A stretch of DNA of 64,000 nt, from positions 1-64,000 of IMG/VR virus record IMGVR_UViG_3300044695_002580; one strand, given 5' to 3'. The stretch comes from a virus. Both the position numbers and the translations under genes were made by a program. The notes below the pieces were generated by a model. The model was not told the origin of the DNA, searched no databases, and was given only the letters and a program-made list of their open reading frames with translations. Of the stretch, positions 1 to 64,000 are shown piece by piece. Numbering within the stretch: the stretch's first letter is position 1; every line of letters starts with the position of its first letter.

Positions 1-437
1 TCTTCATCTGTTGAAAACTTCTCTACACCACCGTTATCCCAATCAAACGTGAATCCGTGAGGGTACTTAGTGAGTATAAGAAGGTCTCCCCATACGCACG
101 AAAGCCTGTTGTAGGTGTCTATTAGGGTTTCGTCCCACCCATCCGCAACCCTGGAGTGAGAATCAGTGTGTAGAAAGTACTTGTATTGTTTAGAAAGCAA
201 CGAGTTTGCCAAATGACGGCCAGAACAAGCACCGTCAGCCAATCTATAGTCTATTTTTTGATAGGACAGTTGATGTTTTGGTATAAAACTGAAATCAAAA
301 TTGCACTCTTCACCCTCGTGGGACACTAAAGAGAAGAAAAGCCTATCTTTGTGCGTAGCTTTTGTGTAAATGCTACGGACAGTGTTGATTAAATCTGGGT
401 CTCTGTAAGCAGCTAGGCTTACAAAGATTTTATCCAC
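1..437 (-). CDS. GlcNAc-family glycosyltransferase, partial (C-terminus outside window)
   Basis: This frame stays open from a GTG start at 435-437 to the window edge, so about 145 N-terminal residues are visible. The start lies one base after the stop of the upstream gene. The protein begins MDKIFVSLAAYRDPDLINTV and later has GACSGRH and HTDSHSR. This order (IFVS.A.YRDP, then GA..ARH, then a D-S-H metal/nucleotide-sugar site) matches the GlcNAc glycosyltransferase family (Pfam PF11397 type). Such enzymes transfer a sugar from a nucleotide sugar. Next to tail-fibre genes it may decorate a virion protein or host surface glycan; that role is inference. Confidence 0.72.
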   Translation of the reverse strand, partial: MDKIFVSLAAYRDPDLINTVRSIYTKATHKDRLFFSLVSHEGEECNFDFSFIPKHQLSYQKIDYRLADGACSGRHLANSLLSKQYKYFLHTDSHSRVADGWDETLIDTYNRLSCVWGDLLILTKYPHGFTFDWDNGGVEKFSTDE

Positions 438-438
438 T

Positions 439-1032
439 TTACATCATCCCTCTGGTATTGTTTTGCTCACGTAGTACGTATAGATACTCTGGGCCTTTTG
501 TAAAATACCAGTGGTCTGGTTCACAGTAGAATAAGAAAACGTTTGCAACTACGTTGTTCATTGGGTCTGGAAACGGCTCACGCCAATGCTCTTGGTCGTT
601 GCCGTACATTAAAAGCGCTTCATTTTCGTCTAAAAAATACTCTTTACCCTCAACCCAAATAGACCATGGCGTCTTTTGATATATGCATAGGTCAATATTA
701 TAGGTGCAGGCATTATCGTCTTTGTGATGGTGCAGTTGAGCTTTTGGGCCTTCATATACTGCTAGTTGATACCAAGAAGGGATTAGGGTTTTACTTTCAA
801 AATGTTCTCTAGCAACTGCGGTTAAATCGTTATGAAGCTCGTCAAGCCATGGTGATTTATTAAGTTGATATCTACCAAACCCTTTTTCAAAGGCATCCAT
901 GCTCGACTCTTCGTAGAACTCTATAGTTTTAGCCTTTAAGTCTGCAAACTTTGCGGGTTCCAACACGTTTTTAATTAGCATTGGGTCTTTAACTTTAATC
1001 ACTTGCTGGTTCCCTTTCTTCGTTAGTTGCAA
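439..1032 (-). CDS. 2OG-Fe(II) oxygenase-like protein
   Basis: A 197-residue protein. The central part shows HHHKDD (an H-x-D metal pair near residue 103), a strand-rich stretch, and a later histidine in GNDQEHWRE followed by a hydrophobic NVFLFYC strand. That layout fits the double-stranded beta-helix of 2-oxoglutarate/Fe(II) dioxygenases, which hydroxylate proteins or small molecules. Such genes are common next to phage tail-fibre genes. The substrate is unknown. The start overlaps the upstream zinc protein by 38 bases. Family assignment rests on the motif spacing only. Confidence 0.6.
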   Translation of the reverse strand: MQLTKKGNQQVIKVKDPMLIKNVLEPAKFADLKAKTIEFYEESSMDAFEKGFGRYQLNKSPWLDELHNDLTAVAREHFESKTLIPSWYQLAVYEGPKAQLHHHKDDNACTYNIDLCIYQKTPWSIWVEGKEYFLDENEALLMYGNDQEHWREPFPDPMNNVVANVFLFYCEPDHWYFTKGPEYLYVLREQNNTRGMM

Positions 1033-1279
1033 CGTTCCATTTGCCTACTGGGCACTCTGCATCTGCTAATTTTACTTTTAAGTTCATTATGCAACCACAC
1101 TTTTTACACTGGTGAGTTGCGCCTATGTAATGGGTACATGCCTTACAGATATCAAGACGTGCCTGTGCAACAGAGTCTAGGGCTCTAGAGGAGTCGGTTT
1201 TAAGTAAATCCCAAGGTCTAGTTGTTCCTAGGTTTTTCTTATAACGTTGCCAGGCGCTTAGGTTTTCTTCTTCACTCAT
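995..1279 (-). CDS. Small zinc-ribbon protein
   Basis: A 94-residue protein with cysteines arranged CKAC near residue 45, CKKCGC near 58 and a further Cys in AECPVGKW, suggesting a structural zinc site. The last four-cysteine part is followed by a short acidic tail. It overlaps the oxygenase start, so the two are probably translationally coupled. No catalytic residues are visible. The function is unknown; similar small zinc proteins often accompany phage 2OG oxygenases. Confidence 0.55.
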   Translation of the reverse strand: MSEEENLSAWQRYKKNLGTTRPWDLLKTDSSRALDSVAQARLDICKACTHYIGATHQCKKCGCIMNLKVKLADAECPVGKWNVATNEEREPASD

Positions 1280-1285
1280 AGTGGC

Positions 1286-1534
1286 CTACTCTACAGGAGG
1301 ATTGAAGGTATTTCCATCCCATGTCCAGCCAGGCAAAACCGCGGTGTCTAATGGAAGAGCCACAACCTTTGGGTCTGACAAAAGGCCAGCAATGCAGCGC
1401 TTTTCTACGTCGCGGACGTCATAAGGGTTCTTATCATCTAAAGAGATAACGCCAAATACGTCCCCATCCGCTATAAAAGCAAACTTATGGGTAGCTTGAT
1501 TTAGTTCGCTACCTTGCGGGAGTCTATCGTCCAT
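1286..1534 (-). CDS. Small hypothetical protein, tail-fibre-adjacent
   Basis: An 82-residue acidic protein ending in PGWTWDGNTFNPP. A Trp-rich ending of the type W.WDG..F.PP recurs in short proteins encoded beside phage tail fibres. It lies between the fibre gene and the zinc protein with only short gaps. A role in fibre assembly or as a fibre accessory is a guess from position. Confidence 0.5.
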   Translation of the reverse strand: MDDRLPQGSELNQATHKFAFIADGDVFGVISLDDKNPYDVRDVEKRCIAGLLSDPKVVALPLDTAVLPGWTWDGNTFNPPVE

Positions 1535-1552
1535 AGTTATATCCTATCATGT

Positions 1553-3187
1553 TTATGCAATACATTGGAAAATACTTAAGCAACGACCACGGAAGTCGCG
1601 GCAGTAGCAGCTTATAGGTGTTGGTGTAGGGGTTGGGGTAGGTGTTGGGGTAGGCGTTGTTGTACAACGGCATACGCCGTTAACAATAGACCAAGTACCA
1701 GCACAAGGACCAGAGCATGTTGGTGTTGTTGGAGCAGGGGTAAAGATAGGTGTAGGAGTTGGAGTTGGAGTTGGCGTTGGTGTTGGCGTAGGAGTAGGAG
1801 TTGGGGTGACAGTTACAGGTACGCAAGGACCTGTGTTTGGACAGCTACCGCCAGTCCAACATACATCTCTGAAACCTGAAGCACACGTTGAGTCTGGTTT
1901 TATGCCGCTAAGAGCTGGGTCGCAACTTGAACATGGTGGATAGCTGCAGTTACCATTTGCTGTGCTGCATGGTAGAGATACTGGAGGAGAACAAGGAACT
2001 GAAGGGTCGGTGGTGCTATAGGCACATGTGCCTCCTTGAACAGTTCCTCCACCGCTTGTACACGCCTGAACGGCAAAGTACTGCGAGTCGTTGCAGCTGC
2101 TCAATGTACTTCGAGATATTTGTGTATAAGTACCACCAGTATTACAACAAACAGTATAACGGTAGGTGTTTGTAGTAGGGGTAGTAGGGGTAGTAGGGGT
2201 AGTGCCGCCTGAAGGGCAGCCCGTGCCGCTTGATGGCATTGTAAAATTAGCAGTAGATGTAGCTGTTATACCTGTCCCATTAATTCCAGAGTACACAGTT
2301 AGTGTTGCAGTAGCAGTTTGACCACAAAATGTACTTGGGCTTGGACAACCCCAACTAAGTCCACTAACAGCAGTTGTAGTCCCATTTACTATACCTGAGC
2401 TACAACCAATTGCTGAGGCTGACCAAGATGCGTATCCAAATGCGCTCCAGTAAAGATTTGGAACAATAGGAGGTGCACCATCCACCGCCCCCGCAGAAGC
2501 TGTAAATGAAGTAATACCAATTGTTGGACCACTTGGTACTGGCGTAGGAGTTGGGGTAGGGGCTGGAGCTGGGGAGGTTGGAGAGACGGTTCCAGAAGCG
2601 GTTGAGGCTAATCCCGTACCGTTTTCGTTAGTAGCAGCAACTGTAAAGTTGTATGTGGTACCTACTACGCCAGAAAAACTGTAAGTTGTAGCAGCGCTAT
2701 TTGTAACAATTGGAGAACCTACCGTGGGTGTGATTGTGTAACTAGTTATTGCTTTACCAGCGTTTGCTGGAGCTACCCAGCTAAGTGAAATTCCACCACC
2801 ATTTACAAGGTTAATTGCAGTTAATGATGTTGGACGTCCAGGAACAGTTGTTACTGTATCTGGACCCGCGCCTGTGGAGTTCGCAGACTCAAATACTTCG
2901 TTTCTAGCTCTAATTGAGTATGTGTATTTAATACCTGAGCGTAAACCAGTAAAAACAAATGGGGCTAAGTTTGCAATTGTTGCAGTTACTGCATTTCCCG
3001 TCTCTGGGGTTGCAACAACTACGTAATCAATAATTGGTAGCTTGCCATCAAAAGTTGAAGGGTTAAATGTTAAAAAGGTAGCGCCATCGTCAAATGCACG
3101 GCCAGAACCAGAGTCTGAACGTGAAGCTACAGAAGGAGGTAGTGGAGGTACCTTCTTCTGAGAATCGCTAACCCCTACATATAACAT
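1553..3187 (-). CDS. Fibronectin type III tail-fibre-like protein with Pro-Thr linkers
   Basis: A 544-residue protein. Residues 20-200 contain two FN3-like modules (for example the pattern GRPTSLTAINLVNGGGISLS...YTFTVAATNENG). Between and after them are low-complexity Pro/Thr/Ser linkers. The C-terminal 250 residues are very Cys-rich (CSGPCAG, SCYCRDFRGRCL), suggesting disulphide-stabilised or metal-binding knobs. No signal peptide. The downstream neighbour (3187-3975) overlaps its first base and is also fibre-like. It is probably a receptor-binding or surface-adhesion protein of the virion. Confidence 0.6.
   Translation of the reverse strand: MLYVGVSDSQKKVPPLPPSVASRSDSGSGRAFDDGATFLTFNPSTFDGKLPIIDYVVVATPETGNAVTATIANLAPFVFTGLRSGIKYTYSIRARNEVFESANSTGAGPDTVTTVPGRPTSLTAINLVNGGGISLSWVAPANAGKAITSYTITPTVGSPIVTNSAATTYSFSGVVGTTYNFTVAATNENGTGLASTASGTVSPTSPAPAPTPTPTPVPSGPTIGITSFTASAGAVDGAPPIVPNLYWSAFGYASWSASAIGCSSGIVNGTTTAVSGLSWGCPSPSTFCGQTATATLTVYSGINGTGITATSTANFTMPSSGTGCPSGGTTPTTPTTPTTNTYRYTVCCNTGGTYTQISRSTLSSCNDSQYFAVQACTSGGGTVQGGTCAYSTTDPSVPCSPPVSLPCSTANGNCSYPPCSSCDPALSGIKPDSTCASGFRDVCWTGGSCPNTGPCVPVTVTPTPTPTPTPTPTPTPTPTPIFTPAPTTPTCSGPCAGTWSIVNGVCRCTTTPTPTPTPTPTPTPISCYCRDFRGRCLSIFQCIA
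1617..1661 (-). repeat. Short tandem repeat encoding Thr-Pro linker
   Basis: GGTGTTGGTGTAGGGGTT-type hexamers repeat in tandem and encode (TP)n near the C-terminus of the fibre gene. Slippage would change linker length without a frameshift because the unit is six bases. Confidence 0.7.
1749..1807 (-). repeat. Short tandem repeat encoding long Thr-Pro linker
   Basis: About ten copies of a GTTGGN/GTAGGN hexamer encode an unbroken Thr-Pro run. The third codon positions vary, so it is not a recent homogeneous expansion. Confidence 0.7.
2171..2205 (-). repeat. 9-base tandem repeat encoding TTP units
   Basis: Three near-identical copies of GTAGTAGGG encode Thr-Thr-Pro repeats between the FN3 part and the Cys-rich region. 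The copies are more uniform than those in the two hexamer tracts, which suggests more recent expansion. Confidence 0.65.
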
Positions 3188-3975
3188 TAAGAGGTCAAAT
3201 CACCAGATAGCCACCAGGTGTTAGCTGCTACTTTTACCAAAGTAGCGCCAGACCATCTAGTGCGAAGTCTTAGACCAGGTGTGGCGTTTACGCTAGCGGG
3301 AGATGTTGCTGCAAACACTACGCCACCTGTTTGACCACGTACAAAGTTAATTTGAGTACCTATAGGAAAATTAACAGAATCTGTTGGAACTGTAATAGTT
3401 AAATCAACTAAAGTGCTGGTGTTTACTAAATAAAACAGTTTATTCTTGTCCACAAGTGCAAGGGTAAAGTTTTCACTCTTTTGTTCCACAGTTGCATCAG
3501 CTGCAACAGCGGTTACAGAACCTTGAATGTTAGCTGCTAGTGTTTTTCCAGTAAAAGTGCCATCTGGGGTAACTCCAGCAATAATTTCGTTACCAGAACC
3601 TTGAAATTCTAGAAGGTTTACTGATTGATTAAGAGCACCTTGAACAATTAGGGCTCTATTAGTAGCTAGTCCAGCTTGAACCTTGTTAGATTGAGCACCG
3701 TCAGCTATTTTTCTTACATACTGTGTGTGAGAGTCGGCTACAACGCCCAACTCAACTTTAGCAATACGTGCAGACACAGTGCCTAGGTTTGAAGAGCTAC
3801 CTTCGTAGGTTTCAGAAGGGTTTGGGGTAGTAGATGTAGCTGGGTTTAGACCTAAAGTGGTTTCAACAGCAACAATTTCCTCTTGAAGGCTATTTGGGTG
3901 TGAAGCGTCAACTGTATCAACGACATTTTGTTTAGTAGTAAATACTCGTACCGAACTTGGGTATGATGCTGGCAT
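3187..3975 (-). CDS. Tail-fibre/structural protein
   Basis: A 262-residue protein starting MPASYPSSVRVFTTKQNVVD. Residue 80-95 has VVADSHTQYVRKIADG, a junction motif (D.HTQY) widespread in phage tail fibres and baseplate-attached fibres. The rest is beta-rich with few charged clusters and ends in a compact beta domain. It touches the FN3 gene by one base, so both are probably expressed together as host-recognition parts. Confidence 0.55.
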   Translation of the reverse strand: MPASYPSSVRVFTTKQNVVDTVDASHPNSLQEEIVAVETTLGLNPATSTTPNPSETYEGSSSNLGTVSARIAKVELGVVADSHTQYVRKIADGAQSNKVQAGLATNRALIVQGALNQSVNLLEFQGSGNEIIAGVTPDGTFTGKTLAANIQGSVTAVAADATVEQKSENFTLALVDKNKLFYLVNTSTLVDLTITVPTDSVNFPIGTQINFVRGQTGGVVFAATSPASVNATPGLRLRTRWSGATLVKVAANTWWLSGDLTS

Positions 3976-4137
3976 TTTGAACCTTTCAGTTTTGACTTTC
4001 CCCGTTAGGGCCTCTACCAGGGGTGTTCCAGACCGCTATGCTTGGTCTTTCATTGTTCTGTGGTAACTTTCTAAGACCAAATCTTGAGTCCATCACCACT
4101 TTTGGTTTTGATACTGCTTTTTTAAAGGATGACTTCC

Positions 4138-4305
4138 TCACGGCGTCCATCCTTCATATCTACTCCACTGTTTAGACATTGTAGTGGCCCCTTTTATTGG
4201 AGACATTACATACGTACGTCTATCGCGTTCTTCTCTGTTGTTCTTTTTAGTCTTTATACGTGCGTGAATCGTACTTTTTGCTTTAGGAACACCATCTTTA
4301 TGCAT
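4138..4305 (-). CDS. Small basic hypothetical protein
   Basis: The open frame reaches 4338, but the ATG at 4305 is the better start: it overlaps the upstream gene's stop as ATGCATAA and has a purine-rich AAAGAAGAA just before it. The 55-residue product is Lys/Arg-rich (HARIKTKKNNREERDRR). It resembles the other short basic proteins of this leftward block. Function unknown. Confidence 0.4.
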   Translation of the reverse strand: MHKDGVPKAKSTIHARIKTKKNNREERDRRTYVMSPIKGATTMSKQWSRYEGWTP

Positions 4306-4792
4306 TTTTTTTCTTCTTTGGTTGGAAAGTCTTTTCAATTTCGCTAGTTACCTTGCCAAAGTTGGGACCTTCACGCAGGTCTACGATAGGAGTTGCCTTA
4401 TATACGGTTTTAACTCCTGGCGTTGTCTCTCTTTTTGTCTTTTTAGATGATTTTGGCTTAGTAGAAGCTGCTGGTTTAGGTGCAGGGAGTGCTGCAGGAG
4501 ATTTTTTACCAGCGGGTAAGGCGCCTGGTCGACGAGTCTCGCTCTTTTTAGGGACTCTTTCAGATTTTACTGTTTTAGGAGCCTGAGTTTTTACCTCACG
4601 CTCAACACGTTCAGATTTTACATCGACAGGCTTGCTAGCATCTTTATCTTTACCCTTTTGGGCCTTATCAACTGCTGATGCAACTCTAGCAAGGGTAACT
4701 GCTCGCAGGATACCCTTACCTTTTCTAGGAGCTAGAGAGGATGTGGCTTTGCCACGTAACTGGGTTTCTGAGGCGCTTCTAGCTGCTTTCAT
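4298..4792 (-). CDS. Lys/Pro/Ala-rich, probably disordered protein
   Basis: A 164-residue, strongly basic protein with many Lys-Ser-Glu-Arg-Val and Pro-Ala stretches and no recognisable domain. Composition suggests an intrinsically disordered, nucleic-acid-binding or virion-packaged protein, which is inference. Its ATG lies inside the last codons of the upstream 40-residue zinc microprotein. Confidence 0.5.
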   Translation of the reverse strand: MKAARSASETQLRGKATSSLAPRKGKGILRAVTLARVASAVDKAQKGKDKDASKPVDVKSERVEREVKTQAPKTVKSERVPKKSETRRPGALPAGKKSPAALPAPKPAASTKPKSSKKTKRETTPGVKTVYKATPIVDLREGPNFGKVTSEIEKTFQPKKKKNA

Positions 4793-4901
4793 ACTCTGAT
4801 TGTAAGTGTTTCTCTTCGCATTGTCGGGCTAAGTCAGGTACTACATAGCGCTTAGCGCATAAAGCGCATGTCCAGCGCTTTATGCGTTCAGCATCATCCA
4901 T
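4779..4901 (-). CDS. 40-residue zinc-finger microprotein
   Basis: The ATG at 4901 follows the endolysin stop directly (TAAATG), and the TAG at 4779 overlaps the next gene. The peptide contains WTCALCAKRYVVPDLARQCE followed by EKH. This gives a Cys-x2-Cys-x12-Cys-x4-His ligand set, like a single small zinc finger. The tight coupling on both sides supports real translation. Function unknown. Confidence 0.55.
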   Translation of the reverse strand: MDDAERIKRWTCALCAKRYVVPDLARQCEEKHLQSEYESS

Positions 4902-5471
4902 TTACTTACCGCAGCAGGCGCAGCGGTCAGCTGCAGCTGGGGCCGCTGGGGCAGCGGCGGCCTTTGGTGCTCCTTTGAATTTAGGACGGCCAAAACCTAC
5001 GATAGAGATTTGGACCTTCTTAGGGTTCTTCTTATAAGCACGAAGCTTCTTAGACACCTGTCCGCCATTACGTTGTGAGCCCTTATCATCTGGGCTTGTG
5101 TTCCCCTCAATGCACCAAACGGTTCCATCGCCATTGTCCTTGATAACAATGCCTACATGAGAGATTCTATCGACGCCATCTGATGGGAAATCAAAATACG
5201 CAATATCTCCAGCATCTGGGTCAGCGATGTCTCCATCAATCCAAGCTCCAGCTTTCTTAAATGCTGCTGCACCACCTGGTGTGTAAACGGTATTAGGAAC
5301 CTTTACTCCAGCCTCGTTAGCGCACCAGTTTACGAAAGACCCACACCATGGCTGAAAGTTAGCCTTTGTGTAAGCGCCGTACTTGGTCTCATTGTCTTTA
5401 GGACCTTCGATGGTTCCTAGTTCTGCTGTTGCAACTTCAATAAGTTTAGCTGCTGTACCTTGGTCTGCCAT
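4902..5471 (-). CDS. CHAP-domain endolysin
   Basis: A peptidoglycan amidase/peptidase for host lysis. The catalytic Cys is in WCGSFVNWC and the His in SHVGIV; IEGNTS supplies the third polar residue of a CHAP (NlpC/P60-like) fold. An Ala/Pro linker leads to a tail CACCGK whose cysteines could bind metal. I place the start at 5471, where ATG overlaps the preceding stop as TAATG, rather than five codons upstream. It follows two small membrane proteins, a normal holin-endolysin order. No signal peptide, so export depends on a holin. Confidence 0.85.
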   Translation of the reverse strand: MADQGTAAKLIEVATAELGTIEGPKDNETKYGAYTKANFQPWCGSFVNWCANEAGVKVPNTVYTPGGAAAFKKAGAWIDGDIADPDAGDIAYFDFPSDGVDRISHVGIVIKDNGDGTVWCIEGNTSPDDKGSQRNGGQVSKKLRAYKKNPKKVQISIVGFGRPKFKGAPKAAAAPAAPAAADRCACCGK

Positions 5472-5860
5472 TAGTCTTTGTCCCAATCTTCGTCAACTGG
5501 CTGCTCTTCAGGAACTTCGCCCTCAGCCTTTGTAGCAACAGCTACAGCTGCAGCGGCTACGCCAGCAGAAATTACAATGTCCTGTCCATTTTGCTTAGCT
5601 TCAACACGTAGGTCAGCTTCGCTCTTAGCCTTTGTATCAACTGCAGAGAATGCTGCGTTAATTTCATCAAGGTCAAGTCTGCCGTCATTCATAAAGCCGC
5701 GTGCTAGCTTCTCTACGACTGCGGCAACTGCTGTTAAACCAGCCACTGTTACAGCTGTGATGGTGTCGACGCCAGCGATAGCACCAGCACCGATAACTGA
5801 GAGACCGCTAGCAGCAAATACTGCAAGGATTCTCAGAAGAATGTTTCCTATTGATTTCAT
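5471..5860 (-). CDS. Holin-like membrane protein
   Basis: A 129-residue protein with two hydrophobic segments at residues 5-30 and 33-52, then a charged half with an EF-hand-like DGRLDLDEI and another Ala-rich helix near 95-112, ending acidic. It lies between the other small membrane protein and the endolysin, with TAATG coupling to the endolysin. Topology and position support a holin or holin-partner role. An alternative is a structural membrane protein. Confidence 0.6.
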   Translation of the reverse strand: MKSIGNILLRILAVFAASGLSVIGAGAIAGVDTITAVTVAGLTAVAAVVEKLARGFMNDGRLDLDEINAAFSAVDTKAKSEADLRVEAKQNGQDIVISAGVAAAAVAVATKAEGEVPEEQPVDEDWDKD

Positions 5861-6031
5861 TTATTCCTCGTCTTTTGGGTTTCGTAGTGGGTAGGTAACA
5901 GCCCAAGCAAAGATAGTTGCCATAATTGCGTAACCGACGACTGTCTTTGCTGAACCGTCTAGTACAACCCAAGCAATGAACATGCCAAGCAGTGTCCATA
6001 GCTGGTCAATCATGTCTCTAACTATCTTCAT
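5861..6031 (-). CDS. 56-residue two-helix membrane protein (second holin candidate)
   Basis: The ATG at 6031 overlaps the upstream stop as ATGA and the TAA at 5861 abuts the next ATG. The product starts MKIVRDMIDQLWTLLGMF and contains two hydrophobic helices (about residues 10-25 and 30-48) separated by a short DGSAK turn, with a charged tail. Size and topology fit a class II holin or antiholin pairing with the 129-residue neighbour. Confidence 0.6.
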   Translation of the reverse strand: MKIVRDMIDQLWTLLGMFIAWVVLDGSAKTVVGYAIMATIFAWAVTYPLRNPKDEE

Positions 6032-8613
6032 GGCCTTCTCCTAGTTCCTCTTGCATCTCCAGCGGCGCCTCCGCCTCCAGAGTTTCCGCCACCGCTTGAA
6101 CCACCAGTACCTGTACCAGTAGAACCTGTAGCCGCACCAACTGCATTAATAGCAGCGCCTGCAGCCACAACGGCAGCAACTACCATTTCTGTTGCTTCTT
6201 CACGTTCTTCGGGGGACATATCAGCACCGATACTTCCAAGTGCTTTCAGGGCTTGACCAGGGTCATCAAATAATTCGCCAAGTAACTCCGCAGGGTTCTC
6301 TAGTAGCACGAGAGCCGCGGCAACGTCTGCTGTAATTATAACTTCATTACCGTTTTCATCCTGCCTAACCTCCACAGGAGTCTCTGGTGGGAGGTCCTGA
6401 TAGGCGATTCCAGCGTCTTGAATCTGCTCTTTTGTAAGGGTTTCGCCTGGGGCTACAGACTCGATAAGAGCCTCAGCAACAAGTTCCTTCTCAGCCGCAC
6501 TCAGCTTGCCATCTTCCTTAAGGGCGTCAACTAGAGCAGTAACTTCCTCAGCGGTAACTTCGCCATCTGCGCTTAGCGCATCTAGAACAGCCTCAGCATC
6601 GTCAGCAGTAAGTTTGCCATCAGATAAAACGTCTTCCACAGCACTAGTCACAGCCTCTTCTTCTGTGGTAGTCTCTGGGGATGATTCTTCTAACGGACTT
6701 TCTGGCTCTGTTTCTGGTGACTCTGGTTGTGCTTCTTCTTCCACGGGTGTTTCGTCTTCCGCAGGACTCTCCTCGTCTTCTACGACAGGCTCTTCGGGCG
6801 TTACCTCTGGTTGTTGCTCTTCTGTGGGTTCTGATGGCGTTTCTGTATCAGGGTCAGTAGATGAAGTATCAGTTGATTCATCTGTTGGGTCAGGTTCGCC
6901 ATCACCAACGGGTTCAGTTGGAGTCTCAGGGTCAGTATCAGGAGTGGACGATTCCTCTTGAGAAGGCTCTTGTGAAGGCTCTTGAGGATTTGGAGCGTCA
7001 GTAGATGGACTTTCAGAATCTGTCTGAGGAGGAGTGGTTGAAGCACCGTCAGAAGGAGACGTTGGAGTATCTGGAGTTGACGGCGCAGTTGGCGTTGAAG
7101 AAGAAGCAGCTGCTTGAGCAGCAGCTGCAGCAGCAGCCGCAGCAGCCTGTTGAGCCGCAAGTTCAGCAGCAGCCTGTGCAGCCGCAGCAGCCTGAGCCTC
7201 CGCTTCAATACGAGAGTTCGTACTGGACACCACAGGAGCGATAGCTTCAGCTTTTGCAATTGCAGTATCCGCTAATTGATTAGCTGTATCTAAAGCAGCA
7301 GTAGCAACCGTAGTAGCAGCCTCAGCAGCAGCAGTAACTGTTGTTAAGTTTGTGTTGGCTGTTGTTAAGCTTTCCTGTGCTGTTGTCAGGTTTTGAGTAG
7401 CTGTTGTTAAGTTTTGATTAGCAGTAGTTAAAGTAGCCTGTGCAGCAGTTAGCGCAGCCTGTTGCTCTGGAGTAGCAGATGATTGAGAAAACTCAGAACC
7501 AGGTGCTATAACCCAGCCTGTTGACGGGTTATGACGATAGAACCAAACACCAGCTCCACCACCGTTTTCGTAGTACCACAGTTCAAATGCTTTGCTAGTT
7601 CCAGCAGATATAGGGGCCGCATTAACGCTTCCTCCGCCACCTTTGTCATACCAGTCGTTAATAACAAGTTGACCATCAAGGTACAGTTTTACCCCGTCAT
7701 CTGCAGGAGCAAGAACATGGGTTACATCAATTGAAGGTGTCCAAGTCCCTGTGTATTTAACAATTACATCCTCATGAAGGTTAGAGCCAGCAACGTACCC
7801 GCTGCCCCACTGTTCGTTAATTCCGTTTGTATCTGTAGTTGTGTGAACAGGAGTTGCATTTGTAGGAAGAGTTGGGGCGTTATTCTGACCTTGTACGTTG
7901 TAAACCTCTACCTTTAATCCTGGAGAAGTATTAGCATCTACAGCAGCCTGAGCAGTAGTAACGTCTTGCGTTACTACTGCTACAACTGCAGTCTTATCTT
8001 CTACAACAATAGCCGCAGCAGCGACGGTTGAGGTAGCGGTTTCGACTGCCGCTGCTGCGGGTGCTATAAGTGCAGTGGCGCTATCGGCAGCTTGCACTAA
8101 AGTTGTGGCTGTAGCCAAAGATTCTTGAGCAGCAGTAATAGCAGTATTTGCCTCTGCTACAGCTGTTACAACTGATGTCTCAGAAGCTGCAGCTGTTGGT
8201 ATAATTGTGTTAGCAACAGTGGCTGTTGCTGTATCAATCTTCTCTTGTACGGAGGTAACTGTAGGTGTCTCAGGAACTGTTGTGGTTATTGGTGTTGCCT
8301 CTGGTGTGGTGGTTTGGTTGGGCGATGGCGTTCCAGTGGATGAAGATTCGTTTGATGGTTCAGTTGGACCAGCTGAAGAAGGAGACTCTTGAGGCGAAGG
8401 CTCTTGTGCTTGAGTTACAGAAGTCTCAGGAGGGCTGGTTACAACGAGAGTCACGTCAGGCGATGGAGCGCTCGTTACAGTCGCTCCGTCCACGGGAGCA
8501 GGAGTAATTACCTGCTCACTTGGGGCAGGCTCATTCGCGTGAGCGGTATTTTGACTGAGTAAGTGTAGGAGTGTTGATAGAAATAGTGCTGCGAGTATAC
8601 GCAGTTTATAAAT
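6028..8613 (-). CDS. Large secreted PA14-domain surface protein, probable AUU start
   Basis: A GTG at 8493 can start an 821-residue frame, but the frame continues upstream without ATG, GTG or TTG through a clear signal peptide (RILAALFLSTLLHLL, then AHA-NE). A strong AAGGAG lies five bases before an ATT at 8611-8613, so I infer AUU initiation. After the signal come Ala-rich helices, a PA14 carbohydrate-binding domain (DDGVKLYLDGQLVINDW), more Ala-rich coiled coil, a Pro/Ser/Glu linker, EF-hand-like DGKLTADDAEAVLDALSADG repeats, a hydrophobic helix, and a Gly-rich tail ending RGTRRRP. It was probably acquired as an exported adhesin; its lysis-cassette position is odd. Confidence 0.6.
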   Translation of the reverse strand: MYKLRILAALFLSTLLHLLSQNTAHANEPAPSEQVITPAPVDGATVTSAPSPDVTLVVTSPPETSVTQAQEPSPQESPSSAGPTEPSNESSSTGTPSPNQTTTPEATPITTTVPETPTVTSVQEKIDTATATVANTIIPTAAASETSVVTAVAEANTAITAAQESLATATTLVQAADSATALIAPAAAAVETATSTVAAAAIVVEDKTAVVAVVTQDVTTAQAAVDANTSPGLKVEVYNVQGQNNAPTLPTNATPVHTTTDTNGINEQWGSGYVAGSNLHEDVIVKYTGTWTPSIDVTHVLAPADDGVKLYLDGQLVINDWYDKGGGGSVNAAPISAGTSKAFELWYYENGGGAGVWFYRHNPSTGWVIAPGSEFSQSSATPEQQAALTAAQATLTTANQNLTTATQNLTTAQESLTTANTNLTTVTAAAEAATTVATAALDTANQLADTAIAKAEAIAPVVSSTNSRIEAEAQAAAAAQAAAELAAQQAAAAAAAAAAQAAASSSTPTAPSTPDTPTSPSDGASTTPPQTDSESPSTDAPNPQEPSQEPSQEESSTPDTDPETPTEPVGDGEPDPTDESTDTSSTDPDTETPSEPTEEQQPEVTPEEPVVEDEESPAEDETPVEEEAQPESPETEPESPLEESSPETTTEEEAVTSAVEDVLSDGKLTADDAEAVLDALSADGEVTAEEVTALVDALKEDGKLSAAEKELVAEALIESVAPGETLTKEQIQDAGIAYQDLPPETPVEVRQDENGNEVIITADVAAALVLLENPAELLGELFDDPGQALKALGSIGADMSPEEREEATEMVVAAVVAAGAAINAVGAATGSTGTGTGGSSGGGNSGGGGAAGDARGTRRRP

Positions 8614-8638
8614 AATTTCTCCTTAGTAGGAGTCTATC

Positions 8639-8836
8639 TTACTCTAAATTTAAGTAATTGTTAGGGTCAAATATATTTACAGACTTTAACTTTAGCGAGT
8701 CTGCTTTATCTTTTGCGTGGTGTCCGCAAAACATTAACTCTCCGTTAAGAAAGGTAACAATAACTTGTGCAGCAGCGCTGCAGGCATCACAGCGGTCTTG
8801 AGCGGTTAGCTGGCGGTTGACCTCTGTAGTTACCAT
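8639..8836 (-). CDS. DUF7455-like small zinc protein
   Basis: A 65-residue protein with DRCDACSAAAQVIVTFLNGE and then LMFCGHHAKDK. The CDxC...CGHH ligand pattern matches the DUF7455 family, which is characteristic of Actinobacteria and their phages. The function of the family is unknown. It is one of the two strongest host pointers in the window. Confidence 0.7.
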   Translation of the reverse strand: MVTTEVNRQLTAQDRCDACSAAAQVIVTFLNGELMFCGHHAKDKADSLKLKSVNIFDPNNYLNLE

Positions 8837-8838
8837 GG

Positions 8839-8967
8839 TTATTTACCTTTCTTCTTCTTATCTTCTTTTTCGATAGAACGGGCTAGTTCATCTTGTGACT
8901 CTGCAGTCCAAGACCAGTCTACACCTTCTGGGATATCAAATTGAGACTCAGAACGCTTGTCTGTCAC
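8839..8967 (-). CDS. 42-residue hypothetical protein
   Basis: A GTG at 8967 overlaps the upstream stop as GTGA, and the TAA at 8839 lies two bases before the next ATG. The peptide starts MTDKRSESQFDIPEGVDW and ends in a Lys run (EKEDKKKKGK). No domain is recognised. The evidence is the coupled spacing on both sides. Confidence 0.4.
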   Translation of the reverse strand: MTDKRSESQFDIPEGVDWSWTAESQDELARSIEKEDKKKKGK

Positions 8968-9314
8968 TTGATGCCCTTTTCACGCTTTAACTTAGCTAAA
9001 GCAGCCCCGCTTACTGGTCCACCAAGCGTATCTGGATTATCGGTAGCCTCTTTAACTGTTGTTCTTAAATTAACAACGTTCTTTGCGCCAGCAATACCCT
9101 GAGAAACCTCACGGTCATATCGTTGTGCAGCGGTCATGCGACCAGTGATGTGTCCCTCTTCGTGGAACTGTTCAACAGCTCTATCTTTCAATGCTTGCTT
9201 GCTTGTACCCTTTGCACGCCTCATTTCAGGAGCGTACTTAGCCTGCATCTTAGATTGCATCTCAGACCTAATATCTTCTTGGCTAAGTCCAAACTGGTCG
9301 CCATTATGATTCAT
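8964..9314 (-). CDS. Hypothetical protein
   Basis: A 116-residue, charged, helical protein (NGDQFGLSQEDIRSEMQSKM near the start). It includes FHEEGHITGR, which contains histidines but no full HExxH zinc motif. No family recognised. It belongs to the leftward run of small genes and overlaps the 42-residue gene. Confidence 0.5.
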   Translation of the reverse strand: MNHNGDQFGLSQEDIRSEMQSKMQAKYAPEMRRAKGTSKQALKDRAVEQFHEEGHITGRMTAAQRYDREVSQGIAGAKNVVNLRTTVKEATDNPDTLGGPVSGAALAKLKREKGIK

Positions 9315-9316
9315 TA

Positions 9317-9541
9317 TTAGTCCTTATACTTATCTGGGATACCCCAAGCACCACCAGGTGCTGGACGTGTTACCTTTACATCTTCCATACCTCTGCCTCT
9401 TGCAGAGTTAACACTATCAGCAAGACGAGCACGTAGAGGCTCGCCCCAATGCTCTGCACCATTACCTTTTGTTCTAGGCTTTGAACCTGCAGGATGAACT
9501 CCTACTAACGCGCTAAACTGACCACCGTCTTGATAGTTCAT
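9317..9541 (-). CDS. Small Gly/Arg-rich hypothetical protein
   Basis: A 74-residue protein with many Gly, Arg and Pro residues and no hydrophobic core, so probably disordered. It overlaps the HNH gene by four bases (stop/start), indicating coupling. Function unknown. Confidence 0.45.
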   Translation of the reverse strand: MNYQDGGQFSALVGVHPAGSKPRTKGNGAEHWGEPLRARLADSVNSARGRGMEDVKVTRPAPGGAWGIPDKYKD

Positions 9542-9831
9542 TTCTCATTCTCTTTCTTGCCTGCACGGCGCTTGTTCTCTTTTGCTGTGTTCTTACTGCG
9601 AGAGATGGCTCGTAGGTTGCCCTTGGAGTCATTATTATGGTTGTTGTCCTTATGGTCAACCGTAATATCCTTAGACTTAATTTTACCGTTTTTAGACTCA
9701 TAGTCAGCGCGAGCCTTATTCTTTGATGTGGTTACCCACTTACCGCCAACCTTTTTCTTATAAACATAGATTGGACGTCCACCATTGGCGTCAGAACCCT
9801 TATAAGGGCCAAACTTCTTTGTCTCTGCCAT
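9538..9831 (-). CDS. HNH endonuclease
   Basis: A 97-residue protein from the ATG at 9831, which overlaps the upstream stop as TAATG; an ATG twelve bases upstream is less likely. The C-terminal half has DITVDHKDNNHNND followed by NLRAISRSKNTAKENKRR. DH, the asparagines and the second histidine form a beta-beta-alpha metal HNH motif. It is either a free-standing homing-type nuclease or a packaging-associated HNH; no split gene is apparent nearby. Confidence 0.75.
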   Translation of the reverse strand: MAETKKFGPYKGSDANGGRPIYVYKKKVGGKWVTTSKNKARADYESKNGKIKSKDITVDHKDNNHNNDSKGNLRAISRSKNTAKENKRRAGKKENEK

Positions 9832-10103
9832 TAGCAGTCCCACGCTCTCAATGACTTGTTAATACGGCTATTAGGGTCTTTAGCGGTCTTAGCGCTAGTG
9901 TTGACCTTCTTCATACCTTCCATACGTGCACAGAATGATTTACGACGTGCAGCAGACTTAGGTGACTTCTTAGCCTGTTCTTTTTTAACAGGAGGTTTTA
10001 AATTAGAACCAGGGTTAGCCTTCTCATAAGACTTACGGCCCTTCTCATTAAGACCGCCTTTAGCGTTCTTACCCTCTTTGCGTGTCCATGCTTCTGATGC
10101 CAT
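9831..10103 (-). CDS. DUF6321-like basic protein
   Basis: A 90-residue basic protein. The string GLNEKGRKSYEKANPGSNLK, then RRKSFCARMEGMK and SRINKSLRAWDC closely resembles the DUF6321 family found in phages. One conserved Cys sits in SFCARM and one at the extreme C-terminus. The biochemical role is unknown. Confidence 0.6.
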   Translation of the reverse strand: MASEAWTRKEGKNAKGGLNEKGRKSYEKANPGSNLKPPVKKEQAKKSPKSAARRKSFCARMEGMKKVNTSAKTAKDPNSRINKSLRAWDC

Positions 10104-10303
10104 TAGTGTGGGTTCTCCTTATGCCAGTCTTTGACGGCCTTAACGCCTTGCTTAATTGTCTTAGACCCACCCTTTTTTGTCAGGTTAATCTTGTCATACT
10201 TACCAGCCTTGGCTTTAGCCTCGTGGTCAACTACAACATCACCCTTTTTATTCTTTTTAACGGTGTGTTTAATACCTTGTACTTTAATTGTCTTTTTTGG
10301 CAC
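10103..10303 (-). CDS. Small basic hypothetical protein
   Basis: The open frame extends to 10375, but that part overlaps the zinc gene deeply. I prefer the GTG at 10303, giving MPKKTIKVQGIKHTVKKNKK and a 20-base overlap. The 66-residue product is Lys-rich with a likely small beta domain. Function unknown. Confidence 0.45.
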   Translation of the reverse strand: MPKKTIKVQGIKHTVKKNKKGDVVVDHEAKAKAGKYDKINLTKKGGSKTIKQGVKAVKDWHKENPH

Positions 10304-10466
10304 GTTCGCTACGTTCTCTCTGCTCTGGGGCGTTTGCACACCCATGTGCATCTTTATGAAACATTTGGTACTCACCCTTGCGTCGGGTGCCTACCTTAAG
10401 GGCGTCTTCTCTAATCTCTCTACCGCAGTTCTCGCAGGTAGGAAATTGACCGCCACTTCTTTTCAT
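10284..10466 (-). CDS. Small zinc-binding protein
   Basis: A 60-residue protein with CENCGREI near residue 11 and later H and C residues (FHKDAHGCAN). This gives a C-x2-C...H-x3-H-x-C ligand set. The tail is highly charged. It overlaps genes on both sides. Function unknown. Confidence 0.5.
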   Translation of the reverse strand: MKRSGGQFPTCENCGREIREDALKVGTRRKGEYQMFHKDAHGCANAPEQRERSERAKKDN

Positions 10467-10768
10467 TAGTACATAGCTCCATTGTTTCCCTGTCCTGGGA
10501 ACCAGTTGTCAAAGTTTTCTTTTCTTCCGCCGCCCTGTTGGCCGCCGCCCATTGATGAGGTTACAGCGTGACCAATCATAGCACCGCGTACCATTGGGTT
10601 CTTAGCAGCTTTACCTAACATTGGAAGAGCTCTCTTTGCACCAGCAGAAATTGCTGGACCAACTACGCGAGATGCACCACGTGCTAACGCTGGGCCTGCT
10701 ACACGTGCAATTGCGGGGCCTGCAACGCGTGCTGCTACTCCAATTAAAGGTGCGATGAATGCTGGCAT
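10466..10768 (-). CDS. Ala/Gly/Arg-rich amphipathic protein
   Basis: A 100-residue protein with repeating hydrophobic/basic segments (ARVAGPAIARVAGPALARGA), then a Gly/Gln-rich stretch and an acidic-aromatic end. The first 70 residues could form amphipathic membrane-active helices. A minor virion or DNA-delivery protein is conceivable; there is no direct evidence. Confidence 0.45.
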   Translation of the reverse strand: MPAFIAPLIGVAARVAGPAIARVAGPALARGASRVVGPAISAGAKRALPMLGKAAKNPMVRGAMIGHAVTSSMGGGQQGGGRKENFDNWFPGQGNNGAMY

Positions 10769-11025
10769 TATCGGGTTCTCCTATTCAATGAACGGTTAAG
10801 AATATCTTGTGCTTGTTCAGATACATTGTATCTTCCGTATGATGGACGTGGCCCATCAAACATCCCGTTGGTATTCCGACGAATATCATCAGTCTTTTGC
10901 TTTGCTTTCGACGAAGGAGTTTTTTTGGTCTTTACACCTTTTTTCACTGCCTTCTTTGGATAAGCCTCACCTAATGCACGCTCTGCACGGGAACGTCCTG
11001 TTGCTGGGTCTTTCACTTCTTCCAC
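10768..11025 (-). CDS. Small basic hypothetical protein
   Basis: An 85-residue Lys/Arg-rich protein (KKAVKKGVKTKKTPSSKAKQ) with a more ordered, Tyr/Arg-containing C-terminus. It starts inside the end of the 66-residue upstream gene. Function unknown; it may bind nucleic acid, judging from charge only. Confidence 0.45.
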   Translation of the reverse strand: MEEVKDPATGRSRAERALGEAYPKKAVKKGVKTKKTPSSKAKQKTDDIRRNTNGMFDGPRPSYGRYNVSEQAQDILNRSLNRRTR

Positions 11026-11213
11026 CCCTTTGGTCGCTTGCCGTATTGATAGGTGTTGCCGTAATACTCTTCTGTGCTCATTGTTGTTGGAAGCTGGTTA
11101 CGTCGTGGGAGATGAACTGATAGGTCGCCAGTCTCACGCTCATACTTAATCTTCTTAGGCTTCTCATCGCCAAGAGTGCGGAACTCCTCGAATGGGTCTT
11201 CTGATGGATTCAT
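11013..11213 (-). CDS. Small hypothetical protein
   Basis: A 66-residue polar protein with an acidic first third (MNPSEDPFEEFRTLGDEKPK) and basic last third. The ATG overlaps the stop of the 28-residue Cys-rich gene as ATGA. No family recognised. Confidence 0.45.
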   Translation of the reverse strand: MNPSEDPFEEFRTLGDEKPKKIKYERETGDLSVHLPRRNQLPTTMSTEEYYGNTYQYGKRPKGWKK

Positions 11214-11296
11214 GGTCGGTTACGCTCGCAGATACAGTTGCAGTCATCAACATCACAGATTCCATAACGAATCTCATGGTCGCACTTGTAACACAT
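11210..11296 (-). CDS. 28-residue Cys-rich microprotein
   Basis: The ATG overlaps the upstream stop as TAATG and the TGA overlaps the next start as ATGA. The peptide MCYKCDHEIRYGICDVDDCN continues CICERNRP. It has six cysteines in 28 residues, in a CxxC...C...CxCxC arrangement, suggesting a metal-bound mini-fold. Double coupling supports real translation. Confidence 0.5.
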   Translation of the reverse strand: MCYKCDHEIRYGICDVDDCNCICERNRP

Positions 11297-11523
11297 TATT
11301 CTGTCAATCCTAGAAATTGCATACCCTTTGTTAATCTTTGACCAAGTGTAGGTTTTGGATTGGCGATTGCCATCGCTTCATTATCGTGCTTAATTGTTGA
11401 TGGTAGGTCCATACGTGATGCACGACGGGATAAGGTCTTTGGAAAACCTTCGGCTCTGTTAGCCGCATAGGTATCTAGATGGTAGAGACGAGCCTCATCA
11501 AACTTTTGATTACGGTTTTCCAT
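11296..11523 (-). CDS. Small hypothetical protein
   Basis: A 75-residue protein, mostly helical and basic in its middle (PKTLSRRASRMDL). No motif recognised. It is coupled to the 28-residue microprotein by TAATG overlap. Confidence 0.45.
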   Translation of the reverse strand: MENRNQKFDEARLYHLDTYAANRAEGFPKTLSRRASRMDLPSTIKHDNEAMAIANPKPTLGQRLTKGMQFLGLTE

Positions 11524-11525
11524 GT

Positions 11526-11771
11526 CTAAAGTCTAGTCTTATTGTGGTGGTAATACTCAATAAAAGCTAAGGTGAGCATATCCACCAATTGAGGTGAGTC
11601 TTTGTGCTTCTCTTGGAAATGGGCTTTCCATGCAACCGCGTTGAATTTACTCGAACCACATCCATTGTGAATATCTGTAAATACAACGCGTGCAAATTTG
11701 GAGGTACGTCCCTGATAATCCAGGGACTCCTCAAGAAAGTCGTAGAAGCTCACCGACGTATAATGACACAA
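11526..11771 (-). CDS. Small hypothetical protein
   Basis: An 81-residue protein that looks globular (FYDFLEESLDYQGRTSKF, then WKAHFQEKHKDS and a helical end). It does not share the Lys-rich bias of its neighbours. No family recognised. Confidence 0.45.
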   Translation of the reverse strand: MCHYTSVSFYDFLEESLDYQGRTSKFARVVFTDIHNGCGSSKFNAVAWKAHFQEKHKDSPQLVDMLTLAFIEYYHHNKTRL

Positions 11772-11782
11772 AAAGCTACTGT

Positions 11783-11872
11783 CTAGACAGGTGAATCTAA
11801 AATTTCATCAACGGCGTCATCAATAGTACGGCCACCGTGCTCTGTAGCACAATCACCGCAGTTCTTGCACAT
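11783..11872 (-). CDS. 29-residue Cys microprotein
   Basis: The ATG overlaps the membrane/histone-like gene's stop as TAATG. The peptide starts MCKNCGDCATEHGGRTIDDA and has CxxCxxC plus a His, enough for one zinc site. It is the second very short Cys peptide in this operon, about 500 bases from the first. Confidence 0.45.
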   Translation of the reverse strand: MCKNCGDCATEHGGRTIDDAVDEILDSPV

Positions 11873-12141
11873 TAGCGACGCTTAGTTGATTTCTTAGCTG
11901 TCTTCTTGACAGCCTTTTTAGCAGTCTTCTTTACCGCCTTCTTGGCAGTCTTCTTGACTGGCTTCTTAGCAGTTTTCTTAGCGGCCTTCTTAGCCGCCTT
12001 CTTGCGTGCCTTAGGCTTCAAGATTTCATCCAACTCTTCTTCCCACACCTGTGCACCAGTTGTGAGGAACTTATCATCACGAAGAGCCTTGCCGACGATA
12101 GCTACGATAATTGCGAATACAACGATAATTAAAATTTCCAT
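11872..12141 (-). CDS. Membrane-anchored histone H1-like Lys/Ala repeat protein
   Basis: An 89-residue protein. Residues 2-18 form one transmembrane helix (EILIIVVFAIIVAIVG). A short acidic linker follows, then about 45 residues of KKTAKKAVKKTAKK repeats, like bacterial histone H1-type or HU-extension tails. Such tails bind DNA non-specifically; the anchor would place this at the membrane. It is the first gene of the leftward block, with the promoter six bases upstream of its ATG. Confidence 0.6.
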   Translation of the reverse strand: MEILIIVVFAIIVAIVGKALRDDKFLTTGAQVWEEELDEILKPKARKKAAKKAAKKTAKKPVKKTAKKAVKKTAKKAVKKTAKKSTKRR

Positions 12142-12147
12142 AACCCA

Positions 12148-12176
12148 ATCATAGGGCTACTGCCTTCCCAAATCAA
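12148..12176 (-). promoter_or_regulatory. Leftward sigma70-type promoter, probably leaderless
   Basis: On the minus strand TTGATT (12171-12176), a 17-base spacer and TATGAT (12148-12153) lie six bases before the ATG at 12141. Transcription would start at or next to the ATG, giving a leaderless mRNA, a common form in Actinobacteria. Confidence 0.6.
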
Positions 12177-12246
12177 GCTCTACCTGCATATGAAGCCTGG
12201 CTACCCTAACCCTCAACTTGAGGTTTAACCCTGGGGGGGTGTCCAA

Positions 12247-12334
12247 TCCTGAGAGCCTCGGCGTGTCGCCTTTCCTGTGAGTTTCTAGGTTGTCGGCGTG
12301 TCGTGTAGGTGGGTGGGTGGCTATCTAGTAGCCT
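12247..12334 (+). promoter_or_regulatory. Rightward cassette promoter 1 (two boxes plus -10)
   Basis: A short box TCCTGAGAGCC-TCGGCGTGTCG ends at 12268. A long box, TCCTGTGAGT then GGCGTGTCG, ends at 12303. TAGCCT begins 26 bases beyond the long box as a candidate -10. It serves the genes at 12374 and 12670. The 12142-12373 gap also holds a small CCTCAA/TTGAGG dyad near 12215. Confidence 0.55.
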
Positions 12335-12373
12335 TATCCCACGCCACCAGATAGGGGGCAAAAAGGGGGAATA

Positions 12374-12670
12374 ATGAAAACTATCAACCAAAAGCAAGCG
12401 GTTCAGGCTATCGCTAACCTAGAACCTTTCAAGGCGGGCTCACTCACAGGTGAGTGGGTTCGTGTCTCATTCTACTCAGGCAGACTCAGCGTGAGCCACC
12501 CTGAGTTAGCCAATCTATGCGAGACACTCAACAAGGGCGAAAGCGCCTATGTCGTGTTCTCATACTTTACGCCTATCGCATACGCCACAGAAAAGTGGCA
12601 CACAGTAACCGAAAAGTTCTCACCTACAACATCACGCCATCAATCCATAGTTAGAAAGGCGGTCGCATAA
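12374..12670 (+). CDS. DUF8033-like phage protein
   Basis: A 98-residue protein opening MKTINQKQAVQAIANLEPF and containing YVVFSYFTPIAYATEKWH and TTSRHQSIVRKA. This resembles a small conserved phage/plasmid family (DUF8033-like) of unknown function. The RBS is AAAAAGGGGG, seven bases from the ATG. First gene of the rightward block; its stop overlaps the next ATG. Confidence 0.5.
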   Translation: MKTINQKQAVQAIANLEPFKAGSLTGEWVRVSFYSGRLSVSHPELANLCETLNKGESAYVVFSYFTPIAYATEKWHTVTEKFSPTTSRHQSIVRKAVA

Positions 12671-12945
12671 TGGAAATGGAAAAGGCAAAAGTTCATCAGT
12701 TCTTGCGCTCTCTCAATGGCAAGTTCTTCACAGTGGAATTCATCAAGCGCACGACGGGGGAGGTTCGCGTAATGCGAGCCACCACCAACTACGAAAGCAA
12801 GTTAGCGGGAGGGGACTTAGGTTACGACGCTAACGAAAAGGCTCTCATTCCAGTATGGGACTTAGAAAAGAAAGCTTTCCGCTCAATCCCAACGGACGCG
12901 GTAGTTCGTATAGTAGCCCTAGGGAATACATACGAAATCAAGTAG
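12670..12945 (+). CDS. SH3-like beta-barrel phage protein (DUF2693-like)
   Basis: A 91-residue, beta-rich protein with GKFFTVEFIKRTTGEVRVMR and GYDANEKALIPVWDLEKKA. This resembles small SH3-barrel proteins of phages and plasmids (DUF2693-type). Starts inside the upstream stop (TAATG). Function unknown. A strong terminator follows five bases after the stop. Confidence 0.55.
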   Translation: MEMEKAKVHQFLRSLNGKFFTVEFIKRTTGEVRVMRATTNYESKLAGGDLGYDANEKALIPVWDLEKKAFRSIPTDAVVRIVALGNTYEIK

Positions 12946-12950
12946 GACAA

Positions 12951-12976
12951 GAGGCGCGGACTTCCCCCCGCGCCTC
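12951..12976 (+). terminator. Rho-independent-type hairpin
   Basis: GAGGCGCGG pairs with CCGCGCCTC around an eight-base loop, followed by a second hairpin ATTCCCC/GGGGAAT at 12982-12998. There is no long T-run, so termination strength is uncertain. Confidence 0.6.
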
Positions 12977-13003
12977 TCTCGATTCCCCGTAGGGGAATGG
13001 GGA

Positions 13004-13021
13004 GGGTGGGCCAACACAAAC
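13004..13021 (+). repeat. Solitary right arm of the GTTTGTGTTGG inverted repeat
   Basis: GGGTGGGCCAACACAAAC carries the conserved CCAACACAAAC arm with no nearby left arm. Its partner sequence in inverted orientation is at 13793-13810 (17 of 18 bases complementary), on the far side of two genes. Confidence 0.6.
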
Positions 13022-13072
13022 ATAAGAACGGCATAGGGACTGGCAAAGGAACCCCAGGAATAATAAAGAGAA

Positions 13073-13189
13073 TTCTGTGAGTCGGGCGTGTCGGCTTGAC
13101 ACCCCACGCGGTCGGGCGTGTTGCCAATCCTGTGAGTTTTTAGACTTTCGGCGTGTCGCATTGTATCTATCAGGGCTATCAACTAGATT
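13073..13189 (+). promoter_or_regulatory. Rightward cassette promoter 2 (three boxes plus -10)
   Basis: A short box ends at 13093, a degenerate GGGCGTGTTG lies near 13121, and a long box (TCCTGTGAGT...GGCGTGTCG) ends at 13158. TTGTAT (13161) and TAGATT (13184-13189) follow with a 17-base spacer, so the -10 starts 26 bases after the box. It serves 13220-13522. Confidence 0.6.
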
Positions 13190-13219
13190 TATCTTATGAA
13201 CAGAGGGGGGGTGATTATT

Positions 13220-13522
13220 ATGGAAAACACAGAAAGCACTACCGCTATCGCGGAAATGTGGCAAGGTAGCGATGTTACTCGCCTAGTAGGCGCTAACGCA
13301 ACACTAACCAATGTCCGCACTGGTAGCACTATCACGGGGCGTATTACAAGCGCGAAGGTCAGCACTATCGCTAAGGACTCTGACCTTTATGTCGAAGGTC
13401 TATCTTTCGTCAGCGAAGTCAAGGTCGAAGGTATCTACGGGTCATTAGACCTAGCGACACCATTCATCAGCGACTGGGCACGCAAGTCGTATGACCACTG
13501 GCTAATCAACATTCAGGCGTAA
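13220..13522 (+). CDS. Hypothetical protein
   Basis: A 100-residue protein. I choose the ATG at 13220, eight bases after GGGGGGG, rather than the upstream ATG that contains the RBS. Beta-rich (NATLTNVRTGSTITGRITSA); no family recognised. Possibly a small barrel like its neighbour. Confidence 0.5.
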   Translation: MENTESTTAIAEMWQGSDVTRLVGANATLTNVRTGSTITGRITSAKVSTIAKDSDLYVEGLSFVSEVKVEGIYGSLDLATPFISDWARKSYDHWLINIQA

Positions 13523-13529
13523 GCCGCAA

Positions 13530-13556
13530 GGGGCAGGTGCTTCCCCCACCTGCCCC
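13530..13556 (+). terminator. Rho-independent-type hairpin
   Basis: GGGGCAGGTG pairs perfectly with CACCTGCCCC around a seven-base loop, eight bases after the stop at 13522. Confidence 0.65.
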
Positions 13557-13591
13557 ACTAATAACACTACTAGGGGAAAGGGGGGGACATC

Positions 13592-13753
13592 ATGGAAGTA
13601 GACCCACGCTATGCGATGGCTCAAGTCTATAAAGCTTTACGCGGTAAAGCAGAATTGACTGACCAGTTCACTGATGAAGTGAACAATTGCAACGGCCCAG
13701 CCGATGCATTCAAAATCTGCATGAAGTACCTATCGTTAGCAAACGCTTCATAG
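13592..13753 (+). CDS. 53-residue hypothetical protein
   Basis: The ATG follows GGGGGGG by five bases; TAG at 13751. The helical product starts MEVDPRYAMAQVYKALRGKA and has two Cys (NNCNG, KICMKY). It sits between two terminators, with no cassette box directly upstream. Transcription is perhaps read-through past the 13530 hairpin. Confidence 0.5.
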   Translation: MEVDPRYAMAQVYKALRGKAELTDQFTDEVNNCNGPADAFKICMKYLSLANAS

Positions 13754-13760
13754 GTTGTTC

Positions 13761-13786
13761 AGCCCCGCGGCCGTTCCCGCGGGGCT
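13761..13786 (+). terminator. Rho-independent-type hairpin
   Basis: AGCCCCGCGG pairs with CCGCGGGGCT around a six-base loop, seven bases after the stop of the 53-residue gene. The solitary left repeat arm follows at 13793. Confidence 0.65.
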
Positions 13787-13792
13787 GGCGCA

Positions 13793-13810
13793 GTTTGTGT
13801 TGGCCCGCCC
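13793..13810 (+). repeat. Solitary left arm of the GTTTGTGTTGG inverted repeat
   Basis: GTTTGTGTTGGCCCGCCC has no matching right arm before the next box. It is inverted relative to 13004-13021. Confidence 0.6.
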
Positions 13811-13850
13811 ACCCCGTTCTATATTTATATAGGGAGTTAGGGAAAGAGAA

Positions 13851-13912
13851 TCCTGTGAGTTTCTCAGGATTCGGCGTGTCGCATTGATTGCTATCTACGC
13901 ATAGTTTAGAGT
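13851..13912 (+). promoter_or_regulatory. Rightward cassette promoter 3
   Basis: One long box (TCCTGTGAGT...TCGGCGTGTCG) ends at 13881. TTGATT (13884-13889), a 17-base spacer and TAGAGT (13907-13912) follow. The -10 again starts 26 bases after the box end. It serves 13950-14540. Confidence 0.65.
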
Positions 13913-13949
13913 TCCACTAGTAGCCAAGGGGGCTACGGGAAAGGGATAT

Positions 13950-14204
13950 ATGTCAGAAAAGTACTATTCTACTGGTAGGGATTTAACTATCTCAATGGTA
14001 GAAATCAAGGCTAACTCAATTGAGGAAGCCGAAGCGGTTATGCAACGATTCATAGATGTAATTAGTGAAGTTATGAAGGACGATGTACGCTGGGATGAAG
14101 CGGACTGGTCCATTCAAGAAAATACATTAACGGCAGAAGGTATCTACGAAGTTACCGACGAGTATGACTACCATAAGGGTCATAGAATAATTGAGGTGGC
14201 ATAA
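13950..14204 (+). CDS. Acidic hypothetical protein
   Basis: An 84-residue acidic protein; an alpha/beta pattern with the helix NSIEEAEAVMQRFIDVISEV suggests a small ferredoxin-like fold. RBS AAAGGG. Last base overlaps the next ATG (TAATG). No family recognised. Confidence 0.5.
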   Translation: MSEKYYSTGRDLTISMVEIKANSIEEAEAVMQRFIDVISEVMKDDVRWDEADWSIQENTLTAEGIYEVTDEYDYHKGHRIIEVA

Positions 14205-14350
14205 TGTGTTTTAAATGTGGGACTACGCAAGACGGTAATATTGTGCACAGTGGGACCGACGCATTCTGCCTCGGGGTAATCGAACACGTAGGGCGCATAT
14301 GCTATGACTGCGCTAATAAGGTTAACAAGAAGGAGCAGGTAAATGCCTAA
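14204..14350 (+). CDS. 48-residue zinc-ribbon protein
   Basis: Starts MCFKCGTTQDGNIV and has a second CYDC knuckle (RICYDCANK). Two CxxC pairs form a zinc ribbon. TAATG coupling upstream and an eight-base overlap with the next gene support expression. Function unknown. Confidence 0.55.
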   Translation: MCFKCGTTQDGNIVHSGTDAFCLGVIEHVGRICYDCANKVNKKEQVNA

Positions 14351-14540
14351 TGAAATCATCTTCTACAACGGTTTCAACCTACTCGTGGATATCATCATCG
14401 CGGTCACCGTTGGATTCTTTGCCTACAGGTCAGGTAAAGCTTCAGGTTATATCCAAGGTTACGGTGAAGGTGAAGAAGACTATCGTGACAGTCTCGAACG
14501 ATACGCCGACTACGCGTACGAGGCCAGCCGCGAGCGCTAA
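14343..14540 (+). CDS. Single-pass membrane protein
   Basis: A 65-residue protein with one transmembrane helix at about residues 10-28 (FNLLVDIIIAVTVGFFAY) and a Tyr/Glu-rich cytoplasmic or exterior tail. Last gene of this small operon. Function unknown. Confidence 0.5.
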   Translation: MPNEIIFYNGFNLLVDIIIAVTVGFFAYRSGKASGYIQGYGEGEEDYRDSLERYADYAYEASRER

Positions 14541-14610
14541 CAAGTTTCTCGTAGACGTGGTTCCAGACTAGGACGTCCGCCACTTATACGTGAATGCATA
14601 ACCCCCTCAG

Positions 14611-14643
14611 GGCCCCAGTGGATATCCCTTCCCCACTGGGGCC
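14611..14643 (+). terminator. Rho-independent terminator
   Basis: GGCCCCAGTGG pairs with CCACTGGGGCC, followed by TTTT. The strongest canonical terminator of the rightward block. Confidence 0.8.
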
Positions 14644-14669
14644 TTTTGCTTGCCCTATTAAACGAGAAT

Positions 14670-14751
14670 GTTTGTGTTGGGGCTTATGGGCGTGTGTGTA
14701 TAAACATTTCGATATATATCTTCATATACACACATAAGCCCCAACACAAAC
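14670..14751 (+). repeat. GTTTGTGTTGG inverted repeat (hairpin A)
   Basis: The left arm GTTTGTGTTGGGGCTTATG matches the right arm perfectly over 19 bases. TGTGTGTAT/ATACACACA inner pairing extends it, interrupted by a GGCG bulge. The 14541-14893 gap holds only this element, the terminator and the promoter boxes. Confidence 0.75.
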
Positions 14752-14754
14752 CTT

Positions 14755-14848
14755 TCCTGAGAGTCGGGCGTGTCGCCCTGGTGCAATCCTGTGAATAATA
14801 AGACTATCGGCGTGTCGCTGATAAGGCTGAGAGATAAGAGTCTAGTAT
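14755..14848 (+). promoter_or_regulatory. Rightward cassette promoter 4
   Basis: A short box TCCTGAGAGTCGGGCGTGTCG ends at 14775 and a long box (TCCTGTGAAT...CGGCGTGTCG) ends at 14817. TAGTAT (14843-14848) starts 26 bases after it. It serves the DUF932 gene. Confidence 0.65.
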
Positions 14849-14893
14849 TAGGGCACGCGAGACGGTCTCGCGAATTGAAGGGGGGTGTGCCTT

Positions 14894-15901
14894 ATGGCGC
14901 ACGACTTGGAAATGGAGAACGGCGAGGTTGCCTTCGCGCTACGCGGGGCACCCGCTTGGCACGGTCTAGCAAACCGCACATTCTCCGCTGATGAGCATGT
15001 CTCAACTGCAGACATGCTCTCTGCTGCAAAACTAGACGGATGGAATGTCCGCCTAGAGGATGCGATTTATCCTGAAGGATACCGCACCAACTCTGACCTA
15101 TTCATGGTCACACGCACCAATCCATTCGATGCGGGCACTGACGTGCTTGCAATCGTCGGTAAGCGTTACCGCGTATTCCAAAACGAGGATTTATTCACCT
15201 TCGGTGATAACATCCTAGACGGTGGCGCATCATGGGAGTCTGCTGGCTCCATTAAAAACGGCAAGGTAGTCTTTGGCTCCCTAGTCGTACCTCGCGAGTT
15301 CATTCTCGACCCTAACGGCGCTGCTGATAAGACTACTACTTATCTGCTCGTTCATACATCACACGATGGCTCTGCATCAGTTCAAGCATCCATTACTCCA
15401 GTTCGCGTGGTCTGCCAAAACACGCTCCATGTCGCACTGAATAACACCAAGAGTTCATTCAAGTTGCGCCATACTCTCAAGGTAGAGGGTCGCGTTGCTG
15501 AGGCTCGCATGGCTCTTGGTCTCACCTTCAATTACATGGATGAATTCGAATCCATCGCTAAGTCTCTCTTTGAGACTCCAATGAACGCCGTTCAATGGGA
15601 TAAGTTGATTAACACAATTTACCCTAAGCCTGATGCTAACCAAGCGCCACAAGTGAGCACCAAGTGGCAGGCTAAGCGCGACCTACTGGATGATATTTAC
15701 TTCCAGTCTCCAACCCAGACCAACATCAAGGGCAATTACTGGGGCGCCCTCAATGCACTCACTGAGCGCATCGATTACTTCCGCACTGGTCGCACCGCCA
15801 ATGGCGAGGCGCTCATCGGAGCAGCCAGTGGGTTCGACCCAGTGGTCAATGCGGAAAAGTCCCGCATCCTCCGCGCCGTCCGCGAGTTAGCGAGCGCGTA
15901 A
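14894..15901 (+). CDS. DUF932 / phage-plasmid-like protein
   Basis: A 335-residue protein from the ATG at 14894, eight bases after AAGGGGGG. Features typical of the DUF932 (TIGR03299, phage/plasmid-like) family: APAWHGL near the start, YRTNSDLFMVTRTNPF, GKRYRVFQNEDLF, and VRVVCQNTLHVAL around residues 170-185. The family is widespread in plasmids and phages; its molecular function is not established. It forms its own transcription unit between cassettes. Confidence 0.8.
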   Translation: MAHDLEMENGEVAFALRGAPAWHGLANRTFSADEHVSTADMLSAAKLDGWNVRLEDAIYPEGYRTNSDLFMVTRTNPFDAGTDVLAIVGKRYRVFQNEDLFTFGDNILDGGASWESAGSIKNGKVVFGSLVVPREFILDPNGAADKTTTYLLVHTSHDGSASVQASITPVRVVCQNTLHVALNNTKSSFKLRHTLKVEGRVAEARMALGLTFNYMDEFESIAKSLFETPMNAVQWDKLINTIYPKPDANQAPQVSTKWQAKRDLLDDIYFQSPTQTNIKGNYWGALNALTERIDYFRTGRTANGEALIGAASGFDPVVNAEKSRILRAVRELASA

Positions 15902-15908
15902 GCCTACT

Positions 15909-15935
15909 AAGCCCCCCGCATCCAGCGGGGGGCTT
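15909..15935 (+). terminator. Rho-independent terminator
   Basis: AAGCCCCCCGC pairs with GCGGGGGGCTT, with TTT after the stem, eight bases after the DUF932 stop. Confidence 0.75.
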
Positions 15936-15957
15936 TGGCATGCTCAAAAGAAGCTGA

Positions 15958-15978
15958 TTATCCACAGCCTGTGGATAA
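15958..15978. promoter_or_regulatory. Inverted pair of consensus DnaA boxes
   Basis: TTATCCACA (15958-15966) and TGTGGATAA (15970-15978) are both perfect matches to the bacterial DnaA box, in inverted orientation with a three-base centre. They lie between a terminator and hairpin B in non-coding DNA. It could be an origin element or a DnaA-responsive site, or act as one more hairpin. Confidence 0.5.
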
Positions 15979-15980
15979 GT

Positions 15981-16070
15981 GTTTGTGTTGGGGGCTTACT
16001 GAACAGATACTAATACAAGGTATAGGTAGCGTTCATAACAGCACCTATACAGTAAGCCCCCAACACAAAC
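15981..16070 (+). repeat. GTTTGTGTTGG inverted repeat (hairpin B)
   Basis: The left arm GTTTGTGTTGGGGGCTTACT continues to G and matches the right arm perfectly over 21 bases. An inner stem GTATAGGT/ACCTATAC is nested in the loop. With the DnaA boxes, terminator and boxes it fills the 15902-16216 gap. Confidence 0.8.
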
Positions 16071-16174
16071 CTTAGAGTCGGGCGTGTCTGAGAGTGTGGC
16101 GTGTCTGCTTTCCTGTGAGTTTTAGAGATTATGGGCGTGTCGTGAAAGAGATAGCAGACCCCTATGGTTAGATA
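16071..16174 (+). promoter_or_regulatory. Rightward cassette promoter 5
   Basis: Two short boxes (ending 16090 and 16107) and a long box (TCCTGTGAGT...GGGCGTGTCG) ending at 16142. TAGATA (16169-16174) starts 27 bases after it. It serves the leader ORF and the genes at 16249 and 16791. Confidence 0.6.
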
Positions 16175-16216
16175 CTCGTAGTGGAAATACCACTATTAGA
16201 GAGAAGGAGAAATCCA

Positions 16217-16249
16217 ATGCTTGATAACCCAATCAAGGAACGACTCTAA
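16217..16249 (+). CDS. 10-residue leader peptide
   Basis: ATG at 16217 has a strong GAAGGAG seven bases upstream and encodes MLDNPIKERL. Its TAA overlaps the next gene's ATG (TAATG). The next gene's own ATG has no better RBS, so translation probably couples through this leader. Confidence 0.4.
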   Translation: MLDNPIKERL

Positions 16250-16710
16250 TGATGAAGGGGGGTGATACTATCTTTACACGCAACAACGCTCAACTCATTG
16301 AGCAACAAGCCGTTCGCAACCCTATGGTTGATGGACAATACTTTACCAACATGACCGAACTACTTTGGTCTGATGGGACTATTACATTCGGTTGCCTCAA
16401 GTGTGGCGAACAAACCGAAAGCCGACCACAACTATCTATCCATGTGGGCAAGGCACACAATCCAAAGCCTGCTAAGACTACTAAGACTATTAAGTATAAA
16501 GCGGTCAAGGCAACAGGCACACGACCATACACCAAGCGCAACAAGGAATACTGGGCAAATGGTGGCAACATCAACCAAAATCGTAGAACAACAACCGACT
16601 CTACTCTAGCCGATAAGGAACTAGAGTTTTGGAAGGCGCAAGCGCACCGAGCAGAGGCTGAACTCCGCAAGGTAAAAGCGCAACTAAAAGCCCTACTAGA
16701 CATAAAGTAG
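16249..16710 (+). CDS. C2H2 zinc-finger protein
   Basis: A 153-residue protein with one classical-looking finger around residues 49-70 (CLKCGEQTESRPQLSIHVGK then AH). A basic Thr/Lys-rich linker and a C-terminal coiled coil (FWKAQAHRAEAELRKVKAQL) follow. Probably a DNA-binding dimer. An AAGGGGGG lies inside the first codons, so a later start cannot be excluded. Coupled to the leader peptide. Confidence 0.6.
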   Translation: MMKGGDTIFTRNNAQLIEQQAVRNPMVDGQYFTNMTELLWSDGTITFGCLKCGEQTESRPQLSIHVGKAHNPKPAKTTKTIKYKAVKATGTRPYTKRNKEYWANGGNINQNRRTTTDSTLADKELEFWKAQAHRAEAELRKVKAQLKALLDIK

Positions 16711-16790
16711 GCAGGGTTTCTCACCCCCCGTGAGATAGCACCTGAGCAAGTGGCTAAAAGGCTCACCACCAACTAACGAAGGGTAAGAAA

Positions 16791-17189
16791 GTGGCAACCA
16801 CTATAAAAGTAGATAGGCTAGTCCTATTAGATGCTCTACAAGTAAAATTGGCAGAGCAAGATAAACTCCGTGCCGAATACAAAAAGGCTGAGGAGAAATA
16901 CAAGAAAGAGCAGGAAGCCTTTGCTGATAAGGTTCTAGCATTGGCTAAGTCAGGCAAGTTAGAGGTTCATAGAGTCAATACCCGCACCTACAACGGCGGG
17001 CTGATTGAGGTTGAGTGGAAGGCTGACCGCGCACTCATCAACTCCGAACCACAGAGTCCTGACCGACCTGAGGGCTGGGTTCATGAAAGCGATTATGAGG
17101 AACTCCGTAAGACTATCAGATTGCTTAGCATGACGACAGAGCCTTATGTTCCTGCCTCAACTTATCGCGCAGTATCACAATGGCTTTAA
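16791..17189 (+). CDS. Coiled-coil hypothetical protein
   Basis: A 132-residue protein from a GTG start, preceded by GAAGGG. Residues 10-60 form a charged coiled coil (KLAEQDKLRAEYKKAEEKYK), then a beta-rich part with EVEWKADR. No family recognised. Confidence 0.5.
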   Translation: MATTIKVDRLVLLDALQVKLAEQDKLRAEYKKAEEKYKKEQEAFADKVLALAKSGKLEVHRVNTRTYNGGLIEVEWKADRALINSEPQSPDRPEGWVHESDYEELRKTIRLLSMTTEPYVPASTYRAVSQWL

Positions 17190-17305
17190 TAGCATAGGGC
17201 TATTAAACACTCCTGAGCATGAGTATAAAAGGCTTCACCTTTGACATAGGGTGCTTTCGTAAGGGGTAGGACTATTATCTCCATTCTAGTCCTCCCGTGT
17301 TGTCA

Positions 17306-17339
17306 ATAAGCCCCCCGCCTGTGGAGTCGGGGGGCTTAT
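17306..17339 (+). terminator. Rho-independent terminator
   Basis: ATAAGCCCCCCG pairs perfectly with CGGGGGGCTTAT over 12 bases. Confidence 0.75.
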
Positions 17340-17340
17340 T

Positions 17341-17427
17341 GTTTGTGCTGGGCTTGCTGTAATAAGTAGCTATCACGGTATAGGTACGGATTTCATCTCT
17401 GCCTATACCAGCAAGCCCAGCACAAAC
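17341..17427 (+). repeat. GTTTGTGCTGG inverted repeat (hairpin C), covarying
   Basis: Left arm GTTTGTGCTGGGCTTGCTG and right arm CAGCAAGCCCAGCACAAAC match over 19 bases. Relative to the other copies, base 8 is C instead of T on the left and G instead of A on the right, a compensatory change. Inner stem GGTATAGG/CCTATACC. It is the main non-coding element of the 17190-17543 gap. Confidence 0.8.
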
Positions 17428-17429
17428 TT

Positions 17430-17515
17430 TCCTGTGAACTCGGGCGTGTCGTATCCTGTGAGTTTTGGAGAACTCGGGCGTGTCGCTTTGGTGTGGAGAG
17501 AGATGAGAGTATTGT
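17430..17515 (+). promoter_or_regulatory. Rightward cassette promoter 6
   Basis: A short box ends at 17451 and a long box (TCCTGTGAGT...CGGGCGTGTCG) ends at 17485. TTTGGT, 17 bases, and TATTGT (17510-17515) follow; the -10 starts 25 bases after the box. It serves 17544-18791. Confidence 0.55.
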
Positions 17516-17543
17516 TCGCCTTACCCAATAGAAGGGGGTATGT

Positions 17544-18065
17544 ATGAACAGTTTAGAACGCAAAGAGCGTTTTACAGAACTGATGGCAACGATAGAGTTG
17601 TTGCCTAGTGTAGATGATGAAAACTACGAGCCTGTATTTCCTAAGGGAACACTAGGCTTATCAGATGGCAACCTCAAGACCGCAATCATGGCACAGGCTA
17701 TGAGAGGTGATGAGGACTTCGTTGGTAATCTTATCAACGCGCTCGCCAACACAGGCTTCGAGGCTTGCCACGCCAAGCATGAGGCTGATGAAACACCTAA
17801 CGACGACGACCTCTCCGCTATCACACTAGCAATCCATGTAGCGTGGGCGAGTGGCGCACTAGCCCCTATGCTACTCCTATTAGGTGGCATGGGTAAGATG
17901 TTATCTGCCCTAGATGTAGATGTGCCTGAGGATTTGCCACTCATTTTCCGTCCTAACGGCTTGATGGCTGATAAGGCAGGTAAGTTCGACCCGATAGCCC
18001 TACTAGACATGGATAAGGCTAGCCTTATCAAATACATGGCAAAGGAGTTGGGTGATGACGACTAA
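17544..18065 (+). CDS. Hypothetical protein
   Basis: A 173-residue acidic, largely helical protein with a hydrophobic middle (ITLAIHVAWASGALAPMLLL). This is either a buried helix or a membrane segment. RBS AAGGGGG five bases before the ATG. Overlaps the next gene by 14 bases. No family recognised. Confidence 0.5.
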   Translation: MNSLERKERFTELMATIELLPSVDDENYEPVFPKGTLGLSDGNLKTAIMAQAMRGDEDFVGNLINALANTGFEACHAKHEADETPNDDDLSAITLAIHVAWASGALAPMLLLLGGMGKMLSALDVDVPEDLPLIFRPNGLMADKAGKFDPIALLDMDKASLIKYMAKELGDDD

Positions 18066-18276
18066 AATTGTAGATGGCGTAAAGATGGTAGAGGTGCCCT
18101 TCACAATTACTTACAATGTCCTCGTAGAGGAGCACAAGTACCTAGAGTATGTAACTTCGGGTATCCCAGTAGGTGCTATGGCACAGGCTGGTAAAGAAAC
18201 CCTATTAGATGTAACCAAGCCTGTTATAGATAAGGCTAATGAAAACTGGACAACTATGATGGTAGAGGTGGCGTAA
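18052..18276 (+). CDS. Small hypothetical protein
   Basis: A 74-residue protein with an N-terminal beta hairpin (VDGVKMVEVPFTITYNVLVE) and a C-terminal helix. It overlaps both neighbours (14 bases; TAATG). No family recognised. Confidence 0.5.
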   Translation: MMTTKIVDGVKMVEVPFTITYNVLVEEHKYLEYVTSGIPVGAMAQAGKETLLDVTKPVIDKANENWTTMMVEVA

Positions 18277-18791
18277 TGGGTATGGATGTCTATGGTACTA
18301 AGCCTACTAGCGAGAAGGGCGAGTATTTCAGAAATAACGTGTGGTGGTGGCGACCACTATGGGATTACTGTGAGCATGTAGCGCCCGAACTGTGTGAAGG
18401 CGTGAGTGCCCACTACAACGACGGAGATGGATTAAATGATGAGAAGGCCAAGGCGCTCTCTAAAATCCTTCTAGAAACCCTATCAGATGGCAGATGCCTA
18501 ATCTATGAGGCGCAGTACAACCTAGAGGTCTCGCAACTTCCTAATGAGGACTGCAATATATGTGATAAGACTGGCATACGCACCGACGAGGTGGGTAAAG
18601 AGCACGGCATGGATGTAAAAGCCCTATCAGATGATGAGGCTATCGTGTTAGGAAGGGAAACGGGCTGGTGTAATGGGTGTAACGGTCTTGGTTGGAAGCC
18701 AAACTGGGCAACTCACTATCCATTCTCGCGTGAGAACGTACAAGAGTTCGCAGAGTTCCTAGCAGAAAGTGGTGGATTCAGTATCTGCTAG
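18276..18791 (+). CDS. Zinc-binding protein of the MDVYG type
   Basis: A 171-residue protein starting MGMDVYGTKPTSEKGEYFRN with a Trp-rich WWWRPLWDYC. Two zinc knuckles follow (CNICDKTG near 104 and CNGCNGLGW near 141), like half of a DnaJ CxxCxGxG domain. The MDVYG start recurs in phage and plasmid proteins of unknown function. Possibly a chaperone-like zinc module. Confidence 0.55.
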   Translation: MGMDVYGTKPTSEKGEYFRNNVWWWRPLWDYCEHVAPELCEGVSAHYNDGDGLNDEKAKALSKILLETLSDGRCLIYEAQYNLEVSQLPNEDCNICDKTGIRTDEVGKEHGMDVKALSDDEAIVLGRETGWCNGCNGLGWKPNWATHYPFSRENVQEFAEFLAESGGFSIC

Positions 18792-18818
18792 GGTTACCCC
18801 CTTCAACTAATCCACCAA

Positions 18819-18852
18819 ATAGGGCTAGCAAGCACCAGCTTGCTGGCCCTAT
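18819..18852 (+). terminator. Rho-independent-type hairpin
   Basis: ATAGGGC then TAGCAAGC pair with GCTTGCTG then GCCCTAT, 28 bases after the stop. Confidence 0.6.
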
Positions 18853-18877
18853 CTCTTTGCCTGGCGGCGGCAGCAGA

Positions 18878-19018
18878 GTTTGTGTTGGCCCACCCATCGC
18901 TCATAATGTATTCAATTATACATTATTCGCTTTCCCACCCTTTATGACCTTTTTTAATATAAAAAAGGTCATTCTGCCCATTGGGCTATTGGCTTTAGCC
19001 ATATAGCCCAACACAAAC
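18878..19018 (+). repeat. GTTTGTGTTGG inverted repeat (hairpin D) with nested stems
   Basis: Only the 11-base arms GTTTGTGTTGG/CCAACACAAAC are conserved here. The long loop holds AATGTAT/ATACATT and a perfect 12-base stem ATGACCTTTTTT/AAAAAAGGTCAT (18944-18972). The 18792-19342 gap has this, two box promoters and one weak ORF (19137-19346) that I did not accept. Confidence 0.65.
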
Positions 19019-19042
19019 TGTGGCGCATATCACATGAGAGAT

Positions 19043-19094
19043 TCCTGTGAATACGGCGTGTCGGCTTGAGAGAGAAAGAGAGAGAGAATAGGCT
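19043..19094 (+). promoter_or_regulatory. Rightward cassette promoter 7a (short box)
   Basis: Short box TCCTGTGAATACGGCGTGTC ending with G at 19063; TAGGCT (19089-19094) starts 26 bases later. Confidence 0.45.
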
Positions 19095-19236
19095 AGGAGA
19101 TTTGCCGTTTCGGCTACTGCCACCCTAGCAGGGGGTGTGACCGCGCTCACAGCCAGATTTAATAGCCCTATCTGCAAGGACTATGCGGATAATAGGCTTA
19201 TTGGAGAGAGAGGCAGGTATAAGTTACTCATGGGTA

Positions 19237-19299
19237 ACTCTGTGAGTTTTAGGGGGTATCGGCGTGTCGTCTTTAATATAGATAGAGAGTCACTACGCT
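19237..19299 (+). promoter_or_regulatory. Rightward cassette promoter 7b (long box)
   Basis: Box CTCTGTGAGT...CGGCGTGTCG ends at 19269; TACGCT (19294-19299) starts 25 bases later. It serves the AAA/VWA pair. Confidence 0.5.
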
Positions 19300-19342
19300 T
19301 AGGGGAGTGGCAACAACGCCACCCACTTATTGAAGGGGTCTT

Positions 19343-20875
19343 ATGACTACCAACCTTGCGTTGCTCGTAGTGAGCAACACCGAACTAGAGGGGATTCCTG
19401 CACAGGCGCAGACTCTCCTTATTGGAACAGATACCGAGGTCTTAGGGTATCACCGCGTATCAAATGGTGCGAAGGGTCGAGGACAGGCGTGGCAGGTAAT
19501 GTCCGACCTTCCTACTAGCCCTATCTCACACTCTCCCGTTGCCGTCGTATTAAGCGACCGCGACCTAGTAATGCTTCAACTAGGGCAGATTACCAATGTC
19601 GGTATCAAAGCCCTATACGCCCTAGAAACCGCACCAACGGCTTCCGCGTCCTTCCCACACAATGAGGCAGTAGATAACCTTATCAAGCGCCTAGAGGAAG
19701 GCGACTCCACCCTTGCCGAGTTTATTGCAGATAAGCGACGCACACAGGCAGTAGATATTAAGCCTATCAAGCAGGGTGTATTACCAATTTCGGCGAACGC
19801 GACCGCGCCCGTCGTGCCTAACAAGCCTATTACTATCGAGGCTAATAGGACTATAAGTGACTCACTCGTCAATGCTATGGTGAGCGTACCCGACAAGGCG
19901 TTTAGTAAGGCTTATATCAACCGCAAGGTCGTAGGCGGTCTTACCGACTTCGAAATTATGGACTTCGCCATGAAGTCGAGCAAGAACGTACTTATCGAGG
20001 GTCACGCAGGTAGCGGTAAGACGGCTATGGTACAGGCGTATGCGTCTGCACGTGGATATCGGTATTTTAACGTCGCTTGCCATATTGGATTAGAGGCTTC
20101 ACACCTAATCGGTCGTTGGATTCCTACTCCCGAAGGACACTTCCGTTGGCAGGACGGCGCAGTTACAGAGATAGTCCGTAATGGTGGCGTACTCCTATTT
20201 AACGAGATTAACTTCGCACCCGAGCGTTTTCTCACCTTTATCTTTAGCCTATTAGATTACCGTCGTGAGATTCAACTCATGGAAAATGGTGGCGAGGTTA
20301 TCAAGGCTCACCCCGACCTACTTATCGTGGCAGATATGAACCCCGACTACCGAGGCACACGCCCACTCAACCAAGCGTTAGCCGACCGCTTCCCCGAGCG
20401 TTTGGTATTCCCATACGATAATGCTATCGAACAGAAGTTACTCGGTAGCAAAGCCCTATTAGATATGGCGAACCAACTCCGTACCGAGTTTGATAAGGGT
20501 ACTATCAACACCCCTATCTCTACCCGTAATCTAGTAGCCTTTGCAGATAACGCTAAGGCGCTAGGTATGGACTTCGCCACCTATTGCTATATCAACTCCT
20601 TCGAGGGAGATGAGGAACGTAGTGCAGTAAGACTATTACTCACCACTCACCGCGACAATATCGCTAGTGACTTCGGGCTACCAACCCTTAATAAGGCTAC
20701 CTTTGGCAATTCAAATACCGAACAAGCCATATTAAATACAGAAGTAGGCGCACAGATTGACGGCTTCGAGTCGCTAGTGCAGGACTCAACTCCCGAACTC
20801 AACGATATCCATGCAATAGATACCTTTATCAACGCACTTAATAACCCTATTGACGACGTGGTAGGTAGCAACTAA
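19343..20875 (+). CDS. MoxR/CobS-like AAA ATPase
   Basis: A 510-residue protein, RBS AAGGGG. Residues 1-190 are unassigned. The AAA core has Walker A GHAGSGKT (about 218-226), Walker B LLFNEINFAPERF (about 283; Asn replaces the usual Asp) and a sensor/finger region PDYRGTRPLNQALADRFPER. This is the AAA_5 (MoxR/CbbQ/CobS) class, which remodels or inserts cofactors into partner proteins. Its stop overlaps the next gene's ATG; the next gene is a VWA protein, the standard MoxR partner. Confidence 0.8.
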   Translation: MTTNLALLVVSNTELEGIPAQAQTLLIGTDTEVLGYHRVSNGAKGRGQAWQVMSDLPTSPISHSPVAVVLSDRDLVMLQLGQITNVGIKALYALETAPTASASFPHNEAVDNLIKRLEEGDSTLAEFIADKRRTQAVDIKPIKQGVLPISANATAPVVPNKPITIEANRTISDSLVNAMVSVPDKAFSKAYINRKVVGGLTDFEIMDFAMKSSKNVLIEGHAGSGKTAMVQAYASARGYRYFNVACHIGLEASHLIGRWIPTPEGHFRWQDGAVTEIVRNGGVLLFNEINFAPERFLTFIFSLLDYRREIQLMENGGEVIKAHPDLLIVADMNPDYRGTRPLNQALADRFPERLVFPYDNAIEQKLLGSKALLDMANQLRTEFDKGTINTPISTRNLVAFADNAKALGMDFATYCYINSFEGDEERSAVRLLLTTHRDNIASDFGLPTLNKATFGNSNTEQAILNTEVGAQIDGFESLVQDSTPELNDIHAIDTFINALNNPIDDVVGSN

Positions 20876-22743
20876 TGGGTCGCTACGATAGCCACGACGA
20901 CCTACTCGATAGGCTTATTGAACAGACACGCGAGGCTAATTGGCGTGACGATATCGAGTACGACAAAGAACTCGAACAGGAACGCCTAGAGGAACATATC
21001 AACAAATTACAGGCGGTGGGTGCGGTCTATGGTCGCACCGACCGTATCCTCACCGCCGAGCCAGTAGAGGTACGTGTCGAGGATAATAAGGAAATGGATA
21101 CGACCGCCTACAATGACGGCAAGAATATCGTGTTCAATGCTCACCTTATCGAGGACGTAGATGATAAGACTATTATCTCTCTCAACGGCTTCAACTACCA
21201 TGAGGTCGGTCACGTCCTTTACTCACCTAGAGGCGGTAGCGAGTTTGGTAAGACAGTTAAGCGCGAGAACCTAGAGAAAGCCTTTAACGTCCTAGAGGAC
21301 GCTCGTATCGAACGCCTACTAATCGCAAAGTATCCTGCCGTTGCACCCTTCATGGAAGCCTCATGCCTAGAGTATCTACTCAAGGGTGACTCCGCAGAGT
21401 TTGGTGCGTACTTCCCACTATTTACGGGTCGTAAGTATTTAGATATAGAATTGCGACAGGAAATTGCAGATAGGTTTATTAAAGACTTCGGCGTAGAGTT
21501 AGCCGTTGCTATCGCGTCTATCGTGCATGAGTACCGAACTCTCGTATATCCACGCGACTTCCATAGAGGACTCGAGTTACTACGTGCTATGGCAGATATC
21601 GTCGGTCGAGAAGTAACTAACGAAGTTAATGATAAGCCTATTCTACCCAACGGTAACGGCGGTCATATCGACCGCGACGTACAGGACAAGGGGCGCATGA
21701 AGGGCGACAAAGAACAGAAAGCCCAACAAGATAAGGCTACCAACAACGAGTCGGGCGACGGCGCAGGGGAACAACTAGACGACCCTGCCGACACAAATAC
21801 CGAGAACGACCGCAATAGCACCAGTTTCTCTAGCAAGGGTAAGGACGAAGCCGACGACAACGTGCTACGTAAAGATATCCAAGAACGACTAGATAACCTT
21901 AGCAAGAAGGACGACGTACAACAGGGTGCGCGTGAAGTACGCAAGGCTATCAACGACAACAATGAACGTCGTAGTGCTATTAAACAAGGCGCTTACTCCA
22001 ACCAACAGGTATCTCCACAGGTATCTGCGAGCGCCCGAGCCTTCGGCGTAGCCCTAGAGCGTGTCCGTATAGATAACGACCCTATGTGGGAGTTAGAGCA
22101 ACCTATGGGGCGCTTAAATATAGGACGTGCCATGAGAGCCGATATCAACGACATGGACAAAGTGTTCGACCGTTGGAGTGAGGGTAACTCCAACAATGAT
22201 ATTGACGCGATAGTCCTAGTAGATACTTCGGGCAGTATGTCGTGGCAGATTCAACGCACTATGGAAAGCGCGTGGGTAATCAAGCGCGGTATCGAGCGTA
22301 TCAACGGTCGCGTATCGGTCTATAAGTTTAACCACGATAGTAGGCTTATCTACTCCGCTACCGATAAGGCTCAACCAACCGAGTATCGCTACGTCAATTC
22401 CTCGGGTGGCACTAACCCTTACAAAGCCCTATTAGAAGCACGTCGCCAACTATTAAATAGCAAGCGTGGAGTGCGTATGCTATTTATCGTCACCGACGGC
22501 GAGTGGGATATGACCGAGGACAACAATAAGATTATTAGCGACCTCACTAAGGACGGAGTGCAGACTTCGGTGGTCTATCTAGGTAGCCTCAAGGGTTGGG
22601 GCGAGTATGACCGAGCAGAGCATGACGCACGTGTAGAGCGTTACCGTCATGGTGCTAAGCACTTCCGCGAGGTCGAGGAACCTAATCAAATGGTGCTAGT
22701 CGCTAAAGATATCGTCAAAGCGACTATGAGCGCCCGTCATTAG
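20875..22743 (+). CDS. Zincin-like plus VWA-domain protein (MoxR partner)
   Basis: A 622-residue protein. Residues 109-113 are HEVGH (HExxH zinc motif) followed by NVLEDARIE (138-146), which may give the third ligand. Residues 265-360 are a charged, low-complexity linker. The C-terminal VWA domain has the MIDAS motif DTSGSMSW (about 449) and downstream GGTNP and FIVTDGEW. It resembles CobT-like proteins that pair with MoxR/CobS ATPases. The target is unknown; candidates are host complex disassembly or metal insertion. Confidence 0.75.
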   Translation: MGRYDSHDDLLDRLIEQTREANWRDDIEYDKELEQERLEEHINKLQAVGAVYGRTDRILTAEPVEVRVEDNKEMDTTAYNDGKNIVFNAHLIEDVDDKTIISLNGFNYHEVGHVLYSPRGGSEFGKTVKRENLEKAFNVLEDARIERLLIAKYPAVAPFMEASCLEYLLKGDSAEFGAYFPLFTGRKYLDIELRQEIADRFIKDFGVELAVAIASIVHEYRTLVYPRDFHRGLELLRAMADIVGREVTNEVNDKPILPNGNGGHIDRDVQDKGRMKGDKEQKAQQDKATNNESGDGAGEQLDDPADTNTENDRNSTSFSSKGKDEADDNVLRKDIQERLDNLSKKDDVQQGAREVRKAINDNNERRSAIKQGAYSNQQVSPQVSASARAFGVALERVRIDNDPMWELEQPMGRLNIGRAMRADINDMDKVFDRWSEGNSNNDIDAIVLVDTSGSMSWQIQRTMESAWVIKRGIERINGRVSVYKFNHDSRLIYSATDKAQPTEYRYVNSSGGTNPYKALLEARRQLLNSKRGVRMLFIVTDGEWDMTEDNNKIISDLTKDGVQTSVVYLGSLKGWGEYDRAEHDARVERYRHGAKHFREVEEPNQMVLVAKDIVKATMSARH

Positions 22744-22759
22744 AACAAGTGTTCGGAAG

Positions 22760-22781
22760 CCCTGCCCGATACAGGGCAGGG
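22760..22781 (+). terminator. Hairpin after the AAA/VWA operon
   Basis: CCCTGCCC pairs with GGGCAGGG around GATACA. There is no T-run directly after, so it may attenuate rather than end transcription. Confidence 0.5.
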
Positions 22782-22816
22782 CGACCGACTTTAATACGGA
22801 AGTAGAGGAAACAAAT

Positions 22817-22972
22817 ATGGAAACAACGCTAGACTACAAAGAACGGCTACGCGCCCTAATCGCAGAAGCAAAGGGTCACGTAGAAGCACACAACTCAACC
22901 AACGAGTATCTAATAAACCTACTAGATACCGCAACCGACTATCTATTCTACCTAGAGGACACCAGCAAATGA
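22817..22972 (+). CDS. 51-residue helical protein
   Basis: Starts METTLDYKERLRALIAEAKG; two amphipathic helices. TGA overlaps the next ATG (ATGA). No RBS better than AGAGGA. Function unknown. Confidence 0.5.
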   Translation: METTLDYKERLRALIAEAKGHVEAHNSTNEYLINLLDTATDYLFYLEDTSK

Positions 22973-23280
22973 CCAGCACAAACCTACTACCAAAGACAGG
23001 TCAATATAACGACCTTGCACTTAAATATATAAATGGCGACCCCGACGCAATAGCCTTATTAGATACGGTTATCGGGTCGTCGCTAGACTTATGCGCCCTG
23101 CGTAATAACCAAGATGAACGCCTAACCAACTACTTCGAGTACCACGACGTACGCGGTGAGATAGATGAGGCTATCGACAGTATCGAACCTCATGCAGATA
23201 AGTTAGGCTTACGAGCGCCTATCCTTGACGAAGCAGATGAACGCGACCTAGAGAACGGTTATGGACTAGACGGTATCTAA
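22969..23280 (+). CDS. Acidic hypothetical protein
   Basis: A 103-residue acidic helical protein (YNDLALKYINGDPDAIALLD; ILDEADERDLENGYGLDGI). Coupled at both ends (ATGA and TAATG). The negative charge and likely early timing would suit a DNA-mimic or host-takeover factor, but nothing specific shows this. Confidence 0.5.
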   Translation: MTSTNLLPKTGQYNDLALKYINGDPDAIALLDTVIGSSLDLCALRNNQDERLTNYFEYHDVRGEIDEAIDSIEPHADKLGLRAPILDEADERDLENGYGLDGI

Positions 23281-23414
23281 TGCGCCTATCAAAGACGAGA
23301 GAGCAACTCCGCCGTATGCTAGAGTTACGGCGGAGTAATGCTTCCGTACCTATCCGTAATAAAAAGAGATACACTAGGAAACTTAAATATAAAGATAAGG
23401 ACTTAAATGAGTAA
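23280..23414 (+). CDS. 44-residue very basic protein
   Basis: TAATG overlap upstream and an eight-base overlap downstream. The product starts MRLSKTREQLRRMLELRRSN and ends Lys-rich. A perfect 11-base stem (23306-23336) lies in its coding sequence, so either the peptide or the hairpin may be the selected element. Confidence 0.4.
   Translation: MRLSKTREQLRRMLELRRSNASVPIRNKKRYTRKLKYKDKDLNE
23306..23336 (+). repeat. Perfect inverted repeat inside a small ORF
   Basis: ACTCCGCCGTA and TACGGCGGAGT pair over 11 bases around a nine-base loop. It could be an attenuator or RNA processing site between operon halves. Confidence 0.55.
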
Positions 23415-23856
23415 CAACGAGGAAATCTACGACGCAGAAGTTATTTACGACAGCGCCACCGACTCCACCACCGCCACCACCGAGGGCGAGATAATTGATA
23501 TAGAGGAACCAAGCGATTATTGGAAACTCGTAGCCTTCCACCTACAAAATAATCACAACCCAAGTATTCCTATTAGCATGACCGACGTATGTATTAAGGC
23601 TATCGAATACGCTAACAAGAAGGATTGGGGCGTACTAATAGCCCTACCCGACGGAACTACCTACAAGGGAAGCACCCATGCAACAGTAGAAACTATCGTG
23701 GAGAGCCACCACCTTCATAACTTTATTACCAGCGACCGAGAGGTCGTAACGATTAAGGACGCTGAAGGCGCGGTCATATATCAAGGTTATGGCACAGAAC
23801 TAAAATTAAATACAGAAACAAATACAGAAGTAGAGAGCGATGACGACCAACAGTAA
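23407..23856 (+). CDS. Acidic hypothetical protein
   Basis: A 149-residue protein with acidic ends (EEIYDAEVIYDSATD; ETNTEVESDDDQQ) and a folded middle (DVCIKAIEYANKKDWGVLIA). No family recognised. The 36-residue Cys gene starts inside its last codons. Confidence 0.5.
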   Translation: MSNNEEIYDAEVIYDSATDSTTATTEGEIIDIEEPSDYWKLVAFHLQNNHNPSIPISMTDVCIKAIEYANKKDWGVLIALPDGTTYKGSTHATVETIVESHHLHNFITSDREVVTIKDAEGAVIYQGYGTELKLNTETNTEVESDDDQQ

Positions 23857-23950
23857 CCCCCAAGAAGAACCCCGCGGCGAAGAAATCGTCTGCGGGTGTC
23901 GAGGCAAAATGTGTGACGAGTGCCTTGATAAATATGGAATAGAGAAGTAG
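23840..23950 (+). CDS. 36-residue Cys microprotein
   Basis: ATG lies in the end of the upstream gene; TAG at 23948. Contains CGCRGKMCDECLDKYG, four Cys in CxC...CxxC order, suggesting one zinc site. Confidence 0.45.
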   Translation: MTTNSNPQEEPRGEEIVCGCRGKMCDECLDKYGIEK

Positions 23951-23959
23951 GAGAGAGCC

Positions 23960-24106
23960 ATGCGTTGTGCTAAGTGTTTTATTGAATACGATAACGGCGA
24001 AGTTATTGCCCCTATCGACGAGAGTGCTATTGACGTATCAACCGAGATGGGTCTAGGATTCTGCGTGATGTGCGTACCGCCAGCAGGGAACCCTGCCCAA
24101 CTATAA
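23960..24106 (+). CDS. 48-residue zinc-ribbon protein
   Basis: Starts MRCAKCFIEYDNGE; second knuckle CVMC. RBS GGAGAGAG. Two CxxC pairs give a zinc ribbon. Function unknown. Confidence 0.5.
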   Translation: MRCAKCFIEYDNGEVIAPIDESAIDVSTEMGLGFCVMCVPPAGNPAQL

Positions 24107-24118
24107 GGAGAGAGAATT

Positions 24119-24229
24119 ATGGACGAAACAACAGAGCCTACCTGCGGTTGCGGTAAGTGTGCTTGCGGTAAAGATGAAGGGTTAAAGATAGAACGACCAG
24201 CCGTATCTGAAATGGACGGCGTTAGTTAA
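24119..24229 (+). CDS. 36-residue Cys microprotein
   Basis: RBS AAGGAGAG, six bases from ATG. Contains CGCGKCACGK (CxCxxCxC). TAA overlaps the next gene's ATG. Metal binding is likely; function unknown. Confidence 0.5.
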   Translation: MDETTEPTCGCGKCACGKDEGLKIERPAVSEMDGVS

Positions 24230-24657
24230 TGCAAACCTTTCTGCCATACGCAGACTTCAAACTAACCGCACAAGTATTAGACTATCGACGCTTAGGCAAA
24301 CAGAGAGTCGAAGCCTATCAAATAGTAAGAGTATTAGACGGCACTCAACAAAGTAACGCATGGCACAACCACCCTGCGGTGCTGATGTGGAGAGATAACC
24401 TAGACGCACTCAAGTCCTACGGGAGAGAGATATGCCTAGAGTGGATACGTCGTGGATATAACGATAACCTTATTACGCACTTCCAGCACAAACCCGCGCC
24501 CGACATGCCAGCGTGGCTAGGCGACGAGCGGATACATATATCACACCAAGCAAACCTAGTGAGAAAGTTACCCGAGCATTATAGGCTACACTTTCCCACA
24601 GTAGATGAAACTATGCCCTACCATTGGCCTATAACTAAGGAGAACCTACATGGCTAA
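24229..24657 (+). CDS. Pyrimidine-dimer DNA glycosylase (DenV-like)
   Basis: A 142-residue protein starting MQTFLPYADFKLTAQVLDYR followed by RLGKQRVEA and WHNHPAVLMW. These match the T4 endonuclease V-like / MSMEG_6728 family, which excises UV-induced pyrimidine dimers and nicks the DNA. Useful in sunlit water, fitting a surface-water phage. Coupled upstream and overlapping the next ATG by eight bases. Confidence 0.75.
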   Translation: MQTFLPYADFKLTAQVLDYRRLGKQRVEAYQIVRVLDGTQQSNAWHNHPAVLMWRDNLDALKSYGREICLEWIRRGYNDNLITHFQHKPAPDMPAWLGDERIHISHQANLVRKLPEHYRLHFPTVDETMPYHWPITKENLHG

Positions 24658-24955
24658 AAAGACAGAGCGCACCTTCAAAGCAACCCTTATCAAGAACATG
24701 GAAAAGGGTGGCGCATGGAAGGTTACATACACAATTACCGAAGCACAAAAGAACGACCTCGGTACGTACGACAACGTGGAGATTGATAACATTACTACCG
24801 CTTGGTCTAACGCCAGCGCAGGTAAGCGTTGGATTAAAGAGAGAGTACAAAGCCTCACACCACGAAAGAGTGTGAAGCTCGAGGTTACGTCAGAGGACGA
24901 AAACGGCAAACCTATTAAAATTTCAGGTACTCTAATTTATAAGCAGGAGATTTAA
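24650..24955 (+). CDS. Hypothetical protein
   Basis: A 101-residue, beta-rich, Lys-rich protein (GGAWKVTYTITEAQKNDLGT). No family recognised. Overlaps the glycosylase end. Confidence 0.5.
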   Translation: MAKKTERTFKATLIKNMEKGGAWKVTYTITEAQKNDLGTYDNVEIDNITTAWSNASAGKRWIKERVQSLTPRKSVKLEVTSEDENGKPIKISGTLIYKQEI

Positions 24956-24957
24956 AT

Positions 24958-25056
24958 ATGAGTTTCATTGAACCTATCGTTCCAGAGCCTCAATGGGGCC
25001 GTCCTAGCCCAGGTATCCCAGATGAAGAGATTTATGACGACGATGATGAGGACTAG
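24958..25056 (+). CDS. 32-residue acidic peptide
   Basis: RBS AGGAGA; starts MSFIEPIVPEPQWGRPSPGI and ends DDDDED. Its end overlaps the next gene start. Confidence 0.45.
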   Translation: MSFIEPIVPEPQWGRPSPGIPDEEIYDDDDED

Positions 25057-25192
25057 ATTAAACTTAGATACCCTAGTTAAACTTTACAAACGCAATAGTC
25101 GTACAAAATGGATAGCGTGCCACCACTGCGGTCGTATGTTTATAGTTGATAAAAGAAATGTAAGAGTCGATACCTTGTGTGGCTCATGCTAA
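25046..25192 (+). CDS. 48-residue zinc-ribbon protein
   Basis: I choose the ATG at 25046, inside the previous peptide's end, over an upstream ATG. WIACHHCGRMFIVDK and then LCGSC give two CxxC knuckles. Last gene of the rightward block. Confidence 0.5.
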   Translation: MRTRLNLDTLVKLYKRNSRTKWIACHHCGRMFIVDKRNVRVDTLCGSC

Positions 25193-25299
25193 AACTTAAT
25201 ATAGGCGTCAAAGCGGTTACTGGTTTTCTCTCCCGCTAAGGCTATCCATGAAGCCACACCCTTCAGGCCGAGATAGACCTGCGCCTTACTAAATAAAGA

Positions 25300-25325
25300 A
25301 GCCCCCTAGACTTGGCTAGGGGGCT
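25300..25325. terminator. Bidirectional terminator between converging blocks
   Basis: AGCCCCCTAG pairs with CTAGGGGGCT, AT-rich on both sides. It separates the rightward block from the leftward nrdJ gene. Confidence 0.8.
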
Positions 25326-25343
25326 TCACTATTTAAGTAGCGA

Positions 25344-27362
25344 TTACGGTATTAAACAGTTGTCGTTAGAGCAGTATTTCTCACCGATTGCATCCGCGGC
25401 CATCCCTGCATAGACGTCTGTGAAGTCAATAGGAAGCAATTTAAATGTGTATTTCTCATACTCATCTTTATTTATTTGCGTATATGGCATTTGCGGGTAA
25501 GTCGCGTTCCCCATTGGTAGGAAGGAAACGGTTTTGAGTTGCCCGTCAAACATGTGAAGTACAGTTCCTACGGCGTCCTTTTCAGTTTCGGCATTAAATG
25601 AGACGGTCACAGATACAGAGTTATCAGACCAGTGGCGTTGGGCAGTAGAGGCAAGCGACATCTTTTCAAAGATAGAAACATCTTTCTCTGAACGGAGAGC
25701 CTGACTCTCAATTGGGAAGAAGACTACGCTAGTAGTTTTAGGTGACTCCGAAGCCTTTTCTATTTTATAACCCGACGCTTTAAACAAAGGTAGCATTGGG
25801 TCATCATTAGAGAAGCGGATTGCACGAAGGAAGTACTGTCCCCCAGGAGTCCAGTGAACCCCAGGAGATTCTCCAGCGAGGATAGACACAGTTCCGCTCG
25901 GCTTCACAGTAGTAGTCTTAATAGATTCGCGGATACCTAGCCACTCGGAGTAAGTGCGGTCGTAGTCTTGGATAATCTTGTATCCAGAGTCCATCCACTC
26001 ACGAAGTACAGGCATACCCACGCGGTCTGCAAAGTTAGCCACACCAGACATAGAAGTTCCGATACGACGATTGCGTTGCATAATCGCATTGGTTTCTTCC
26101 CAGTGAGTAGGTAGCAACGTAACAGTCTTAGCGTATAGGTACGCAAACTTTAGAGTACGTAGGTAATCTTCTTTAGATTCGTGGCGGTTGAGGTAAGTTT
26201 CAACCAAGGTACAGCACTCAAAGGATTCGAGTGATTGCTCGGCGCATGGGTTGTAACCCGCGGCTCGGTGGTCTTTGTTATTAGGTGGGTCGATAAGACG
26301 TCCGTATTTGCGGGTAACGTCCATCCAGATAACTCCAGGCTCACCATTGAGAGCGATACCCTCAACGATATGTTCTAAATTAGAGCCTACTGATACCTCA
26401 ACAGAGTTATTAGACATCCAGGCCCAGCCAGGATTGGCGGCATCATAGGAGTTACGTTCAGGGTATTTAGCAGGGTTCTTTAAATTTAAAAAGTCCTCAT
26501 CGTCCAGTCTGCCCATGAGCAGCTCAGCAGAGCGGCGGACATTGCCCGAGACTACACAGACACCTATTAAATTACCGATATCGGCAATATCTACCCTAGT
26601 TAATTTTTGACCAGCCCTATCTTTAAATATATTACGGATATACTCATGAAGTTTAATCAGAGGTTCAGGGCCCGCGGCCGTGCCGCCAAAGGTCTTGATG
26701 GGTACGCCAGCAGGACGGATAACAGAGTAATCAAATATAGGATTCTTCTTATCAGCGATTAAGTAGGCATTGATTAACAGACTTACCGATTCCACCCACC
26801 CCTCACGTGTATCAGGGATAAGGATTGGGGCGGTGTCTGGTTCTGGTGAGTAAATGGTGAAGTCCTTGTCCGCACCCTTGTCGTCAAATCCGACGCCCAC
26901 ACCCAACATCGATGCTTCCATTAGAAAAGCAAATGGTTTAGCGGGGTCTAATTTAGACATGCTAGAAGTAGATACGAAAGCACAGTTCTGCAGTGCTGCC
27001 GAGTTCTTGAGCTCATTGACAAGCGGGGTACCCATAACCCACAGACCTCGGCCTGGTGGGGTCCACTTTAAATTAAACAGACGGTCAAACGCTTCCTTAG
27101 CAGAGGCTTGGGCCCTGGTATCGTTCCAGGGTAGTCGACTGGTTTTGCAGTGGTCTTTTTGTAGGGAGTACATGCCCTCGATTACACGCTGGCAAACATC
27201 AACCCAAGTCTCCTTAGTTCCGTCCTCTTTTAAACGGGAGTAGGTGCGAAGGAAAGTAATCTCGCCAACCGAATTACCGCCCGCATCTTTATAACCCCAA
27301 GGCACTTTCTTGCTTCGATACTCCTTTAGGAAGTCCTCGGTTAGTCTAAAAGATAGGGGCAT
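25344..27362 (-). CDS. nrdJ: Class II (B12-dependent) ribonucleotide reductase, monomeric RTPR type
   Basis: A 672-residue protein reducing ribonucleoside triphosphates to dNTPs with adenosylcobalamin. Visible: first active-site Cys in LQNCAFVSTSS (C127), VCVVSGNVRRSAELLMG (about 268-284), NPCAEQ (N371, C373, E375; thiyl radical site), and the C-terminal redox pair KYCSNDNC. Length and lack of a small subunit fit the Lactobacillus-type enzyme. RBS AAGGAGAATC. No B12 riboswitch is visible in the 107-base gap upstream. Supplies dNTPs for the phage polymerase. Confidence 0.9.
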   Translation of the reverse strand: MPLSFRLTEDFLKEYRSKKVPWGYKDAGGNSVGEITFLRTYSRLKEDGTKETWVDVCQRVIEGMYSLQKDHCKTSRLPWNDTRAQASAKEAFDRLFNLKWTPPGRGLWVMGTPLVNELKNSAALQNCAFVSTSSMSKLDPAKPFAFLMEASMLGVGVGFDDKGADKDFTIYSPEPDTAPILIPDTREGWVESVSLLINAYLIADKKNPIFDYSVIRPAGVPIKTFGGTAAGPEPLIKLHEYIRNIFKDRAGQKLTRVDIADIGNLIGVCVVSGNVRRSAELLMGRLDDEDFLNLKNPAKYPERNSYDAANPGWAWMSNNSVEVSVGSNLEHIVEGIALNGEPGVIWMDVTRKYGRLIDPPNNKDHRAAGYNPCAEQSLESFECCTLVETYLNRHESKEDYLRTLKFAYLYAKTVTLLPTHWEETNAIMQRNRRIGTSMSGVANFADRVGMPVLREWMDSGYKIIQDYDRTYSEWLGIRESIKTTTVKPSGTVSILAGESPGVHWTPGGQYFLRAIRFSNDDPMLPLFKASGYKIEKASESPKTTSVVFFPIESQALRSEKDVSIFEKMSLASTAQRHWSDNSVSVTVSFNAETEKDAVGTVLHMFDGQLKTVSFLPMGNATYPQMPYTQINKDEYEKYTFKLLPIDFTDVYAGMAADAIGEKYCSNDNCLIP

Positions 27363-27469
27363 TTGATTCTCCTTTATTGGCGGGGGTGTTAGTCTAGTGA
27401 TGAGTTACAGCCTATTTCAGACTGTGTATATTTAGTTGTGTGGTAGCGCTATTATCAGGATAAGTAAAA

Positions 27470-28915
27470 CTACTTATCCTCAGTTAAATCTTTAATAATC
27501 TTGGTAGTCTCCGTCTCATTTAGCCCGTTATTAGGTAGTTCTTTTAGGACTTGAGCCTTGTCTCCGAAGATAGAAGATAGCACTCCTGCCGAGCCTTGGC
27601 GCTCTACGGTCATGCGGATAAACTCCCTAGAGTCGTCCAATTCCTTGACCGTCTTGATTAATTTAAACAGTCTATCTATCTCTTGGGAAACGTTCGGGTC
27701 AGCGTACCCACCGTTCATTTCTTCGCTAAAACGCATAAAAGCAACCCTTTGTCCCTGCATTTCGATGATTGCATTGATTAGGCTCTTGAGTTGGTCTTTG
27801 CTCTTTACCTCTACTGGTAACTTAAAAGCGCACATAGATTGAGGCTTGAAAGCAGGGCAGTTGGCGGCTACGAAACAGGTGTCGCACTGGCGCAACGTAC
27901 CTGATTGCGAGGTAACATGCACGTTGTCGGTGATGACGCCATCGCCATCTACATCGCTCTTAACCTCGTATCCGAACACTGGTAAATTGATGATTTCATC
28001 GGGATTGCGTGGCATAAGTTTCCGCATATCTACCCCCTTATTATCAGCATCCGTAGGGGTGATTTCCGTGTTTGGCGTACCTGCCTCATCCTGATAATAA
28101 GACTCTCCCACTTTGTTTATCCTCTCTTCAAAACGTTCATAAGACCATACCGCTAGGCGGCAAACCTCTTTGTTGTCGTCCTCGGCTATGAGGTCGGCGT
28201 CGATTCCAGCCTTGGCATACACGTGGTTATACCTTGAACGGGATTGTTCCTTCATGCGCTTGGGATATCGCATAAGCCTAGTACCATCCCAGACGATTGT
28301 CTCCCCATGAGTCATGGGTGATAGCCACGATAGGGTATGAGCAGTTTCGGCTTGGATTGAACGAAGGTTGTCTGGCTTGGCACATCCTAGCGCATGAAAC
28401 CTAGTTCCCTGACGCTTGGTGGCGGTTCTGGTGGTGGAGGCCAGCCTGGTCTCAGATTCAATGGCTGCCCCTGGGATTCCGATATCTAAATAGTTATTTA
28501 TAAGCCTGTTGAGGTTATCTAAACCTAAGTCTGGATTCCAGACGGGCAGAAACTTGCCTGGCGGCACCTGGGCCCAAGCTGTGCGGCGCTGTTCCTCTAC
28601 GAAGGCTGGGTCTACAAATCCATAATTAAGTTCTGCAAATAAAGTTAATCTATCAATATTCATCGCTACAAACTGCTCGTAGGCAGCTGCGAATTCTTCG
28701 AGCTCAAGGCGTCCCATCTTGGCCGACAGGGGTATCCCTGGATATAAATATATATAGGAGTCTTTTGGGAAGTAGTTATCTATTAAATAGGGTTTTGTTT
28801 TAGGTAGCCCTCGACGCACCAGGCCGTGGAAACTGATGCCCAGGTGGTTAGCCGTGGTGGTTTCAAGAAGGGTTCGATTGCTGGGGACCTCGCACCCCAT
28901 ATATACAATTTTCAT
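27470..28915 (-). CDS. TGT/DpdA-like TIM-barrel protein fused to a Cys-rich C-terminal domain
   Basis: A 481-residue protein. Residues 1-280 resemble the tRNA-guanine transglycosylase / phage DpdA fold (RGLPKTKPYLIDNYFP; KFLPVWNPDLGLDNLNRLI; FHALGCAKPDNLRSI; SWLSPMTHGETIVWDG). From memory, phage homologues have LDSGAY and SEFD-type acidic motifs; here the aligned places read LYPGIP and AELN, so the catalytic Asp residues look lost. Residues 340-480 hold CDTCFVAANCPAFKP and a second Cys motif, then helices. No preQ0 pathway genes are in the window. Next to a nucleotidyltransferase-like gene. Confidence 0.5.
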   Translation of the reverse strand: MKIVYMGCEVPSNRTLLETTTANHLGISFHGLVRRGLPKTKPYLIDNYFPKDSYIYLYPGIPLSAKMGRLELEEFAAAYEQFVAMNIDRLTLFAELNYGFVDPAFVEEQRRTAWAQVPPGKFLPVWNPDLGLDNLNRLINNYLDIGIPGAAIESETRLASTTRTATKRQGTRFHALGCAKPDNLRSIQAETAHTLSWLSPMTHGETIVWDGTRLMRYPKRMKEQSRSRYNHVYAKAGIDADLIAEDDNKEVCRLAVWSYERFEERINKVGESYYQDEAGTPNTEITPTDADNKGVDMRKLMPRNPDEIINLPVFGYEVKSDVDGDGVITDNVHVTSQSGTLRQCDTCFVAANCPAFKPQSMCAFKLPVEVKSKDQLKSLINAIIEMQGQRVAFMRFSEEMNGGYADPNVSQEIDRLFKLIKTVKELDDSREFIRMTVERQGSAGVLSSIFGDKAQVLKELPNNGLNETETTKIIKDLTEDK

Positions 28916-29385
28916 TACAGACGGTCTCTGCGGGAGTCATTGTCGTACTCATCCTGTTGCCTGATTAGTTCATCTTGAATCTGGGCCCAGGACTTGAACC
29001 CACGCTTTAGGCTATCGGGTCTGAAGTTCTCATTGGTGTAGATAGGGTGCAGGAACATGATGGTCGTGATGCCACGTACCAGCAACTTAAGGGCTAGGTC
29101 TGGGTCTGAAGTAACTACATACTCAACTGGCCCCTGTGAGCGAATCCACTCTACGTGTCGTAGTTTTGGCTCATCTCCTGGGAACGGCACATCCTCTAAC
29201 GAAACTAGGTCGTCAAAGTTATTGATGCGTTGTTGCCGTAGCCAGTGGTCTGCTTTTTCTTTATCTTCACATAAAATTAAAACTCTGTGTTTTTCTTTTA
29301 GGGTTCGATAAAACGCAAGGCCCTCAACTATTGGATGCTTTTTGTGGTTACGCATAACCTCATCCATAAATACTAATATTGCCAC
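28915..29385 (-). CDS. HAD/Rossmann-like hypothetical protein
   Basis: A 156-residue alpha/beta protein. N-terminal strand MAILVFMDEVMRN, then helix-strand VLILCEDKEKADHWLRQQRI and VVTSDPDLALKLLVRGITTI. The topology resembles HAD-like or nucleotide-binding folds, but only one Asp of the first motif is present, so no enzyme call. Coupled to the TGT-like gene by one-base overlap. Confidence 0.5.
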   Translation of the reverse strand: MAILVFMDEVMRNHKKHPIVEGLAFYRTLKEKHRVLILCEDKEKADHWLRQQRINNFDDLVSLEDVPFPGDEPKLRHVEWIRSQGPVEYVVTSDPDLALKLLVRGITTIMFLHPIYTNENFRPDSLKRGFKSWAQIQDELIRQQDEYDNDSRRDRL

Positions 29386-29400
29386 GTCTTAGTTCTCCTA

Positions 29401-30330
29401 CTACTTTTTGTTAATTAAGGCCCGCCTAATTAATGTATCTGTTGTTGGTAATTGCATACCATAAGTTTGCTTCTCAAACTCTGCTTTAGAATCATCGGCA
29501 ATTTCTTTCATCTGCTTTAGTGCCTGGACAATACCACTGGCCTTGCCAGATTGCCAACGGTAATTATGCACATCTGCATAGCCTTGCCCGCTTGGACTAA
29601 ACGCATACTTTCTACCTTGGTGTATATCTTCGAATAATGATGCACCTTGTTCAACTGCTAATTTTAATGCTGCTTCTGCATTTCTACGTGCAACATCTGT
29701 TGATGCTGCACCTATTTTAGATAGTGCATCTGCATACCTACTTAAAATTTCTGTAGCCATTGACGTGTCTTGTGCAACCTTTCGTTCCCACATTTTGTTA
29801 ACTGGTACACCGCGAATCTCTGGTTGTACTGTCCAGTCATCTGCGGTTAACGAGTAGGCAGCATACGGTTTGATTGACCGTATATCTGATTGGGCGTTAA
29901 CATAGAACGTCAGTTCAAATATGTCAAGAAAGTTTGCAGTATTTGGGTGAATCTGTCGTAGGAGGTCGTTGAAGGTTTTGGCGATTTCTTTATCGCTAAG
30001 TCCTTTGTACTCTGGATTAGATTGTCTAAATATTAAATAATTAACCCCGATTAAACAGTCTAGGTCAGCTGGTTTACGAGCTGCAGTCCACTGGTAGCTT
30101 ACAGCTGAGCCAGCTAGCCAGACGTGGCAATAGGCCTCTGGGTTCTTAAACTGTGTTTTTAAATGGGTAAGTAGGATTCTTAATATAGATGCCCTGACTG
30201 ACGGGACAATTTTTCCGTTTCGGAACAGTCTAGGGTCTAGACCAGCTGACGGAGCTGCGAAGTAGGAAGTTTCTGACGGCTCTACCGACACTGGCCGTGC
30301 CTGTTGCGCCAGTGCTTTTTGGTAATCCAT
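29401..30330 (-). CDS. Pol-beta-type nucleotidyltransferase-like protein
   Basis: A 309-residue protein. WLAGSAVSYQW (near residue 71) followed by KPADLDCLIG gives GS-x(n)-D-x-D, the minimal nucleotidyltransferase signature; a third acidic residue may be D in FLDIFEL. The C-terminal half is helical. Substrate unknown: tRNA, protein or antibiotic-type targets all possible. It lies in a three-gene cluster with the TGT-like and Rossmann-like genes. Confidence 0.65.
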   Translation of the reverse strand: MDYQKALAQQARPVSVEPSETSYFAAPSAGLDPRLFRNGKIVPSVRASILRILLTHLKTQFKNPEAYCHVWLAGSAVSYQWTAARKPADLDCLIGVNYLIFRQSNPEYKGLSDKEIAKTFNDLLRQIHPNTANFLDIFELTFYVNAQSDIRSIKPYAAYSLTADDWTVQPEIRGVPVNKMWERKVAQDTSMATEILSRYADALSKIGAASTDVARRNAEAALKLAVEQGASLFEDIHQGRKYAFSPSGQGYADVHNYRWQSGKASGIVQALKQMKEIADDSKAEFEKQTYGMQLPTTDTLIRRALINKK

Positions 30331-30334
30331 GTTC

Positions 30335-30571
30335 CTAGTCTATATCTTTTTTGTGACTTTCTTTGTACTTAACGTCAGTATCCCACTCAATTATGCGATG
30401 GGTCTCTGGTACATCGGTCTTTACTGTGTTCATAAAACCACAAGCGGCATGTGAATTAACAAATTGGGTTGCCCACAATATAACTAATGTTTCATTTCCA
30501 ACTTCGGCAACGTCCGCTTGGAAACTACACTCACACTTGCATGTCATTTCAATAAATGCCATGACTGCCAC
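30335..30571 (-). CDS. Small hypothetical protein
   Basis: A 78-residue protein with CKCECSF near the start and a single Cys later (HAACGF); beta-rich. No family recognised. Start has RBS GGTGG; four bases from the next gene. Confidence 0.45.
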   Translation of the reverse strand: MAVMAFIEMTCKCECSFQADVAEVGNETLVILWATQFVNSHAACGFMNTVKTDVPETHRIIEWDTDVKYKESHKKDID

Positions 30572-30665
30572 CTATCCCTAGTTTTGTACATACAGTATAC
30601 CGCTGCTGTACGGGCTAATGTCTAGTGTATGGGGATGGGTTTTTGTGAATTTTGGGCTAATAAGC

Positions 30666-31229
30666 CTATTTGGTGTACAGACCCTTGGCCTTGTTATGCC
30701 TCATCATGTTGTAGGACTTGACGGGGCAGAAGTCGCATAGGTGCATCTTTGGCGCCTTGCTAGCGTCTAGACCAGCATCTCTACGTTCTGCAGAGGTACC
30801 TGCCGTTAATATCTTCTTATCTGTCTTGTAGTCGCTGCACTGTCCCTGTGGACGGTTGTGTTGGGCGAAACACGTCATAGCGTCTGCTGAAAAGTTAGCC
30901 TTGGTATCGTAAAAATTGGTACCAAATACATCTAATCCAGGCGAACCGCCCTTTTGGAATTGCTCAACAATCTGCTTCTTACCGTCTGGATGTTGCCACA
31001 CGAGCAGGTCTGCATCTGCAAGCATACCTTTGTGATTAGGGTGACGCTCTACCATCTGGTGTAGGAAAGGGTTTTGGTTCTGGTCGTGACCAGGCTTACC
31101 GTCAAATGGAAAACGGTCATCATATGGGATTTCATCTACGCTTTTGCAGTCGTAGCAAGCTAACAGAAGTACCTTAGGGCGGTCTTCTGGCTTCTCCTTG
31201 GGGTTTAATTTAGAAAGGTCTAGTACCAT
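30666..31229 (-). CDS. Cys-containing hypothetical protein
   Basis: A 187-residue protein. LLLACYDCKSVDEIPYDDRF near residue 30 and LCDFCPVKSYNMMRHNK near the end give two CxxC pairs far apart that could form one zinc site; H- and D-rich middle (PFDGKPGHDQNQNPF). No family recognised. It begins the run of small structural-looking genes up to 33.8 kb. Confidence 0.5.
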   Translation of the reverse strand: MVLDLSKLNPKEKPEDRPKVLLLACYDCKSVDEIPYDDRFPFDGKPGHDQNQNPFLHQMVERHPNHKGMLADADLLVWQHPDGKKQIVEQFQKGGSPGLDVFGTNFYDTKANFSADAMTCFAQHNRPQGQCSDYKTDKKILTAGTSAERRDAGLDASKAPKMHLCDFCPVKSYNMMRHNKAKGLYTK

Positions 31230-31246
31230 TAGATAAGACTAGCACA

Positions 31247-31744
31247 CTATTTGCCAAACAGGTTACGCATTACCTCGTTTTTGTCTTCAATCAGTGGGTT
31301 GCTTTCTTTTTTAGCCGCGCCACGTGGTGGAAGTGGGGCAGGTGGTCGCATACCAGGAGCGGTTGGACGTGTGCCAATTGGTGCAGTCTTATTTGACGGA
31401 CGCTTGGCTAGATTAGCCGCCACCATCTTCTGCATAATTGGCTGCAGAACTTCCTTGTTATCTTGTTGAATAAAGGTACGACGTGGGAAGGATGCATCAC
31501 CATTTGGGTGGATAACGATATCGTCAGCCAAACCGTTGTTCATAAGGTGACCTAAAAGGGCCTTGTGGTCTTGGTTGTTGCTATCGTACCTAAATCTAAA
31601 ATCTTTGCTGGTGTCTCTAGGGTTGTCACGCATTTCCTGTAGGCGTGCAGCTTCATTGGCAGCAGCTTTCTTGGCAGACTTCTTAACATCTACTTTTGGC
31701 TGCTTTTTGTTAGGGTCTAAGGAAAGCTCGTATTCTTTAGCCAT
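31247..31744 (-). CDS. Hypothetical protein, disordered ends
   Basis: A 165-residue protein: Lys/Ala-rich N-terminus, a folded middle (ALLGHLMNNGLADDIVIHPN), then Pro/Arg-rich (PTAPGMRPPAPLPPRGAAKK) and NEVMRNLFGK end. No family recognised. Confidence 0.5.
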   Translation of the reverse strand: MAKEYELSLDPNKKQPKVDVKKSAKKAAANEAARLQEMRDNPRDTSKDFRFRYDSNNQDHKALLGHLMNNGLADDIVIHPNGDASFPRRTFIQQDNKEVLQPIMQKMVAANLAKRPSNKTAPIGTRPTAPGMRPPAPLPPRGAAKKESNPLIEDKNEVMRNLFGK

Positions 31745-32122
31745 TTACTTGCCCTTTGCTGGGTCTGTATTAATCTTAATTACTTCGCGTGGCTTGGTCT
31801 CAAACTTACGCTTTACAGCCTCACGAGCCTCGGCGTCTTTTACAGCAGCGCCAGACTTGGCGCGGTTAGTAAGCGCGGTGCTAACCTCGTTATAGGTCGC
31901 TGGTGATTGCTCCCATTGATAGGTACTACGTCGCTCACCTGGCTCTTTAGGACGTGTTCTTACGCCATTCTTTGCTGGACCAACAAAGCCATGAAGATAG
32001 TTAAGGTCTCTGTGTGCATCTGGAGACATATCAATGCCTCTAAGCGCAGCACTATCAGCTAGACGTGCTTCAATTTGAGGTACACGACTAGGGTCGTAAG
32101 CGCGGTCGTATGCGTCAGCCAT
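31745..32122 (-). CDS. Hypothetical protein
   Basis: A 125-residue basic, polar protein starting MADAYDRAYDPSRVPQIEAR. No hydrophobic core; probably disordered. Abuts both neighbours. Confidence 0.5.
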   Translation of the reverse strand: MADAYDRAYDPSRVPQIEARLADSAALRGIDMSPDAHRDLNYLHGFVGPAKNGVRTRPKEPGERRSTYQWEQSPATYNEVSTALTNRAKSGAAVKDAEAREAVKRKFETKPREVIKINTDPAKGK

Positions 32123-32478
32123 TAGCCTTTACCCTGCATTGCACCTTTAGTTTTACCTAAAGTAGTACCGCTAATAGATACGCCACTTACGGTCGCACCT
32201 GTAACAATTGGTGAATCATTGAGGCTTTTGCCTGGTCCAATAAAGCTAACCCCTCTTAAACGCTTACCACTTTTAGAAATTGTTGGGCCATCGTTGTCCC
32301 CAGTTGCCATGTCATAACCAATTCGTGAAGATACAGCATCGCTAATGGTCTTACTACCGCCAGAAAGCTGTCCGCGAGAAGCAGCTCTGTTTGATAATTC
32401 CTCGTTACTTGCAGGGTCGTTCTTATAAAATATATTAGGACGACGTGCTGGGTCGTATTCTCTACGTGGCGCAGCCAT
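32122..32478 (-). CDS. Hypothetical protein
   Basis: A 118-residue polar protein with Ser/Gly-rich segments (SKSGKRLRGVSFIGPGKSLN; GATVSGVSISGTTLGKTKGA). One-base overlap with its upstream neighbour. No family recognised. Confidence 0.5.
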   Translation of the reverse strand: MAAPRREYDPARRPNIFYKNDPASNEELSNRAASRGQLSGGSKTISDAVSSRIGYDMATGDNDGPTISKSGKRLRGVSFIGPGKSLNDSPIVTGATVSGVSISGTTLGKTKGAMQGKG

Positions 32479-32479
32479 A

Positions 32480-32689
32480 TTAGTTACCTGCTGGGTTTAC
32501 TTTATTTGGCTCTTCTGAGTTGATAAAACCGTAGTTCATGTATGGGTGTAGACCTGCGCGGTTAGCAGCAACGGTCTGGTCTCCCATGCCTGGTTGTACG
32601 GTTGTATTTGGACGACGCTTGCGATACTTGCCGTCTGTTGCGCCCTCTGTCATGTCGCCATTGAGGGAACGTGATTCGTTAGTTGCCAT
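32480..32689 (-). CDS. Small hypothetical protein
   Basis: The ATG at 32689 overlaps the zinc gene's stop (TAATG), so I use it instead of an ATG 57 bases upstream. The 69-residue product is polar (MATNESRSLNGDMTEGATDG). Function unknown. Confidence 0.5.
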   Translation of the reverse strand: MATNESRSLNGDMTEGATDGKYRKRRPNTTVQPGMGDQTVAANRAGLHPYMNYGFINSEEPNKVNPAGN

Positions 32690-32901
32690 TATGCCATCCG
32701 TCCTTTGACTAATCGTGAGGCCTTGATACGGTTGCACTTTGGGCAAACGTCCTGGTCTCTCAATGATTCTACTGGATTCATGTGAGAACCACAGGCTTTA
32801 CAGGCCTTAGTACCGTTATAAATGGTGCCTAGGCTAACATCTGTGGCTCCAGCCATGCCTTCTCCTGTGCTATCTGTGAATAATCCTGGGTCTTTGCTCA
32901 T
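32689..32901 (-). CDS. Small zinc-ribbon protein
   Basis: A 70-residue protein with KACKACGSHMNP and DVCPKCNRIK: two CxxC knuckles. Coupled to both neighbours. Function unknown. Confidence 0.55.
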   Translation of the reverse strand: MSKDPGLFTDSTGEGMAGATDVSLGTIYNGTKACKACGSHMNPVESLRDQDVCPKCNRIKASRLVKGRMA

Positions 32902-33281
32902 TAGATTGACCCTCCTAATGTGTTTCGGCTTGTTGATTGGGTAGTGTTAGGGGTGTTGGAGTAATCAGACTCTACACGCTGTTCTCTACCTGCAGGAAGA
33001 CGTACGATATCTTCCAAACCTAACTCTACCTCAGTATAGCCGTAGCGGTCTGGGAATAGGTTAATTTGTGGCAAGTTGGGACGAACATACTCTTGTAGTT
33101 CTGCGCCGCTCATAGTCCAGGTAGCAAGCGCCTGATTAAGTAGGCGGTCTTGATTAGACTGGAATGGCCCTAAGTATTCCTGTGGGGGAAACGCAGCCTC
33201 TTCAGGTGTGTGATAAGGCTTGCGACCATCATTAGTCCACGGTCTGCGACCGTAGGTACCGTCTGAATATTTACCTGGCAT
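32901..33281 (-). CDS. Hypothetical protein
   Basis: A 126-residue polar protein (MPGKYSDGTYGRRPWTNDGR). Tyr, Pro and Arg are abundant. Possibly virion-associated, by resemblance to other disordered proteins in this run. No family recognised. Confidence 0.5.
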   Translation of the reverse strand: MPGKYSDGTYGRRPWTNDGRKPYHTPEEAAFPPQEYLGPFQSNQDRLLNQALATWTMSGAELQEYVRPNLPQINLFPDRYGYTEVELGLEDIVRLPAGREQRVESDYSNTPNTTQSTSRNTLGGSI

Positions 33282-33284
33282 AGT

Positions 33285-33824
33285 TTACTTCCACTGTGGT
33301 CTCATGCGTGCCATTTGGTCTTGGCGTGCGTTGTTAACATACATTGGTGAATCACTGCGTACAGTTGGGCCAGCCTTACCATCATTTGGCAAGTGTGGTG
33401 CTGGAGCAATGTCTGCCATAAATACATGGCGAGGACTTCTGTAAACGTTGCCTTCTTTAACAGCGTTCATTTGACGAACAATGCCAGAGTGTGGTTCAAG
33501 ACCAGCTGGGTAGTAATAACCCTGTTGGTCAATTCGTTCACCACGGTGCACACCACGTTGGTATGAACGCTGGCCTATTCTAACTTTAAGTGAGTCGAGC
33601 ACATTTTCAGATTGTGAATTAGGGCGGCCGCGGTCATCACGACGTGTGCGGATAGTACCTAAGTATCCATCTGGATATTCTGCTTGTGGTGCTCGACCTA
33701 CACCTAATCGAAGTTCATCAAGCTCATTACGAGCAACAGGAACACCGCCGCCACCGTAGTTTGTATACGTACCGTATAAACCACTGGCGCCTAGGTTCTG
33801 TGTATTTTGATGTGGATTAGGCAT
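33285..33824 (-). CDS. Hypothetical protein
   Basis: A 179-residue Gly/Arg/Tyr-rich protein (GLYGTYTNYGGGGVPVARNE). Mostly polar, probably extended or assembled on a surface. No family recognised. Confidence 0.5.
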   Translation of the reverse strand: MPNPHQNTQNLGASGLYGTYTNYGGGGVPVARNELDELRLGVGRAPQAEYPDGYLGTIRTRRDDRGRPNSQSENVLDSLKVRIGQRSYQRGVHRGERIDQQGYYYPAGLEPHSGIVRQMNAVKEGNVYRSPRHVFMADIAPAPHLPNDGKAGPTVRSDSPMYVNNARQDQMARMRPQWK

Positions 33825-33847
33825 GCCTCAATGATACGCCTGTATGT

Positions 33848-34873
33848 TTAGACCGTAGCCTTAAACTCGTGGCCCTCGTAAAGGGTCCAGCCATCCATGA
33901 TGTGAATTGGCTGCAAAGTAAAGGAATCGTCTGGTCTTACCCAGCCAATCATAACGCCCTGTTGCCAGTCTTCCCAGTGCTTTACTGGACGACCGTTGTC
34001 GTTTAACCCAGAACCGTAGGAAGGCACTGCGCCATCTACACGACATAGACATCCTGGTGAACCTGATACCGAACGGATAGGGCCGTCGCCATTGGCAACA
34101 GTCTTGTACTGAAGTTCCTGTCGGTGAGCGTGGCCAAATACTGTGGAAACGTGTGGGTTCTTATTTACATATGCCGAGGCTGTTGAGCCATTAGAACGCA
34201 CAGTAGTTCCGTGGATAGCACGGAGCTGTGGGGTAATCCAGTACTCACCCGCTGGGTAAGCGCCTACATAATTAACATTTAATTCGTCAAGGCGGAGTAA
34301 ATATTGAATAGACATAACTGGCCAATCTTCAGGGGTAGCGTTGGCTCGCTTGATACCTTTTGACGCCATAGCGTTAGCGACTACGTAGCGCTGCATACGG
34401 CAATCGTGGTTACCTTCTAGCAAAGTAATCTTTGCGTCTGGGCATGTGGCACGTTGCTTTGCTAATAGTTGATGTCCGTAATCAAGTGCTGGTTGCACTG
34501 TGTGTGCAAACATTTCTTCTTGTGCGTACTTACCCATTGTTGGTAGGTCTAGGTAATCACCTAAATGAATAATCTCATCTACACCGTACTTCTCTTCCAA
34601 ATACGCTAGTAGTTGAAAATGAACCTCAATAGCTGCTTCATCATGGAATGGGTCTAGCGTACCGTCTTCATACTTACGGTAGCCAATCTGTGGGTCTGGA
34701 ACGAACATAATTAATCGTCCGTCTTTTTTACCCTTGCGCTCTTTATAAGTAGCGGGCTTAATTACTGTTGGTTTTGCTGGTTGAACTGGTGGCCAAGACC
34801 AGTCAGTTTTATTACTGACAACAACCCTATCAAATATAGAAGATAGTGATTCTTTCATTTCTGGCATGTGCAA
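33848..34873 (-). CDS. Calcineurin-like metallophosphoesterase
   Basis: A 341-residue protein with the dinuclear metal motifs in order: FVPDPQIGY (D first ligand), HLGDYLDLP, LLEGNHDCRM, and GHAHRQE. This is the metallophosphoesterase superfamily; substrates range from nucleotides to DNA ends. Phage members are often near recombination genes. Overlaps the upstream 85-residue gene by 19 bases. Confidence 0.8.
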   Translation of the reverse strand: MHMPEMKESLSSIFDRVVVSNKTDWSWPPVQPAKPTVIKPATYKERKGKKDGRLIMFVPDPQIGYRKYEDGTLDPFHDEAAIEVHFQLLAYLEEKYGVDEIIHLGDYLDLPTMGKYAQEEMFAHTVQPALDYGHQLLAKQRATCPDAKITLLEGNHDCRMQRYVVANAMASKGIKRANATPEDWPVMSIQYLLRLDELNVNYVGAYPAGEYWITPQLRAIHGTTVRSNGSTASAYVNKNPHVSTVFGHAHRQELQYKTVANGDGPIRSVSGSPGCLCRVDGAVPSYGSGLNDNGRPVKHWEDWQQGVMIGWVRPDDSFTLQPIHIMDGWTLYEGHEFKATV

Positions 34874-35112
34874 TACTCCTTAAAGTGTGAGCGAAAGGCA
34901 GTAAGTCCCATAGGTAAATTAACTCCAGCTTCTTGCAACGCTTCAAATAGGTTCTTAATATCTACGCTTCTGTTTTCATTTTTTAGGCTATTAAATTTTT
35001 CTTGGTCATCTTTAGATAATGTATTTACCCACTTCTGTGTTTTACACTTCTTTGGAAGTTTTGCATCAGCAATAAACACATCTAATATAGACCCCAATGT
35101 ATCCTTTGGCAT
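34855..35112 (-). CDS. Small helical hypothetical protein
   Basis: An 85-residue protein (MPKDTLGSILDVFIADAKLP; FRSHFKEYCTCQK at the end). Helical and possibly DNA-binding; no clear HTH. Overlaps the phosphoesterase, so the two are coupled. Confidence 0.45.
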   Translation of the reverse strand: MPKDTLGSILDVFIADAKLPKKCKTQKWVNTLSKDDQEKFNSLKNENRSVDIKNLFEALQEAGVNLPMGLTAFRSHFKEYCTCQK

Positions 35113-35180
35113 ACGACCTCTCTCTGATTAAAGGATGATTCCGTACAATAGCCTATCACACATAAGGTGTTTGTATAGCA

Positions 35181-35210
35181 AAACACCCACGATTTTTATC
35201 GTGGGTGTTT
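35181..35210. terminator. Bidirectional-type terminator
   Basis: AAACACCCACGAT and ATCGTGGGTGTTT pair over 13 bases around a four-base loop, with A/T tracts at the ends. Lies between Hsp20 and the 34855-35112 gene. Confidence 0.75.
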
Positions 35211-35263
35211 GACCTTGTTATCGTGATTGCAAGGTGGACGTCAGTGGACGTCAGTGGAGTCGT

Positions 35264-35282
35264 ACTATAACCTGGTTATAGT
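35264..35282. repeat. Dyad downstream of hsp20
   Basis: ACTATAAC and GTTATAGT are separated by CTG, immediately after the Hsp20 stop; just before it GGACGTCAGT occurs twice in tandem (from about 35236). Possible operator or weak terminator. Confidence 0.4.
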
Positions 35283-35283
35283 G

Positions 35284-35805
35284 CTATTTAATTTTGATTG
35301 TCTTTTCTTTCTTTTCTTCAGGAAGGATTCGCTGCAATTCAATAGTCAGGAAGCCGTCCGCTAGCTTAGCGTCCAGCACTACTACGTCATCTGCGATGGC
35401 AAACTTCTGAGTAAAGTTACGTGCAGCAATGCCTTTGTAGGCATACTCCCCGTCGTCTTCCCCTCTGTTGCCCTCTACAGTTAGTACGTTTTCCTTATAT
35501 GTAATCTTAACATCATCCTTCTTGAACCCCGCAATAGCAAGCTCAATCTCCGCCTTATCATCTGGCAAGGTCTTGATATTGTAGGGAGGGTAATTAGATT
35601 TAATGCGTACGTCTTCTAACTCTTTAAATAGGTTTAGTTGACGGTCAAACCCAAAAGTCCACGGAGCAAGCATGTTTTGCAATGCTGCAAAGGGGTCGGT
35701 TTGAGGGAGTGTCTGAAACTGTTGAATTACTTTTGGCTTTTCCCACTGTTCGTGAGGTGACCCCTTAGGGTATCCGCCAATATTATTGTTGTAGCCTGAA
35801 GCCAT
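35284..35805 (-). CDS. Hsp20 / alpha-crystallin small heat-shock protein
   Basis: A 173-residue protein from the ATG at 35805, preceded by AAGGAGATATATT. The alpha-crystallin domain spans about residues 75-165 (KAEIELAIAGFKKDDVKITY; VLTVEGNR; FAIADDVVVLDAKLADG), and a final basic tail KEKTIKIK. It is an ATP-independent holdase. Terminators on both sides suggest its own transcription unit. Phage Hsp20 proteins are common in aquatic myoviruses. Confidence 0.85.
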   Translation of the reverse strand: MASGYNNNIGGYPKGSPHEQWEKPKVIQQFQTLPQTDPFAALQNMLAPWTFGFDRQLNLFKELEDVRIKSNYPPYNIKTLPDDKAEIELAIAGFKKDDVKITYKENVLTVEGNRGEDDGEYAYKGIAARNFTQKFAIADDVVVLDAKLADGFLTIELQRILPEEKKEKTIKIK

Positions 35806-35903
35806 AATATATCTCCTTAGACGATATAACTTTTTGTGACCCTCCGAGTGAGCGGTCAACACTATTGTAACGTAATCTAAATTAGAATATTCCCATAAAT
35901 GCC

Positions 35904-35929
35904 AAAGGCCCCCAGTTACGGGGGCCTTT
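35904..35929. terminator. Terminator upstream of hsp20
   Basis: AAAGGCCCCC and GGGGGCCTTT pair over 10 bases; it ends the gene at 35943-36284 before hsp20. Confidence 0.8.
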
Positions 35930-35942
35930 GCGCTATTCAGTT

Positions 35943-36284
35943 TTAGTTGTGGTCAGCCGTACCATCAGAGAAGTTAGGCTTTACACGATTTACTGCAGGA
36001 GCAATGATACGCCCATTTGCCTGGGTGGATGTTGCTTCTGGTGCAGTTGTCTTCTGGAAGTTAACGCGAATGCCATAGCGAGCGCCACCTGTCGCAGATA
36101 CGTTACTGCGAGAAGGCTTAGCCTGCTTGTATGGGTCGGTTGCTCCCTTGGCGTTACCAGTCTTCTTAACTAATGTGCCTTTCAAGGCTTTAGCTACTTT
36201 AGCTGGCTTTGCGCCCGTCGCATTAGATGCGGAGCTAGAAGTCGGAGCTAGGGGCGCCGAGTTCTTAGTTGAGTCTTTTGTCAT
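35943..36284 (-). CDS. Disordered basic hypothetical protein
   Basis: A 113-residue Ala/Ser/Thr/Lys-rich protein (AKVAKALKGTLVKKTGNAKG) with no hydrophobic core. Probably nucleic-acid binding or structural; function unknown. Confidence 0.5.
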   Translation of the reverse strand: MTKDSTKNSAPLAPTSSSASNATGAKPAKVAKALKGTLVKKTGNAKGATDPYKQAKPSRSNVSATGGARYGIRVNFQKTTAPEATSTQANGRIIAPAVNRVKPNFSDGTADHN

Positions 36285-36343
36285 TTGTATTCCTTTGGCC
36301 GAAGGTATAAAAAGGGTAAGGTATTTACTTGGGAAATACAGGG

Positions 36344-36625
36344 TTAACGTGCACTGACGTCGAAGATGATGGCTGATATCTGGCCGTCATGGCTCTCAAT
36401 GCTGGTAAATCCTGGGATACAGATTAAATCCATGCCTCTAGGGGCGGTATACCCGCGGGCAATGGCGATGGCCTTTACGGCCTGATTGATGGCACCAGCT
36501 CCTACAGCACGAATCTTGCAGGCTCGGGTCTCATAGATGCTATGAGCAATGGCTGATGCTACGGCTTGTGGATTAGAACCAGCGCTTACGCGTAGAACCT
36601 GGTCGTCTTTCTGTTCTTCTGACAT
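36344..36625 (-). CDS. SpoVS-family protein
   Basis: A 93-residue protein: LRVSAGSNPQAVASAIAHSI, RAVGAGAINQAVKAIAIARG and MDLICIPGF match the whole SpoVS (stage V sporulation protein S) family, a small nucleic-acid-binding Alba-like fold. In Bacillus it affects spore coat and septation. Its presence in a presumed actinophage is unusual; it may bind DNA/RNA or alter division. Confidence 0.85.
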   Translation of the reverse strand: MSEEQKDDQVLRVSAGSNPQAVASAIAHSIYETRACKIRAVGAGAINQAVKAIAIARGYTAPRGMDLICIPGFTSIESHDGQISAIIFDVSAR

Positions 36626-36674
36626 TTAATACTCCTATTAGTGATACTTGTTATTGGAGTATCTATTATGTATT

Positions 36675-36896
36675 TTAAATTAGATTTGGTCTGTCTAAAG
36701 GGGTGGGAGCCTTGGCGTAGGTCCCACATATTGAGCATTCCATATCCAGAAGATACTGGGATATCTCATAGTCCTGGAAGCTGGCTTTTATGTTCCAAAG
36801 GCTAGACTCACAGTTAGGGCACTCGTGGCAAACCGTGTGCTCGTAGGCCATAGTCCCCGTAAAATCGGGTTTTAGCTCTCTAATGCTCTTTGTCAT
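36675..36896 (-). CDS. Zinc-binding hypothetical protein
   Basis: A 73-residue protein with VCHECPNCESS and MECSICGTYAK: two paired Cys clusters forming one or two zinc sites. Overlaps the next gene by 17 bases. Function unknown. Confidence 0.55.
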   Translation of the reverse strand: MTKSIRELKPDFTGTMAYEHTVCHECPNCESSLWNIKASFQDYEISQYLLDMECSICGTYAKAPTPLDRPNLI

Positions 36897-37071
36897 GTCT
36901 GCAATTTATAAAGTCTTGGGCAACGTGGCAGGCTACATCTATATAAACTGAAGCATTTGTAAACAGGTCTACGGGGTGGTGCAGCTCATCCCCACCTCGA
37001 ACACCCCAATTGTTAGACAAATATTCCCTAAGACCTGGGACCAGGGTGTCAATAAACTGGTCTACAGTCAT
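36880..37071 (-). CDS. Small hypothetical protein
   Basis: I prefer the ATG at 37071 (MTVDQFIDTLVPGLREYLSN) because the longer frame to 37185 lies inside the neighbouring gene. The 63-residue helical product has no recognised domain. Confidence 0.4.
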   Translation of the reverse strand: MTVDQFIDTLVPGLREYLSNNWGVRGGDELHHPVDLFTNASVYIDVACHVAQDFINCRHDKEH

Positions 37072-37093
37072 CCAACCATCTTGGATTAGGTCA

Positions 37094-37342
37094 TTATTCT
37101 TGTGGTTCTTCGGCAAGACCGTGCTCTTTCTTAAATTTAAATAAACTATCCATAAACTTCTGCTTCTCAGCTTCCATCTGCTCAATCTCCTCAGCAGATA
37201 GTTTTTCTTTATTCTTTTCGTATAACTCTAGGCCAAGATTAAACTGGGCCTCTAGAACTTTAAGTTCCTGTAAACGGCGTTGTTTAATAAAAGCCTTTTG
37301 CTCTGCAATACGTGCTGCTCGCTTATCTTGTGTCTTACTCAT
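37094..37342 (-). CDS. Coiled-coil hypothetical protein
   Basis: An 82-residue, highly charged, continuous helix (AFIKQRRLQELKVLEAQFNL). ATGA overlap with the FmdB-like gene. Function unknown. Confidence 0.5.
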   Translation of the reverse strand: MSKTQDKRAARIAEQKAFIKQRRLQELKVLEAQFNLGLELYEKNKEKLSAEEIEQMEAEKQKFMDSLFKFKKEHGLAEEPQE

Positions 37343-37509
37343 CCCTGGCCTCCCCAGCCTCCACCTTTAAATTGAACAGCAGGTGGTGTGTAACTTTTAA
37401 TCATAAACTCACCGCAACCTTCGCAAGTAGGGCGCTGTGTAGCGTCAAATGCAAAATGCATCTCTACTGTACGGTCGCACTTCATGCATGTGAAGTCGTA
37501 CTTTGGCAT
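37339..37509 (-). CDS. FmdB-family zinc-ribbon protein
   Basis: A 56-residue protein starting MPKYDFTCMKCDRTVE with a second CEGCG knuckle and the ending PPAVQFKGGGWGGQ. This is the standard layout of FmdB-type putative regulators. TGA overlaps the next ATG. Molecular role unknown. Confidence 0.7.
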   Translation of the reverse strand: MPKYDFTCMKCDRTVEMHFAFDATQRPTCEGCGEFMIKSYTPPAVQFKGGGWGGQG

Positions 37510-38055
37510 TTAAATCTCCCGATAATCTGGACTCTGTACCTGCTGGTAAATAGCCTTTTCATACGCAAGCGTACCATCCCCTGAGCATAGCCGCGCAAGC
37601 CCATACGCATCACAAGCGTTGTCATCAGTAAAGGTCTGCCCCCACTTTTTGTAGGTATGCAGAATCATCTGGTTCTTTTGGCCAGAGCCTGCGCCTGTTA
37701 CATACTTCTTTAGCGTAGTTGGGGGGACTATCAGTGGGTACTTGTCAATATCTGCCAACTCCATCTTAACTAGGCCACCAAGCTCACCTAGATGGAATAC
37801 CTTGCCTTTGGCTCCCATTGCGTAGCCTTCCATGGCTACATCAATAATCTCTACCCTAGATACCCAATCACGGATAAACGCACGTATATCTAACATACGT
37901 GGCATCCCTTTGTTGGTGGATTTGTAAACTTCTGCGTAATACGTATTGTCTTTATACGCACACATCGCAAAGCCAGTAAAGGACTGGTCTATACCTAAGT
38001 AGATTGGGCTACTGTCGGTCAGGTCCAGACCTCCTTCAATTTTTTTAAGGGGCAT
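37510..38055 (-). CDS. RuvC-like Holliday-junction resolvase
   Basis: A 181-residue protein from the ATG at 38055 (a further ATG at 38076 is possible). LGIDQSFTGFA (first Asp), VAMEGYAMG (Glu) and DDNACDAYGLARL (Asp pair) are the acidic residues of the RNase H-like RuvC fold. It cuts four-way junctions left by recombination-dependent replication. It sits with RecA and two other nucleases. Confidence 0.8.
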   Translation of the reverse strand: MPLKKIEGGLDLTDSSPIYLGIDQSFTGFAMCAYKDNTYYAEVYKSTNKGMPRMLDIRAFIRDWVSRVEIIDVAMEGYAMGAKGKVFHLGELGGLVKMELADIDKYPLIVPPTTLKKYVTGAGSGQKNQMILHTYKKWGQTFTDDNACDAYGLARLCSGDGTLAYEKAIYQQVQSPDYREI

Positions 38056-38539
38056 ACCTATTAAACCCAGTGACACGACCGCTAGAAGTTCTACGTGTTA
38101 ACTCACGGCTAGTCAATGAGTAGTAGCGTTCGATGTTATCTAGGATAGTTCTAATCATCTTATGGTATGCGCGAGCATATGAGTAGGCATCTGATAGCTC
38201 TTTAACAAGAGGCTCTGCCTCTACCTGAGCTCTAAGTAAGGTTGCTTTCTCTGATGCTTTACCTGAGGTCTTGGATAGTAAACCAGAGTTTACAGCCTCA
38301 CTGTAGAAAGCCTCGGCCTCCATCTCAGCCAGTTCAGCGCAGGCAGCTTGAGTACGAAGGAAGTTCATGTTCTCGATGTACTTGCTGGCCATACTCATGA
38401 GCTCTGTGTCATCTACTAATGTGATATCGCTAGGGAAGTCAGGCAACTCTAATTTAAGTGAGCGCTTTAGTGGCAACCCTTGTTCTTCTAATTGCTTTAG
38501 TACTTGTTCACTTACACCTGTGGCTACTAGGTCAGTCAT
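38045..38539 (-). CDS. Helical hypothetical protein
   Basis: A 164-residue helical protein from the ATG at 38539, which overlaps the PD-(D/E)XK gene's end (frame extends to 38575). Coiled-coil-like AQVEAEPLVKELSDAYSYAR. Position between RuvC-like and Cas4-like nucleases suggests recombination, but no domain is recognised. Confidence 0.5.
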   Translation of the reverse strand: MTDLVATGVSEQVLKQLEEQGLPLKRSLKLELPDFPSDITLVDDTELMSMASKYIENMNFLRTQAACAELAEMEAEAFYSEAVNSGLLSKTSGKASEKATLLRAQVEAEPLVKELSDAYSYARAYHKMIRTILDNIERYYSLTSRELTRRTSSGRVTGFNRYAP

Positions 38540-39389
38540 TGTATCCTCCGCATCGCTCGCAATTACCCCAACCATCGATATTACACGGTGGTGGTGTCTG
38601 ATTATTTACTGCTTCCACAATCTTAGCAGCAGCTTCGAACAAAGGTGCAATCGAGAAGTCGCTCTTTGGTATCACAAACTCTTTAGGTTCTTGTGACGCC
38701 TTGTTCTCATAAATAATTACAGCCTCTTGTGGAACTACCTCCATGTTAAGGAGTTCAGCAAGCTTCATGTATATCTGTACCTGATTAATATGGGATTCAA
38801 AAGGCTCTTTAATCGCTGCAAACATCTTATCTAGGTCACCATTGTGTTCCATAAATAATGATGGGTTTTCCCAACGGATGGTGCCTGCACCTATGGACTT
38901 AATCTCCAGCATCAATGGGTCACCAAGGTTTAGTAGGATGCCATCTGAGTGTCCATTGATTCGCAATGGCTCATAAAATAACGGGACCTCTCGGTATTCC
39001 AACGGTCCCTCATGGCAGTCAGAACCACCAAAAAACATCTCGCCACACTCTATGCAGTACCACTTACCGTACAGCGTTCCCATATCCTGAAACCAACCCT
39101 GCCACTTAGCGTGGATAGCGTGGCCTTCAGCAAATATGGATGCAGTTCGCAAAGTCATAGTGCGATTAGATACTGGGGCTTTACCCATTAGATGATAGTA
39201 GGAAGCTCTGTGGCACCACTCTTTTTTAACCATGTCAGAGGGATGTAGCACGTCTGTGCGACGGCTTAGGTCTTTTGGCTTTGCAATTAGGTGACGCTCA
39301 AGTGAGCCTAATACACGTGTTTTCTTTCTAGACACGTCTACAAATGCTTTCAGTGCCCCTGTTATTTCTTGTGGTTTCGATGCTTTCAT
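38532..39389 (-). CDS. PD-(D/E)XK nuclease, Cas4/RecB-like
   Basis: A 285-residue protein. GHAIHAKWQGWF (H of motif I), NGHSDGILL (D), MLEIKS (E-x-K) and HINQVQIYMKLA (Q motif) give the RecB/Cas4 nuclease core. The C-terminus CNIDGWGNCERCGGYN could complete a 4Fe-4S cluster with an earlier Cys, as in Cas4 and AddB. Likely a 5'-3' exonuclease that makes single strands for RecA. Confidence 0.75.
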   Translation of the reverse strand: MKASKPQEITGALKAFVDVSRKKTRVLGSLERHLIAKPKDLSRRTDVLHPSDMVKKEWCHRASYYHLMGKAPVSNRTMTLRTASIFAEGHAIHAKWQGWFQDMGTLYGKWYCIECGEMFFGGSDCHEGPLEYREVPLFYEPLRINGHSDGILLNLGDPLMLEIKSIGAGTIRWENPSLFMEHNGDLDKMFAAIKEPFESHINQVQIYMKLAELLNMEVVPQEAVIIYENKASQEPKEFVIPKSDFSIAPLFEAAAKIVEAVNNQTPPPCNIDGWGNCERCGGYND

Positions 39390-39391
39390 GC

Positions 39392-39709
39392 CTAGACCTT
39401 ATCATCAAATAGGTGTTCCTTTAAAGTGGTTCCATCTTTTTTTAATTTACGTTTTAGCGCGTTGCGTTCACGGTGGCTAAGGCCACCCCAGATACCGTGC
39501 TGTTCATCCATCTGTTCGGAGTACAGCAGGCATTCCTTGCGTACAGGGCACTCTGGTAAACCATCTTTACCAAAGCATACGCCCTTGGATACTTCTGCTA
39601 TTTTTCTATATTTAGTTTTGTCACGTGGAGGAAACCAAAGCTCGGTATCCATGCCACGACACTTAGCGTTGTGTCGCCAGCCCTCTACGTGCCCTGCGTC
39701 GTTGAACAA
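39392..39709 (-). CDS. WhiB-family Fe-S transcription regulator
   Basis: A 105-residue protein. Cys residues lie in NAKCRGM, KGVCFGKDGLPECPVRKEC, and the turn GIWGGLSHRER is the WhiB signature; a basic tail follows. WhiB proteins are restricted to Actinobacteria and their phages and bind sigma factor region 4 through a 4Fe-4S cluster. Between the second and third Cys there are eight residues instead of the usual two. Likely redirects host transcription. Confidence 0.85.
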   Translation of the reverse strand: MFNDAGHVEGWRHNAKCRGMDTELWFPPRDKTKYRKIAEVSKGVCFGKDGLPECPVRKECLLYSEQMDEQHGIWGGLSHRERNALKRKLKKDGTTLKEHLFDDKV

Positions 39710-40026
39710 TTATGCTCCTGAAGATTCTGGCGCATTTCCAGAAAGTCATCTTCAGTAAGCAATACATAATTACTATTGTTTAGACTGAATCCGAGGACGG
39801 GTATCCGACTATCAACGATGGCTTCGTTAACAATCTTTTCTAGTACTGCTGCCTTGACAGTTACCTGAGCTTTGCCAGTCCACTTGTGTTCTATTAACAA
39901 GTCCTTAGACCTAACATCACCCTTACGACTCCAAAACGCACCGCTGGCAGCATTACGCTTACCACCGACAAGTTTTGCCAATCGCTCCTCGTGCTTCTTA
40001 GACTCCTTCTGGCCTTTACTCTTCAT
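39685..40026 (-). CDS. PD-(D/E)XK Holliday-junction-resolvase-like nuclease
   Basis: A 113-residue protein: KRNAASGAFWSRKGDVRSKD followed by LLIEHKWT gives S/G...D-x(n)-E-x-K of the small resolvase/VRR type. Overlaps both RecA and WhiB genes. It may trim or resolve recombination intermediates. Confidence 0.65.
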   Translation of the reverse strand: MKSKGQKESKKHEERLAKLVGGKRNAASGAFWSRKGDVRSKDLLIEHKWTGKAQVTVKAAVLEKIVNEAIVDSRIPVLGFSLNNSNYVLLTEDDFLEMRQNLQEHNCSTTQGT

Positions 40027-41065
40027 CGGCTACGAACTTAGAACCTGCCCGTATGGCATCTAGTACGTCGCGCTCAAGTAGTTCCTTAAGGTCAATCTCT
40101 TCCCGTATAGCGCTAAGCATACCATCTTGTCCCATCCACTTTCTATCCCCATAGTTGTAATAGGCGCCAGTGCGCTTGATTACCTTATTAAGGATACCCA
40201 TGGCCATAATCTCCTTGGCAAAATCAATCTCGCCAGCTGGGATATGCCCACCATCTGCAAAGTAGAAGTCAAAGGTAGAGACCTGGGAAGGGGCTGCTGA
40301 CTTGTTCTTTAGGACTCGGACCTTAATTGACTGTCCTACACGGCGCTTTTCTTGGCCTGTACCAACCTCAATCCACTCATCTCGACGGACCTCGCAGCGG
40401 GTAAAGAAGGCGTAATCCTTGCCTAGACCACCTGGGGTAGTGCGTGGGTCTCCATACATGACGCCAATCTTTGAGCGCCACTGGTTAATAATAATTCCGA
40501 TAAAGGGACGCTCCTCCTCTACAAGGGAGCGCTTAGATGCCTTGCCTACCTTACGGAAGAACTTGTTAGTAAGGAGGGCGCCGCGACCTACAGTAGATTC
40601 CTCCATCTCCTTATCGTCCTCTGCTGTAGGGACCAAGGCAGGTAGCGAATCAAGAACAATACAATCAACCGCTCTACTTTCTGTAAGTTGGATAACGGCT
40701 TCATACGCTTCCTCCATAATATTAGTTGACACTACGTAAACACGTGAGGTGTCTACGCCACACATAGTTGCGTAACTATCTACCCACTGCTCAGCAGCAA
40801 CCCATACAGTAGTGAAGTCTGGGTTTGCTTTTTGATTTGCTGCTACAGTCTTTAATGCAATAGCAGTCTTTCCGTTGCTGGCTTCTCCAATTAGTTCATG
40901 CCATTGGTTAGCAGGCCATCCGCCACCAAGAGACACGTCTAAGGCTAGAGAGCCTGAAGTAAAACGAGGAGGCTGTTCAATAATTTCTGAACCTAATACA
41001 ACAGTTCCGTCTCCATACTTTTTATTAATGCTGGCAATAGTTTTAATTAGTTCTGCGTTTTTCAT
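40016..41065 (-). CDS. recA: RecA-like recombinase
   Basis: A 349-residue protein. Walker A GEASNGKT (60-67), Walker B VDCIVLDSLPALVP, and the L1/L2 region with INQWRSKIGVMYGDPRTTPG are typical of RecA/UvsX. It coats single-stranded DNA and drives strand exchange, probably with the neighbouring nucleases and the SSB-like protein. Length close to bacterial RecA. One-base overlap with the upstream gene. Confidence 0.9.
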   Translation of the reverse strand: MKNAELIKTIASINKKYGDGTVVLGSEIIEQPPRFTSGSLALDVSLGGGWPANQWHELIGEASNGKTAIALKTVAANQKANPDFTTVWVAAEQWVDSYATMCGVDTSRVYVVSTNIMEEAYEAVIQLTESRAVDCIVLDSLPALVPTAEDDKEMEESTVGRGALLTNKFFRKVGKASKRSLVEEERPFIGIIINQWRSKIGVMYGDPRTTPGGLGKDYAFFTRCEVRRDEWIEVGTGQEKRRVGQSIKVRVLKNKSAAPSQVSTFDFYFADGGHIPAGEIDFAKEIMAMGILNKVIKRTGAYYNYGDRKWMGQDGMLSAIREEIDLKELLERDVLDAIRAGSKFVADEE

Positions 41066-41427
41066 TATTCAATCTTTCCGATAATGACATTTGGATTCCA
41101 TCCGCCTGCCTGGACTTGTCTTGATGGTTGCGGTGCACCTGCACTTTGTTGACCTGAAACGATACCTCTACCCATGCCACTACCTGATTGGACTATTGGA
41201 TATCCGCAATCGTAACATCGTTTTCTAGACTCTGGAGTAGCGCCACCATAGTTATTGCTACCACAGCCTGGACAACGCTCAGCTTGCGGTGTCATCTGCT
41301 GTGTTGGTGGATACTGTGGCTGTGGCGACTGTACATAGGTTGCTGGTTGTGGTTGTACAACACCTTGTCGTTGTGGCTGTTGAGGCGCTTGCGTACCTAA
41401 CTTATTTGCCCACCAATTACTGCTCAT
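41065..41427 (-). CDS. Gln/Pro-rich zinc-ribbon protein
   Basis: A 120-residue protein: Gln/Pro-rich first half, then RCPGCGSNNY and KRCYDCGYP, a four-Cys ribbon, then a Ser/Gly tail. Probably binds nucleic acid. Overlaps the upstream gene by 11 bases. Confidence 0.5.
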   Translation of the reverse strand: MSSNWWANKLGTQAPQQPQRQGVVQPQPATYVQSPQPQYPPTQQMTPQAERCPGCGSNNYGGATPESRKRCYDCGYPIVQSGSGMGRGIVSGQQSAGAPQPSRQVQAGGWNPNVIIGKIE

Positions 41428-41899
41428 CTAATATCCTTTTCTCCCATTCCGCTTCCTGTATTTCCCCTGGCTCAATTAAGCCAATCTCCATAGCAGAGGC
41501 GAAGGCCCCAATAATAGCGGATAAGCTAACAACTTTATATAGCACCTTCATGGTGTCTAGTTCACGCTCAATTTCTTCTTTGTCATCAGGGTTCCTTTTG
41601 ACAATCTCATCTACCTGTACCCCAGTAATAACGTCGGCTGCGATATCAGCAATTGCGTGTAGGTAGGGAAGCAGGTACTCAATGTTATCTAAACGCAGGT
41701 CGCTGTCTTCACGTTCCTTTTCATCACCCTCGGCGCTAGCCTTATTAAGACCAATGAACTCTACTACGTCGTTGGGCTCCCCTAGTTCCGTATCGTATAC
41801 GTACCATCTAGCGATAGTGCTTAGGGGAATATCTTTTTTAAAATACTCAATGTCATAAGGCTCTTCGCGTTTGTTAAACCACTTACGCATAAAACTCAT
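41417..41899 (-). CDS. Acidic hypothetical protein
   Basis: A 160-residue protein from the ATG at 41899 (MSFMRKWFNKREE), preferred because it overlaps the polymerase stop by four bases; the frame starts at 41914. Acidic and helical, no family recognised. Coupled to DNA polymerase. Confidence 0.5.
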   Translation of the reverse strand: MSFMRKWFNKREEPYDIEYFKKDIPLSTIARWYVYDTELGEPNDVVEFIGLNKASAEGDEKEREDSDLRLDNIEYLLPYLHAIADIAADVITGVQVDEIVKRNPDDKEEIERELDTMKVLYKVVSLSAIIGAFASAMEIGLIEPGEIQEAEWEKRILDEQ

Positions 41900-43863
41900 T
41901 TTGCCTCTCCCCATCTCTGCACGACAGCAAGGTCTGCTATCAGTGGAATATCTAGTAGGTTGATGCCTTCCATAGCTTCTCTAATTGCCTCTCTAGTTTC
42001 ATCAACTAAATTATCAGGAGCTATAGTCACCAACTCATCGTGAACGGTAAGGAGGAGGCTTGCACCTTCTGGTATTAACTCATGCGCTCTAATCATAGCA
42101 AGTTTCATGATGTCAGCAGCAGACCCCTGGATACGGGTATTGAACGCTTGACGCTCAGCACCAGCACGCTCACCTGGGTTCCTGCTGTTTATTTCTGGTA
42201 AGTAACGCTTACGACCTAGTACGGTGGATACAAATCCAGCCTTTCTAGTAACCCCAATAACCTTGGCTCGATAGGCGCTAACGTTCTGGAACTTATCACC
42301 GAAGCTACTTAGCAATCCTCTAGCCTCAGTTATCGAACAACCAATTGAACGGGCAATCTTGTCTGGCCCTACGCCGTAGGCCATAGAAAGAACAAGCACC
42401 TTACCTGCTGCACGGTTTACGCCCATGACATCACCTACAGTTGTATAGATATCCCCACCTTCTAGGTAGTTCTTCTTCATAATAGGGTCGTTAGACATTG
42501 ATGCAATAACACGTGGCTCAATCTGTGAGTAGTCAGCAACTACCAGCTTGTAACCTTCTGGAGCGTAGAAGAGGTTTCGGATAGCTTTACCATGCGCGGT
42601 GGCTGGGTTGGGGACGTTCTGTAGATTAGGGTTACGACTTGAGAATCTTCCTGTCTCCGCTCCGTGCTGGATGAAGTCACCGTGTACTTTACCGTTGACG
42701 AGGAGACTATCTCTATACTCGACCTTTGATTTACCGCCTGTAGTTCTAACAACTTCTCCTCCTAGGTATGGGATTACGTATGTGGTTAACAACTTATTAA
42801 GGTCTGCATACTCAAGCATTGCCTTAACAAGTGGGTCCTTATCTCTATACGGCTCAAGCGCCTCGGCTGATACGGAGTAGTCCTCTACGGTTAACTCCTT
42901 ACCTTCGGCCTCTTTCTTAATACCTTTACCTGTATAAATCTTTGGTTTCAACCCACGACCTGAAGGCTGTGGGGAGTACAAGAGGTACTGCTTCTCTCTG
43001 TTGGAGTTAATATTAAATACAACACCAGCAGTTCTATAGATATCTTCTCTTGCCTTTTCAATGTCTGCTTCTAGTTGAACATGTAAAGCAGCCAAAGCAT
43101 CCTGGTCAATAGGTGCGCCAGCAAGTTTCATATCGCACAGCACTCGTAGAACATCCATCTCTAATGCCATGATGTTCTCTACGCCAGCCTTTGCAATCTT
43201 TTCTTTAACAACCTTCCATAACATGAAGGTGTACTTAGCATCTAGGTAGGCATACTTAGCAACAATGCTAAATGGGTGAACCTCTACCTGAGCACCAACA
43301 CCCTTCTCCATCTCATAGCCCAACTCACGCTTTAAGCAGTCATCAAGGCCACACTTATTTTTATTACGGTTGTCGTATACAAAAGAGCCAACCATGGTGT
43401 CAAAGTATGGAGTAGCAGGGACCTGACCATCAAAGTATTTGGTGATGGAACAAAGGTCGAATACTAAGTTATGACCAATCTTTAGCATGTCGCTGAAGAA
43501 CAGCGGACGCAGTGCAGTAAACACCTCTGCTGGATGTAACTGCTTAGGTGGCTCTGTAAAAACATGTGTGTGTAGCTTTTTATTTTTTGAGTAGTCAACG
43601 TCATTAAGCTTTAGGCCTTTTTCAGCCTTCTTAGCACCTTGTCCAGTAAGCGGCTTAATAACTTCAGCCAGTTCACCATTTGGGTGACCTAAAGGAATAA
43701 CATCACCACGACCATATGTAGCAAAGCTAAGCCACATAATCTCATTAACAACGGACACACCTCTACGTGGTCCAACAGTTTCGCAGTCAAAAGCAAAGGC
43801 ATCTTGTTTCAAGTAATAGGCAACCATCTCATCGAGTTGCTCTTTAGTAGTTATTATGTTCAT
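41896..43863 (-). CDS. polA: Family A DNA polymerase with 3'-5' exonuclease domain
   Basis: A 655-residue protein. The DEDD exonuclease starts with FAFDCETVGP; the 5' nuclease domain of Pol I is absent, as in phage enzymes. Polymerase motifs: ADYSQIEPRVIASMS (A), AAGKVLVLSMAYGVGP (B) and LTVHDELV (C). Motif B has Leu at the position of E. coli Phe762. It is the replicative polymerase of this phage; starts downstream of a terminator. Confidence 0.92.
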   Translation of the reverse strand: MNIITTKEQLDEMVAYYLKQDAFAFDCETVGPRRGVSVVNEIMWLSFATYGRGDVIPLGHPNGELAEVIKPLTGQGAKKAEKGLKLNDVDYSKNKKLHTHVFTEPPKQLHPAEVFTALRPLFFSDMLKIGHNLVFDLCSITKYFDGQVPATPYFDTMVGSFVYDNRNKNKCGLDDCLKRELGYEMEKGVGAQVEVHPFSIVAKYAYLDAKYTFMLWKVVKEKIAKAGVENIMALEMDVLRVLCDMKLAGAPIDQDALAALHVQLEADIEKAREDIYRTAGVVFNINSNREKQYLLYSPQPSGRGLKPKIYTGKGIKKEAEGKELTVEDYSVSAEALEPYRDKDPLVKAMLEYADLNKLLTTYVIPYLGGEVVRTTGGKSKVEYRDSLLVNGKVHGDFIQHGAETGRFSSRNPNLQNVPNPATAHGKAIRNLFYAPEGYKLVVADYSQIEPRVIASMSNDPIMKKNYLEGGDIYTTVGDVMGVNRAAGKVLVLSMAYGVGPDKIARSIGCSITEARGLLSSFGDKFQNVSAYRAKVIGVTRKAGFVSTVLGRKRYLPEINSRNPGERAGAERQAFNTRIQGSAADIMKLAMIRAHELIPEGASLLLTVHDELVTIAPDNLVDETREAIREAMEGINLLDIPLIADLAVVQRWGEAK

Positions 43864-43884
43864 CGCATCCTAAAAATAAGTGAA

Positions 43885-43916
43885 GGCTGGGGGCGTTGCA
43901 CGTGTTGCCCCCAGCC
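43885..43916 (-). terminator. Terminator between SSB-like and polA genes
   Basis: GGCTGGGGGC and GCCCCCAGCC pair over 10 bases around a 12-base loop. It may tune polymerase against SSB levels. Confidence 0.7.
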
Positions 43917-43928
43917 TAGCACTAGTGA

Positions 43929-44591
43929 TTAAAGAAGGGAATTAGCGATTTCTTCTAGCTCTTCCCATGTGTGCTCCTTAATGATGGAGCGTGTGTAAGG
44001 CTCAATCTTTGCTACTTCAGCCTCAGCAAAAGCTGGGTCAATGCCCCAGTCCTCTGCAAGGTCGCGAGCCTTGATTGCTTGTAGGTGGTAGACAGTTTGC
44101 TGCATCTTTCCAGTGCGGCTAATAGCCCAGTAGTTCTTAGTCAAAGGTCCCTGTGGGGAGAACTCTGCTGAGTGTAGGGTCTTATAGAGACGTGGACTTG
44201 CAACCAACATCTGACGTACTACGCCTGACGGGGTGATAACTGCGATGGTGAAAGCACGCTTATCTTCAGGCTTGCTTCCGAGCTTTGTGCACAATGGGTC
44301 GTTAGGTCCAAGTGAGACGTAAGACTTCTTGCCAACAGTCTTCTGTTGTAGGAAGTGTTGCTTGTAGATAGCGAAAGGACCAGTTTGGTCAATGAACTTG
44401 ATAACGGTGAACTCACCATCACTGAACTTAAACTCAGTTGGGAAGTCACCTGATGCGGTTGTCAGCTGTTCTGCTGCTGCCCAACCTGATTGAACTGCAT
44501 TGCTGCTTGGTGTTGCTGGACGGTCATCAACAGCTGTTGTTGAAAACGCGTCTGTTGCTGGCATGTACTCGTCGGTACGGTCGATTGCCAT
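43929..44591 (-). CDS. Probable single-stranded DNA-binding protein
   Basis: A 220-residue protein: polar N-terminus, beta-rich middle (FKFSDGEFTVIKFIDQTGPF), acidic C-terminal part (TWEELEEIANSLL). Position directly before polA, an OB-like central pattern and an acidic end fit a phage SSB. No diagnostic motif, so the call is inference from context. Confidence 0.5.
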   Translation of the reverse strand: MAIDRTDEYMPATDAFSTTAVDDRPATPSSNAVQSGWAAAEQLTTASGDFPTEFKFSDGEFTVIKFIDQTGPFAIYKQHFLQQKTVGKKSYVSLGPNDPLCTKLGSKPEDKRAFTIAVITPSGVVRQMLVASPRLYKTLHSAEFSPQGPLTKNYWAISRTGKMQQTVYHLQAIKARDLAEDWGIDPAFAEAEVAKIEPYTRSIIKEHTWEELEEIANSLL

Positions 44592-44619
44592 AGGGCATTT
44601 CTCCTTAGTTTCGTTTGAT

Positions 44620-45084
44620 TCATAGATTAAGCTCGGCGGACTTTATGTTCTGCCAAGCCTCAGCGATTGCGTTAGTCAATTGCTGGTTAGGCCATTGTAT
44701 CCTAGTTTTATCTAGGAGTCCAGCCTTTCCAAACAGTTCTACTATCGCATCAATTTGAGCACGTGAGTATAACCTACGCCCTCTCATCTTTTCGCCATTT
44801 TTTGTTTCTTTATCAGATAGGCGATATGGAGCCTGAGGTATGTACTCTTGTTTAATCCAGTAACGGATTGTTACAAGGGGCCTACCTAGTGCCTGTGCCA
44901 AAGCACCCACCTGATAAAACTCGTGTAGTTCTCCAGAAGGAAGTTTTCTAAACACAGCGTTGGATGTCCAGTCGGAATCATCTTTTACTGCGCGTTTGTT
45001 TTTTGGTTTGGTCTCTCTACGCTTTTTCTTACTACCTGGATAGTAAGTATCTAGGTCAGAGAATAGGTTATCAATCTCGTCCAC
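44620..45084 (-). CDS. MerR-type HTH protein
   Basis: A 154-residue protein. A Lys-rich N-terminus is followed by a winged HTH: YQVGALAQALGRPLVTIRYW then RRLYSRAQIDAIVEL. Excisionase/MerR-like. No effector domain, so likely a DNA-binding regulator or replication accessory. Overlaps the next upstream gene by 14 bases. Confidence 0.7.
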   Translation of the reverse strand: MDEIDNLFSDLDTYYPGSKKKRRETKPKNKRAVKDDSDWTSNAVFRKLPSGELHEFYQVGALAQALGRPLVTIRYWIKQEYIPQAPYRLSDKETKNGEKMRGRRLYSRAQIDAIVELFGKAGLLDKTRIQWPNQQLTNAIAEAWQNIKSAELNL

Positions 45085-45478
45085 TACTCTTACCTACAAT
45101 AAATGCGTAAGAAACTTTTGGTGGGAACATAGTATCGATATCTTCTTCAGTAAGGTGTCCGTTATAAAACGCAGCCATAATTGCTGACTCATCTAATGTT
45201 GGAACCATCTTAATGCACGTATCTTTAATACCCTTTTTACTAAGGATAATCTCTGCTGCATTGATATCAAGGTTTTTAGTTACGCGCTTCTGTTTCATAA
45301 TCTGTTCTGCATCTTCTACTGCAAGAACGATATGTCCGCGCTCATCTTCAGTACCGAACTCGTCAATACTTTCTGTTAATCTTTTTTTAATCTCTGCTTG
45401 ACGCTTTGTAAGCAGGTCGACATTATCTTTCAACGCCTTAAACTGGCGTATGTCTTCTTTGATGGCATCTGTGTTCAT
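45071..45478 (-). CDS. Coiled-coil hypothetical protein
   Basis: A 135-residue protein: an N-terminal coiled coil (LLTKRQAEIKKRLTESIDEF), then a compact alpha/beta part. First gene of the operon leading to the MerR-like, SSB-like and polA genes. No family recognised. Confidence 0.5.
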   Translation of the reverse strand: MNTDAIKEDIRQFKALKDNVDLLTKRQAEIKKRLTESIDEFGTEDERGHIVLAVEDAEQIMKQKRVTKNLDINAAEIILSKKGIKDTCIKMVPTLDESAIMAAFYNGHLTEEDIDTMFPPKVSYAFIVGKSSGRD

Positions 45479-45507
45479 AAGTTTCCTAACGTTTAGCTGT
45501 TAGGTAG

Positions 45508-45536
45508 AACTTAATGGATGACTAGACGGCTGTCAA
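45508..45536 (-). promoter_or_regulatory. Consensus leftward promoter
   Basis: On the minus strand TTGACA (45531-45536), 17 bases, TAAGTT (45508-45513). CCTAAC/GTTAGG (from 45484 to about 45503) flanks the start site and could be an operator. It drives the SSB-polA operon. Confidence 0.6.
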
Positions 45537-45537
45537 G

Positions 45538-45681
45538 TTACTTTGCGTTATTAGCCTTTACGCCACGGTAGCCAGTTTTTTTCTTATTCATAGAGCCTGG
45601 CTTTTTGTAACCTGAGCCGTTTGGCGCAGCTGCTTGACGTTGAGCTAGCGCCTTAGCAATCTTATCTAGGTGCTTTCCCAT
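45538..45681 (-). CDS. 47-residue basic protein
   Basis: ATG abuts the ribbon-helix-helix gene's stop. MGKHLDKIAKALAQRQAAAP then Gly/Lys-rich. Its end reaches the -35 of the next promoter. Function unknown. Confidence 0.5.
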   Translation of the reverse strand: MGKHLDKIAKALAQRQAAAPNGSGYKKPGSMNKKKTGYRGVKANNAK

Positions 45682-45831
45682 TTAATTATCTACTTTAATA
45701 TAATCTTCAAGGGCTTCGATAATAATGCTGGTCACTGTAACCTTTTCAGCTGCAGCTTTCTTCTGGACCGCTGTCCACAGCTGGTCTGATACGCGAATAG
45801 TACGCGTAGGAGTCTTAGGTGAGTTAGGCAT
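45682..45831 (-). CDS. Ribbon-helix-helix (Arc/CopG-type) regulator
   Basis: A 49-residue protein: RTIRVSDQLWTAVQKKAAAE followed by VTVTSIIIEALEDYI. This is a complete RHH fold (strand then two helices) that binds DNA as a dimer. A perfect nine-base palindrome lies 16 bases upstream, probably its own operator. Confidence 0.7.
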   Translation of the reverse strand: MPNSPKTPTRTIRVSDQLWTAVQKKAAAEKVTVTSIIIEALEDYIKVDN

Positions 45832-45847
45832 CCTATAAGTGTACATG

Positions 45848-45866
45848 CCCAACGATTATCGTTGGG
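45848..45866. promoter_or_regulatory. Palindrome upstream of the RHH gene
   Basis: CCCAACGAT and ATCGTTGGG around one T. It is either an RHH operator or the terminator of the tRNA genes; no T-run follows on the minus strand. Confidence 0.5.
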
Positions 45867-45873
45867 TGTAAAG

Positions 45874-45944
45874 CTCCCCCCCATGGATTCGAACCACAAT
45901 TAGAGCATCCAGAGTGCTCTGTCCTACCGTTAGACGAGAGGGGA
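45874..45944 (-). tRNA. tRNA-Gln (CUG)
   Basis: Acceptor TCCCCTC pairs with GGGGGGA; the anticodon stem GAGCA/TGCTC encloses CTCTGGA, so the anticodon is CUG. The T loop is TTCGAAT. CCA is not encoded. 71 bases. Confidence 0.9.
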
Positions 45945-45948
45945 ATGG

Positions 45949-46021
45949 AGCGGTTGACGAGGCTCGAACTCGCGACCTGCACCTTGGCAAGGTGCCGCTC
46001 TACCAACTGAGCTACAACCGC
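45949..46021 (-). tRNA. tRNA-Gly (GCC)
   Basis: Acceptor GCGGTTG/CAACCGC, D arm GCTC...GAGC, anticodon loop TTGCCAA giving GCC, T loop TTCGAGC. 73 bases; CCA not encoded. Confidence 0.93.
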
Positions 46022-46025
46022 ATCG

Positions 46026-46098
46026 CTGCCCCACCTGGACTCGAACCAGGGACACTCGCATTAACAGTGCGATGCTCTGCCAACTGAGCTATGGGGCA
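46026..46098 (-). tRNA. tRNA-Asn (GUU)
   Basis: Acceptor TGCCCCA/TGGGGCA, anticodon stem TCGCA/TGCGA with loop CTGTTAA giving GUU. Its 5' end is the base next to the helicase stop codon, so it must be cut from the mRNA. 73 bases. Confidence 0.93.
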
Positions 46099-47688
46099 TT
46101 AAACGTTGGCGTTCGTCAGGTAGGACCTGAGGCTGTCAACGGTCATGGATATCTTATCACCATCTTCAATGCCCTCGCCGTCAATGATGGCGTTGGCTAC
46201 AGAAGACTTTTGTTGAAGCATCTCGTGCTGGCGCTCTTCAATAGAGCCAGAGATAATTAAATCTTGAATTACGATTGAGGGCCAGGTAGAGGACGCTCTT
46301 TGGATTCGGCCATTCCTTTGCGTCGCACTGCCTGAAGACCAAGGGAGGTCATAATTGATAAGCAGATTAGCAGCAGGAAGGTCCACACCGTAGCCCCCAG
46401 CGTCAGAACTAATAAGTACGCGTACATCGGGATTAGTATTGAAGTCAATTTTGTTACGTTCTTTAGTTTTAGCATCTAACCTCCCAGAGTACTTGCGACA
46501 AATTTCAGGACCTAAAGCTTCTTCAACCATATCTAACATATCAACATAGGTAGCAAATATAACAACCTTGTTATCGTCGCTTTGGTCTAAGAACTCTTTA
46601 ACATATTGCGTTAGGTAATCTAATTTAGGTGAGCGGTTGCACCCGTCTAAAGCACCAGTATCTACGAGCTCTGCAATGTATGAAGAACCCTCTCCACTCA
46701 TTAGTTTAAACTTTGTAGCACTAGTCTTTAATAAGTCTGGGTGAGAGCACAGCATCTTGAGTGCGCCAATCTTGGACATGATGCGACCGCGCATCTCATC
46801 CTCAGGACCACCACGACGAGACTCCATACCGTAGTGAGCCATGATGTTGAAATTAGAACCAAAAAGCTCGTGCGCCTCATCAAGGTCAGATAGTAAGTCT
46901 TGACCTATGCGTGTGTATAACTTGGATGATGCCCTGTCAAAAACAATATGCATAGGGTCTTTGTGAATTGTATCTGGAAGATACGGTGCAACATCTGGGT
47001 CCTTCTGTGCCTTACGTACAGAGGCTTCCTTCATCTTAGTGTGAAGAGTAGATAGGTTGCGGTAGTACTGGGGCGCTCCCCAAGAGTTTCTTACGATAAA
47101 AGCAGCGTCAAAGATATCAAACCTACCAAGTACGCTGGCGTCAACGAACTGCATAATGCTATACAGCTCTTCAGGCTTGCCATTTTCAATCGGAGTACCA
47201 GTGAGTGCAAATCTATACGGCGCATTGATTAACTTCTTTACTGCTCGGGAACGTTTGGATTTGAAGGACTTAATGGCTGTGGCTTCATCGAGGACAACGA
47301 ATCCTCTTGGTAGGTCTTTGATGGTATCCCAGTCATTAACAACCTGCTCGTAGTTAAGGATGATGTAATCAATCCCCGTATTCCGCCAGTCCATAGCTTC
47401 GGCGTACTGCTCTGCTCTTTTCTTTGGCGTTCCATCAATAACCAAAGCGCGTGAAGTTCCACCTGTGAATTTCTCAATCTGTCCAGCCCATTGGTATTTC
47501 AATGAGGATAGACAAATTATAAGACCAGGCTCTTTTACTTTCTTGGTATCCATCAGCCTTTCTATAGCGGCGATGGTTAACACGGTCTTACCTAAACCCA
47601 GGTCGTAGGCAACTAGAACCCTCCCGCGCTCGCACATCTTGTCGACGGCTTCGGGTTGGTAAGGTAGAAGGGTGCCAGTAAATGTCAC
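46099..47688 (-). CDS. SNF2/DEAD-like helicase
   Basis: A 529-residue superfamily 2 protein. Motif I YDLGLGKT, motif Ia SSLKYQW, motif II VLDEAT, motif III ALTGTP, motif V SSDAGGYGVDLPAAN and motif VI QRNGRIQRAS are all visible in order. It probably remodels DNA-protein complexes or branched DNA in replication and recombination. Stop abuts tRNA-Asn. Confidence 0.85.
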   Translation of the reverse strand: MTFTGTLLPYQPEAVDKMCERGRVLVAYDLGLGKTVLTIAAIERLMDTKKVKEPGLIICLSSLKYQWAGQIEKFTGGTSRALVIDGTPKKRAEQYAEAMDWRNTGIDYIILNYEQVVNDWDTIKDLPRGFVVLDEATAIKSFKSKRSRAVKKLINAPYRFALTGTPIENGKPEELYSIMQFVDASVLGRFDIFDAAFIVRNSWGAPQYYRNLSTLHTKMKEASVRKAQKDPDVAPYLPDTIHKDPMHIVFDRASSKLYTRIGQDLLSDLDEAHELFGSNFNIMAHYGMESRRGGPEDEMRGRIMSKIGALKMLCSHPDLLKTSATKFKLMSGEGSSYIAELVDTGALDGCNRSPKLDYLTQYVKEFLDQSDDNKVVIFATYVDMLDMVEEALGPEICRKYSGRLDAKTKERNKIDFNTNPDVRVLISSDAGGYGVDLPAANLLINYDLPWSSGSATQRNGRIQRASSTWPSIVIQDLIISGSIEERQHEMLQQKSSVANAIIDGEGIEDGDKISMTVDSLRSYLTNANV

Positions 47689-47921
47689 AGGGGTAGCTCG
47701 TTGACTCTATCTTTAGACCAATGAATGTAAGACCTAACGTATACAACAGCATAGGCAAGAGCAGCAACAATGAATCCGTATTGCTCAGTTGTTACTGCAT
47801 AGATAATCCATAGGCACTCATTAAAAAGAAGTAGAAGCCAACCCCAAATAGCCTTTCGTCCTACAAAAAATATACCTGTAACACCAATTGTGGCTAATAC
47901 CCAAGACCAATACTGCATCAT
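47685..47921 (-). CDS. Small membrane protein
   Basis: A 78-residue protein with three hydrophobic segments (WVLATIGVTGIFFVG; WGWLLLLFNECLWIIYAV; FIVAALAYAVVYV). ATGA-type coupling to both neighbours. Perhaps transport-like or a membrane tether; no family recognised. Confidence 0.5.
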   Translation of the reverse strand: MMQYWSWVLATIGVTGIFFVGRKAIWGWLLLLFNECLWIIYAVTTEQYGFIVAALAYAVVYVRSYIHWSKDRVNELPL

Positions 47922-48454
47922 CTTAAATCCCGCATCCTTACAGCAATAGTTGTTTTTAGGTCCTCTATTGTACCTGCATTAAAGAAGGTCTGGTCATACT
48001 TCCAATTATCCATCTCGGTCTCTGACACATGCCCATTGACCGCCTCTACCCCAGGCCGAATAACACGCCATATCTGTGAGTTAGGAATTAGTTTAATAGC
48101 TTTAGCTTCGTTAATAAATCTAACATCAGTAACAACAAAATCTTTTTGAATACTATCTCTATTTAAATTTACAGTCTGTCGCACCCAGAAGTCCTCACCA
48201 AATAGGTCTCTAGCTCCCAAGCCTAAGTTCTGTAATAGAGTTCGTATCTCTGGAAATTCAACCTTTGCCCTGTCCCATCCGTAAGCATCTACAACACCTT
48301 TAACTCTGTAGCCTTCTTTAACAATAGGGTTCATCTGATACAAAAGCTTACGTATAGGGTCAGCAAACGCAAGACGAGTAAACCCGTACTCGGATAGATA
48401 GTTAGCCACAGTGTCTTTTCCTGACTGTGCGTAGCCAGATAGTCCAATAATCAT
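47918..48454 (-). CDS. Deoxynucleoside monophosphate kinase
   Basis: A 178-residue protein from the ATG at 48454, which overlaps the upstream stop. P-loop GLSGYAQSGKDT then FADPIRKLLYQ, and later FVVTDVRFINEA: the T4 gp1-like dNMP kinase fold. Phosphorylates dNMPs to dNDPs, complementing the reductase. The frame opens at 48484. Confidence 0.8.
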   Translation of the reverse strand: MIIGLSGYAQSGKDTVANYLSEYGFTRLAFADPIRKLLYQMNPIVKEGYRVKGVVDAYGWDRAKVEFPEIRTLLQNLGLGARDLFGEDFWVRQTVNLNRDSIQKDFVVTDVRFINEAKAIKLIPNSQIWRVIRPGVEAVNGHVSETEMDNWKYDQTFFNAGTIEDLKTTIAVRMRDLR

Positions 48455-48645
48455 TCGTGCTCCTCTGGGCAACACTCTTTGCATGCCCTAATTAAAGTGG
48501 GTGAACCTCTTAATGCTTCCCAATGGTCTGCAGTAGGCTTATCACAGAACGAGCAGTACTTAGCACGCTCTTTGTTATCTGCTGCGACCTTTTCTAGATA
48601 ATCGCGCAGAGGACCTGCATCCATCCACTTAGCACTGCTGCTCAT
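48451..48645 (-). CDS. Zinc-binding small protein
   Basis: A 64-residue protein with YCSFCDKPTADHW and ACKECCPEEH, four to five Cys forming a zinc ribbon. Coupled to kinase and primase genes. Function unknown. Confidence 0.5.
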   Translation of the reverse strand: MSSSAKWMDAGPLRDYLEKVAADNKERAKYCSFCDKPTADHWEALRGSPTLIRACKECCPEEHE

Positions 48646-49562
48646 GGCATGAATCCTAGTATGTGTCTAGCGTTTTGCAAACCCCACTCTATTTCCTTAC
48701 GAGACATGCCGCCCACATCTTTCTGGTCAGTCTGTGAGTAGTTAAAAAACCAAGACGATAGTCCAATATCCATGGCTTTAAATCGTAAGTCTTCTGTACA
48801 AGCCCGACCAGCATCATCATTATCTAACGCAAAGATAGGTCTGGTTGCCCCTCTAATCATGCTCCACTGAGTATCAGAGACAGCGCAACCATAAGTAGCC
48901 ACCCCACCCTGGATGCCAACCGACGCTAAGCGGATAACATCTAGTGGAGACTCAACAACAATCATGTCTCCACCTTTGTAGTGCTCATACCCAAATAGGG
49001 CTTCACTCTTTTTAACTCCAGTGGTGTTCTTAAAGAACCTAGTCTTCTGACCCTTCTCTTGCCAACCTAACAACTTGTTAGTCATAGGGTCTCTGATGGG
49101 GATAATCCAGTTGCCTTGGTTAGAGTTCCATTTAACACCGTACTTAGCTACTGCCTCAGGTAATAGACCTCTACTCAAAGAAATGTCTTGTGGTACCTCT
49201 TTGAAAGCGTGAAGCATTGACTCATGGATTGGGGCGTACTCTTCTTTCTTAGGTTTATCGCCTTCAATCAGTTGCTTGATACGGGCGGTAAGCCTGTCAA
49301 CAGTTAAATCTATATCTGTTATAGCATCAGTGCTACCACCTAAGTATCTAACTAAAGTTTGTAGGCCACCTTTCCAGTGACAAGAAAAACAAATAAATAA
49401 ACCATTCTCACCATTAATCCAAAATGATGGGTTATTGTCTTCTTTTCCTGTACGTTCCTTGTGAGCAGGGCAGTGCAGTTGTATCTCGCTGTTTCTTATT
49501 GATACAACCTTTAGACCTAGAACTTCTAGAGTGTCCTCAATGCTAGATGTCATTTGAGTCAA
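48642..49562 (-). CDS. DnaG-type primase
   Basis: A 306-residue protein. A CHC2-type zinc domain (HCPAHKERTG and FICFSCHWKGG), then a Toprim core: MIVVESPLDVIRL and FALDNDDAGRA. It makes RNA primers for the phage polymerase. Shorter than bacterial DnaG; no helicase-binding domain is visible. Overlaps the DnaB gene by 20 bases. Confidence 0.85.
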   Translation of the reverse strand: MTQMTSSIEDTLEVLGLKVVSIRNSEIQLHCPAHKERTGKEDNNPSFWINGENGLFICFSCHWKGGLQTLVRYLGGSTDAITDIDLTVDRLTARIKQLIEGDKPKKEEYAPIHESMLHAFKEVPQDISLSRGLLPEAVAKYGVKWNSNQGNWIIPIRDPMTNKLLGWQEKGQKTRFFKNTTGVKKSEALFGYEHYKGGDMIVVESPLDVIRLASVGIQGGVATYGCAVSDTQWSMIRGATRPIFALDNDDAGRACTEDLRFKAMDIGLSSWFFNYSQTDQKDVGGMSRKEIEWGLQNARHILGFMP

Positions 49563-50769
49563 TCTCCCTAAAGGTACCTGTGCTCCAATCCCAGATAAGC
49601 GATATCTCCATACGTCCAGAGTTACGGCTTTCTAGCACCTTCAAGATACGAGTGTCGTCTACGTTTTCGTCTTCACGCTGTAGACCAAAGATAACGTCAG
49701 CATCCTGATGGAAGGAAGATGAATAACCGATTGAGTCAGCAGTTACTTGACCCTTACGCATCTTCCAGTTAAGTACCTGAGTTGTAATAACTACAGGAAC
49801 TTTGTACTTCTGTGCCATGCGCTTTAGGGAACGAGTGATATTAGTAATGGCCTGCGGAGTATTGGCTTCACCAGTCTGCTCATCAATCATCAAGTACACA
49901 CCGTCGATAAATACAATCTCTGGGTGCAACACTGATAACTTGCTAGAAATACCAGAGACTGTTGAACCATTAGCGGAGTCAACCAACCAAAACGGTTTAC
50001 GCATGTTCTCCATAGAACGTAGCTTTGCTTGGTATCTTGCTTCTTCTTCTTGGTCAAGCAAACCATTGATAAGACGTGTGTGAGAGATGCGTGCTCGCAT
50101 AGCATCGTAACGAGTCTGCTGTTCGTGGTTACTCATTTCAAATGATTGGAACATAACAGACTTATCTTGTAGGTGAACGTTCTGTGCAAACTGTAATGCA
50201 ACTGTTGACTTACCAGTTTTAGGTGGAGCAACAATCACAATCAACTGACCAGGTTGTAGACCACCAGTAACTTGGTCAACGCTAGGGAACCCTGTTGCTG
50301 TTCCAAGTAGACCTGGGTTGTTCTTACGGAAGGTGTACTCATCCCAACGCTTCTGTGGTTCATCAATAAGGTTTACATCGCTGGTCTTACCTAGGCCGTC
50401 CTCTTCTAAACCAATGATGCCAGCCTGAACTATACGCAGTCCCTCTTCGTGGTCTTTAGTAGCACCAAATGTAGTAGCTGCAGACTCAATCATCTTTAAG
50501 AATGAAGAGGAACGTCGTGCAGCAACAACGCTGTCAATTAAATACTCTAGGGCGTCAGGAGACTCATGCTGTTTCCATGATGGGAAGTTCTGCGTTACTA
50601 CATCAAGGCTTGGGCACTCTGCATACTTAGAAAAATGGTCGCGTACAAAAACCCATACACGTCTTACTTCACCATCTACAAACCATGCGTCTTTAACACC
50701 ACGGTCAAATAATGGGGCGAGGTCGCGGCTCTCTAATACTTTACTTAATAGTCGTAGTTCGTTGTTCAT
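49543..50769 (-). CDS. DnaB-like replicative helicase
   Basis: A 408-residue protein. A DnaB N-like helical domain (1-130), then a RecA-type motor: Walker A APPKTGKST, IVFIDGVYLM (Walker B) and SMEN...R regions. Unwinds DNA ahead of the polymerase as a hexamer. Neighbours are primase and a DnaC-like loader, a complete loading set. Confidence 0.85.
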   Translation of the reverse strand: MNNELRLLSKVLESRDLAPLFDRGVKDAWFVDGEVRRVWVFVRDHFSKYAECPSLDVVTQNFPSWKQHESPDALEYLIDSVVAARRSSSFLKMIESAATTFGATKDHEEGLRIVQAGIIGLEEDGLGKTSDVNLIDEPQKRWDEYTFRKNNPGLLGTATGFPSVDQVTGGLQPGQLIVIVAPPKTGKSTVALQFAQNVHLQDKSVMFQSFEMSNHEQQTRYDAMRARISHTRLINGLLDQEEEARYQAKLRSMENMRKPFWLVDSANGSTVSGISSKLSVLHPEIVFIDGVYLMIDEQTGEANTPQAITNITRSLKRMAQKYKVPVVITTQVLNWKMRKGQVTADSIGYSSSFHQDADVIFGLQREDENVDDTRILKVLESRNSGRMEISLIWDWSTGTFREIDSNDI

Positions 50770-51176
50770 TGTAAGTCAGCGAATGTCCTTCCCCAGTGTC
50801 CGTAACGTAGGAGGCGAGAGTCTACATCAACAACGCCAACTACTTCAGGTCGATAGGGAAGTTCGCTGAGCAAGTGTTTGTCCGATTCATACGCCGTGTA
50901 GTATCTAAATGGGTTAGTACCCATGTTGTCAAGTGCATCCATAGTTTCAGATAACGTATCGTTATCATATTCAAATGATACTAATTCAAGCGTGAAACCT
51001 GCCCTAGTTGTAAAAACATACAAATAGGACAAAGCATCACGTTTAAACTTTTTATTTACTTTTACGGATGGGATTACTAAAAGCTTACGCTTTACTGTCA
51101 TCTCCACATCCATAATAATGTCTGTGGTAACTAATATCCTTCTGGGGAGTTCGTTACTGATATCCCCATTCTTCAT
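50766..51176 (-). CDS. Hypothetical protein in replication operon
   Basis: A 136-residue alpha/beta protein (RILVTTDIIMDVEMTVKRKL; GVVDVDSRLLRYGHWGRTF). Strand-rich start with DIIMD could be a HAD-like first strand, but the motif is not complete. Coupled on both sides. Confidence 0.5.
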   Translation of the reverse strand: MKNGDISNELPRRILVTTDIIMDVEMTVKRKLLVIPSVKVNKKFKRDALSYLYVFTTRAGFTLELVSFEYDNDTLSETMDALDNMGTNPFRYYTAYESDKHLLSELPYRPEVVGVVDVDSRLLRYGHWGRTFADLQ

Positions 51177-51484
51177 TAAAAGACTTCTATCTTACCGAAG
51201 TTTATTACAAACTCCCTGAAGGCTTCTTTTGATGAACGGGCATTACTGATGTCGTCTTTAGACGCACGACTAGAAAACTCTAGTGGGTAGTTGTCGCCAC
51301 CGTTTGCTTTGATACGTGCGCTTACAAACTTAACATGCTTACAGGTGCTACGACCTTGATAACCAGGGCAGGTGCAGTACAACTTGTTGTTGTCGTCTAC
51401 TGATACTTCATAGATACCAGGACCAGGCGACTGTGTTTGACTAAGAAACACTTGTACTAGTTTAGTTTCCATTACCTTGCTCAT
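51176..51484 (-). CDS. SWIM-type zinc-finger protein
   Basis: A 102-residue protein with LYCTCPGYQGRSTCKHVKFV: CxC-x7-CxH, the SWIM zinc-finger signature, around residue 35-52. SWIM domains bind DNA or protein partners. Found between helicase and loader genes. Confidence 0.65.
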   Translation of the reverse strand: MSKVMETKLVQVFLSQTQSPGPGIYEVSVDDNNKLYCTCPGYQGRSTCKHVKFVSARIKANGGDNYPLEFSSRASKDDISNARSSKEAFREFVINFGKIEVF

Positions 51485-52167
51485 TCTCGTAGGTCTCCTT
51501 TGTTAGTAACCATAGGCAAATACATAAACGCTTCCTTAGCAAAACTTTCAGTAGCATCTCCGTAAAGACTACCCCAGTCGTCAAGACTGACGTTAGTGGT
51601 TACTATGGTTGGCAGTCCAAGGTTGAACCGTGTACGTAGTACATGATGCAGAACGTTCTTCTGCCACCCACTTAGGCTGGCGTGCTCCTTACCTACATCG
51701 TCAATCACTAGGACTCTGACGTTATAGGAGTCGTGCGCTTCACCTAAGAGACCATAGTAGAGGACCTCCTCCCAGTCTGTCGGGCTATCCATCATCTGAC
51801 CTGATAATGCAAGCAGGTCATTGAAGGTCATAAAGTAGCAAGGACGGATAAGTGTTAGGCCGTCCTCTACATCAAAGGCAGACGGAGGGGAAAGCCGCAT
51901 GATATCTTGGATGGTTGCAACAGCCACCGTTGATTTACCACGTCCTGGCTTACCTGCAAGCATTAATCCTTTGCCACAGTGTCTGCTACCAGAGGCTCTT
52001 ACATTAACGCCTTGGTCTAGCAAACTAATCCAACCACGTATCTGTTCGATGTCTTCGGGGTCAGTATCAACGCAGTCATCTAGTGTCCAACCAAGTCGTG
52101 CTTTAGGGATGTTGGAAGATTTAATCCACATCTTGCGACGAACTTTTTGCTCTTCTACTTTGTACAT
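51481..52167 (-). CDS. DnaC-like helicase loader ATPase
   Basis: A 228-residue AAA+ protein. Walker A LAGKPGRGKST (about 67-77), Walker B VLVIDDVGKE, sensor I VTTNVS. IstB/DnaC family. It would load the DnaB hexamer at the origin with the DnaD-like protein upstream. Confidence 0.8.
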   Translation of the reverse strand: MYKVEEQKVRRKMWIKSSNIPKARLGWTLDDCVDTDPEDIEQIRGWISLLDQGVNVRASGSRHCGKGLMLAGKPGRGKSTVAVATIQDIMRLSPPSAFDVEDGLTLIRPCYFMTFNDLLALSGQMMDSPTDWEEVLYYGLLGEAHDSYNVRVLVIDDVGKEHASLSGWQKNVLHHVLRTRFNLGLPTIVTTNVSLDDWGSLYGDATESFAKEAFMYLPMVTNKGDLRE

Positions 52168-53096
52168 TAGTTCAACCCTAACAGCTTTCGGTTCTTTGCT
52201 CGTGCAATGGCAACAGCATCTAGGTCTTCTTCCTTTACAGAGCGCTTGGCTTCGCCAACCTTTGACGGAGCCCAGTTGATAAAGCCCCAGAAGATTTCTT
52301 CTGGGTTATATAACTTAGTCTTATCAAACTTTTTTGTCGATATGTAAGCATCAATAAGATACTTATCAATCTCGCCGTTGGTGTCGTTGTCTATACGGAA
52401 CAGGTCCATAGCCTTAACCAACTTAGGTCGTTGGGATAACGCTACATCCTCCACGTTCCAAATCTGTTTTACCTGTTCGGCAAAGTGGTTAACGACGTCG
52501 GCAGGCGACCAGTCAACTACAGCACGGCTGGCGCGGATGCGCTGGCGGTTCTTGTAGTGTGCCTCTGACTGCTCCTTGCGCTCCTGCTTCTTGCGCTCTT
52601 TGTCTTTCCGCATCTCATCAGCTAAATCGTCTGGGTCTATTGGCGTTGAGCCTAAGCTCATGATTCCTCCTATTTTTTCGTTTCCTTCTAGTGCGGAACT
52701 CTGTTCCGCACCTTGGTTAACTGAATAAGGATATAAGCCATACTGCTCATTGCTATATGGAATATCTGCTTTATAGGTATCTGCTATATTGCTATTCAGT
52801 GATATGGAGATTCGGGTTTTACCGTTCGGTAAAACCCTTAACGGTTTCTTACCAGTCATCCAGTTATGGGCATACTCTACGCCCTCTGGGGTCATCTCCA
52901 CTTTGTACCAGAATGTCCCTTTTGCCGTTTTTCCGTTAGAAAGCCGTACAAGGCCAATAGAGGCTAGTTCTGCCAGGGCAGAATCAATCTGCCCACGACC
53001 TACCTCAAAGTCCCTAGAAAGGCCTTTAACGCCCTCTGGAGCCCCATAAACGGCTATATGTAGGAGTACAGCTAAGGTCTTAGGGTTTAGGGCCAC
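52167..53096 (-). CDS. DnaD-like winged-helix replication protein
   Basis: A 309-residue protein. Residues 1-80 form a winged helix (FEVGRGQIDSALAELASIGL). A linker and a charged helical region (RKDKERKKQERKEQSEAHYK) follow. The C-terminal segment (PEEIFWGFINWAPSKVGEAK) resembles DnaD-type ends. Position before a DnaC-like loader supports a role in initiator/loader function. Confidence 0.6.
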   Translation of the reverse strand: MALNPKTLAVLLHIAVYGAPEGVKGLSRDFEVGRGQIDSALAELASIGLVRLSNGKTAKGTFWYKVEMTPEGVEYAHNWMTGKKPLRVLPNGKTRISISLNSNIADTYKADIPYSNEQYGLYPYSVNQGAEQSSALEGNEKIGGIMSLGSTPIDPDDLADEMRKDKERKKQERKEQSEAHYKNRQRIRASRAVVDWSPADVVNHFAEQVKQIWNVEDVALSQRPKLVKAMDLFRIDNDTNGEIDKYLIDAYISTKKFDKTKLYNPEEIFWGFINWAPSKVGEAKRSVKEEDLDAVAIARAKNRKLLGLN

Positions 53097-53739
53097 TCTG
53101 GGCCTTCCACTCCTCGATGAATACCTTGGCGAATACCCGAGCTATCGCTTCGATTCCCGCATAGATATCTTCAATGTCTTCGTCGTCTTCGTACTCTTCG
53201 TCGTCGTCTTCTTCGGTGGCTTCTTCCTCGTCGACTTCTTCTTCCTCCTCATCGGTCTCCTCGCTTTCTGTGACCATCTCAGCTTGGGGGAATAGGGTTG
53301 GCTCTGGCTCCTTAAGAGTTTCAGATGGTGTTATCTCTGACAGCCCGTTAATCAAGTCATAGCAAGGGATGCCCGCTTTCTTACAAGACGCCAATACTGC
53401 AAGCGATGCTTCATCCCCGTCATCCCAAAGAAGGAACGCAGATGTGTCCGCGCCAGCAACTATCTCTACAGATTTTTTAATTGGCTCATCATCATGAACT
53501 ACTGATGCGGCAGGCATGTTGCCTAAGTCAGCGTCTGGCTTTGCAACCAGAACTATCTCTTTGTTTTTATCTTTAGCAAACTGTGCAACAAATACCTGTG
53601 ATGGTGTTGCCATTTTTTCAATAGCGATTACAACAGTTCCGCCATCGCCTTTTGCGTAGTAATGGTCTTCCATTAACGCTTCAACGTTTTGTCTACTGGT
53701 GGCTCCTTTACCAGCCACTAGAACATAATATTTGCTCAT
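53080..53739 (-). CDS. Rossmann-like protein with acidic tail
   Basis: A 219-residue protein. Residues 1-135 are alpha/beta (YYVLVAGKGATSRQNVEALM; VVIAIEKMATPSQVFVAQFA); residues 140-190 are almost all Glu/Asp, then a helix. The acidic run could mimic DNA or bind basic partners. No family is certain. Overlaps the DnaD-like gene. Confidence 0.5.
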   Translation of the reverse strand: MSKYYVLVAGKGATSRQNVEALMEDHYYAKGDGGTVVIAIEKMATPSQVFVAQFAKDKNKEIVLVAKPDADLGNMPAASVVHDDEPIKKSVEIVAGADTSAFLLWDDGDEASLAVLASCKKAGIPCYDLINGLSEITPSETLKEPEPTLFPQAEMVTESEETDEEEEEVDEEEATEEDDDEEYEDDEDIEDIYAGIEAIARVFAKVFIEEWKAQSGPKP

Positions 53740-53770
53740 AGGACCTCCTTAGGTCCCTTGTACCCTATCA

Positions 53771-54049
53771 CTAATCTCTGGCAGTGTTAACAACTGCTGG
53801 CCTGTAGGTGGACACGCGCTCAACTATGGCAAGGAGGGCAGCGCCTAGGAAAGCTCCAGCGACTGTCCACAGGATGAACTGTTTAGTAGTTGAAATTTCA
53901 ACTAAATACACGGCTACGCCTGCAAATATAATTGAAAGTACAGCATTAATTACGGAAGTAGGTATAAAAATACTTAATACGTCTACTAGATTCCGCACTG
54001 TAGCTAGGAAGAACCCAGTAAAACAACCAACGAGTATCAGCTCCAACAT
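53771..54049 (-). CDS. Small membrane protein
   Basis: A 92-residue protein with three transmembrane helices (LILVGCFTGFFLATVRNL; VLSIIFAGVAVYLV; VAGAFLGAALLAIV). It separates replication from tail genes. Function unknown. Confidence 0.5.
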   Translation of the reverse strand: MLELILVGCFTGFFLATVRNLVDVLSIFIPTSVINAVLSIIFAGVAVYLVEISTTKQFILWTVAGAFLGAALLAIVERVSTYRPAVVNTARD

Positions 54050-54061
54050 GGGAGCATCATA

Positions 54062-56875
54062 CTACGTCTTTGGCTGAGCTAGGTATAGGGCGTAGGTAGA
54101 GCCGCTAACAAGCCACTCGTCTAAGGCACCTTTTGCAAGGCGGTCAGAGATAGCGACGCGGTTTCTGTAGTAGTGGCTGCGGGCTAGGTTAGGGGTCTGG
54201 CCTTCCCAGAACAGTTCAGCAGTAGAACCAAAGCCCTGGCTTCCATCAAAGTACTGGAGTACAAACGGACTGTTTTCAAACAAGGCGTTGTCCAATGCGA
54301 TTGAGTCATTGGCTGCCCCATTAGTCCAGATAACAGACACGCTTGCATAGGCGGCGTTCTCAGGGGCTACCGAGGTTGCATTGATTCTTGACCATTCCGT
54401 AGAACTACTAATTGTTACAAGGTCAGCCAAATTACTAGAGATGGCGGTCTTAGTGCTGTCATACCAATAGATAACTGGTCGCACAGTTGGGGCAGCAGTT
54501 CCAGTAACTCGTCTTACATACACACTAAAAGTGTAGTTAGTAGATGGGTAATGAATATCCATGTAGGTTGCAGAAGATGACGCAGCATTAATTTCTGTGT
54601 TTCCAGTTGCAGGCTTAGTTACTAAGCAAGAGTTTCCAGACTTAGCGATAGTTCCCGCATCAGCGGTGAACGCCACGGTTGCGCTTGGGCTAACGGTGTA
54701 GCTGACTGTAAAGTCGGTAACTGCAGTAATTGTCTTTACTCCGTTATATGCAGCAGGCAAACCTTCTACTACAACAATATCGTTAGCTTTATACGCATGA
54801 ACTGTTGATAGAGATATTTCTGCTGTTGTACCCGCCTGTTGATAACCTTCAATAATTAACAGGTCATCAATAGGGTCAGTTTGAGCGCTTGAGGCTGTTG
54901 GTGTTCCGTTTGTAAAACCCCAAGGTGCAAAGCTGTTTGCACTATTAAAGGTTGGGTTTTTAATTTCGTTAATGCGGCTAGCCTTCATAGTAATATGTAC
55001 TTGACGAGCCTCATCAAAATCTGTAACAGCTCCAGCTTTTTCAAACTGTGCTGCATCAAAGTAGTGACGCTCACCGCTTGCGGCGTTGGCTACGCTAGAG
55101 ATAGAGATAGTAGGGGCTGCGTAGTAAGACTCCTGCACGCGGTTAACGGTGGCTAGGAAGCCAGAGCCTGTTGCGCTACCGATGGAAGCTTTATCAAAAG
55201 AGAAGATGGTTGTTGTATCTGAGCCTTTACCACCATTTGTAATAGATAGAGATGACACTGACCCACCAGAGATAGCAATGTTTGCTCTTGGTGCAATAGT
55301 AAATGCTTTGCCACTAACTCTAGTTAGTGGAACGTTTGTATAAACGCCATCTGCGTACCCAGTTCCTGCGGTAGCAAAGAATGGGTTTAGAGTGATATTA
55401 CAAGGACCTGCTGCAGTTACAACCGCTCTTGTTGAAAAGGCACCAGTTGCATTTGTTACAGGGTTACCTGTAGTAGTTGACATAAATGTTCCAAAACGGT
55501 CATACCAACTGATTCCCGCTGTAAGGCTTCGAGCAGTCGAGAGTGCCGCGGTATAGATGCTAAATGTGTAAGTATCTCCAGAGTTAATGGGGATTCCTAA
55601 AGTTTTTGGCGAGGCGCTTCCGCAAGATAACGTGACAACCTGAGGCGATGCTGTTGAGTTTGCTACAGATAAAACTCCACCTTGTTTATTTGGGTAAAGT
55701 GCGGGGGCAGTCGGTTCTGAGTATGGGGTTGGGTACGGAGTAACCTTTGGGTAAGCGTCTGCTTCTTTGTTAAAGGCATCTACCAAAGCAATATCTGGGC
55801 TAGAAACAATAACTTCAATGTAACTAAGTGGGTCAACTCCAGTGATAGATACAGGAGAGCTAGAGTTATATGCAGGGGATTTAAATCCACTGATAGTAAT
55901 CTTGTCGCCAACCTTATAACCGTTAGCGCCAATAATCATGCGAAGGTTGTTGTTATTAGTTTGATACTTGGTAACAGACTTGACACCCATTTGAGATAAA
56001 GAAGCTGTGCTGTCTGGGGTTGTCCAGTGTCCAATACCTTCTTCAAATGAAGAGTCGTTGTAGTCCAACATTAGGTTGTGGCTTACTTGTAGGCCGTCAA
56101 TTGTTGGGTTAGGTGTTCCAGCAATCGGTGCTGGACATGCCCATCCTGTAAATCCTTTTATATATTCCCGTAGACCTTGGGCTGAGCCTTTTTCTTTTGT
56201 TAGCTGAACAGAGTCTCTTACAAGGATACGCGACTGTTGAAACCCAATTTCTGGTTCATACCTAAGACCAAACTGATTTAACAAAAGTGGGATAGAGCTG
56301 GCTGTAACTCTTTCAAAGTTATAGCGGTCTGTAATAATTTCTGCTAGTGCTCTTGTGTGGTCTAGCTCGTAAGCAAATAGGGATAGGAAGTTACGCAAAT
56401 CATTATTGTCTGTAGCTTCTGACGCTACATACGGGGTTGTTAACTTATAAACCTGTGGCAGATAGTTGTACATCTTGTCAGCGGTTCCGTAGTCTTTTAC
56501 GGACATACCAGACATTCGTCCAGCTAATACCCAAGTGAGCTGTACAGAGTCAAATACAAAAATAGAGTAGAAGTAAACTTTTGAGTCTGCATTTATAAGA
56601 GATGTCTTATCTATGTAGAACTGAGGGTCTGCTCGTCTAGTAGTTTCAAATACTTTATCACCGTCAGTTACGTTTACAGGAAATCCGTATGGGCTTCTTA
56701 CTAGGCGTAATTTAACCCATGCACCCACTGGGCTTGTCCAAAATAGGGTTAGCTGGTTGTACCCAGAGGACAGCGCAAAAACAGGGTTAGCATCGTAATT
56801 AAGGGCGTTATCGTTTCCGTAGTAACTTAACGGAAAACTGGACGCGCTATAGTAATCAAGACCATACCGTGCCAT
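54062..56875 (-). CDS. Tail protein I-like protein with carbohydrate-binding modules
   Basis: A 937-residue protein. Residues 100-260 resemble tail protein I (YLPQVYKL; FLSLFAYELDHTRALAEIIT; LLNQFGLRYEPEIGFQQSRI). The remaining 650 residues contain several beta-sandwich modules with jelly-roll-like repeats (YTFSIYTAALSTARSLTAGI and YTFSVYVRRVTGTAAPTVRP are similar halves). It follows baseplate J directly. Likely joins fibres to the baseplate and contacts host glycan. Confidence 0.75.
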   Translation of the reverse strand: MARYGLDYYSASSFPLSYYGNDNALNYDANPVFALSSGYNQLTLFWTSPVGAWVKLRLVRSPYGFPVNVTDGDKVFETTRRADPQFYIDKTSLINADSKVYFYSIFVFDSVQLTWVLAGRMSGMSVKDYGTADKMYNYLPQVYKLTTPYVASEATDNNDLRNFLSLFAYELDHTRALAEIITDRYNFERVTASSIPLLLNQFGLRYEPEIGFQQSRILVRDSVQLTKEKGSAQGLREYIKGFTGWACPAPIAGTPNPTIDGLQVSHNLMLDYNDSSFEEGIGHWTTPDSTASLSQMGVKSVTKYQTNNNNLRMIIGANGYKVGDKITISGFKSPAYNSSSPVSITGVDPLSYIEVIVSSPDIALVDAFNKEADAYPKVTPYPTPYSEPTAPALYPNKQGGVLSVANSTASPQVVTLSCGSASPKTLGIPINSGDTYTFSIYTAALSTARSLTAGISWYDRFGTFMSTTTGNPVTNATGAFSTRAVVTAAGPCNITLNPFFATAGTGYADGVYTNVPLTRVSGKAFTIAPRANIAISGGSVSSLSITNGGKGSDTTTIFSFDKASIGSATGSGFLATVNRVQESYYAAPTISISSVANAASGERHYFDAAQFEKAGAVTDFDEARQVHITMKASRINEIKNPTFNSANSFAPWGFTNGTPTASSAQTDPIDDLLIIEGYQQAGTTAEISLSTVHAYKANDIVVVEGLPAAYNGVKTITAVTDFTVSYTVSPSATVAFTADAGTIAKSGNSCLVTKPATGNTEINAASSSATYMDIHYPSTNYTFSVYVRRVTGTAAPTVRPVIYWYDSTKTAISSNLADLVTISSSTEWSRINATSVAPENAAYASVSVIWTNGAANDSIALDNALFENSPFVLQYFDGSQGFGSTAELFWEGQTPNLARSHYYRNRVAISDRLAKGALDEWLVSGSTYALYLAQPKT

Positions 56876-58647
56876 TAACTAATTCCTCCACTTGTTGTCA
56901 AGTCGATTCCCGCCACAGTTGTTACCCCAGCAACCTTGGTTACCTCTAGTTGAGGTAGTTCGTTCTCTAAACAAATGATGTCTTTTACAGCTAACAACGC
57001 AACCTTTCCAACAGGGGATACGGCTGCTGTAGAAACGTTTGTACTAATAACAGAGTAACTAAATGTAGTAGGAGCTACAGCTGTAACAACAAAGGCGCCA
57101 TCAAAAGGGGCGTTAACACCGCTTACCAACACAGTCTCTCCAACTTGAAGGTTGTGAGTTGCTGTAGTTGTAAGCGTGGCTACGCTATTTGATAGAACCT
57201 TGTTATTGATGCTCCATACCTTATCTTCGTCTTTTCTAATCATCTTGCTCATAGAGACGCGGGCAACCCCGTCTACCTCTCTAATGACGCTTAGTACGTC
57301 GGCTGTAGTGATACGGTCATTAAAAGACACGTTATCAAAATCAAACAGTTCAGTAATAGCTTCTCTGATTGAGGCTGTTACTTGGTCAGCTCTAAACTGC
57401 GGTAGTACTACACAGTCTAACTTAAGTCGTACGTCTACATAAGCAGGCGGCTGAAGCGTGATTGAAGTTCCTGGTGGAGTCTTGTCCTCAAAGAACTTAC
57501 CAATATTAACGGCTAGGTTGTTAAAGATATCAGAGGCTGTTTGCCCATCTGACTGAAGACCCGAGTCACCGAACGGTGCAATATAGATAGTTACACTGCT
57601 ATACACATCTGCAATAGAGTTAGCTTTGGCTACACCAGGTACCTGAATAGCAATGTTAGAGTAGTCAGATAGTGATACAGCACGGTTAAGTGCTCTCACG
57701 CTCTTAGGGGCATTGATACGAATAGAGTCTGTTGCCTCTGGGTCAGCTCCGCCTGTAGCAGCCCCAGAGGTTTGCCCAACGTCTTGGTTATTTACAGTAA
57801 GGCCAATTGTCGCATTTGTTTTAACAAACTTAATAGTGTTAGCTGCAACGTTACCCAGCTTGCCTCCACCAATACGGTAGGTAGCTTTAATAGTTGCCTG
57901 GTTTGCTGGGATACGTCCGCTGATTCCGTCACCAAACTGAACGTATGTAGTGCCTTCAGCATCTGTGTAGGTTGTAAACACTGGGTCGTAATCTTGGTAG
58001 TCAATTAGGAATGGGACATAAGAATACTTAACTCCAGATACATCTATCTCAATGCTTCCACCAATAACTGGGGAGTCTGGGATTGGGTAGAATTGATTGG
58101 CTGCACCGTTAGATACCCCTAGCTCTCCATCTGTAGGGCGTGTGATTGCGTCATACCCAAGTGTCTCGCCTTGAGTTGCCGTTACTGTAATAGAACCATT
58201 AGTTGTTCCTACCTTTGCAGGCACAGTTACCGCACTGTCAGTTTCAAAAATAATCTGGGTTGTTGAACCGCTGTTTACAACAGTAGTTGATACCTGAGTT
58301 CTTTTTGGTACGGTGATAGTGCTTCCAGTTGAGTTCTGAAAGGTCAGCGTAACCTTGGCAGCTGTAGATTCTGTGGGTGTGTACCCCAGAAGGCGTGCAA
58401 TTTTTAAAACGTTATCTCTTTGGCTGGAGGTAGTAATGAAAGCCTCGTTCAAAGAACGGTCGATATAGTAGTTAAGCTGGTCACCCATGTATGCAAACAA
58501 CTCAATTAAGGTCATGCCAAAGTCTGCTGGGTCGCGGTTAGTCCAGTTGGGAGCAAAGTACGGGATGAGAGCTGCCATCTCTTCTTTGAGAGATAGGTAG
58601 TCACGAGAGGTGTAATCTACTTGCGGAACATAGTTTTCATTTGCCAT
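56875..58647 (-). CDS. Baseplate J-like (gp47) wedge protein
   Basis: A 590-residue protein. PQVDYTSRDYLSLKEEMAAL and DPADFGMTLIELFAYMGDQL are the typical start of gp47/baseplate J. Middle PKSVRALNRAVSLSDYSNIA and FNDRITTADVLSVIREVDGV are also conserved. Part of the wedge that surrounds the hub and triggers sheath contraction. Confidence 0.9.
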   Translation of the reverse strand: MANENYVPQVDYTSRDYLSLKEEMAALIPYFAPNWTNRDPADFGMTLIELFAYMGDQLNYYIDRSLNEAFITTSSQRDNVLKIARLLGYTPTESTAAKVTLTFQNSTGSTITVPKRTQVSTTVVNSGSTTQIIFETDSAVTVPAKVGTTNGSITVTATQGETLGYDAITRPTDGELGVSNGAANQFYPIPDSPVIGGSIEIDVSGVKYSYVPFLIDYQDYDPVFTTYTDAEGTTYVQFGDGISGRIPANQATIKATYRIGGGKLGNVAANTIKFVKTNATIGLTVNNQDVGQTSGAATGGADPEATDSIRINAPKSVRALNRAVSLSDYSNIAIQVPGVAKANSIADVYSSVTIYIAPFGDSGLQSDGQTASDIFNNLAVNIGKFFEDKTPPGTSITLQPPAYVDVRLKLDCVVLPQFRADQVTASIREAITELFDFDNVSFNDRITTADVLSVIREVDGVARVSMSKMIRKDEDKVWSINNKVLSNSVATLTTTATHNLQVGETVLVSGVNAPFDGAFVVTAVAPTTFSYSVISTNVSTAAVSPVGKVALLAVKDIICLENELPQLEVTKVAGVTTVAGIDLTTSGGIS

Positions 58648-59048
58648 TATCGGACCTCCTGTAGTACCTCTCCAGCTCTGGAGAACGTCTTAGTCTTTAT
58701 ACTTAAAGACTCTGTTAATGTCTGTTGGGACTTTCTATATCTAACCTCTAGCTCTAGTGTGCCCTCTCCGTCTACGTCTGGAAGGACCTCTATAAACTCT
58801 AGGTAAGGAAAGAACTCTGTAAAGCATGCGGCTACTGCCTCAGTTGCAATTGCTATGGCAGTATTTTCGTCTTCAAACATGGTCTCATAAATTGCGCTAC
58901 CAAAGCTTGGTCGCATAACTCGTTCGCCTGGACGACTCATGATTGCTAGCACAAGTCTATCTTGGATAATCTTGGCCTCGTCTGTTGTATAGGAGACTTC
59001 TCCCGCAGAGTTAAAAGAAAAAGGTAGAGCTATGGCTCGTTGTGTCAC
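58647..59048 (-). CDS. gp25-like baseplate wedge protein
   Basis: A 133-residue protein. RPGERVMRPSFGSAIYETMF is the signature of the GPW/gp25 family; EPR-type region is conserved. Nucleates sheath assembly with baseplate J. Overlaps the spike gene by four bases. Confidence 0.88.
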   Translation of the reverse strand: MTQRAIALPFSFNSAGEVSYTTDEAKIIQDRLVLAIMSRPGERVMRPSFGSAIYETMFEDENTAIAIATEAVAACFTEFFPYLEFIEVLPDVDGEGTLELEVRYRKSQQTLTESLSIKTKTFSRAGEVLQEVR

Positions 59049-59563
59049 AGTTCAACTCCCATCCATACTGGAAAATTAGGGTCTCCGCCCTCAAACATAA
59101 CCCAGACCTTTTGACCTAGCTTAGGTACTAGTCTATGCGGTGTATGCTCAGGTGTCAGGTTTGTCTCTTGGTCATCATTCCATTTGTTGTCTGTATCAGC
59201 GTCGGTTTCGTGCTCATGGTCTAACGTCAATGAGTTTCCCGTATGGTTATTGGTGTGGGGAGTCGTAAAACTGAAGGAGTGTGTATGAGACCCAAAGGTA
59301 GAAACTGTCGCCCCTCCCGTTGTGCCCGACACTGAGTGGTCCGCGTGAGCTTCTAAAAGTGCGGCTACCTCAGCAGCTAAATGTTTCTTGTGGTCAGGGT
59401 GGTTGCTGTTAGATGTAACAGGCAAGCATGCTCTAGCCCAACCAGTCTCTGATTGACCTAGTACCTGAGGTACTTGTAAGCGGATGCGGTTATCGTTTTG
59501 GTCGTCCTCTACATCCACGCAGATGCCTAGGTAGAGTCCATAGAATCTTTTCTCGTCTATCAT
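59045..59563 (-). CDS. Baseplate spike (gp5/gpV-like) OB-fold protein with His-rich insert
   Basis: A 172-residue protein. N-terminal OB-fold (FYGLYLGICVDVEDDQNDNR; RIRLQVPQVL) and the final strand GQKVWVMFEGGDPNFPVWMG match gp5/VgrG-type spikes. Residues about 75-120 are His/Thr-rich (SHTHSFSF, HTNNH, DHEHETD) and could bind metal as in spike tips. It punctures the outer layer of the host. Confidence 0.75.
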   Translation of the reverse strand: MIDEKRFYGLYLGICVDVEDDQNDNRIRLQVPQVLGQSETGWARACLPVTSNSNHPDHKKHLAAEVAALLEAHADHSVSGTTGGATVSTFGSHTHSFSFTTPHTNNHTGNSLTLDHEHETDADTDNKWNDDQETNLTPEHTPHRLVPKLGQKVWVMFEGGDPNFPVWMGVEL

Positions 59564-60894
59564 AGGGCTGCTCTGCTCCTTACCCTGTTAGCCACGGTAG
59601 GTGACTTAATCTTTTTAGGAGTAAAGGTTACCCTAGTAGTTTTTTTATCAGCAACCCAGGTAGAAGGCTGCTTAGTTTTTGCAGTGACCTTCTGTCTGTT
59701 ACCAATCTTTCCAAAGCTTCCTTTGTTTTGATTGCTACTTCTACGGGCTGAACTCTTTATAAGAGGCTTGCTAGTCTTTGGTCTACCAGAAGCTACTCCA
59801 GGTTTAATTAATCTTTTTGGGCTGCCAGGGACTGCAACTTCTAGTCCAGCTACTCCATTTACAGAACCTAAAGAGTCAGTTCCTACAACAATATTAGTAA
59901 CGTAAGTAGGGACGTTTCTTTCGGTCTCAACCATTACGTGTTCCGCAGACAGGACAGTCCAATATCCAGAGTACGTAGGACCGAGCCCAGATAGATAAAC
60001 TGGCATATTAGGTCTAAGGGTTGGGTCACCAATCACACTAGCTGTTCCTCTATATGGGAACGAGTTTCTAGCTTCAGCCGCATCTGCTTCGTAGGTTGCA
60101 ATCTCTGCATTAGGGGCTACAACTAAAGAGTTAAAACGGTCAAAGAACTCGTCTTGACGTTTTGCCTTTGTAGTCTTATTTCTCTTTTGCTTGGTCTGAG
60201 CCATAGCAGCTTTAGAGAATCTGTCTACACCGCTAATAGCTACAGCAGACTTCATCTCTCCGTCGTACTCTATTGACTCTCCAATAGATGGCTGAAATGA
60301 GTACAACGTAGAGCCAGTAACATCGCTGGCGTCTTTCATTACAAATACCTTAGCGGTGTCTTTGTATAGCTCATAGTCATTAAGGATGGGCTCAAAATAG
60401 ATATCGGTGTTTTCCCCACGCAGGGTGTAACCAATCTGCTTTGCCAAACGGACAGCAAGCTGCCAGTCGGTATATCCCGCTTGAGATATCATTTCGTAAA
60501 CTCTAGGGTGCGGCTTTCCAATAAAACGTAGGCTGTGTTTGATACAGATTTCTTTTATTACTTGGTCTGCCGTACAGTCTCTGTAAGTTGTTTGAGAAGC
60601 CTGCTTAAGGGGAAACGAGCCTCCTATGCATACAACTTCTGTAAACATCTTTCCTGGGGTAGCAGAAGGTGTGATGTGGTGAATGTAGCCGAAGAAGTTT
60701 CTAGGTGTAGTGTTCGCTGACAAGGTAACTTCAATAGGAGTGCCTGGTCTAATCGATTCGTAATTAGGGTTCCAGTCTTTAAACGTTAAAATTAAAAGCT
60801 CATGCTCATAGGTTTTTTGCATGAGTACGGCCTTATACACAGCTCTAGGACCTTCAGGCGCGTCTGGAAAAGAAACACTTACAAATTTAAACAC
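59560..60894 (-). CDS. Baseplate hub (gpD/gp27-like)
   Basis: A 444-residue protein. GTPIEVTLSANTTPRNFFGY, AVRLAKQIGYTLRGENTDIY and the switch to a Lys/Thr-rich tail fit the hub family. It is followed by the spike gene, as in P2 and T4 organisation. Overlaps the LysM gene by eight bases. Confidence 0.8.
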   Translation of the reverse strand: MFKFVSVSFPDAPEGPRAVYKAVLMQKTYEHELLILTFKDWNPNYESIRPGTPIEVTLSANTTPRNFFGYIHHITPSATPGKMFTEVVCIGGSFPLKQASQTTYRDCTADQVIKEICIKHSLRFIGKPHPRVYEMISQAGYTDWQLAVRLAKQIGYTLRGENTDIYFEPILNDYELYKDTAKVFVMKDASDVTGSTLYSFQPSIGESIEYDGEMKSAVAISGVDRFSKAAMAQTKQKRNKTTKAKRQDEFFDRFNSLVVAPNAEIATYEADAAEARNSFPYRGTASVIGDPTLRPNMPVYLSGLGPTYSGYWTVLSAEHVMVETERNVPTYVTNIVVGTDSLGSVNGVAGLEVAVPGSPKRLIKPGVASGRPKTSKPLIKSSARRSSNQNKGSFGKIGNRQKVTAKTKQPSTWVADKKTTRVTFTPKKIKSPTVANRVRSRAAL

Positions 60895-61168
60895 GTGGAA
60901 TCCTGAGCACTGTTCCAGCTGGAATACTAAGGATGTCTTTAATTTCAGGGTTATGGTCTAATATAATCCACCACATGCTGGAGCGGTTATAGTACTTATT
61001 ACCCAGCTGGTCTAGTCGCTCTCCCTCTTTAAAGGTATGCTCGTAGTAGCTAAGGGTCCCAATGTCAGGGAAGTTGTAGAACACAATAGGATTCTCATCC
61101 CCATTAGGGACTGTAGAAACAAAGTCAATAAAAGATGGCTCGTACCTAGAACCTAGATAAATAGTCAT
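60887..61168 (-). CDS. LysM tail protein (gpX/gp53-like)
   Basis: A 93-residue protein. A C-terminal LysM motif (TFKEGERLDQLGNKYYNRSS; WWIILDHNPEI; IPAGTVLRIP) binds peptidoglycan or wedge partners. Typical of baseplate proteins between tape measure and hub. Confidence 0.8.
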   Translation of the reverse strand: MTIYLGSRYEPSFIDFVSTVPNGDENPIVFYNFPDIGTLSYYEHTFKEGERLDQLGNKYYNRSSMWWIILDHNPEIKDILSIPAGTVLRIPRV

Positions 61169-61176
61169 GACTACTC

Positions 61177-62520
61177 CTAAACCACTGTGGAGCCAGCGAA
61201 GGCATCACAGCTAAACGAAACGGTTGTGCGTAAAGGAATCATATCTTCTGTAAAGAAGGTGTGATTGATAGACATATTTGTTATCCATCCAACAAAAGAT
61301 AGCTGCTGTTGAGCGTTAGGTCCGAACCTAAAGCCCAAGAGGCTAGGGGATAGGAACCCAATGTTCGCTGTCTTTTTAAGCATCAGTGTTGCCCACTCAC
61401 CAGAGCCTTGGTTAGCTCCGTTTCCATTTAGGGCCTTAAACAGATACTCAAGGTCAGCCATTGTTCCAAACTTCATTAGGTCATTAATCTTTTGTAAATT
61501 TACAGACCCAAGTCCAGATGGGTAGTAGTCCACAGCGTTACTTGGTATCTTGGCGTACTTACTTTCTCTAACCTGTGGGCTGTTTGCATTTACCTCTACA
61601 GCTTTTGGATGCTTCATTGAGTTTGCATACGTATCTCCAGCCATAGACCTTAGAGCTGCAAAGTCATTTACACGGTCTAACATAATCTGGAATTGGTATG
61701 TCTCTTGTCCAGGGAAGGCGCCTGCAACTGAACGGAAACGGTCAGCTGATGATGGGGTAACATCCATGTTTCTTGCAATAGAAGATGAGATAGTTTCTGG
61801 GTTCCATAGGAATTGAAAACCGTAGTTGTAGTTGTTCTCTTTTCCAGAGCCCTGCTTTAATATCTCATTCTTTTTATCTGCTTCTTTTGTTGCTGCCTGT
61901 AGTTGAGCTGCAGATGTAATTACTGTTGCGCCGTTTTCTTCTTTGCTAGCAGAGATGTCGCTTCCGTTACTCCAGTGCCAAATAACACCTCTACGTAGTC
62001 TGTGGAAGTCGCCCTCGTGGTTGTTCTGTGCAACATTTCCTTTACCACTAGTACCGTCTACCGCGTGCGGTCTTACAGGTAGGCTCCACTTATGTGGCGG
62101 TAGGTTGTAGTCATAGTTTCTTGGTGGAAATGACTTAGTACTCTTATTGTCTGGAGGGGTACTCCCCACCAGATTGTTGTAATCTTTTATCGCTGAGTTT
62201 TCCAAAGCTTTTCCAATAAGGGTTAGACCTAACCCAACACCTAGTCCAGGTAATCCACCAACTCTTACTATTTTGCCTGCTCTAGATAAAGCAACACCTA
62301 CTGCTTGACGGTTGAGACCAGAGCCAACTACCGTTGAGGCCGCAGCAGCTGCAGCAACTGTAGGGGCCGCTGATGATGCAATGCTTCCAGCAGTTGTTGA
62401 TACTACGCTAGCTGTAGCTAGGTTGTTAATTCTTTTTAAAGCTTCAGCTTTTTTTACTGTTTCTTTTTTTACAGCAGCTTTCTTTTTTTGAAGTAATCCT
62501 GGAGGAACGATGAATGGCAT
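61177..62520 (-). CDS. Tail-tube initiator / CIS-tube-like protein
   Basis: A 447-residue protein. Residues 1-130 are Ala/Val-rich. The second half has FQFLWNPETISSSIARNMDV, ETYQFQIMLDRVNDFAALRS and FVGWITNMSINHTFFTEDMI, the pattern of the contractile-injection-system tube protein family. It links tube and hub. Reaches the tape measure directly. Confidence 0.7.
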   Translation of the reverse strand: MPFIVPPGLLQKKKAAVKKETVKKAEALKRINNLATASVVSTTAGSIASSAAPTVAAAAAASTVVGSGLNRQAVGVALSRAGKIVRVGGLPGLGVGLGLTLIGKALENSAIKDYNNLVGSTPPDNKSTKSFPPRNYDYNLPPHKWSLPVRPHAVDGTSGKGNVAQNNHEGDFHRLRRGVIWHWSNGSDISASKEENGATVITSAAQLQAATKEADKKNEILKQGSGKENNYNYGFQFLWNPETISSSIARNMDVTPSSADRFRSVAGAFPGQETYQFQIMLDRVNDFAALRSMAGDTYANSMKHPKAVEVNANSPQVRESKYAKIPSNAVDYYPSGLGSVNLQKINDLMKFGTMADLEYLFKALNGNGANQGSGEWATLMLKKTANIGFLSPSLLGFRFGPNAQQQLSFVGWITNMSINHTFFTEDMIPLRTTVSFSCDAFAGSTVV

Positions 62521-64000
62521 TAGTTTTTAGCCGCCTTATCTAGAGTCTCTGAGTTTGATAGAGCCGCCTTTAGGGCTGCAATATTGTCTTGTGCGCTTCC
62601 TCCACCAGATAGGTTTACTGTAACGCCGCCATAGTTATACGTTGTAGCGCCTACCTGAGATGTTGTTTTTAGTGCAGGGCTTGACATAGAGGTAAAGCCT
62701 TTTAGTAAATCTGATACTAGATTTCTATTGTTGGTTCCTTCAGTGCTGAACAACTTAGACCAACTAAACTTGCCATCTTCTTTGCCGTTATTTTTAGCTG
62801 AAGCAGAGGAGAAGGTAGACCTATCTGAGCCACCATCACCTGAAGAGTTGTTGTTACCAAGCACAGATTTAGTAGACCAAGAGCTCCAGTTATATCCTTT
62901 TTGAGACATGTGGTATGCAACACGTGCATTAGTCTCTGCATCAAAAAGGTCGTTAACTGAATTTAACTTAAATGACTTACCGCCTGCCATGTTCCAAGAC
63001 TTATTTAGACGTTCGTCCATAAGGTCGCCAAGCATGTTAATTTGGAATAGGCCATAGGAGAGGTCCCCACCATGTGGATTAAATGCGTATGGGCGTCCAC
63101 CAGACTCAGCACCAGCAATCTTTAATGCGTTTGCTAATCCCTGTCCTTCAAAGCCCGCTCTTTCCAATACCTTCTTTAATTCATCTGGGCTCAACTTAAT
63201 TCCGCTTGAGCCCTTAGGGCCTGTAAAGTTTCCATTGTGGCTGTGTCCTGGGTACGCAGCGCCACCCTCATGTCGGAATGGGTGGTTCTTTAACTCATGG
63301 TTAGGAACAATAATTCCTGGCTGTTCAGGGACGAATAGTTCTGGGCCCTGCTCACCTACAACGTAAGGCATCTTTCCACCAACAGGTCCACCTTCTGCTC
63401 TAAACATATTACCAAGAAGACCACCTAGTAGTGGGCCAGCAGCAAAGTTAAACGCTCCAGACAATACATTGCCAAGACCGCTTTGCCCTAGTGTTCCTAT
63501 ACCGCTTTTAATTGCCCCAATTCCAGAGAACAGACCAGTAAATCTATCAATTAAGTTCATGAAACCTGTAAAGTAGCTAAGCACGCGGTTTGCATACGTG
63601 AAGGCGTCAGCCATAGCAGGTGCTGCTTGCTGTAGGGTTCTAGTAGATTCTGTAATTCTTTGGCTTAAAGAACTAACTGCAGGTGTAGTAGCGCCATACT
63701 TCTCACCAAGTTTTTTAAGGTCTCTTCCAGCAAAGGCCTGTCCACCACTTCGCGCTTTAAGCATAAGACCATCTTCTACCTGCTTACGAAGTAGGGGGTC
63801 ATTTCCAAAGTATTGGTCAAGCATAGATGCCAGAGCATTACCAGGCTGTAAAGAGATAGCTACATCTTGAGCAGTTACGGGTTCATTGCCCATCTTTTCT
63901 CTCATTAACTTAGCCCAGATTTCATCAATAATCTGTGGCATAGGTTTCATAGAACCATCTTCACCACGGATACGGATACCAATACCGCGAAGCATGTTGA
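62520..64000 (-). CDS. Tape-measure protein with lysozyme-like domain, partial
   Basis: The frame is still open at the right edge, so the N-terminal part is missing; about 493 C-terminal residues are visible. GGPVGGKMPYVVGEQGPELF is typical of tape-measure C-terminal regions. LKIAGAESGGRPYAFNPHGG followed by YGLFQINM is a transglycosylase/lysozyme-like core with a candidate catalytic Glu in AESGG. It sets tail length and cuts peptidoglycan at entry. Confidence 0.8.
   Translation of the reverse strand, partial: NMLRGIGIRIRGEDGSMKPMPQIIDEIWAKLMREKMGNEPVTAQDVAISLQPGNALASMLDQYFGNDPLLRKQVEDGLMLKARSGGQAFAGRDLKKLGEKYGATTPAVSSLSQRITESTRTLQQAAPAMADAFTYANRVLSYFTGFMNLIDRFTGLFSGIGAIKSGIGTLGQSGLGNVLSGAFNFAAGPLLGGLLGNMFRAEGGPVGGKMPYVVGEQGPELFVPEQPGIIVPNHELKNHPFRHEGGAAYPGHSHNGNFTGPKGSSGIKLSPDELKKVLERAGFEGQGLANALKIAGAESGGRPYAFNPHGGDLSYGLFQINMLGDLMDERLNKSWNMAGGKSFKLNSVNDLFDAETNARVAYHMSQKGYNWSSWSTKSVLGNNNSSGDGGSDRSTFSSASAKNNGKEDGKFSWSKLFSTEGTNNRNLVSDLLKGFTSMSSPALKTTSQVGATTYNYGGVTVNLSGGGSAQDNIAALKAALSNSETLDKAAKN

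Follow-up and report, generated by a model that had tools for sequence, protein, structure and literature searches.

In the early region of this phage, consecutive transcription units are separated by intergenic elements in which a fixed 11-bp arm encloses an interior that is free in sequence but constrained to pair. Our tentative reading is that these are folded-DNA boundary elements of an insulator-like kind, one per junction of consecutive early transcription units. Their position, the fixed arm, the free but paired interior, the pairing at the DNA level and the association with module exchange support this reading, and from them we infer an insulator function.

The window, i.e. the whole stretch of DNA analysed, comprises bases 1-64000 of a 96,881-base phage record from a freshwater bacterial virus. 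The record encodes a class II ribonucleotide reductase, RecA, DNA polymerase A and terminase, and its DNA polymerase (polA) is ~40% identical to that of the Streptomyces BRock-type phages, the nearest described relatives. Three tRNAs are the sole Rfam matches in the window at gathering score, with no match for the element. The early region (12.2-25.3 kb) has the majority of its genes on the plus strand. Table 1 gives the elements and the features that accompany them.

Table 1. Elements, terminator-like hairpins and box-promoter-like repeats in the window.
Feature	Position	Strand	Description
Similar box, ahead of first early gene	12276
Terminator-like hairpin, 5′ of 13011 element	12951..12976	+	read from sequence
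Type C single-arm element, reversed	12974..13021	-	arm 13011-13021
Similar box	13131 (start)
Terminator-like hairpin, 5′ of 13793 element	13760..13787	+
Type C single-arm element	13793..13849	+	GTTTGTGTTGGCCCGCCCACCCC, small hairpin, GA-rich tail; arm 13793-13803
Similar box	13854 (start)
Terminator-like hairpin with T-run, 5′ of 14670 element	14611..14647	+	read from sequence
Type A element, 5′ of DUF932 gene	14670..14751	+	19-bp perfect outer stem; short 5′ bulge, upper stem, large loop
Box-promoter-like repeat CCTGTGA...CGGCGTGTCG, 3′ of 14670 element	14790..14820	+
Terminator-like hairpin, 5′ of 15981 element	15909..15936	+	read from sequence
Type A element	15981..16070	+	21-bp perfect outer stem, ~19-nt 5′ bulge, upper hairpin
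Terminator-like hairpin, abutting 17341 element	17304..17341	+
Type A element, C/G arm variant	17341..17427	+	19-bp outer stem, 18-nt 5′ bulge (TAATAAGTAGCTATCACG), upper hairpin
Similar box	17457 (start)
Terminator-like hairpin, 5′ of 18878 element	18821..18850	+	read from sequence
Type B element, 5′ of AAA/VWA genes	18878..19018	+	11-bp outer stem; two CCCACCC linkers, three inner hairpins
Similar box	19241 (start)

A preliminary description had reported four intergenic inverted repeats with GTTTGTGTTGG/CCAACACAAAC arms. All four are present, and the C/G replacement on both arms of the 17341 copy was confirmed. The statement that the inner stems differ and stay paired holds for three copies, but the fourth (18878) is built otherwise, with C-rich linkers and three inner hairpins inside its short outer stem. 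The reported order of terminator, element and box promoter is strongly supported for all four; stem-loop, terminator and box/operator repeats occur together, the promoters being putative. Two single-arm copies had been overlooked (13011-13021 on the minus strand, and 13793-13803); the minus-strand element has counterparts at four other loci (L044, L048, L067 and L070). A relative of the 14670 element, at L045:11618, has a longer paired stem.

With at most one mismatch, GTTTGTGTTGG is found 15 times in the window, whereas shuffled sequences average 1.35 occurrences and never exceed 5. Perfect inverted repeats of at least 18 bp within 160 bp are limited, in the whole window, to the first three elements, with ~1e-4 expected at random. 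Fold z-scores of the elements range from -8.2 to -10.1 as RNA and from -7.3 to -9.6 as DNA. Counting the two single-arm copies, the arm is present at 6 of the 6 visible terminator-to-promoter junctions of the early region, while the later early-region gaps, where no terminator was seen, are armless apart from two matches within coding sequence. Single arms at 7348, 22973 and 24483 lie within coding sequence, and were therefore treated as chance. The elements are not intrinsic terminators themselves, as no U-tract follows the stem: the right arms lead into e.g. CTTTCC, ATTTGCC or AACCAGG.

Homologues that keep the pairing were found in IMG/VR by pattern scans. The paired-arm pattern GTTTGTGYTGGN{35,65}CCARCACAAAC matches 37 IMG/VR stretches, a relaxed version again 37, and the C-rich single-arm form GTTTGTGTTGGCCCACCC gives 41 IMG/VR matches. 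As a control, the arm read backwards gave 0 matches in 20 phage records. Bacterial genomes yielded 4 pattern matches, compared to ~2 expected by our own estimate; three of these look like coding coincidences, and the fourth, in an Acetobacteraceae MAG (L060), is a paired hairpin. Described phages searched with one junction of the window gave chance-level matches only, the regions fetched from LuckySocke, BRock, Jay2Jay and DalanDe contained no shared-arm hairpins, and a literature search found no report of such an element. Over 27 loci, each counted from its first to its last element, the arm is carried by 110 of the 118 co-directional gaps of at least 200 nt (~93%), and by 1 of the 91 gaps below 60 nt. 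This gap count is a fairer figure than the conservation of arm positions 1-7, which are fixed partly by the design of the search. The arm was kept while the median identities of the adjacent protein families dropped to 32-63%.

To describe the anatomy of the elements, 66 distinct two-arm intergenic copies were compared in gene orientation. Their ends read GTTTGTG...CACAAAC, and their outer stem lengths are bimodal, either 18-26 bp (type A, n=41) or 8-11 bp (types B and D, n=25), with no two-arm element in between. Type A elements have an asymmetric bulge and an upper hairpin, the larger bulge being 5′ in 30 of the 41. Type B elements, mostly located 5′ of an AAA gene, contain C-rich linkers and several hairpins, and the interior of type D is GT-rich. 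Type C has a single arm, a C-rich run and a small hairpin; a subset comprises 17 distinct hairpins with varied stems and a near-constant CCCACCC[AT]CCC loop. The C-rich tag of types B and C is on the sense strand in 85 of the 88 clear cases. Element length ranges from 59 to 142 bp.

Pairing of the interior was then quantified. At positions 12-18 of type A (n=41), 287 of the 287 cells are paired, all of them Watson-Crick, with 23 different heptamers; when right halves were exchanged among type A elements, 138 cells were paired on average and 174 at most. An eleven-copy alignment shows 100% pairing in the outer helix, where all six pairs that change do so on both sides, with no one-sided change, and the covariation score was reached by 0 of 500 shuffles; the helices compared are related copies, not phylogenetically independent ones. 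At L045, a 15-nt bulge (TAATAAGTAGCTATC) is identical in two copies whose stems differ. The interior is free in sequence and constrained in pairing. Earlier claims that the covariation is real and that the folded form is maintained are thus strongly supported. Selection does not follow from covariation by itself, since template switching can make paired changes as well (PMC8794818).

The interiors also differ in their orientation and location. For ten pairs of type A interiors, the inverted match is better than the direct one. In the clear case, covering ~50 nt, the interiors at L049:8301 and L017:1095 are inverted relative to those at L049:9558, L050:11367 and L039:3399, with scores of 27-52 compared to a null maximum of 22, probably as the result of one event. 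Inverted interiors would suit a site that acts as double-stranded DNA. Similar interiors are found at different junctions whose flanks are at chance identity, e.g. L051:6749 and 7823. While the elements are retained, the modules lying between them come and go, replace one another and change their order: F20, F21, F23 and F5 are each present in some loci and missing from others, and F23 moves relative to F0. Between L046 and L048, the gene lying between two retained elements differs, homology stopping ~50 nt past one element and restarting at the next left arm. Comparison of L049 with L050 places the boundaries of the missing F21 module at the arms. We regard these breaks near elements as an association and not a mechanism, because the arms themselves match in BLAST; ends of alignments may be pulled to them, so that break positions are uncertain.

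The elements might instead be recombination seams at which early cassettes are gained, lost and reordered, insulation being secondary; they would then act as patches of homology, as PeSLs do, or as attC-like folded sites for some recombinase of the host. We find this rather unlikely. It would account for the presence or absence of modules, the shift of F23, the homology breaks at or beside elements and the interiors copied to other junctions or inverted between chance-level flanks. However, 11 phage records contain neither a tyrosine recombinase (PF00589) nor a serine resolvase domain, and a homology patch needs no paired, diversified interior. In place and association, the nearest match would be the promoter early stem-loops (PeSLs) of T4-like phages (Arbiol 2010; Comeau 2014, cited in PMC4503421), and in build the integron attC sites (PMC5371416, PMC3053210, PMC6393395); on the features compared, the elements appear to belong to neither group. 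PeSLs, as far as PMC4503421 describes them, are intergenic stem-loops beside early promoters, dense among shuffling genes and linked to module exchange. The elements here are intergenic stem-loops beside putative promoters, and early-module shuffling is found here too, as changes in the presence, absence and order of modules. This phage is however related to the BRock-type phages and not to T4-like myoviruses, and by comparison with that description its elements are separate units located 3′ of a terminator, whose 11-bp arms are fixed and whose Watson-Crick stems are diversified; they have bulges and C-rich loops, and occur in actinophage relatives.

The resemblance to attC lies in short fixed ends, a variable folded DNA interior, similar lengths (59-142 bp here) and the presence of one site per gene module in a set orientation. 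An attC site has R′′/R′ end boxes (RYYYAAC...GTTRRRY), L boxes and an unpaired central spacer. This box and spacer layout is absent from the outer stems of the elements, those of type A being perfectly paired over 18-26 bp; moreover, the modules here appear to carry their own promoters and terminators. Among actinophages, Cluster O mycobacteriophages have repeated inverted sequences of unknown function that are linked to deletions between copies, but these are a fixed 17-bp palindromic site with a 3-bp spacer, about one third of the copies being inside genes, and have no variable paired interior (PMC4351075).

We next asked whether pairing is kept as RNA or as DNA. A sense RNA should tolerate G·U but not A·C, and the upstream terminators provide an internal control. 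Pair types were counted on sense-strand helices under one rule; a G·U count on RNAfold structures was dropped, as loops add spurious pairs. Per 1584 Watson-Crick pairs, the terminator regions contained 58 G·T and 2 A·C pairs, plus 17 non-standard pairs of other kinds; for all elements pooled, the figures were 8, 10 and 15, respectively, per 1763 (3, 1 and 4 per 869 in type A; 2, 4 and 3 per 346 in types B/D; 3, 5 and 8 per 548 in type C). The G·T:A·C counts of 8:10 in elements and 58:2 in terminators differ with a Fisher p = 2e-6, a value that is optimistic since related copies are not independent, although the direction is clear. Under a stricter rule, type A had 0 non-standard pairs in 871, and the terminators 27 in 1510; a strict count of the 41 type A outer stems likewise gave 875 Watson-Crick pairs and 0 internal mismatches. 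The reverse bias expected of an antisense RNA is absent from the counts. As the elements have neither a sense nor an antisense RNA pair bias, their pairing is best explained at the DNA level, and is apparently kept as DNA, not as RNA. The three-hairpin and C-rich forms had at first been read as RNA from their orientation, and the pair-type test gave this no support.

A role as RNA is therefore unlikely for the elements, whether as a read-through hairpin cut by host RNase III or as a block to exonucleases or RNA polymerase that separates mRNAs. The fold is very stable, the site lies 3′ of a terminator, orientation is tied to transcription, and at 18-26 bp the outer stems of type A would be suitable for RNase III. 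The processing hairpins of T7 are also long, intergenic and early, with an asymmetric bulge. Here, however, the location between terminator and promoter, the sequence-fixed arms and the lack of RNA-type covariation differ from the T7 case. Types B, C and D have no long duplex, and an element placed between the T-run of a terminator and a promoter would be transcribed solely by read-through. The processing site and the non-coding RNA proposed in the preliminary description are disfavoured by the absence of a G·U preference, unlike in the adjacent terminators, by one type A interior inverted between the same arms, and by the absence of an RNase III domain (PF14622) in 11 phage records. Its other proposal, a cruciform or insulator, fits better than RNA, which is not a proof. 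A Ro/Y-RNA reading was dropped, as the TROVE protein was looked for in the record and is absent.

Finally, the elements may be MITE-like or template-switch products, i.e. arm-bounded units copied among junctions, whose stems are kept without selection for folding; we hold this to be quite improbable. Copies and inversions with unrelated flanks would be expected from it, and template switching between arms during replication can create, repair and maintain perfect stems (PMC8794818), so that it could yield the same Watson-Crick-only signature. Homogenisation of inverted-repeat arms and inversion of spacers are on record in at least one account (PMC8604942). We nevertheless judge template switching insufficient alone, because the short type C stems and the conserved bulges behave as selected structure; it may contribute. 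Bulge and loop are conserved while stems change, and template switching would hardly maintain the 4-6 bp stem of a single-arm type C element. Nearly every long junction has one element or arm, no target-site duplication was seen by eye in the flanks inspected, and no transposase was found, the domain searches covering integrase and resolvase.

In the boundary reading that we favour, the 11-bp arm would be recognised by a conserved DNA-binding factor, probably one of the host, and negative supercoiling upstream of each active early promoter would extrude the interior as a hairpin or cruciform. The resulting block would shield the next promoter from read-through and from the supercoiling of the preceding unit, and the element could offer phage recombination a site for swapping modules without breaking regulation. 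The fixed arm lies directly 3′ of the terminator and 5′ of the operator/promoter. Several points argue against this reading. The C-rich tag and the 5′ orientation of the bulge exceed what a plain insulator needs and are RNA-like, and type C, with one arm and a small hairpin, means that a large cruciform is not universal. Pairing that is purely Watson-Crick could also stem from template-switch correction (PMC8794818). With such an orientation of the tag, an oriented protein complex or a part in recombination is conceivable and so, with lower probability, is a function as RNA.

The elements point to an undescribed kind of gene-unit divider, with insulation, a module-exchange seam or both as putative roles. 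It is possible, if doubtful, that they form a new class of punctuation, DNA hairpins selected for their folding as DNA, which insulate nearly every early unit in a widespread group of actinophages, mark the seams between modules and are served by a conserved arm-reading factor. Compensatory change usually counts as proof of a functional RNA, whereas here the adjacent terminators argue for pairing at the DNA level; the G·T versus A·C test with a terminator control is applicable to other covarying elements. If the boundary reading is true, these phages employ folded DNA as gene-unit punctuation, and would offer a direct route to the study of cruciforms in gene regulation, supercoiling insulation and module exchange.

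Close to early genes of the window lies a phage-specific box, CCTGTGA-N13-CGGCGTGTCG, whose CGACACGCCG half recurs in many relatives. The likely ribosome-binding sites at 12-25 kb of the window are unusually G-rich (AAGGGGGGT) and complementary to the loops (CCCACCCTCCC) of type C elements, which combine a single arm, a C-rich run and a small hairpin. At many type C junctions, the interval from terminator to arm carries a further motif. An AAA_5/VWA gene pair mostly follows a type B element, a form with C-rich linkers and several hairpins; distant relatives of the VWA protein were found in Gordonia and Brevibacterium phages.

Among the bacterial pattern matches, an Acetobacteraceae MAG (L060) holds a single, apparently intergenic GTTTGTGTTGG hairpin with a long paired interior, which may be a chance occurrence.

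Features and their positions (L numbers, other loci compared)
Feature	Window	Other loci
Box CCTGTGA-N13-CGGCGTGTCG	12276, 13131, 13854, 14790, 17457, 19241	
AAA_5 ATPase + VWA (CobT-like) gene pair	19343-22743	
Motif GCC..CCCnAnGCC..AAT		L064-L095, e.g. L080:2190-2228
GTTTGTGTTGG hairpin		L060:303-373
Regulator-site-like repeats	15958-15978	L045, L048-L050, L051, L075, L081, L086, L088

Repeats resembling host-regulator binding sites lie between the element and the early gene, or immediately 5′ of the element. Their kind varies from phage to phage, with look-alikes of DnaA boxes (TTATCCACAG), a LexA/SOS box (CGAACAGATGTTCGAA), CRP/GlxR sites (TGTGANNNNNNTCACA) and parS (GTTTCACGTGAAAC). These repeats could be operators or decoys.
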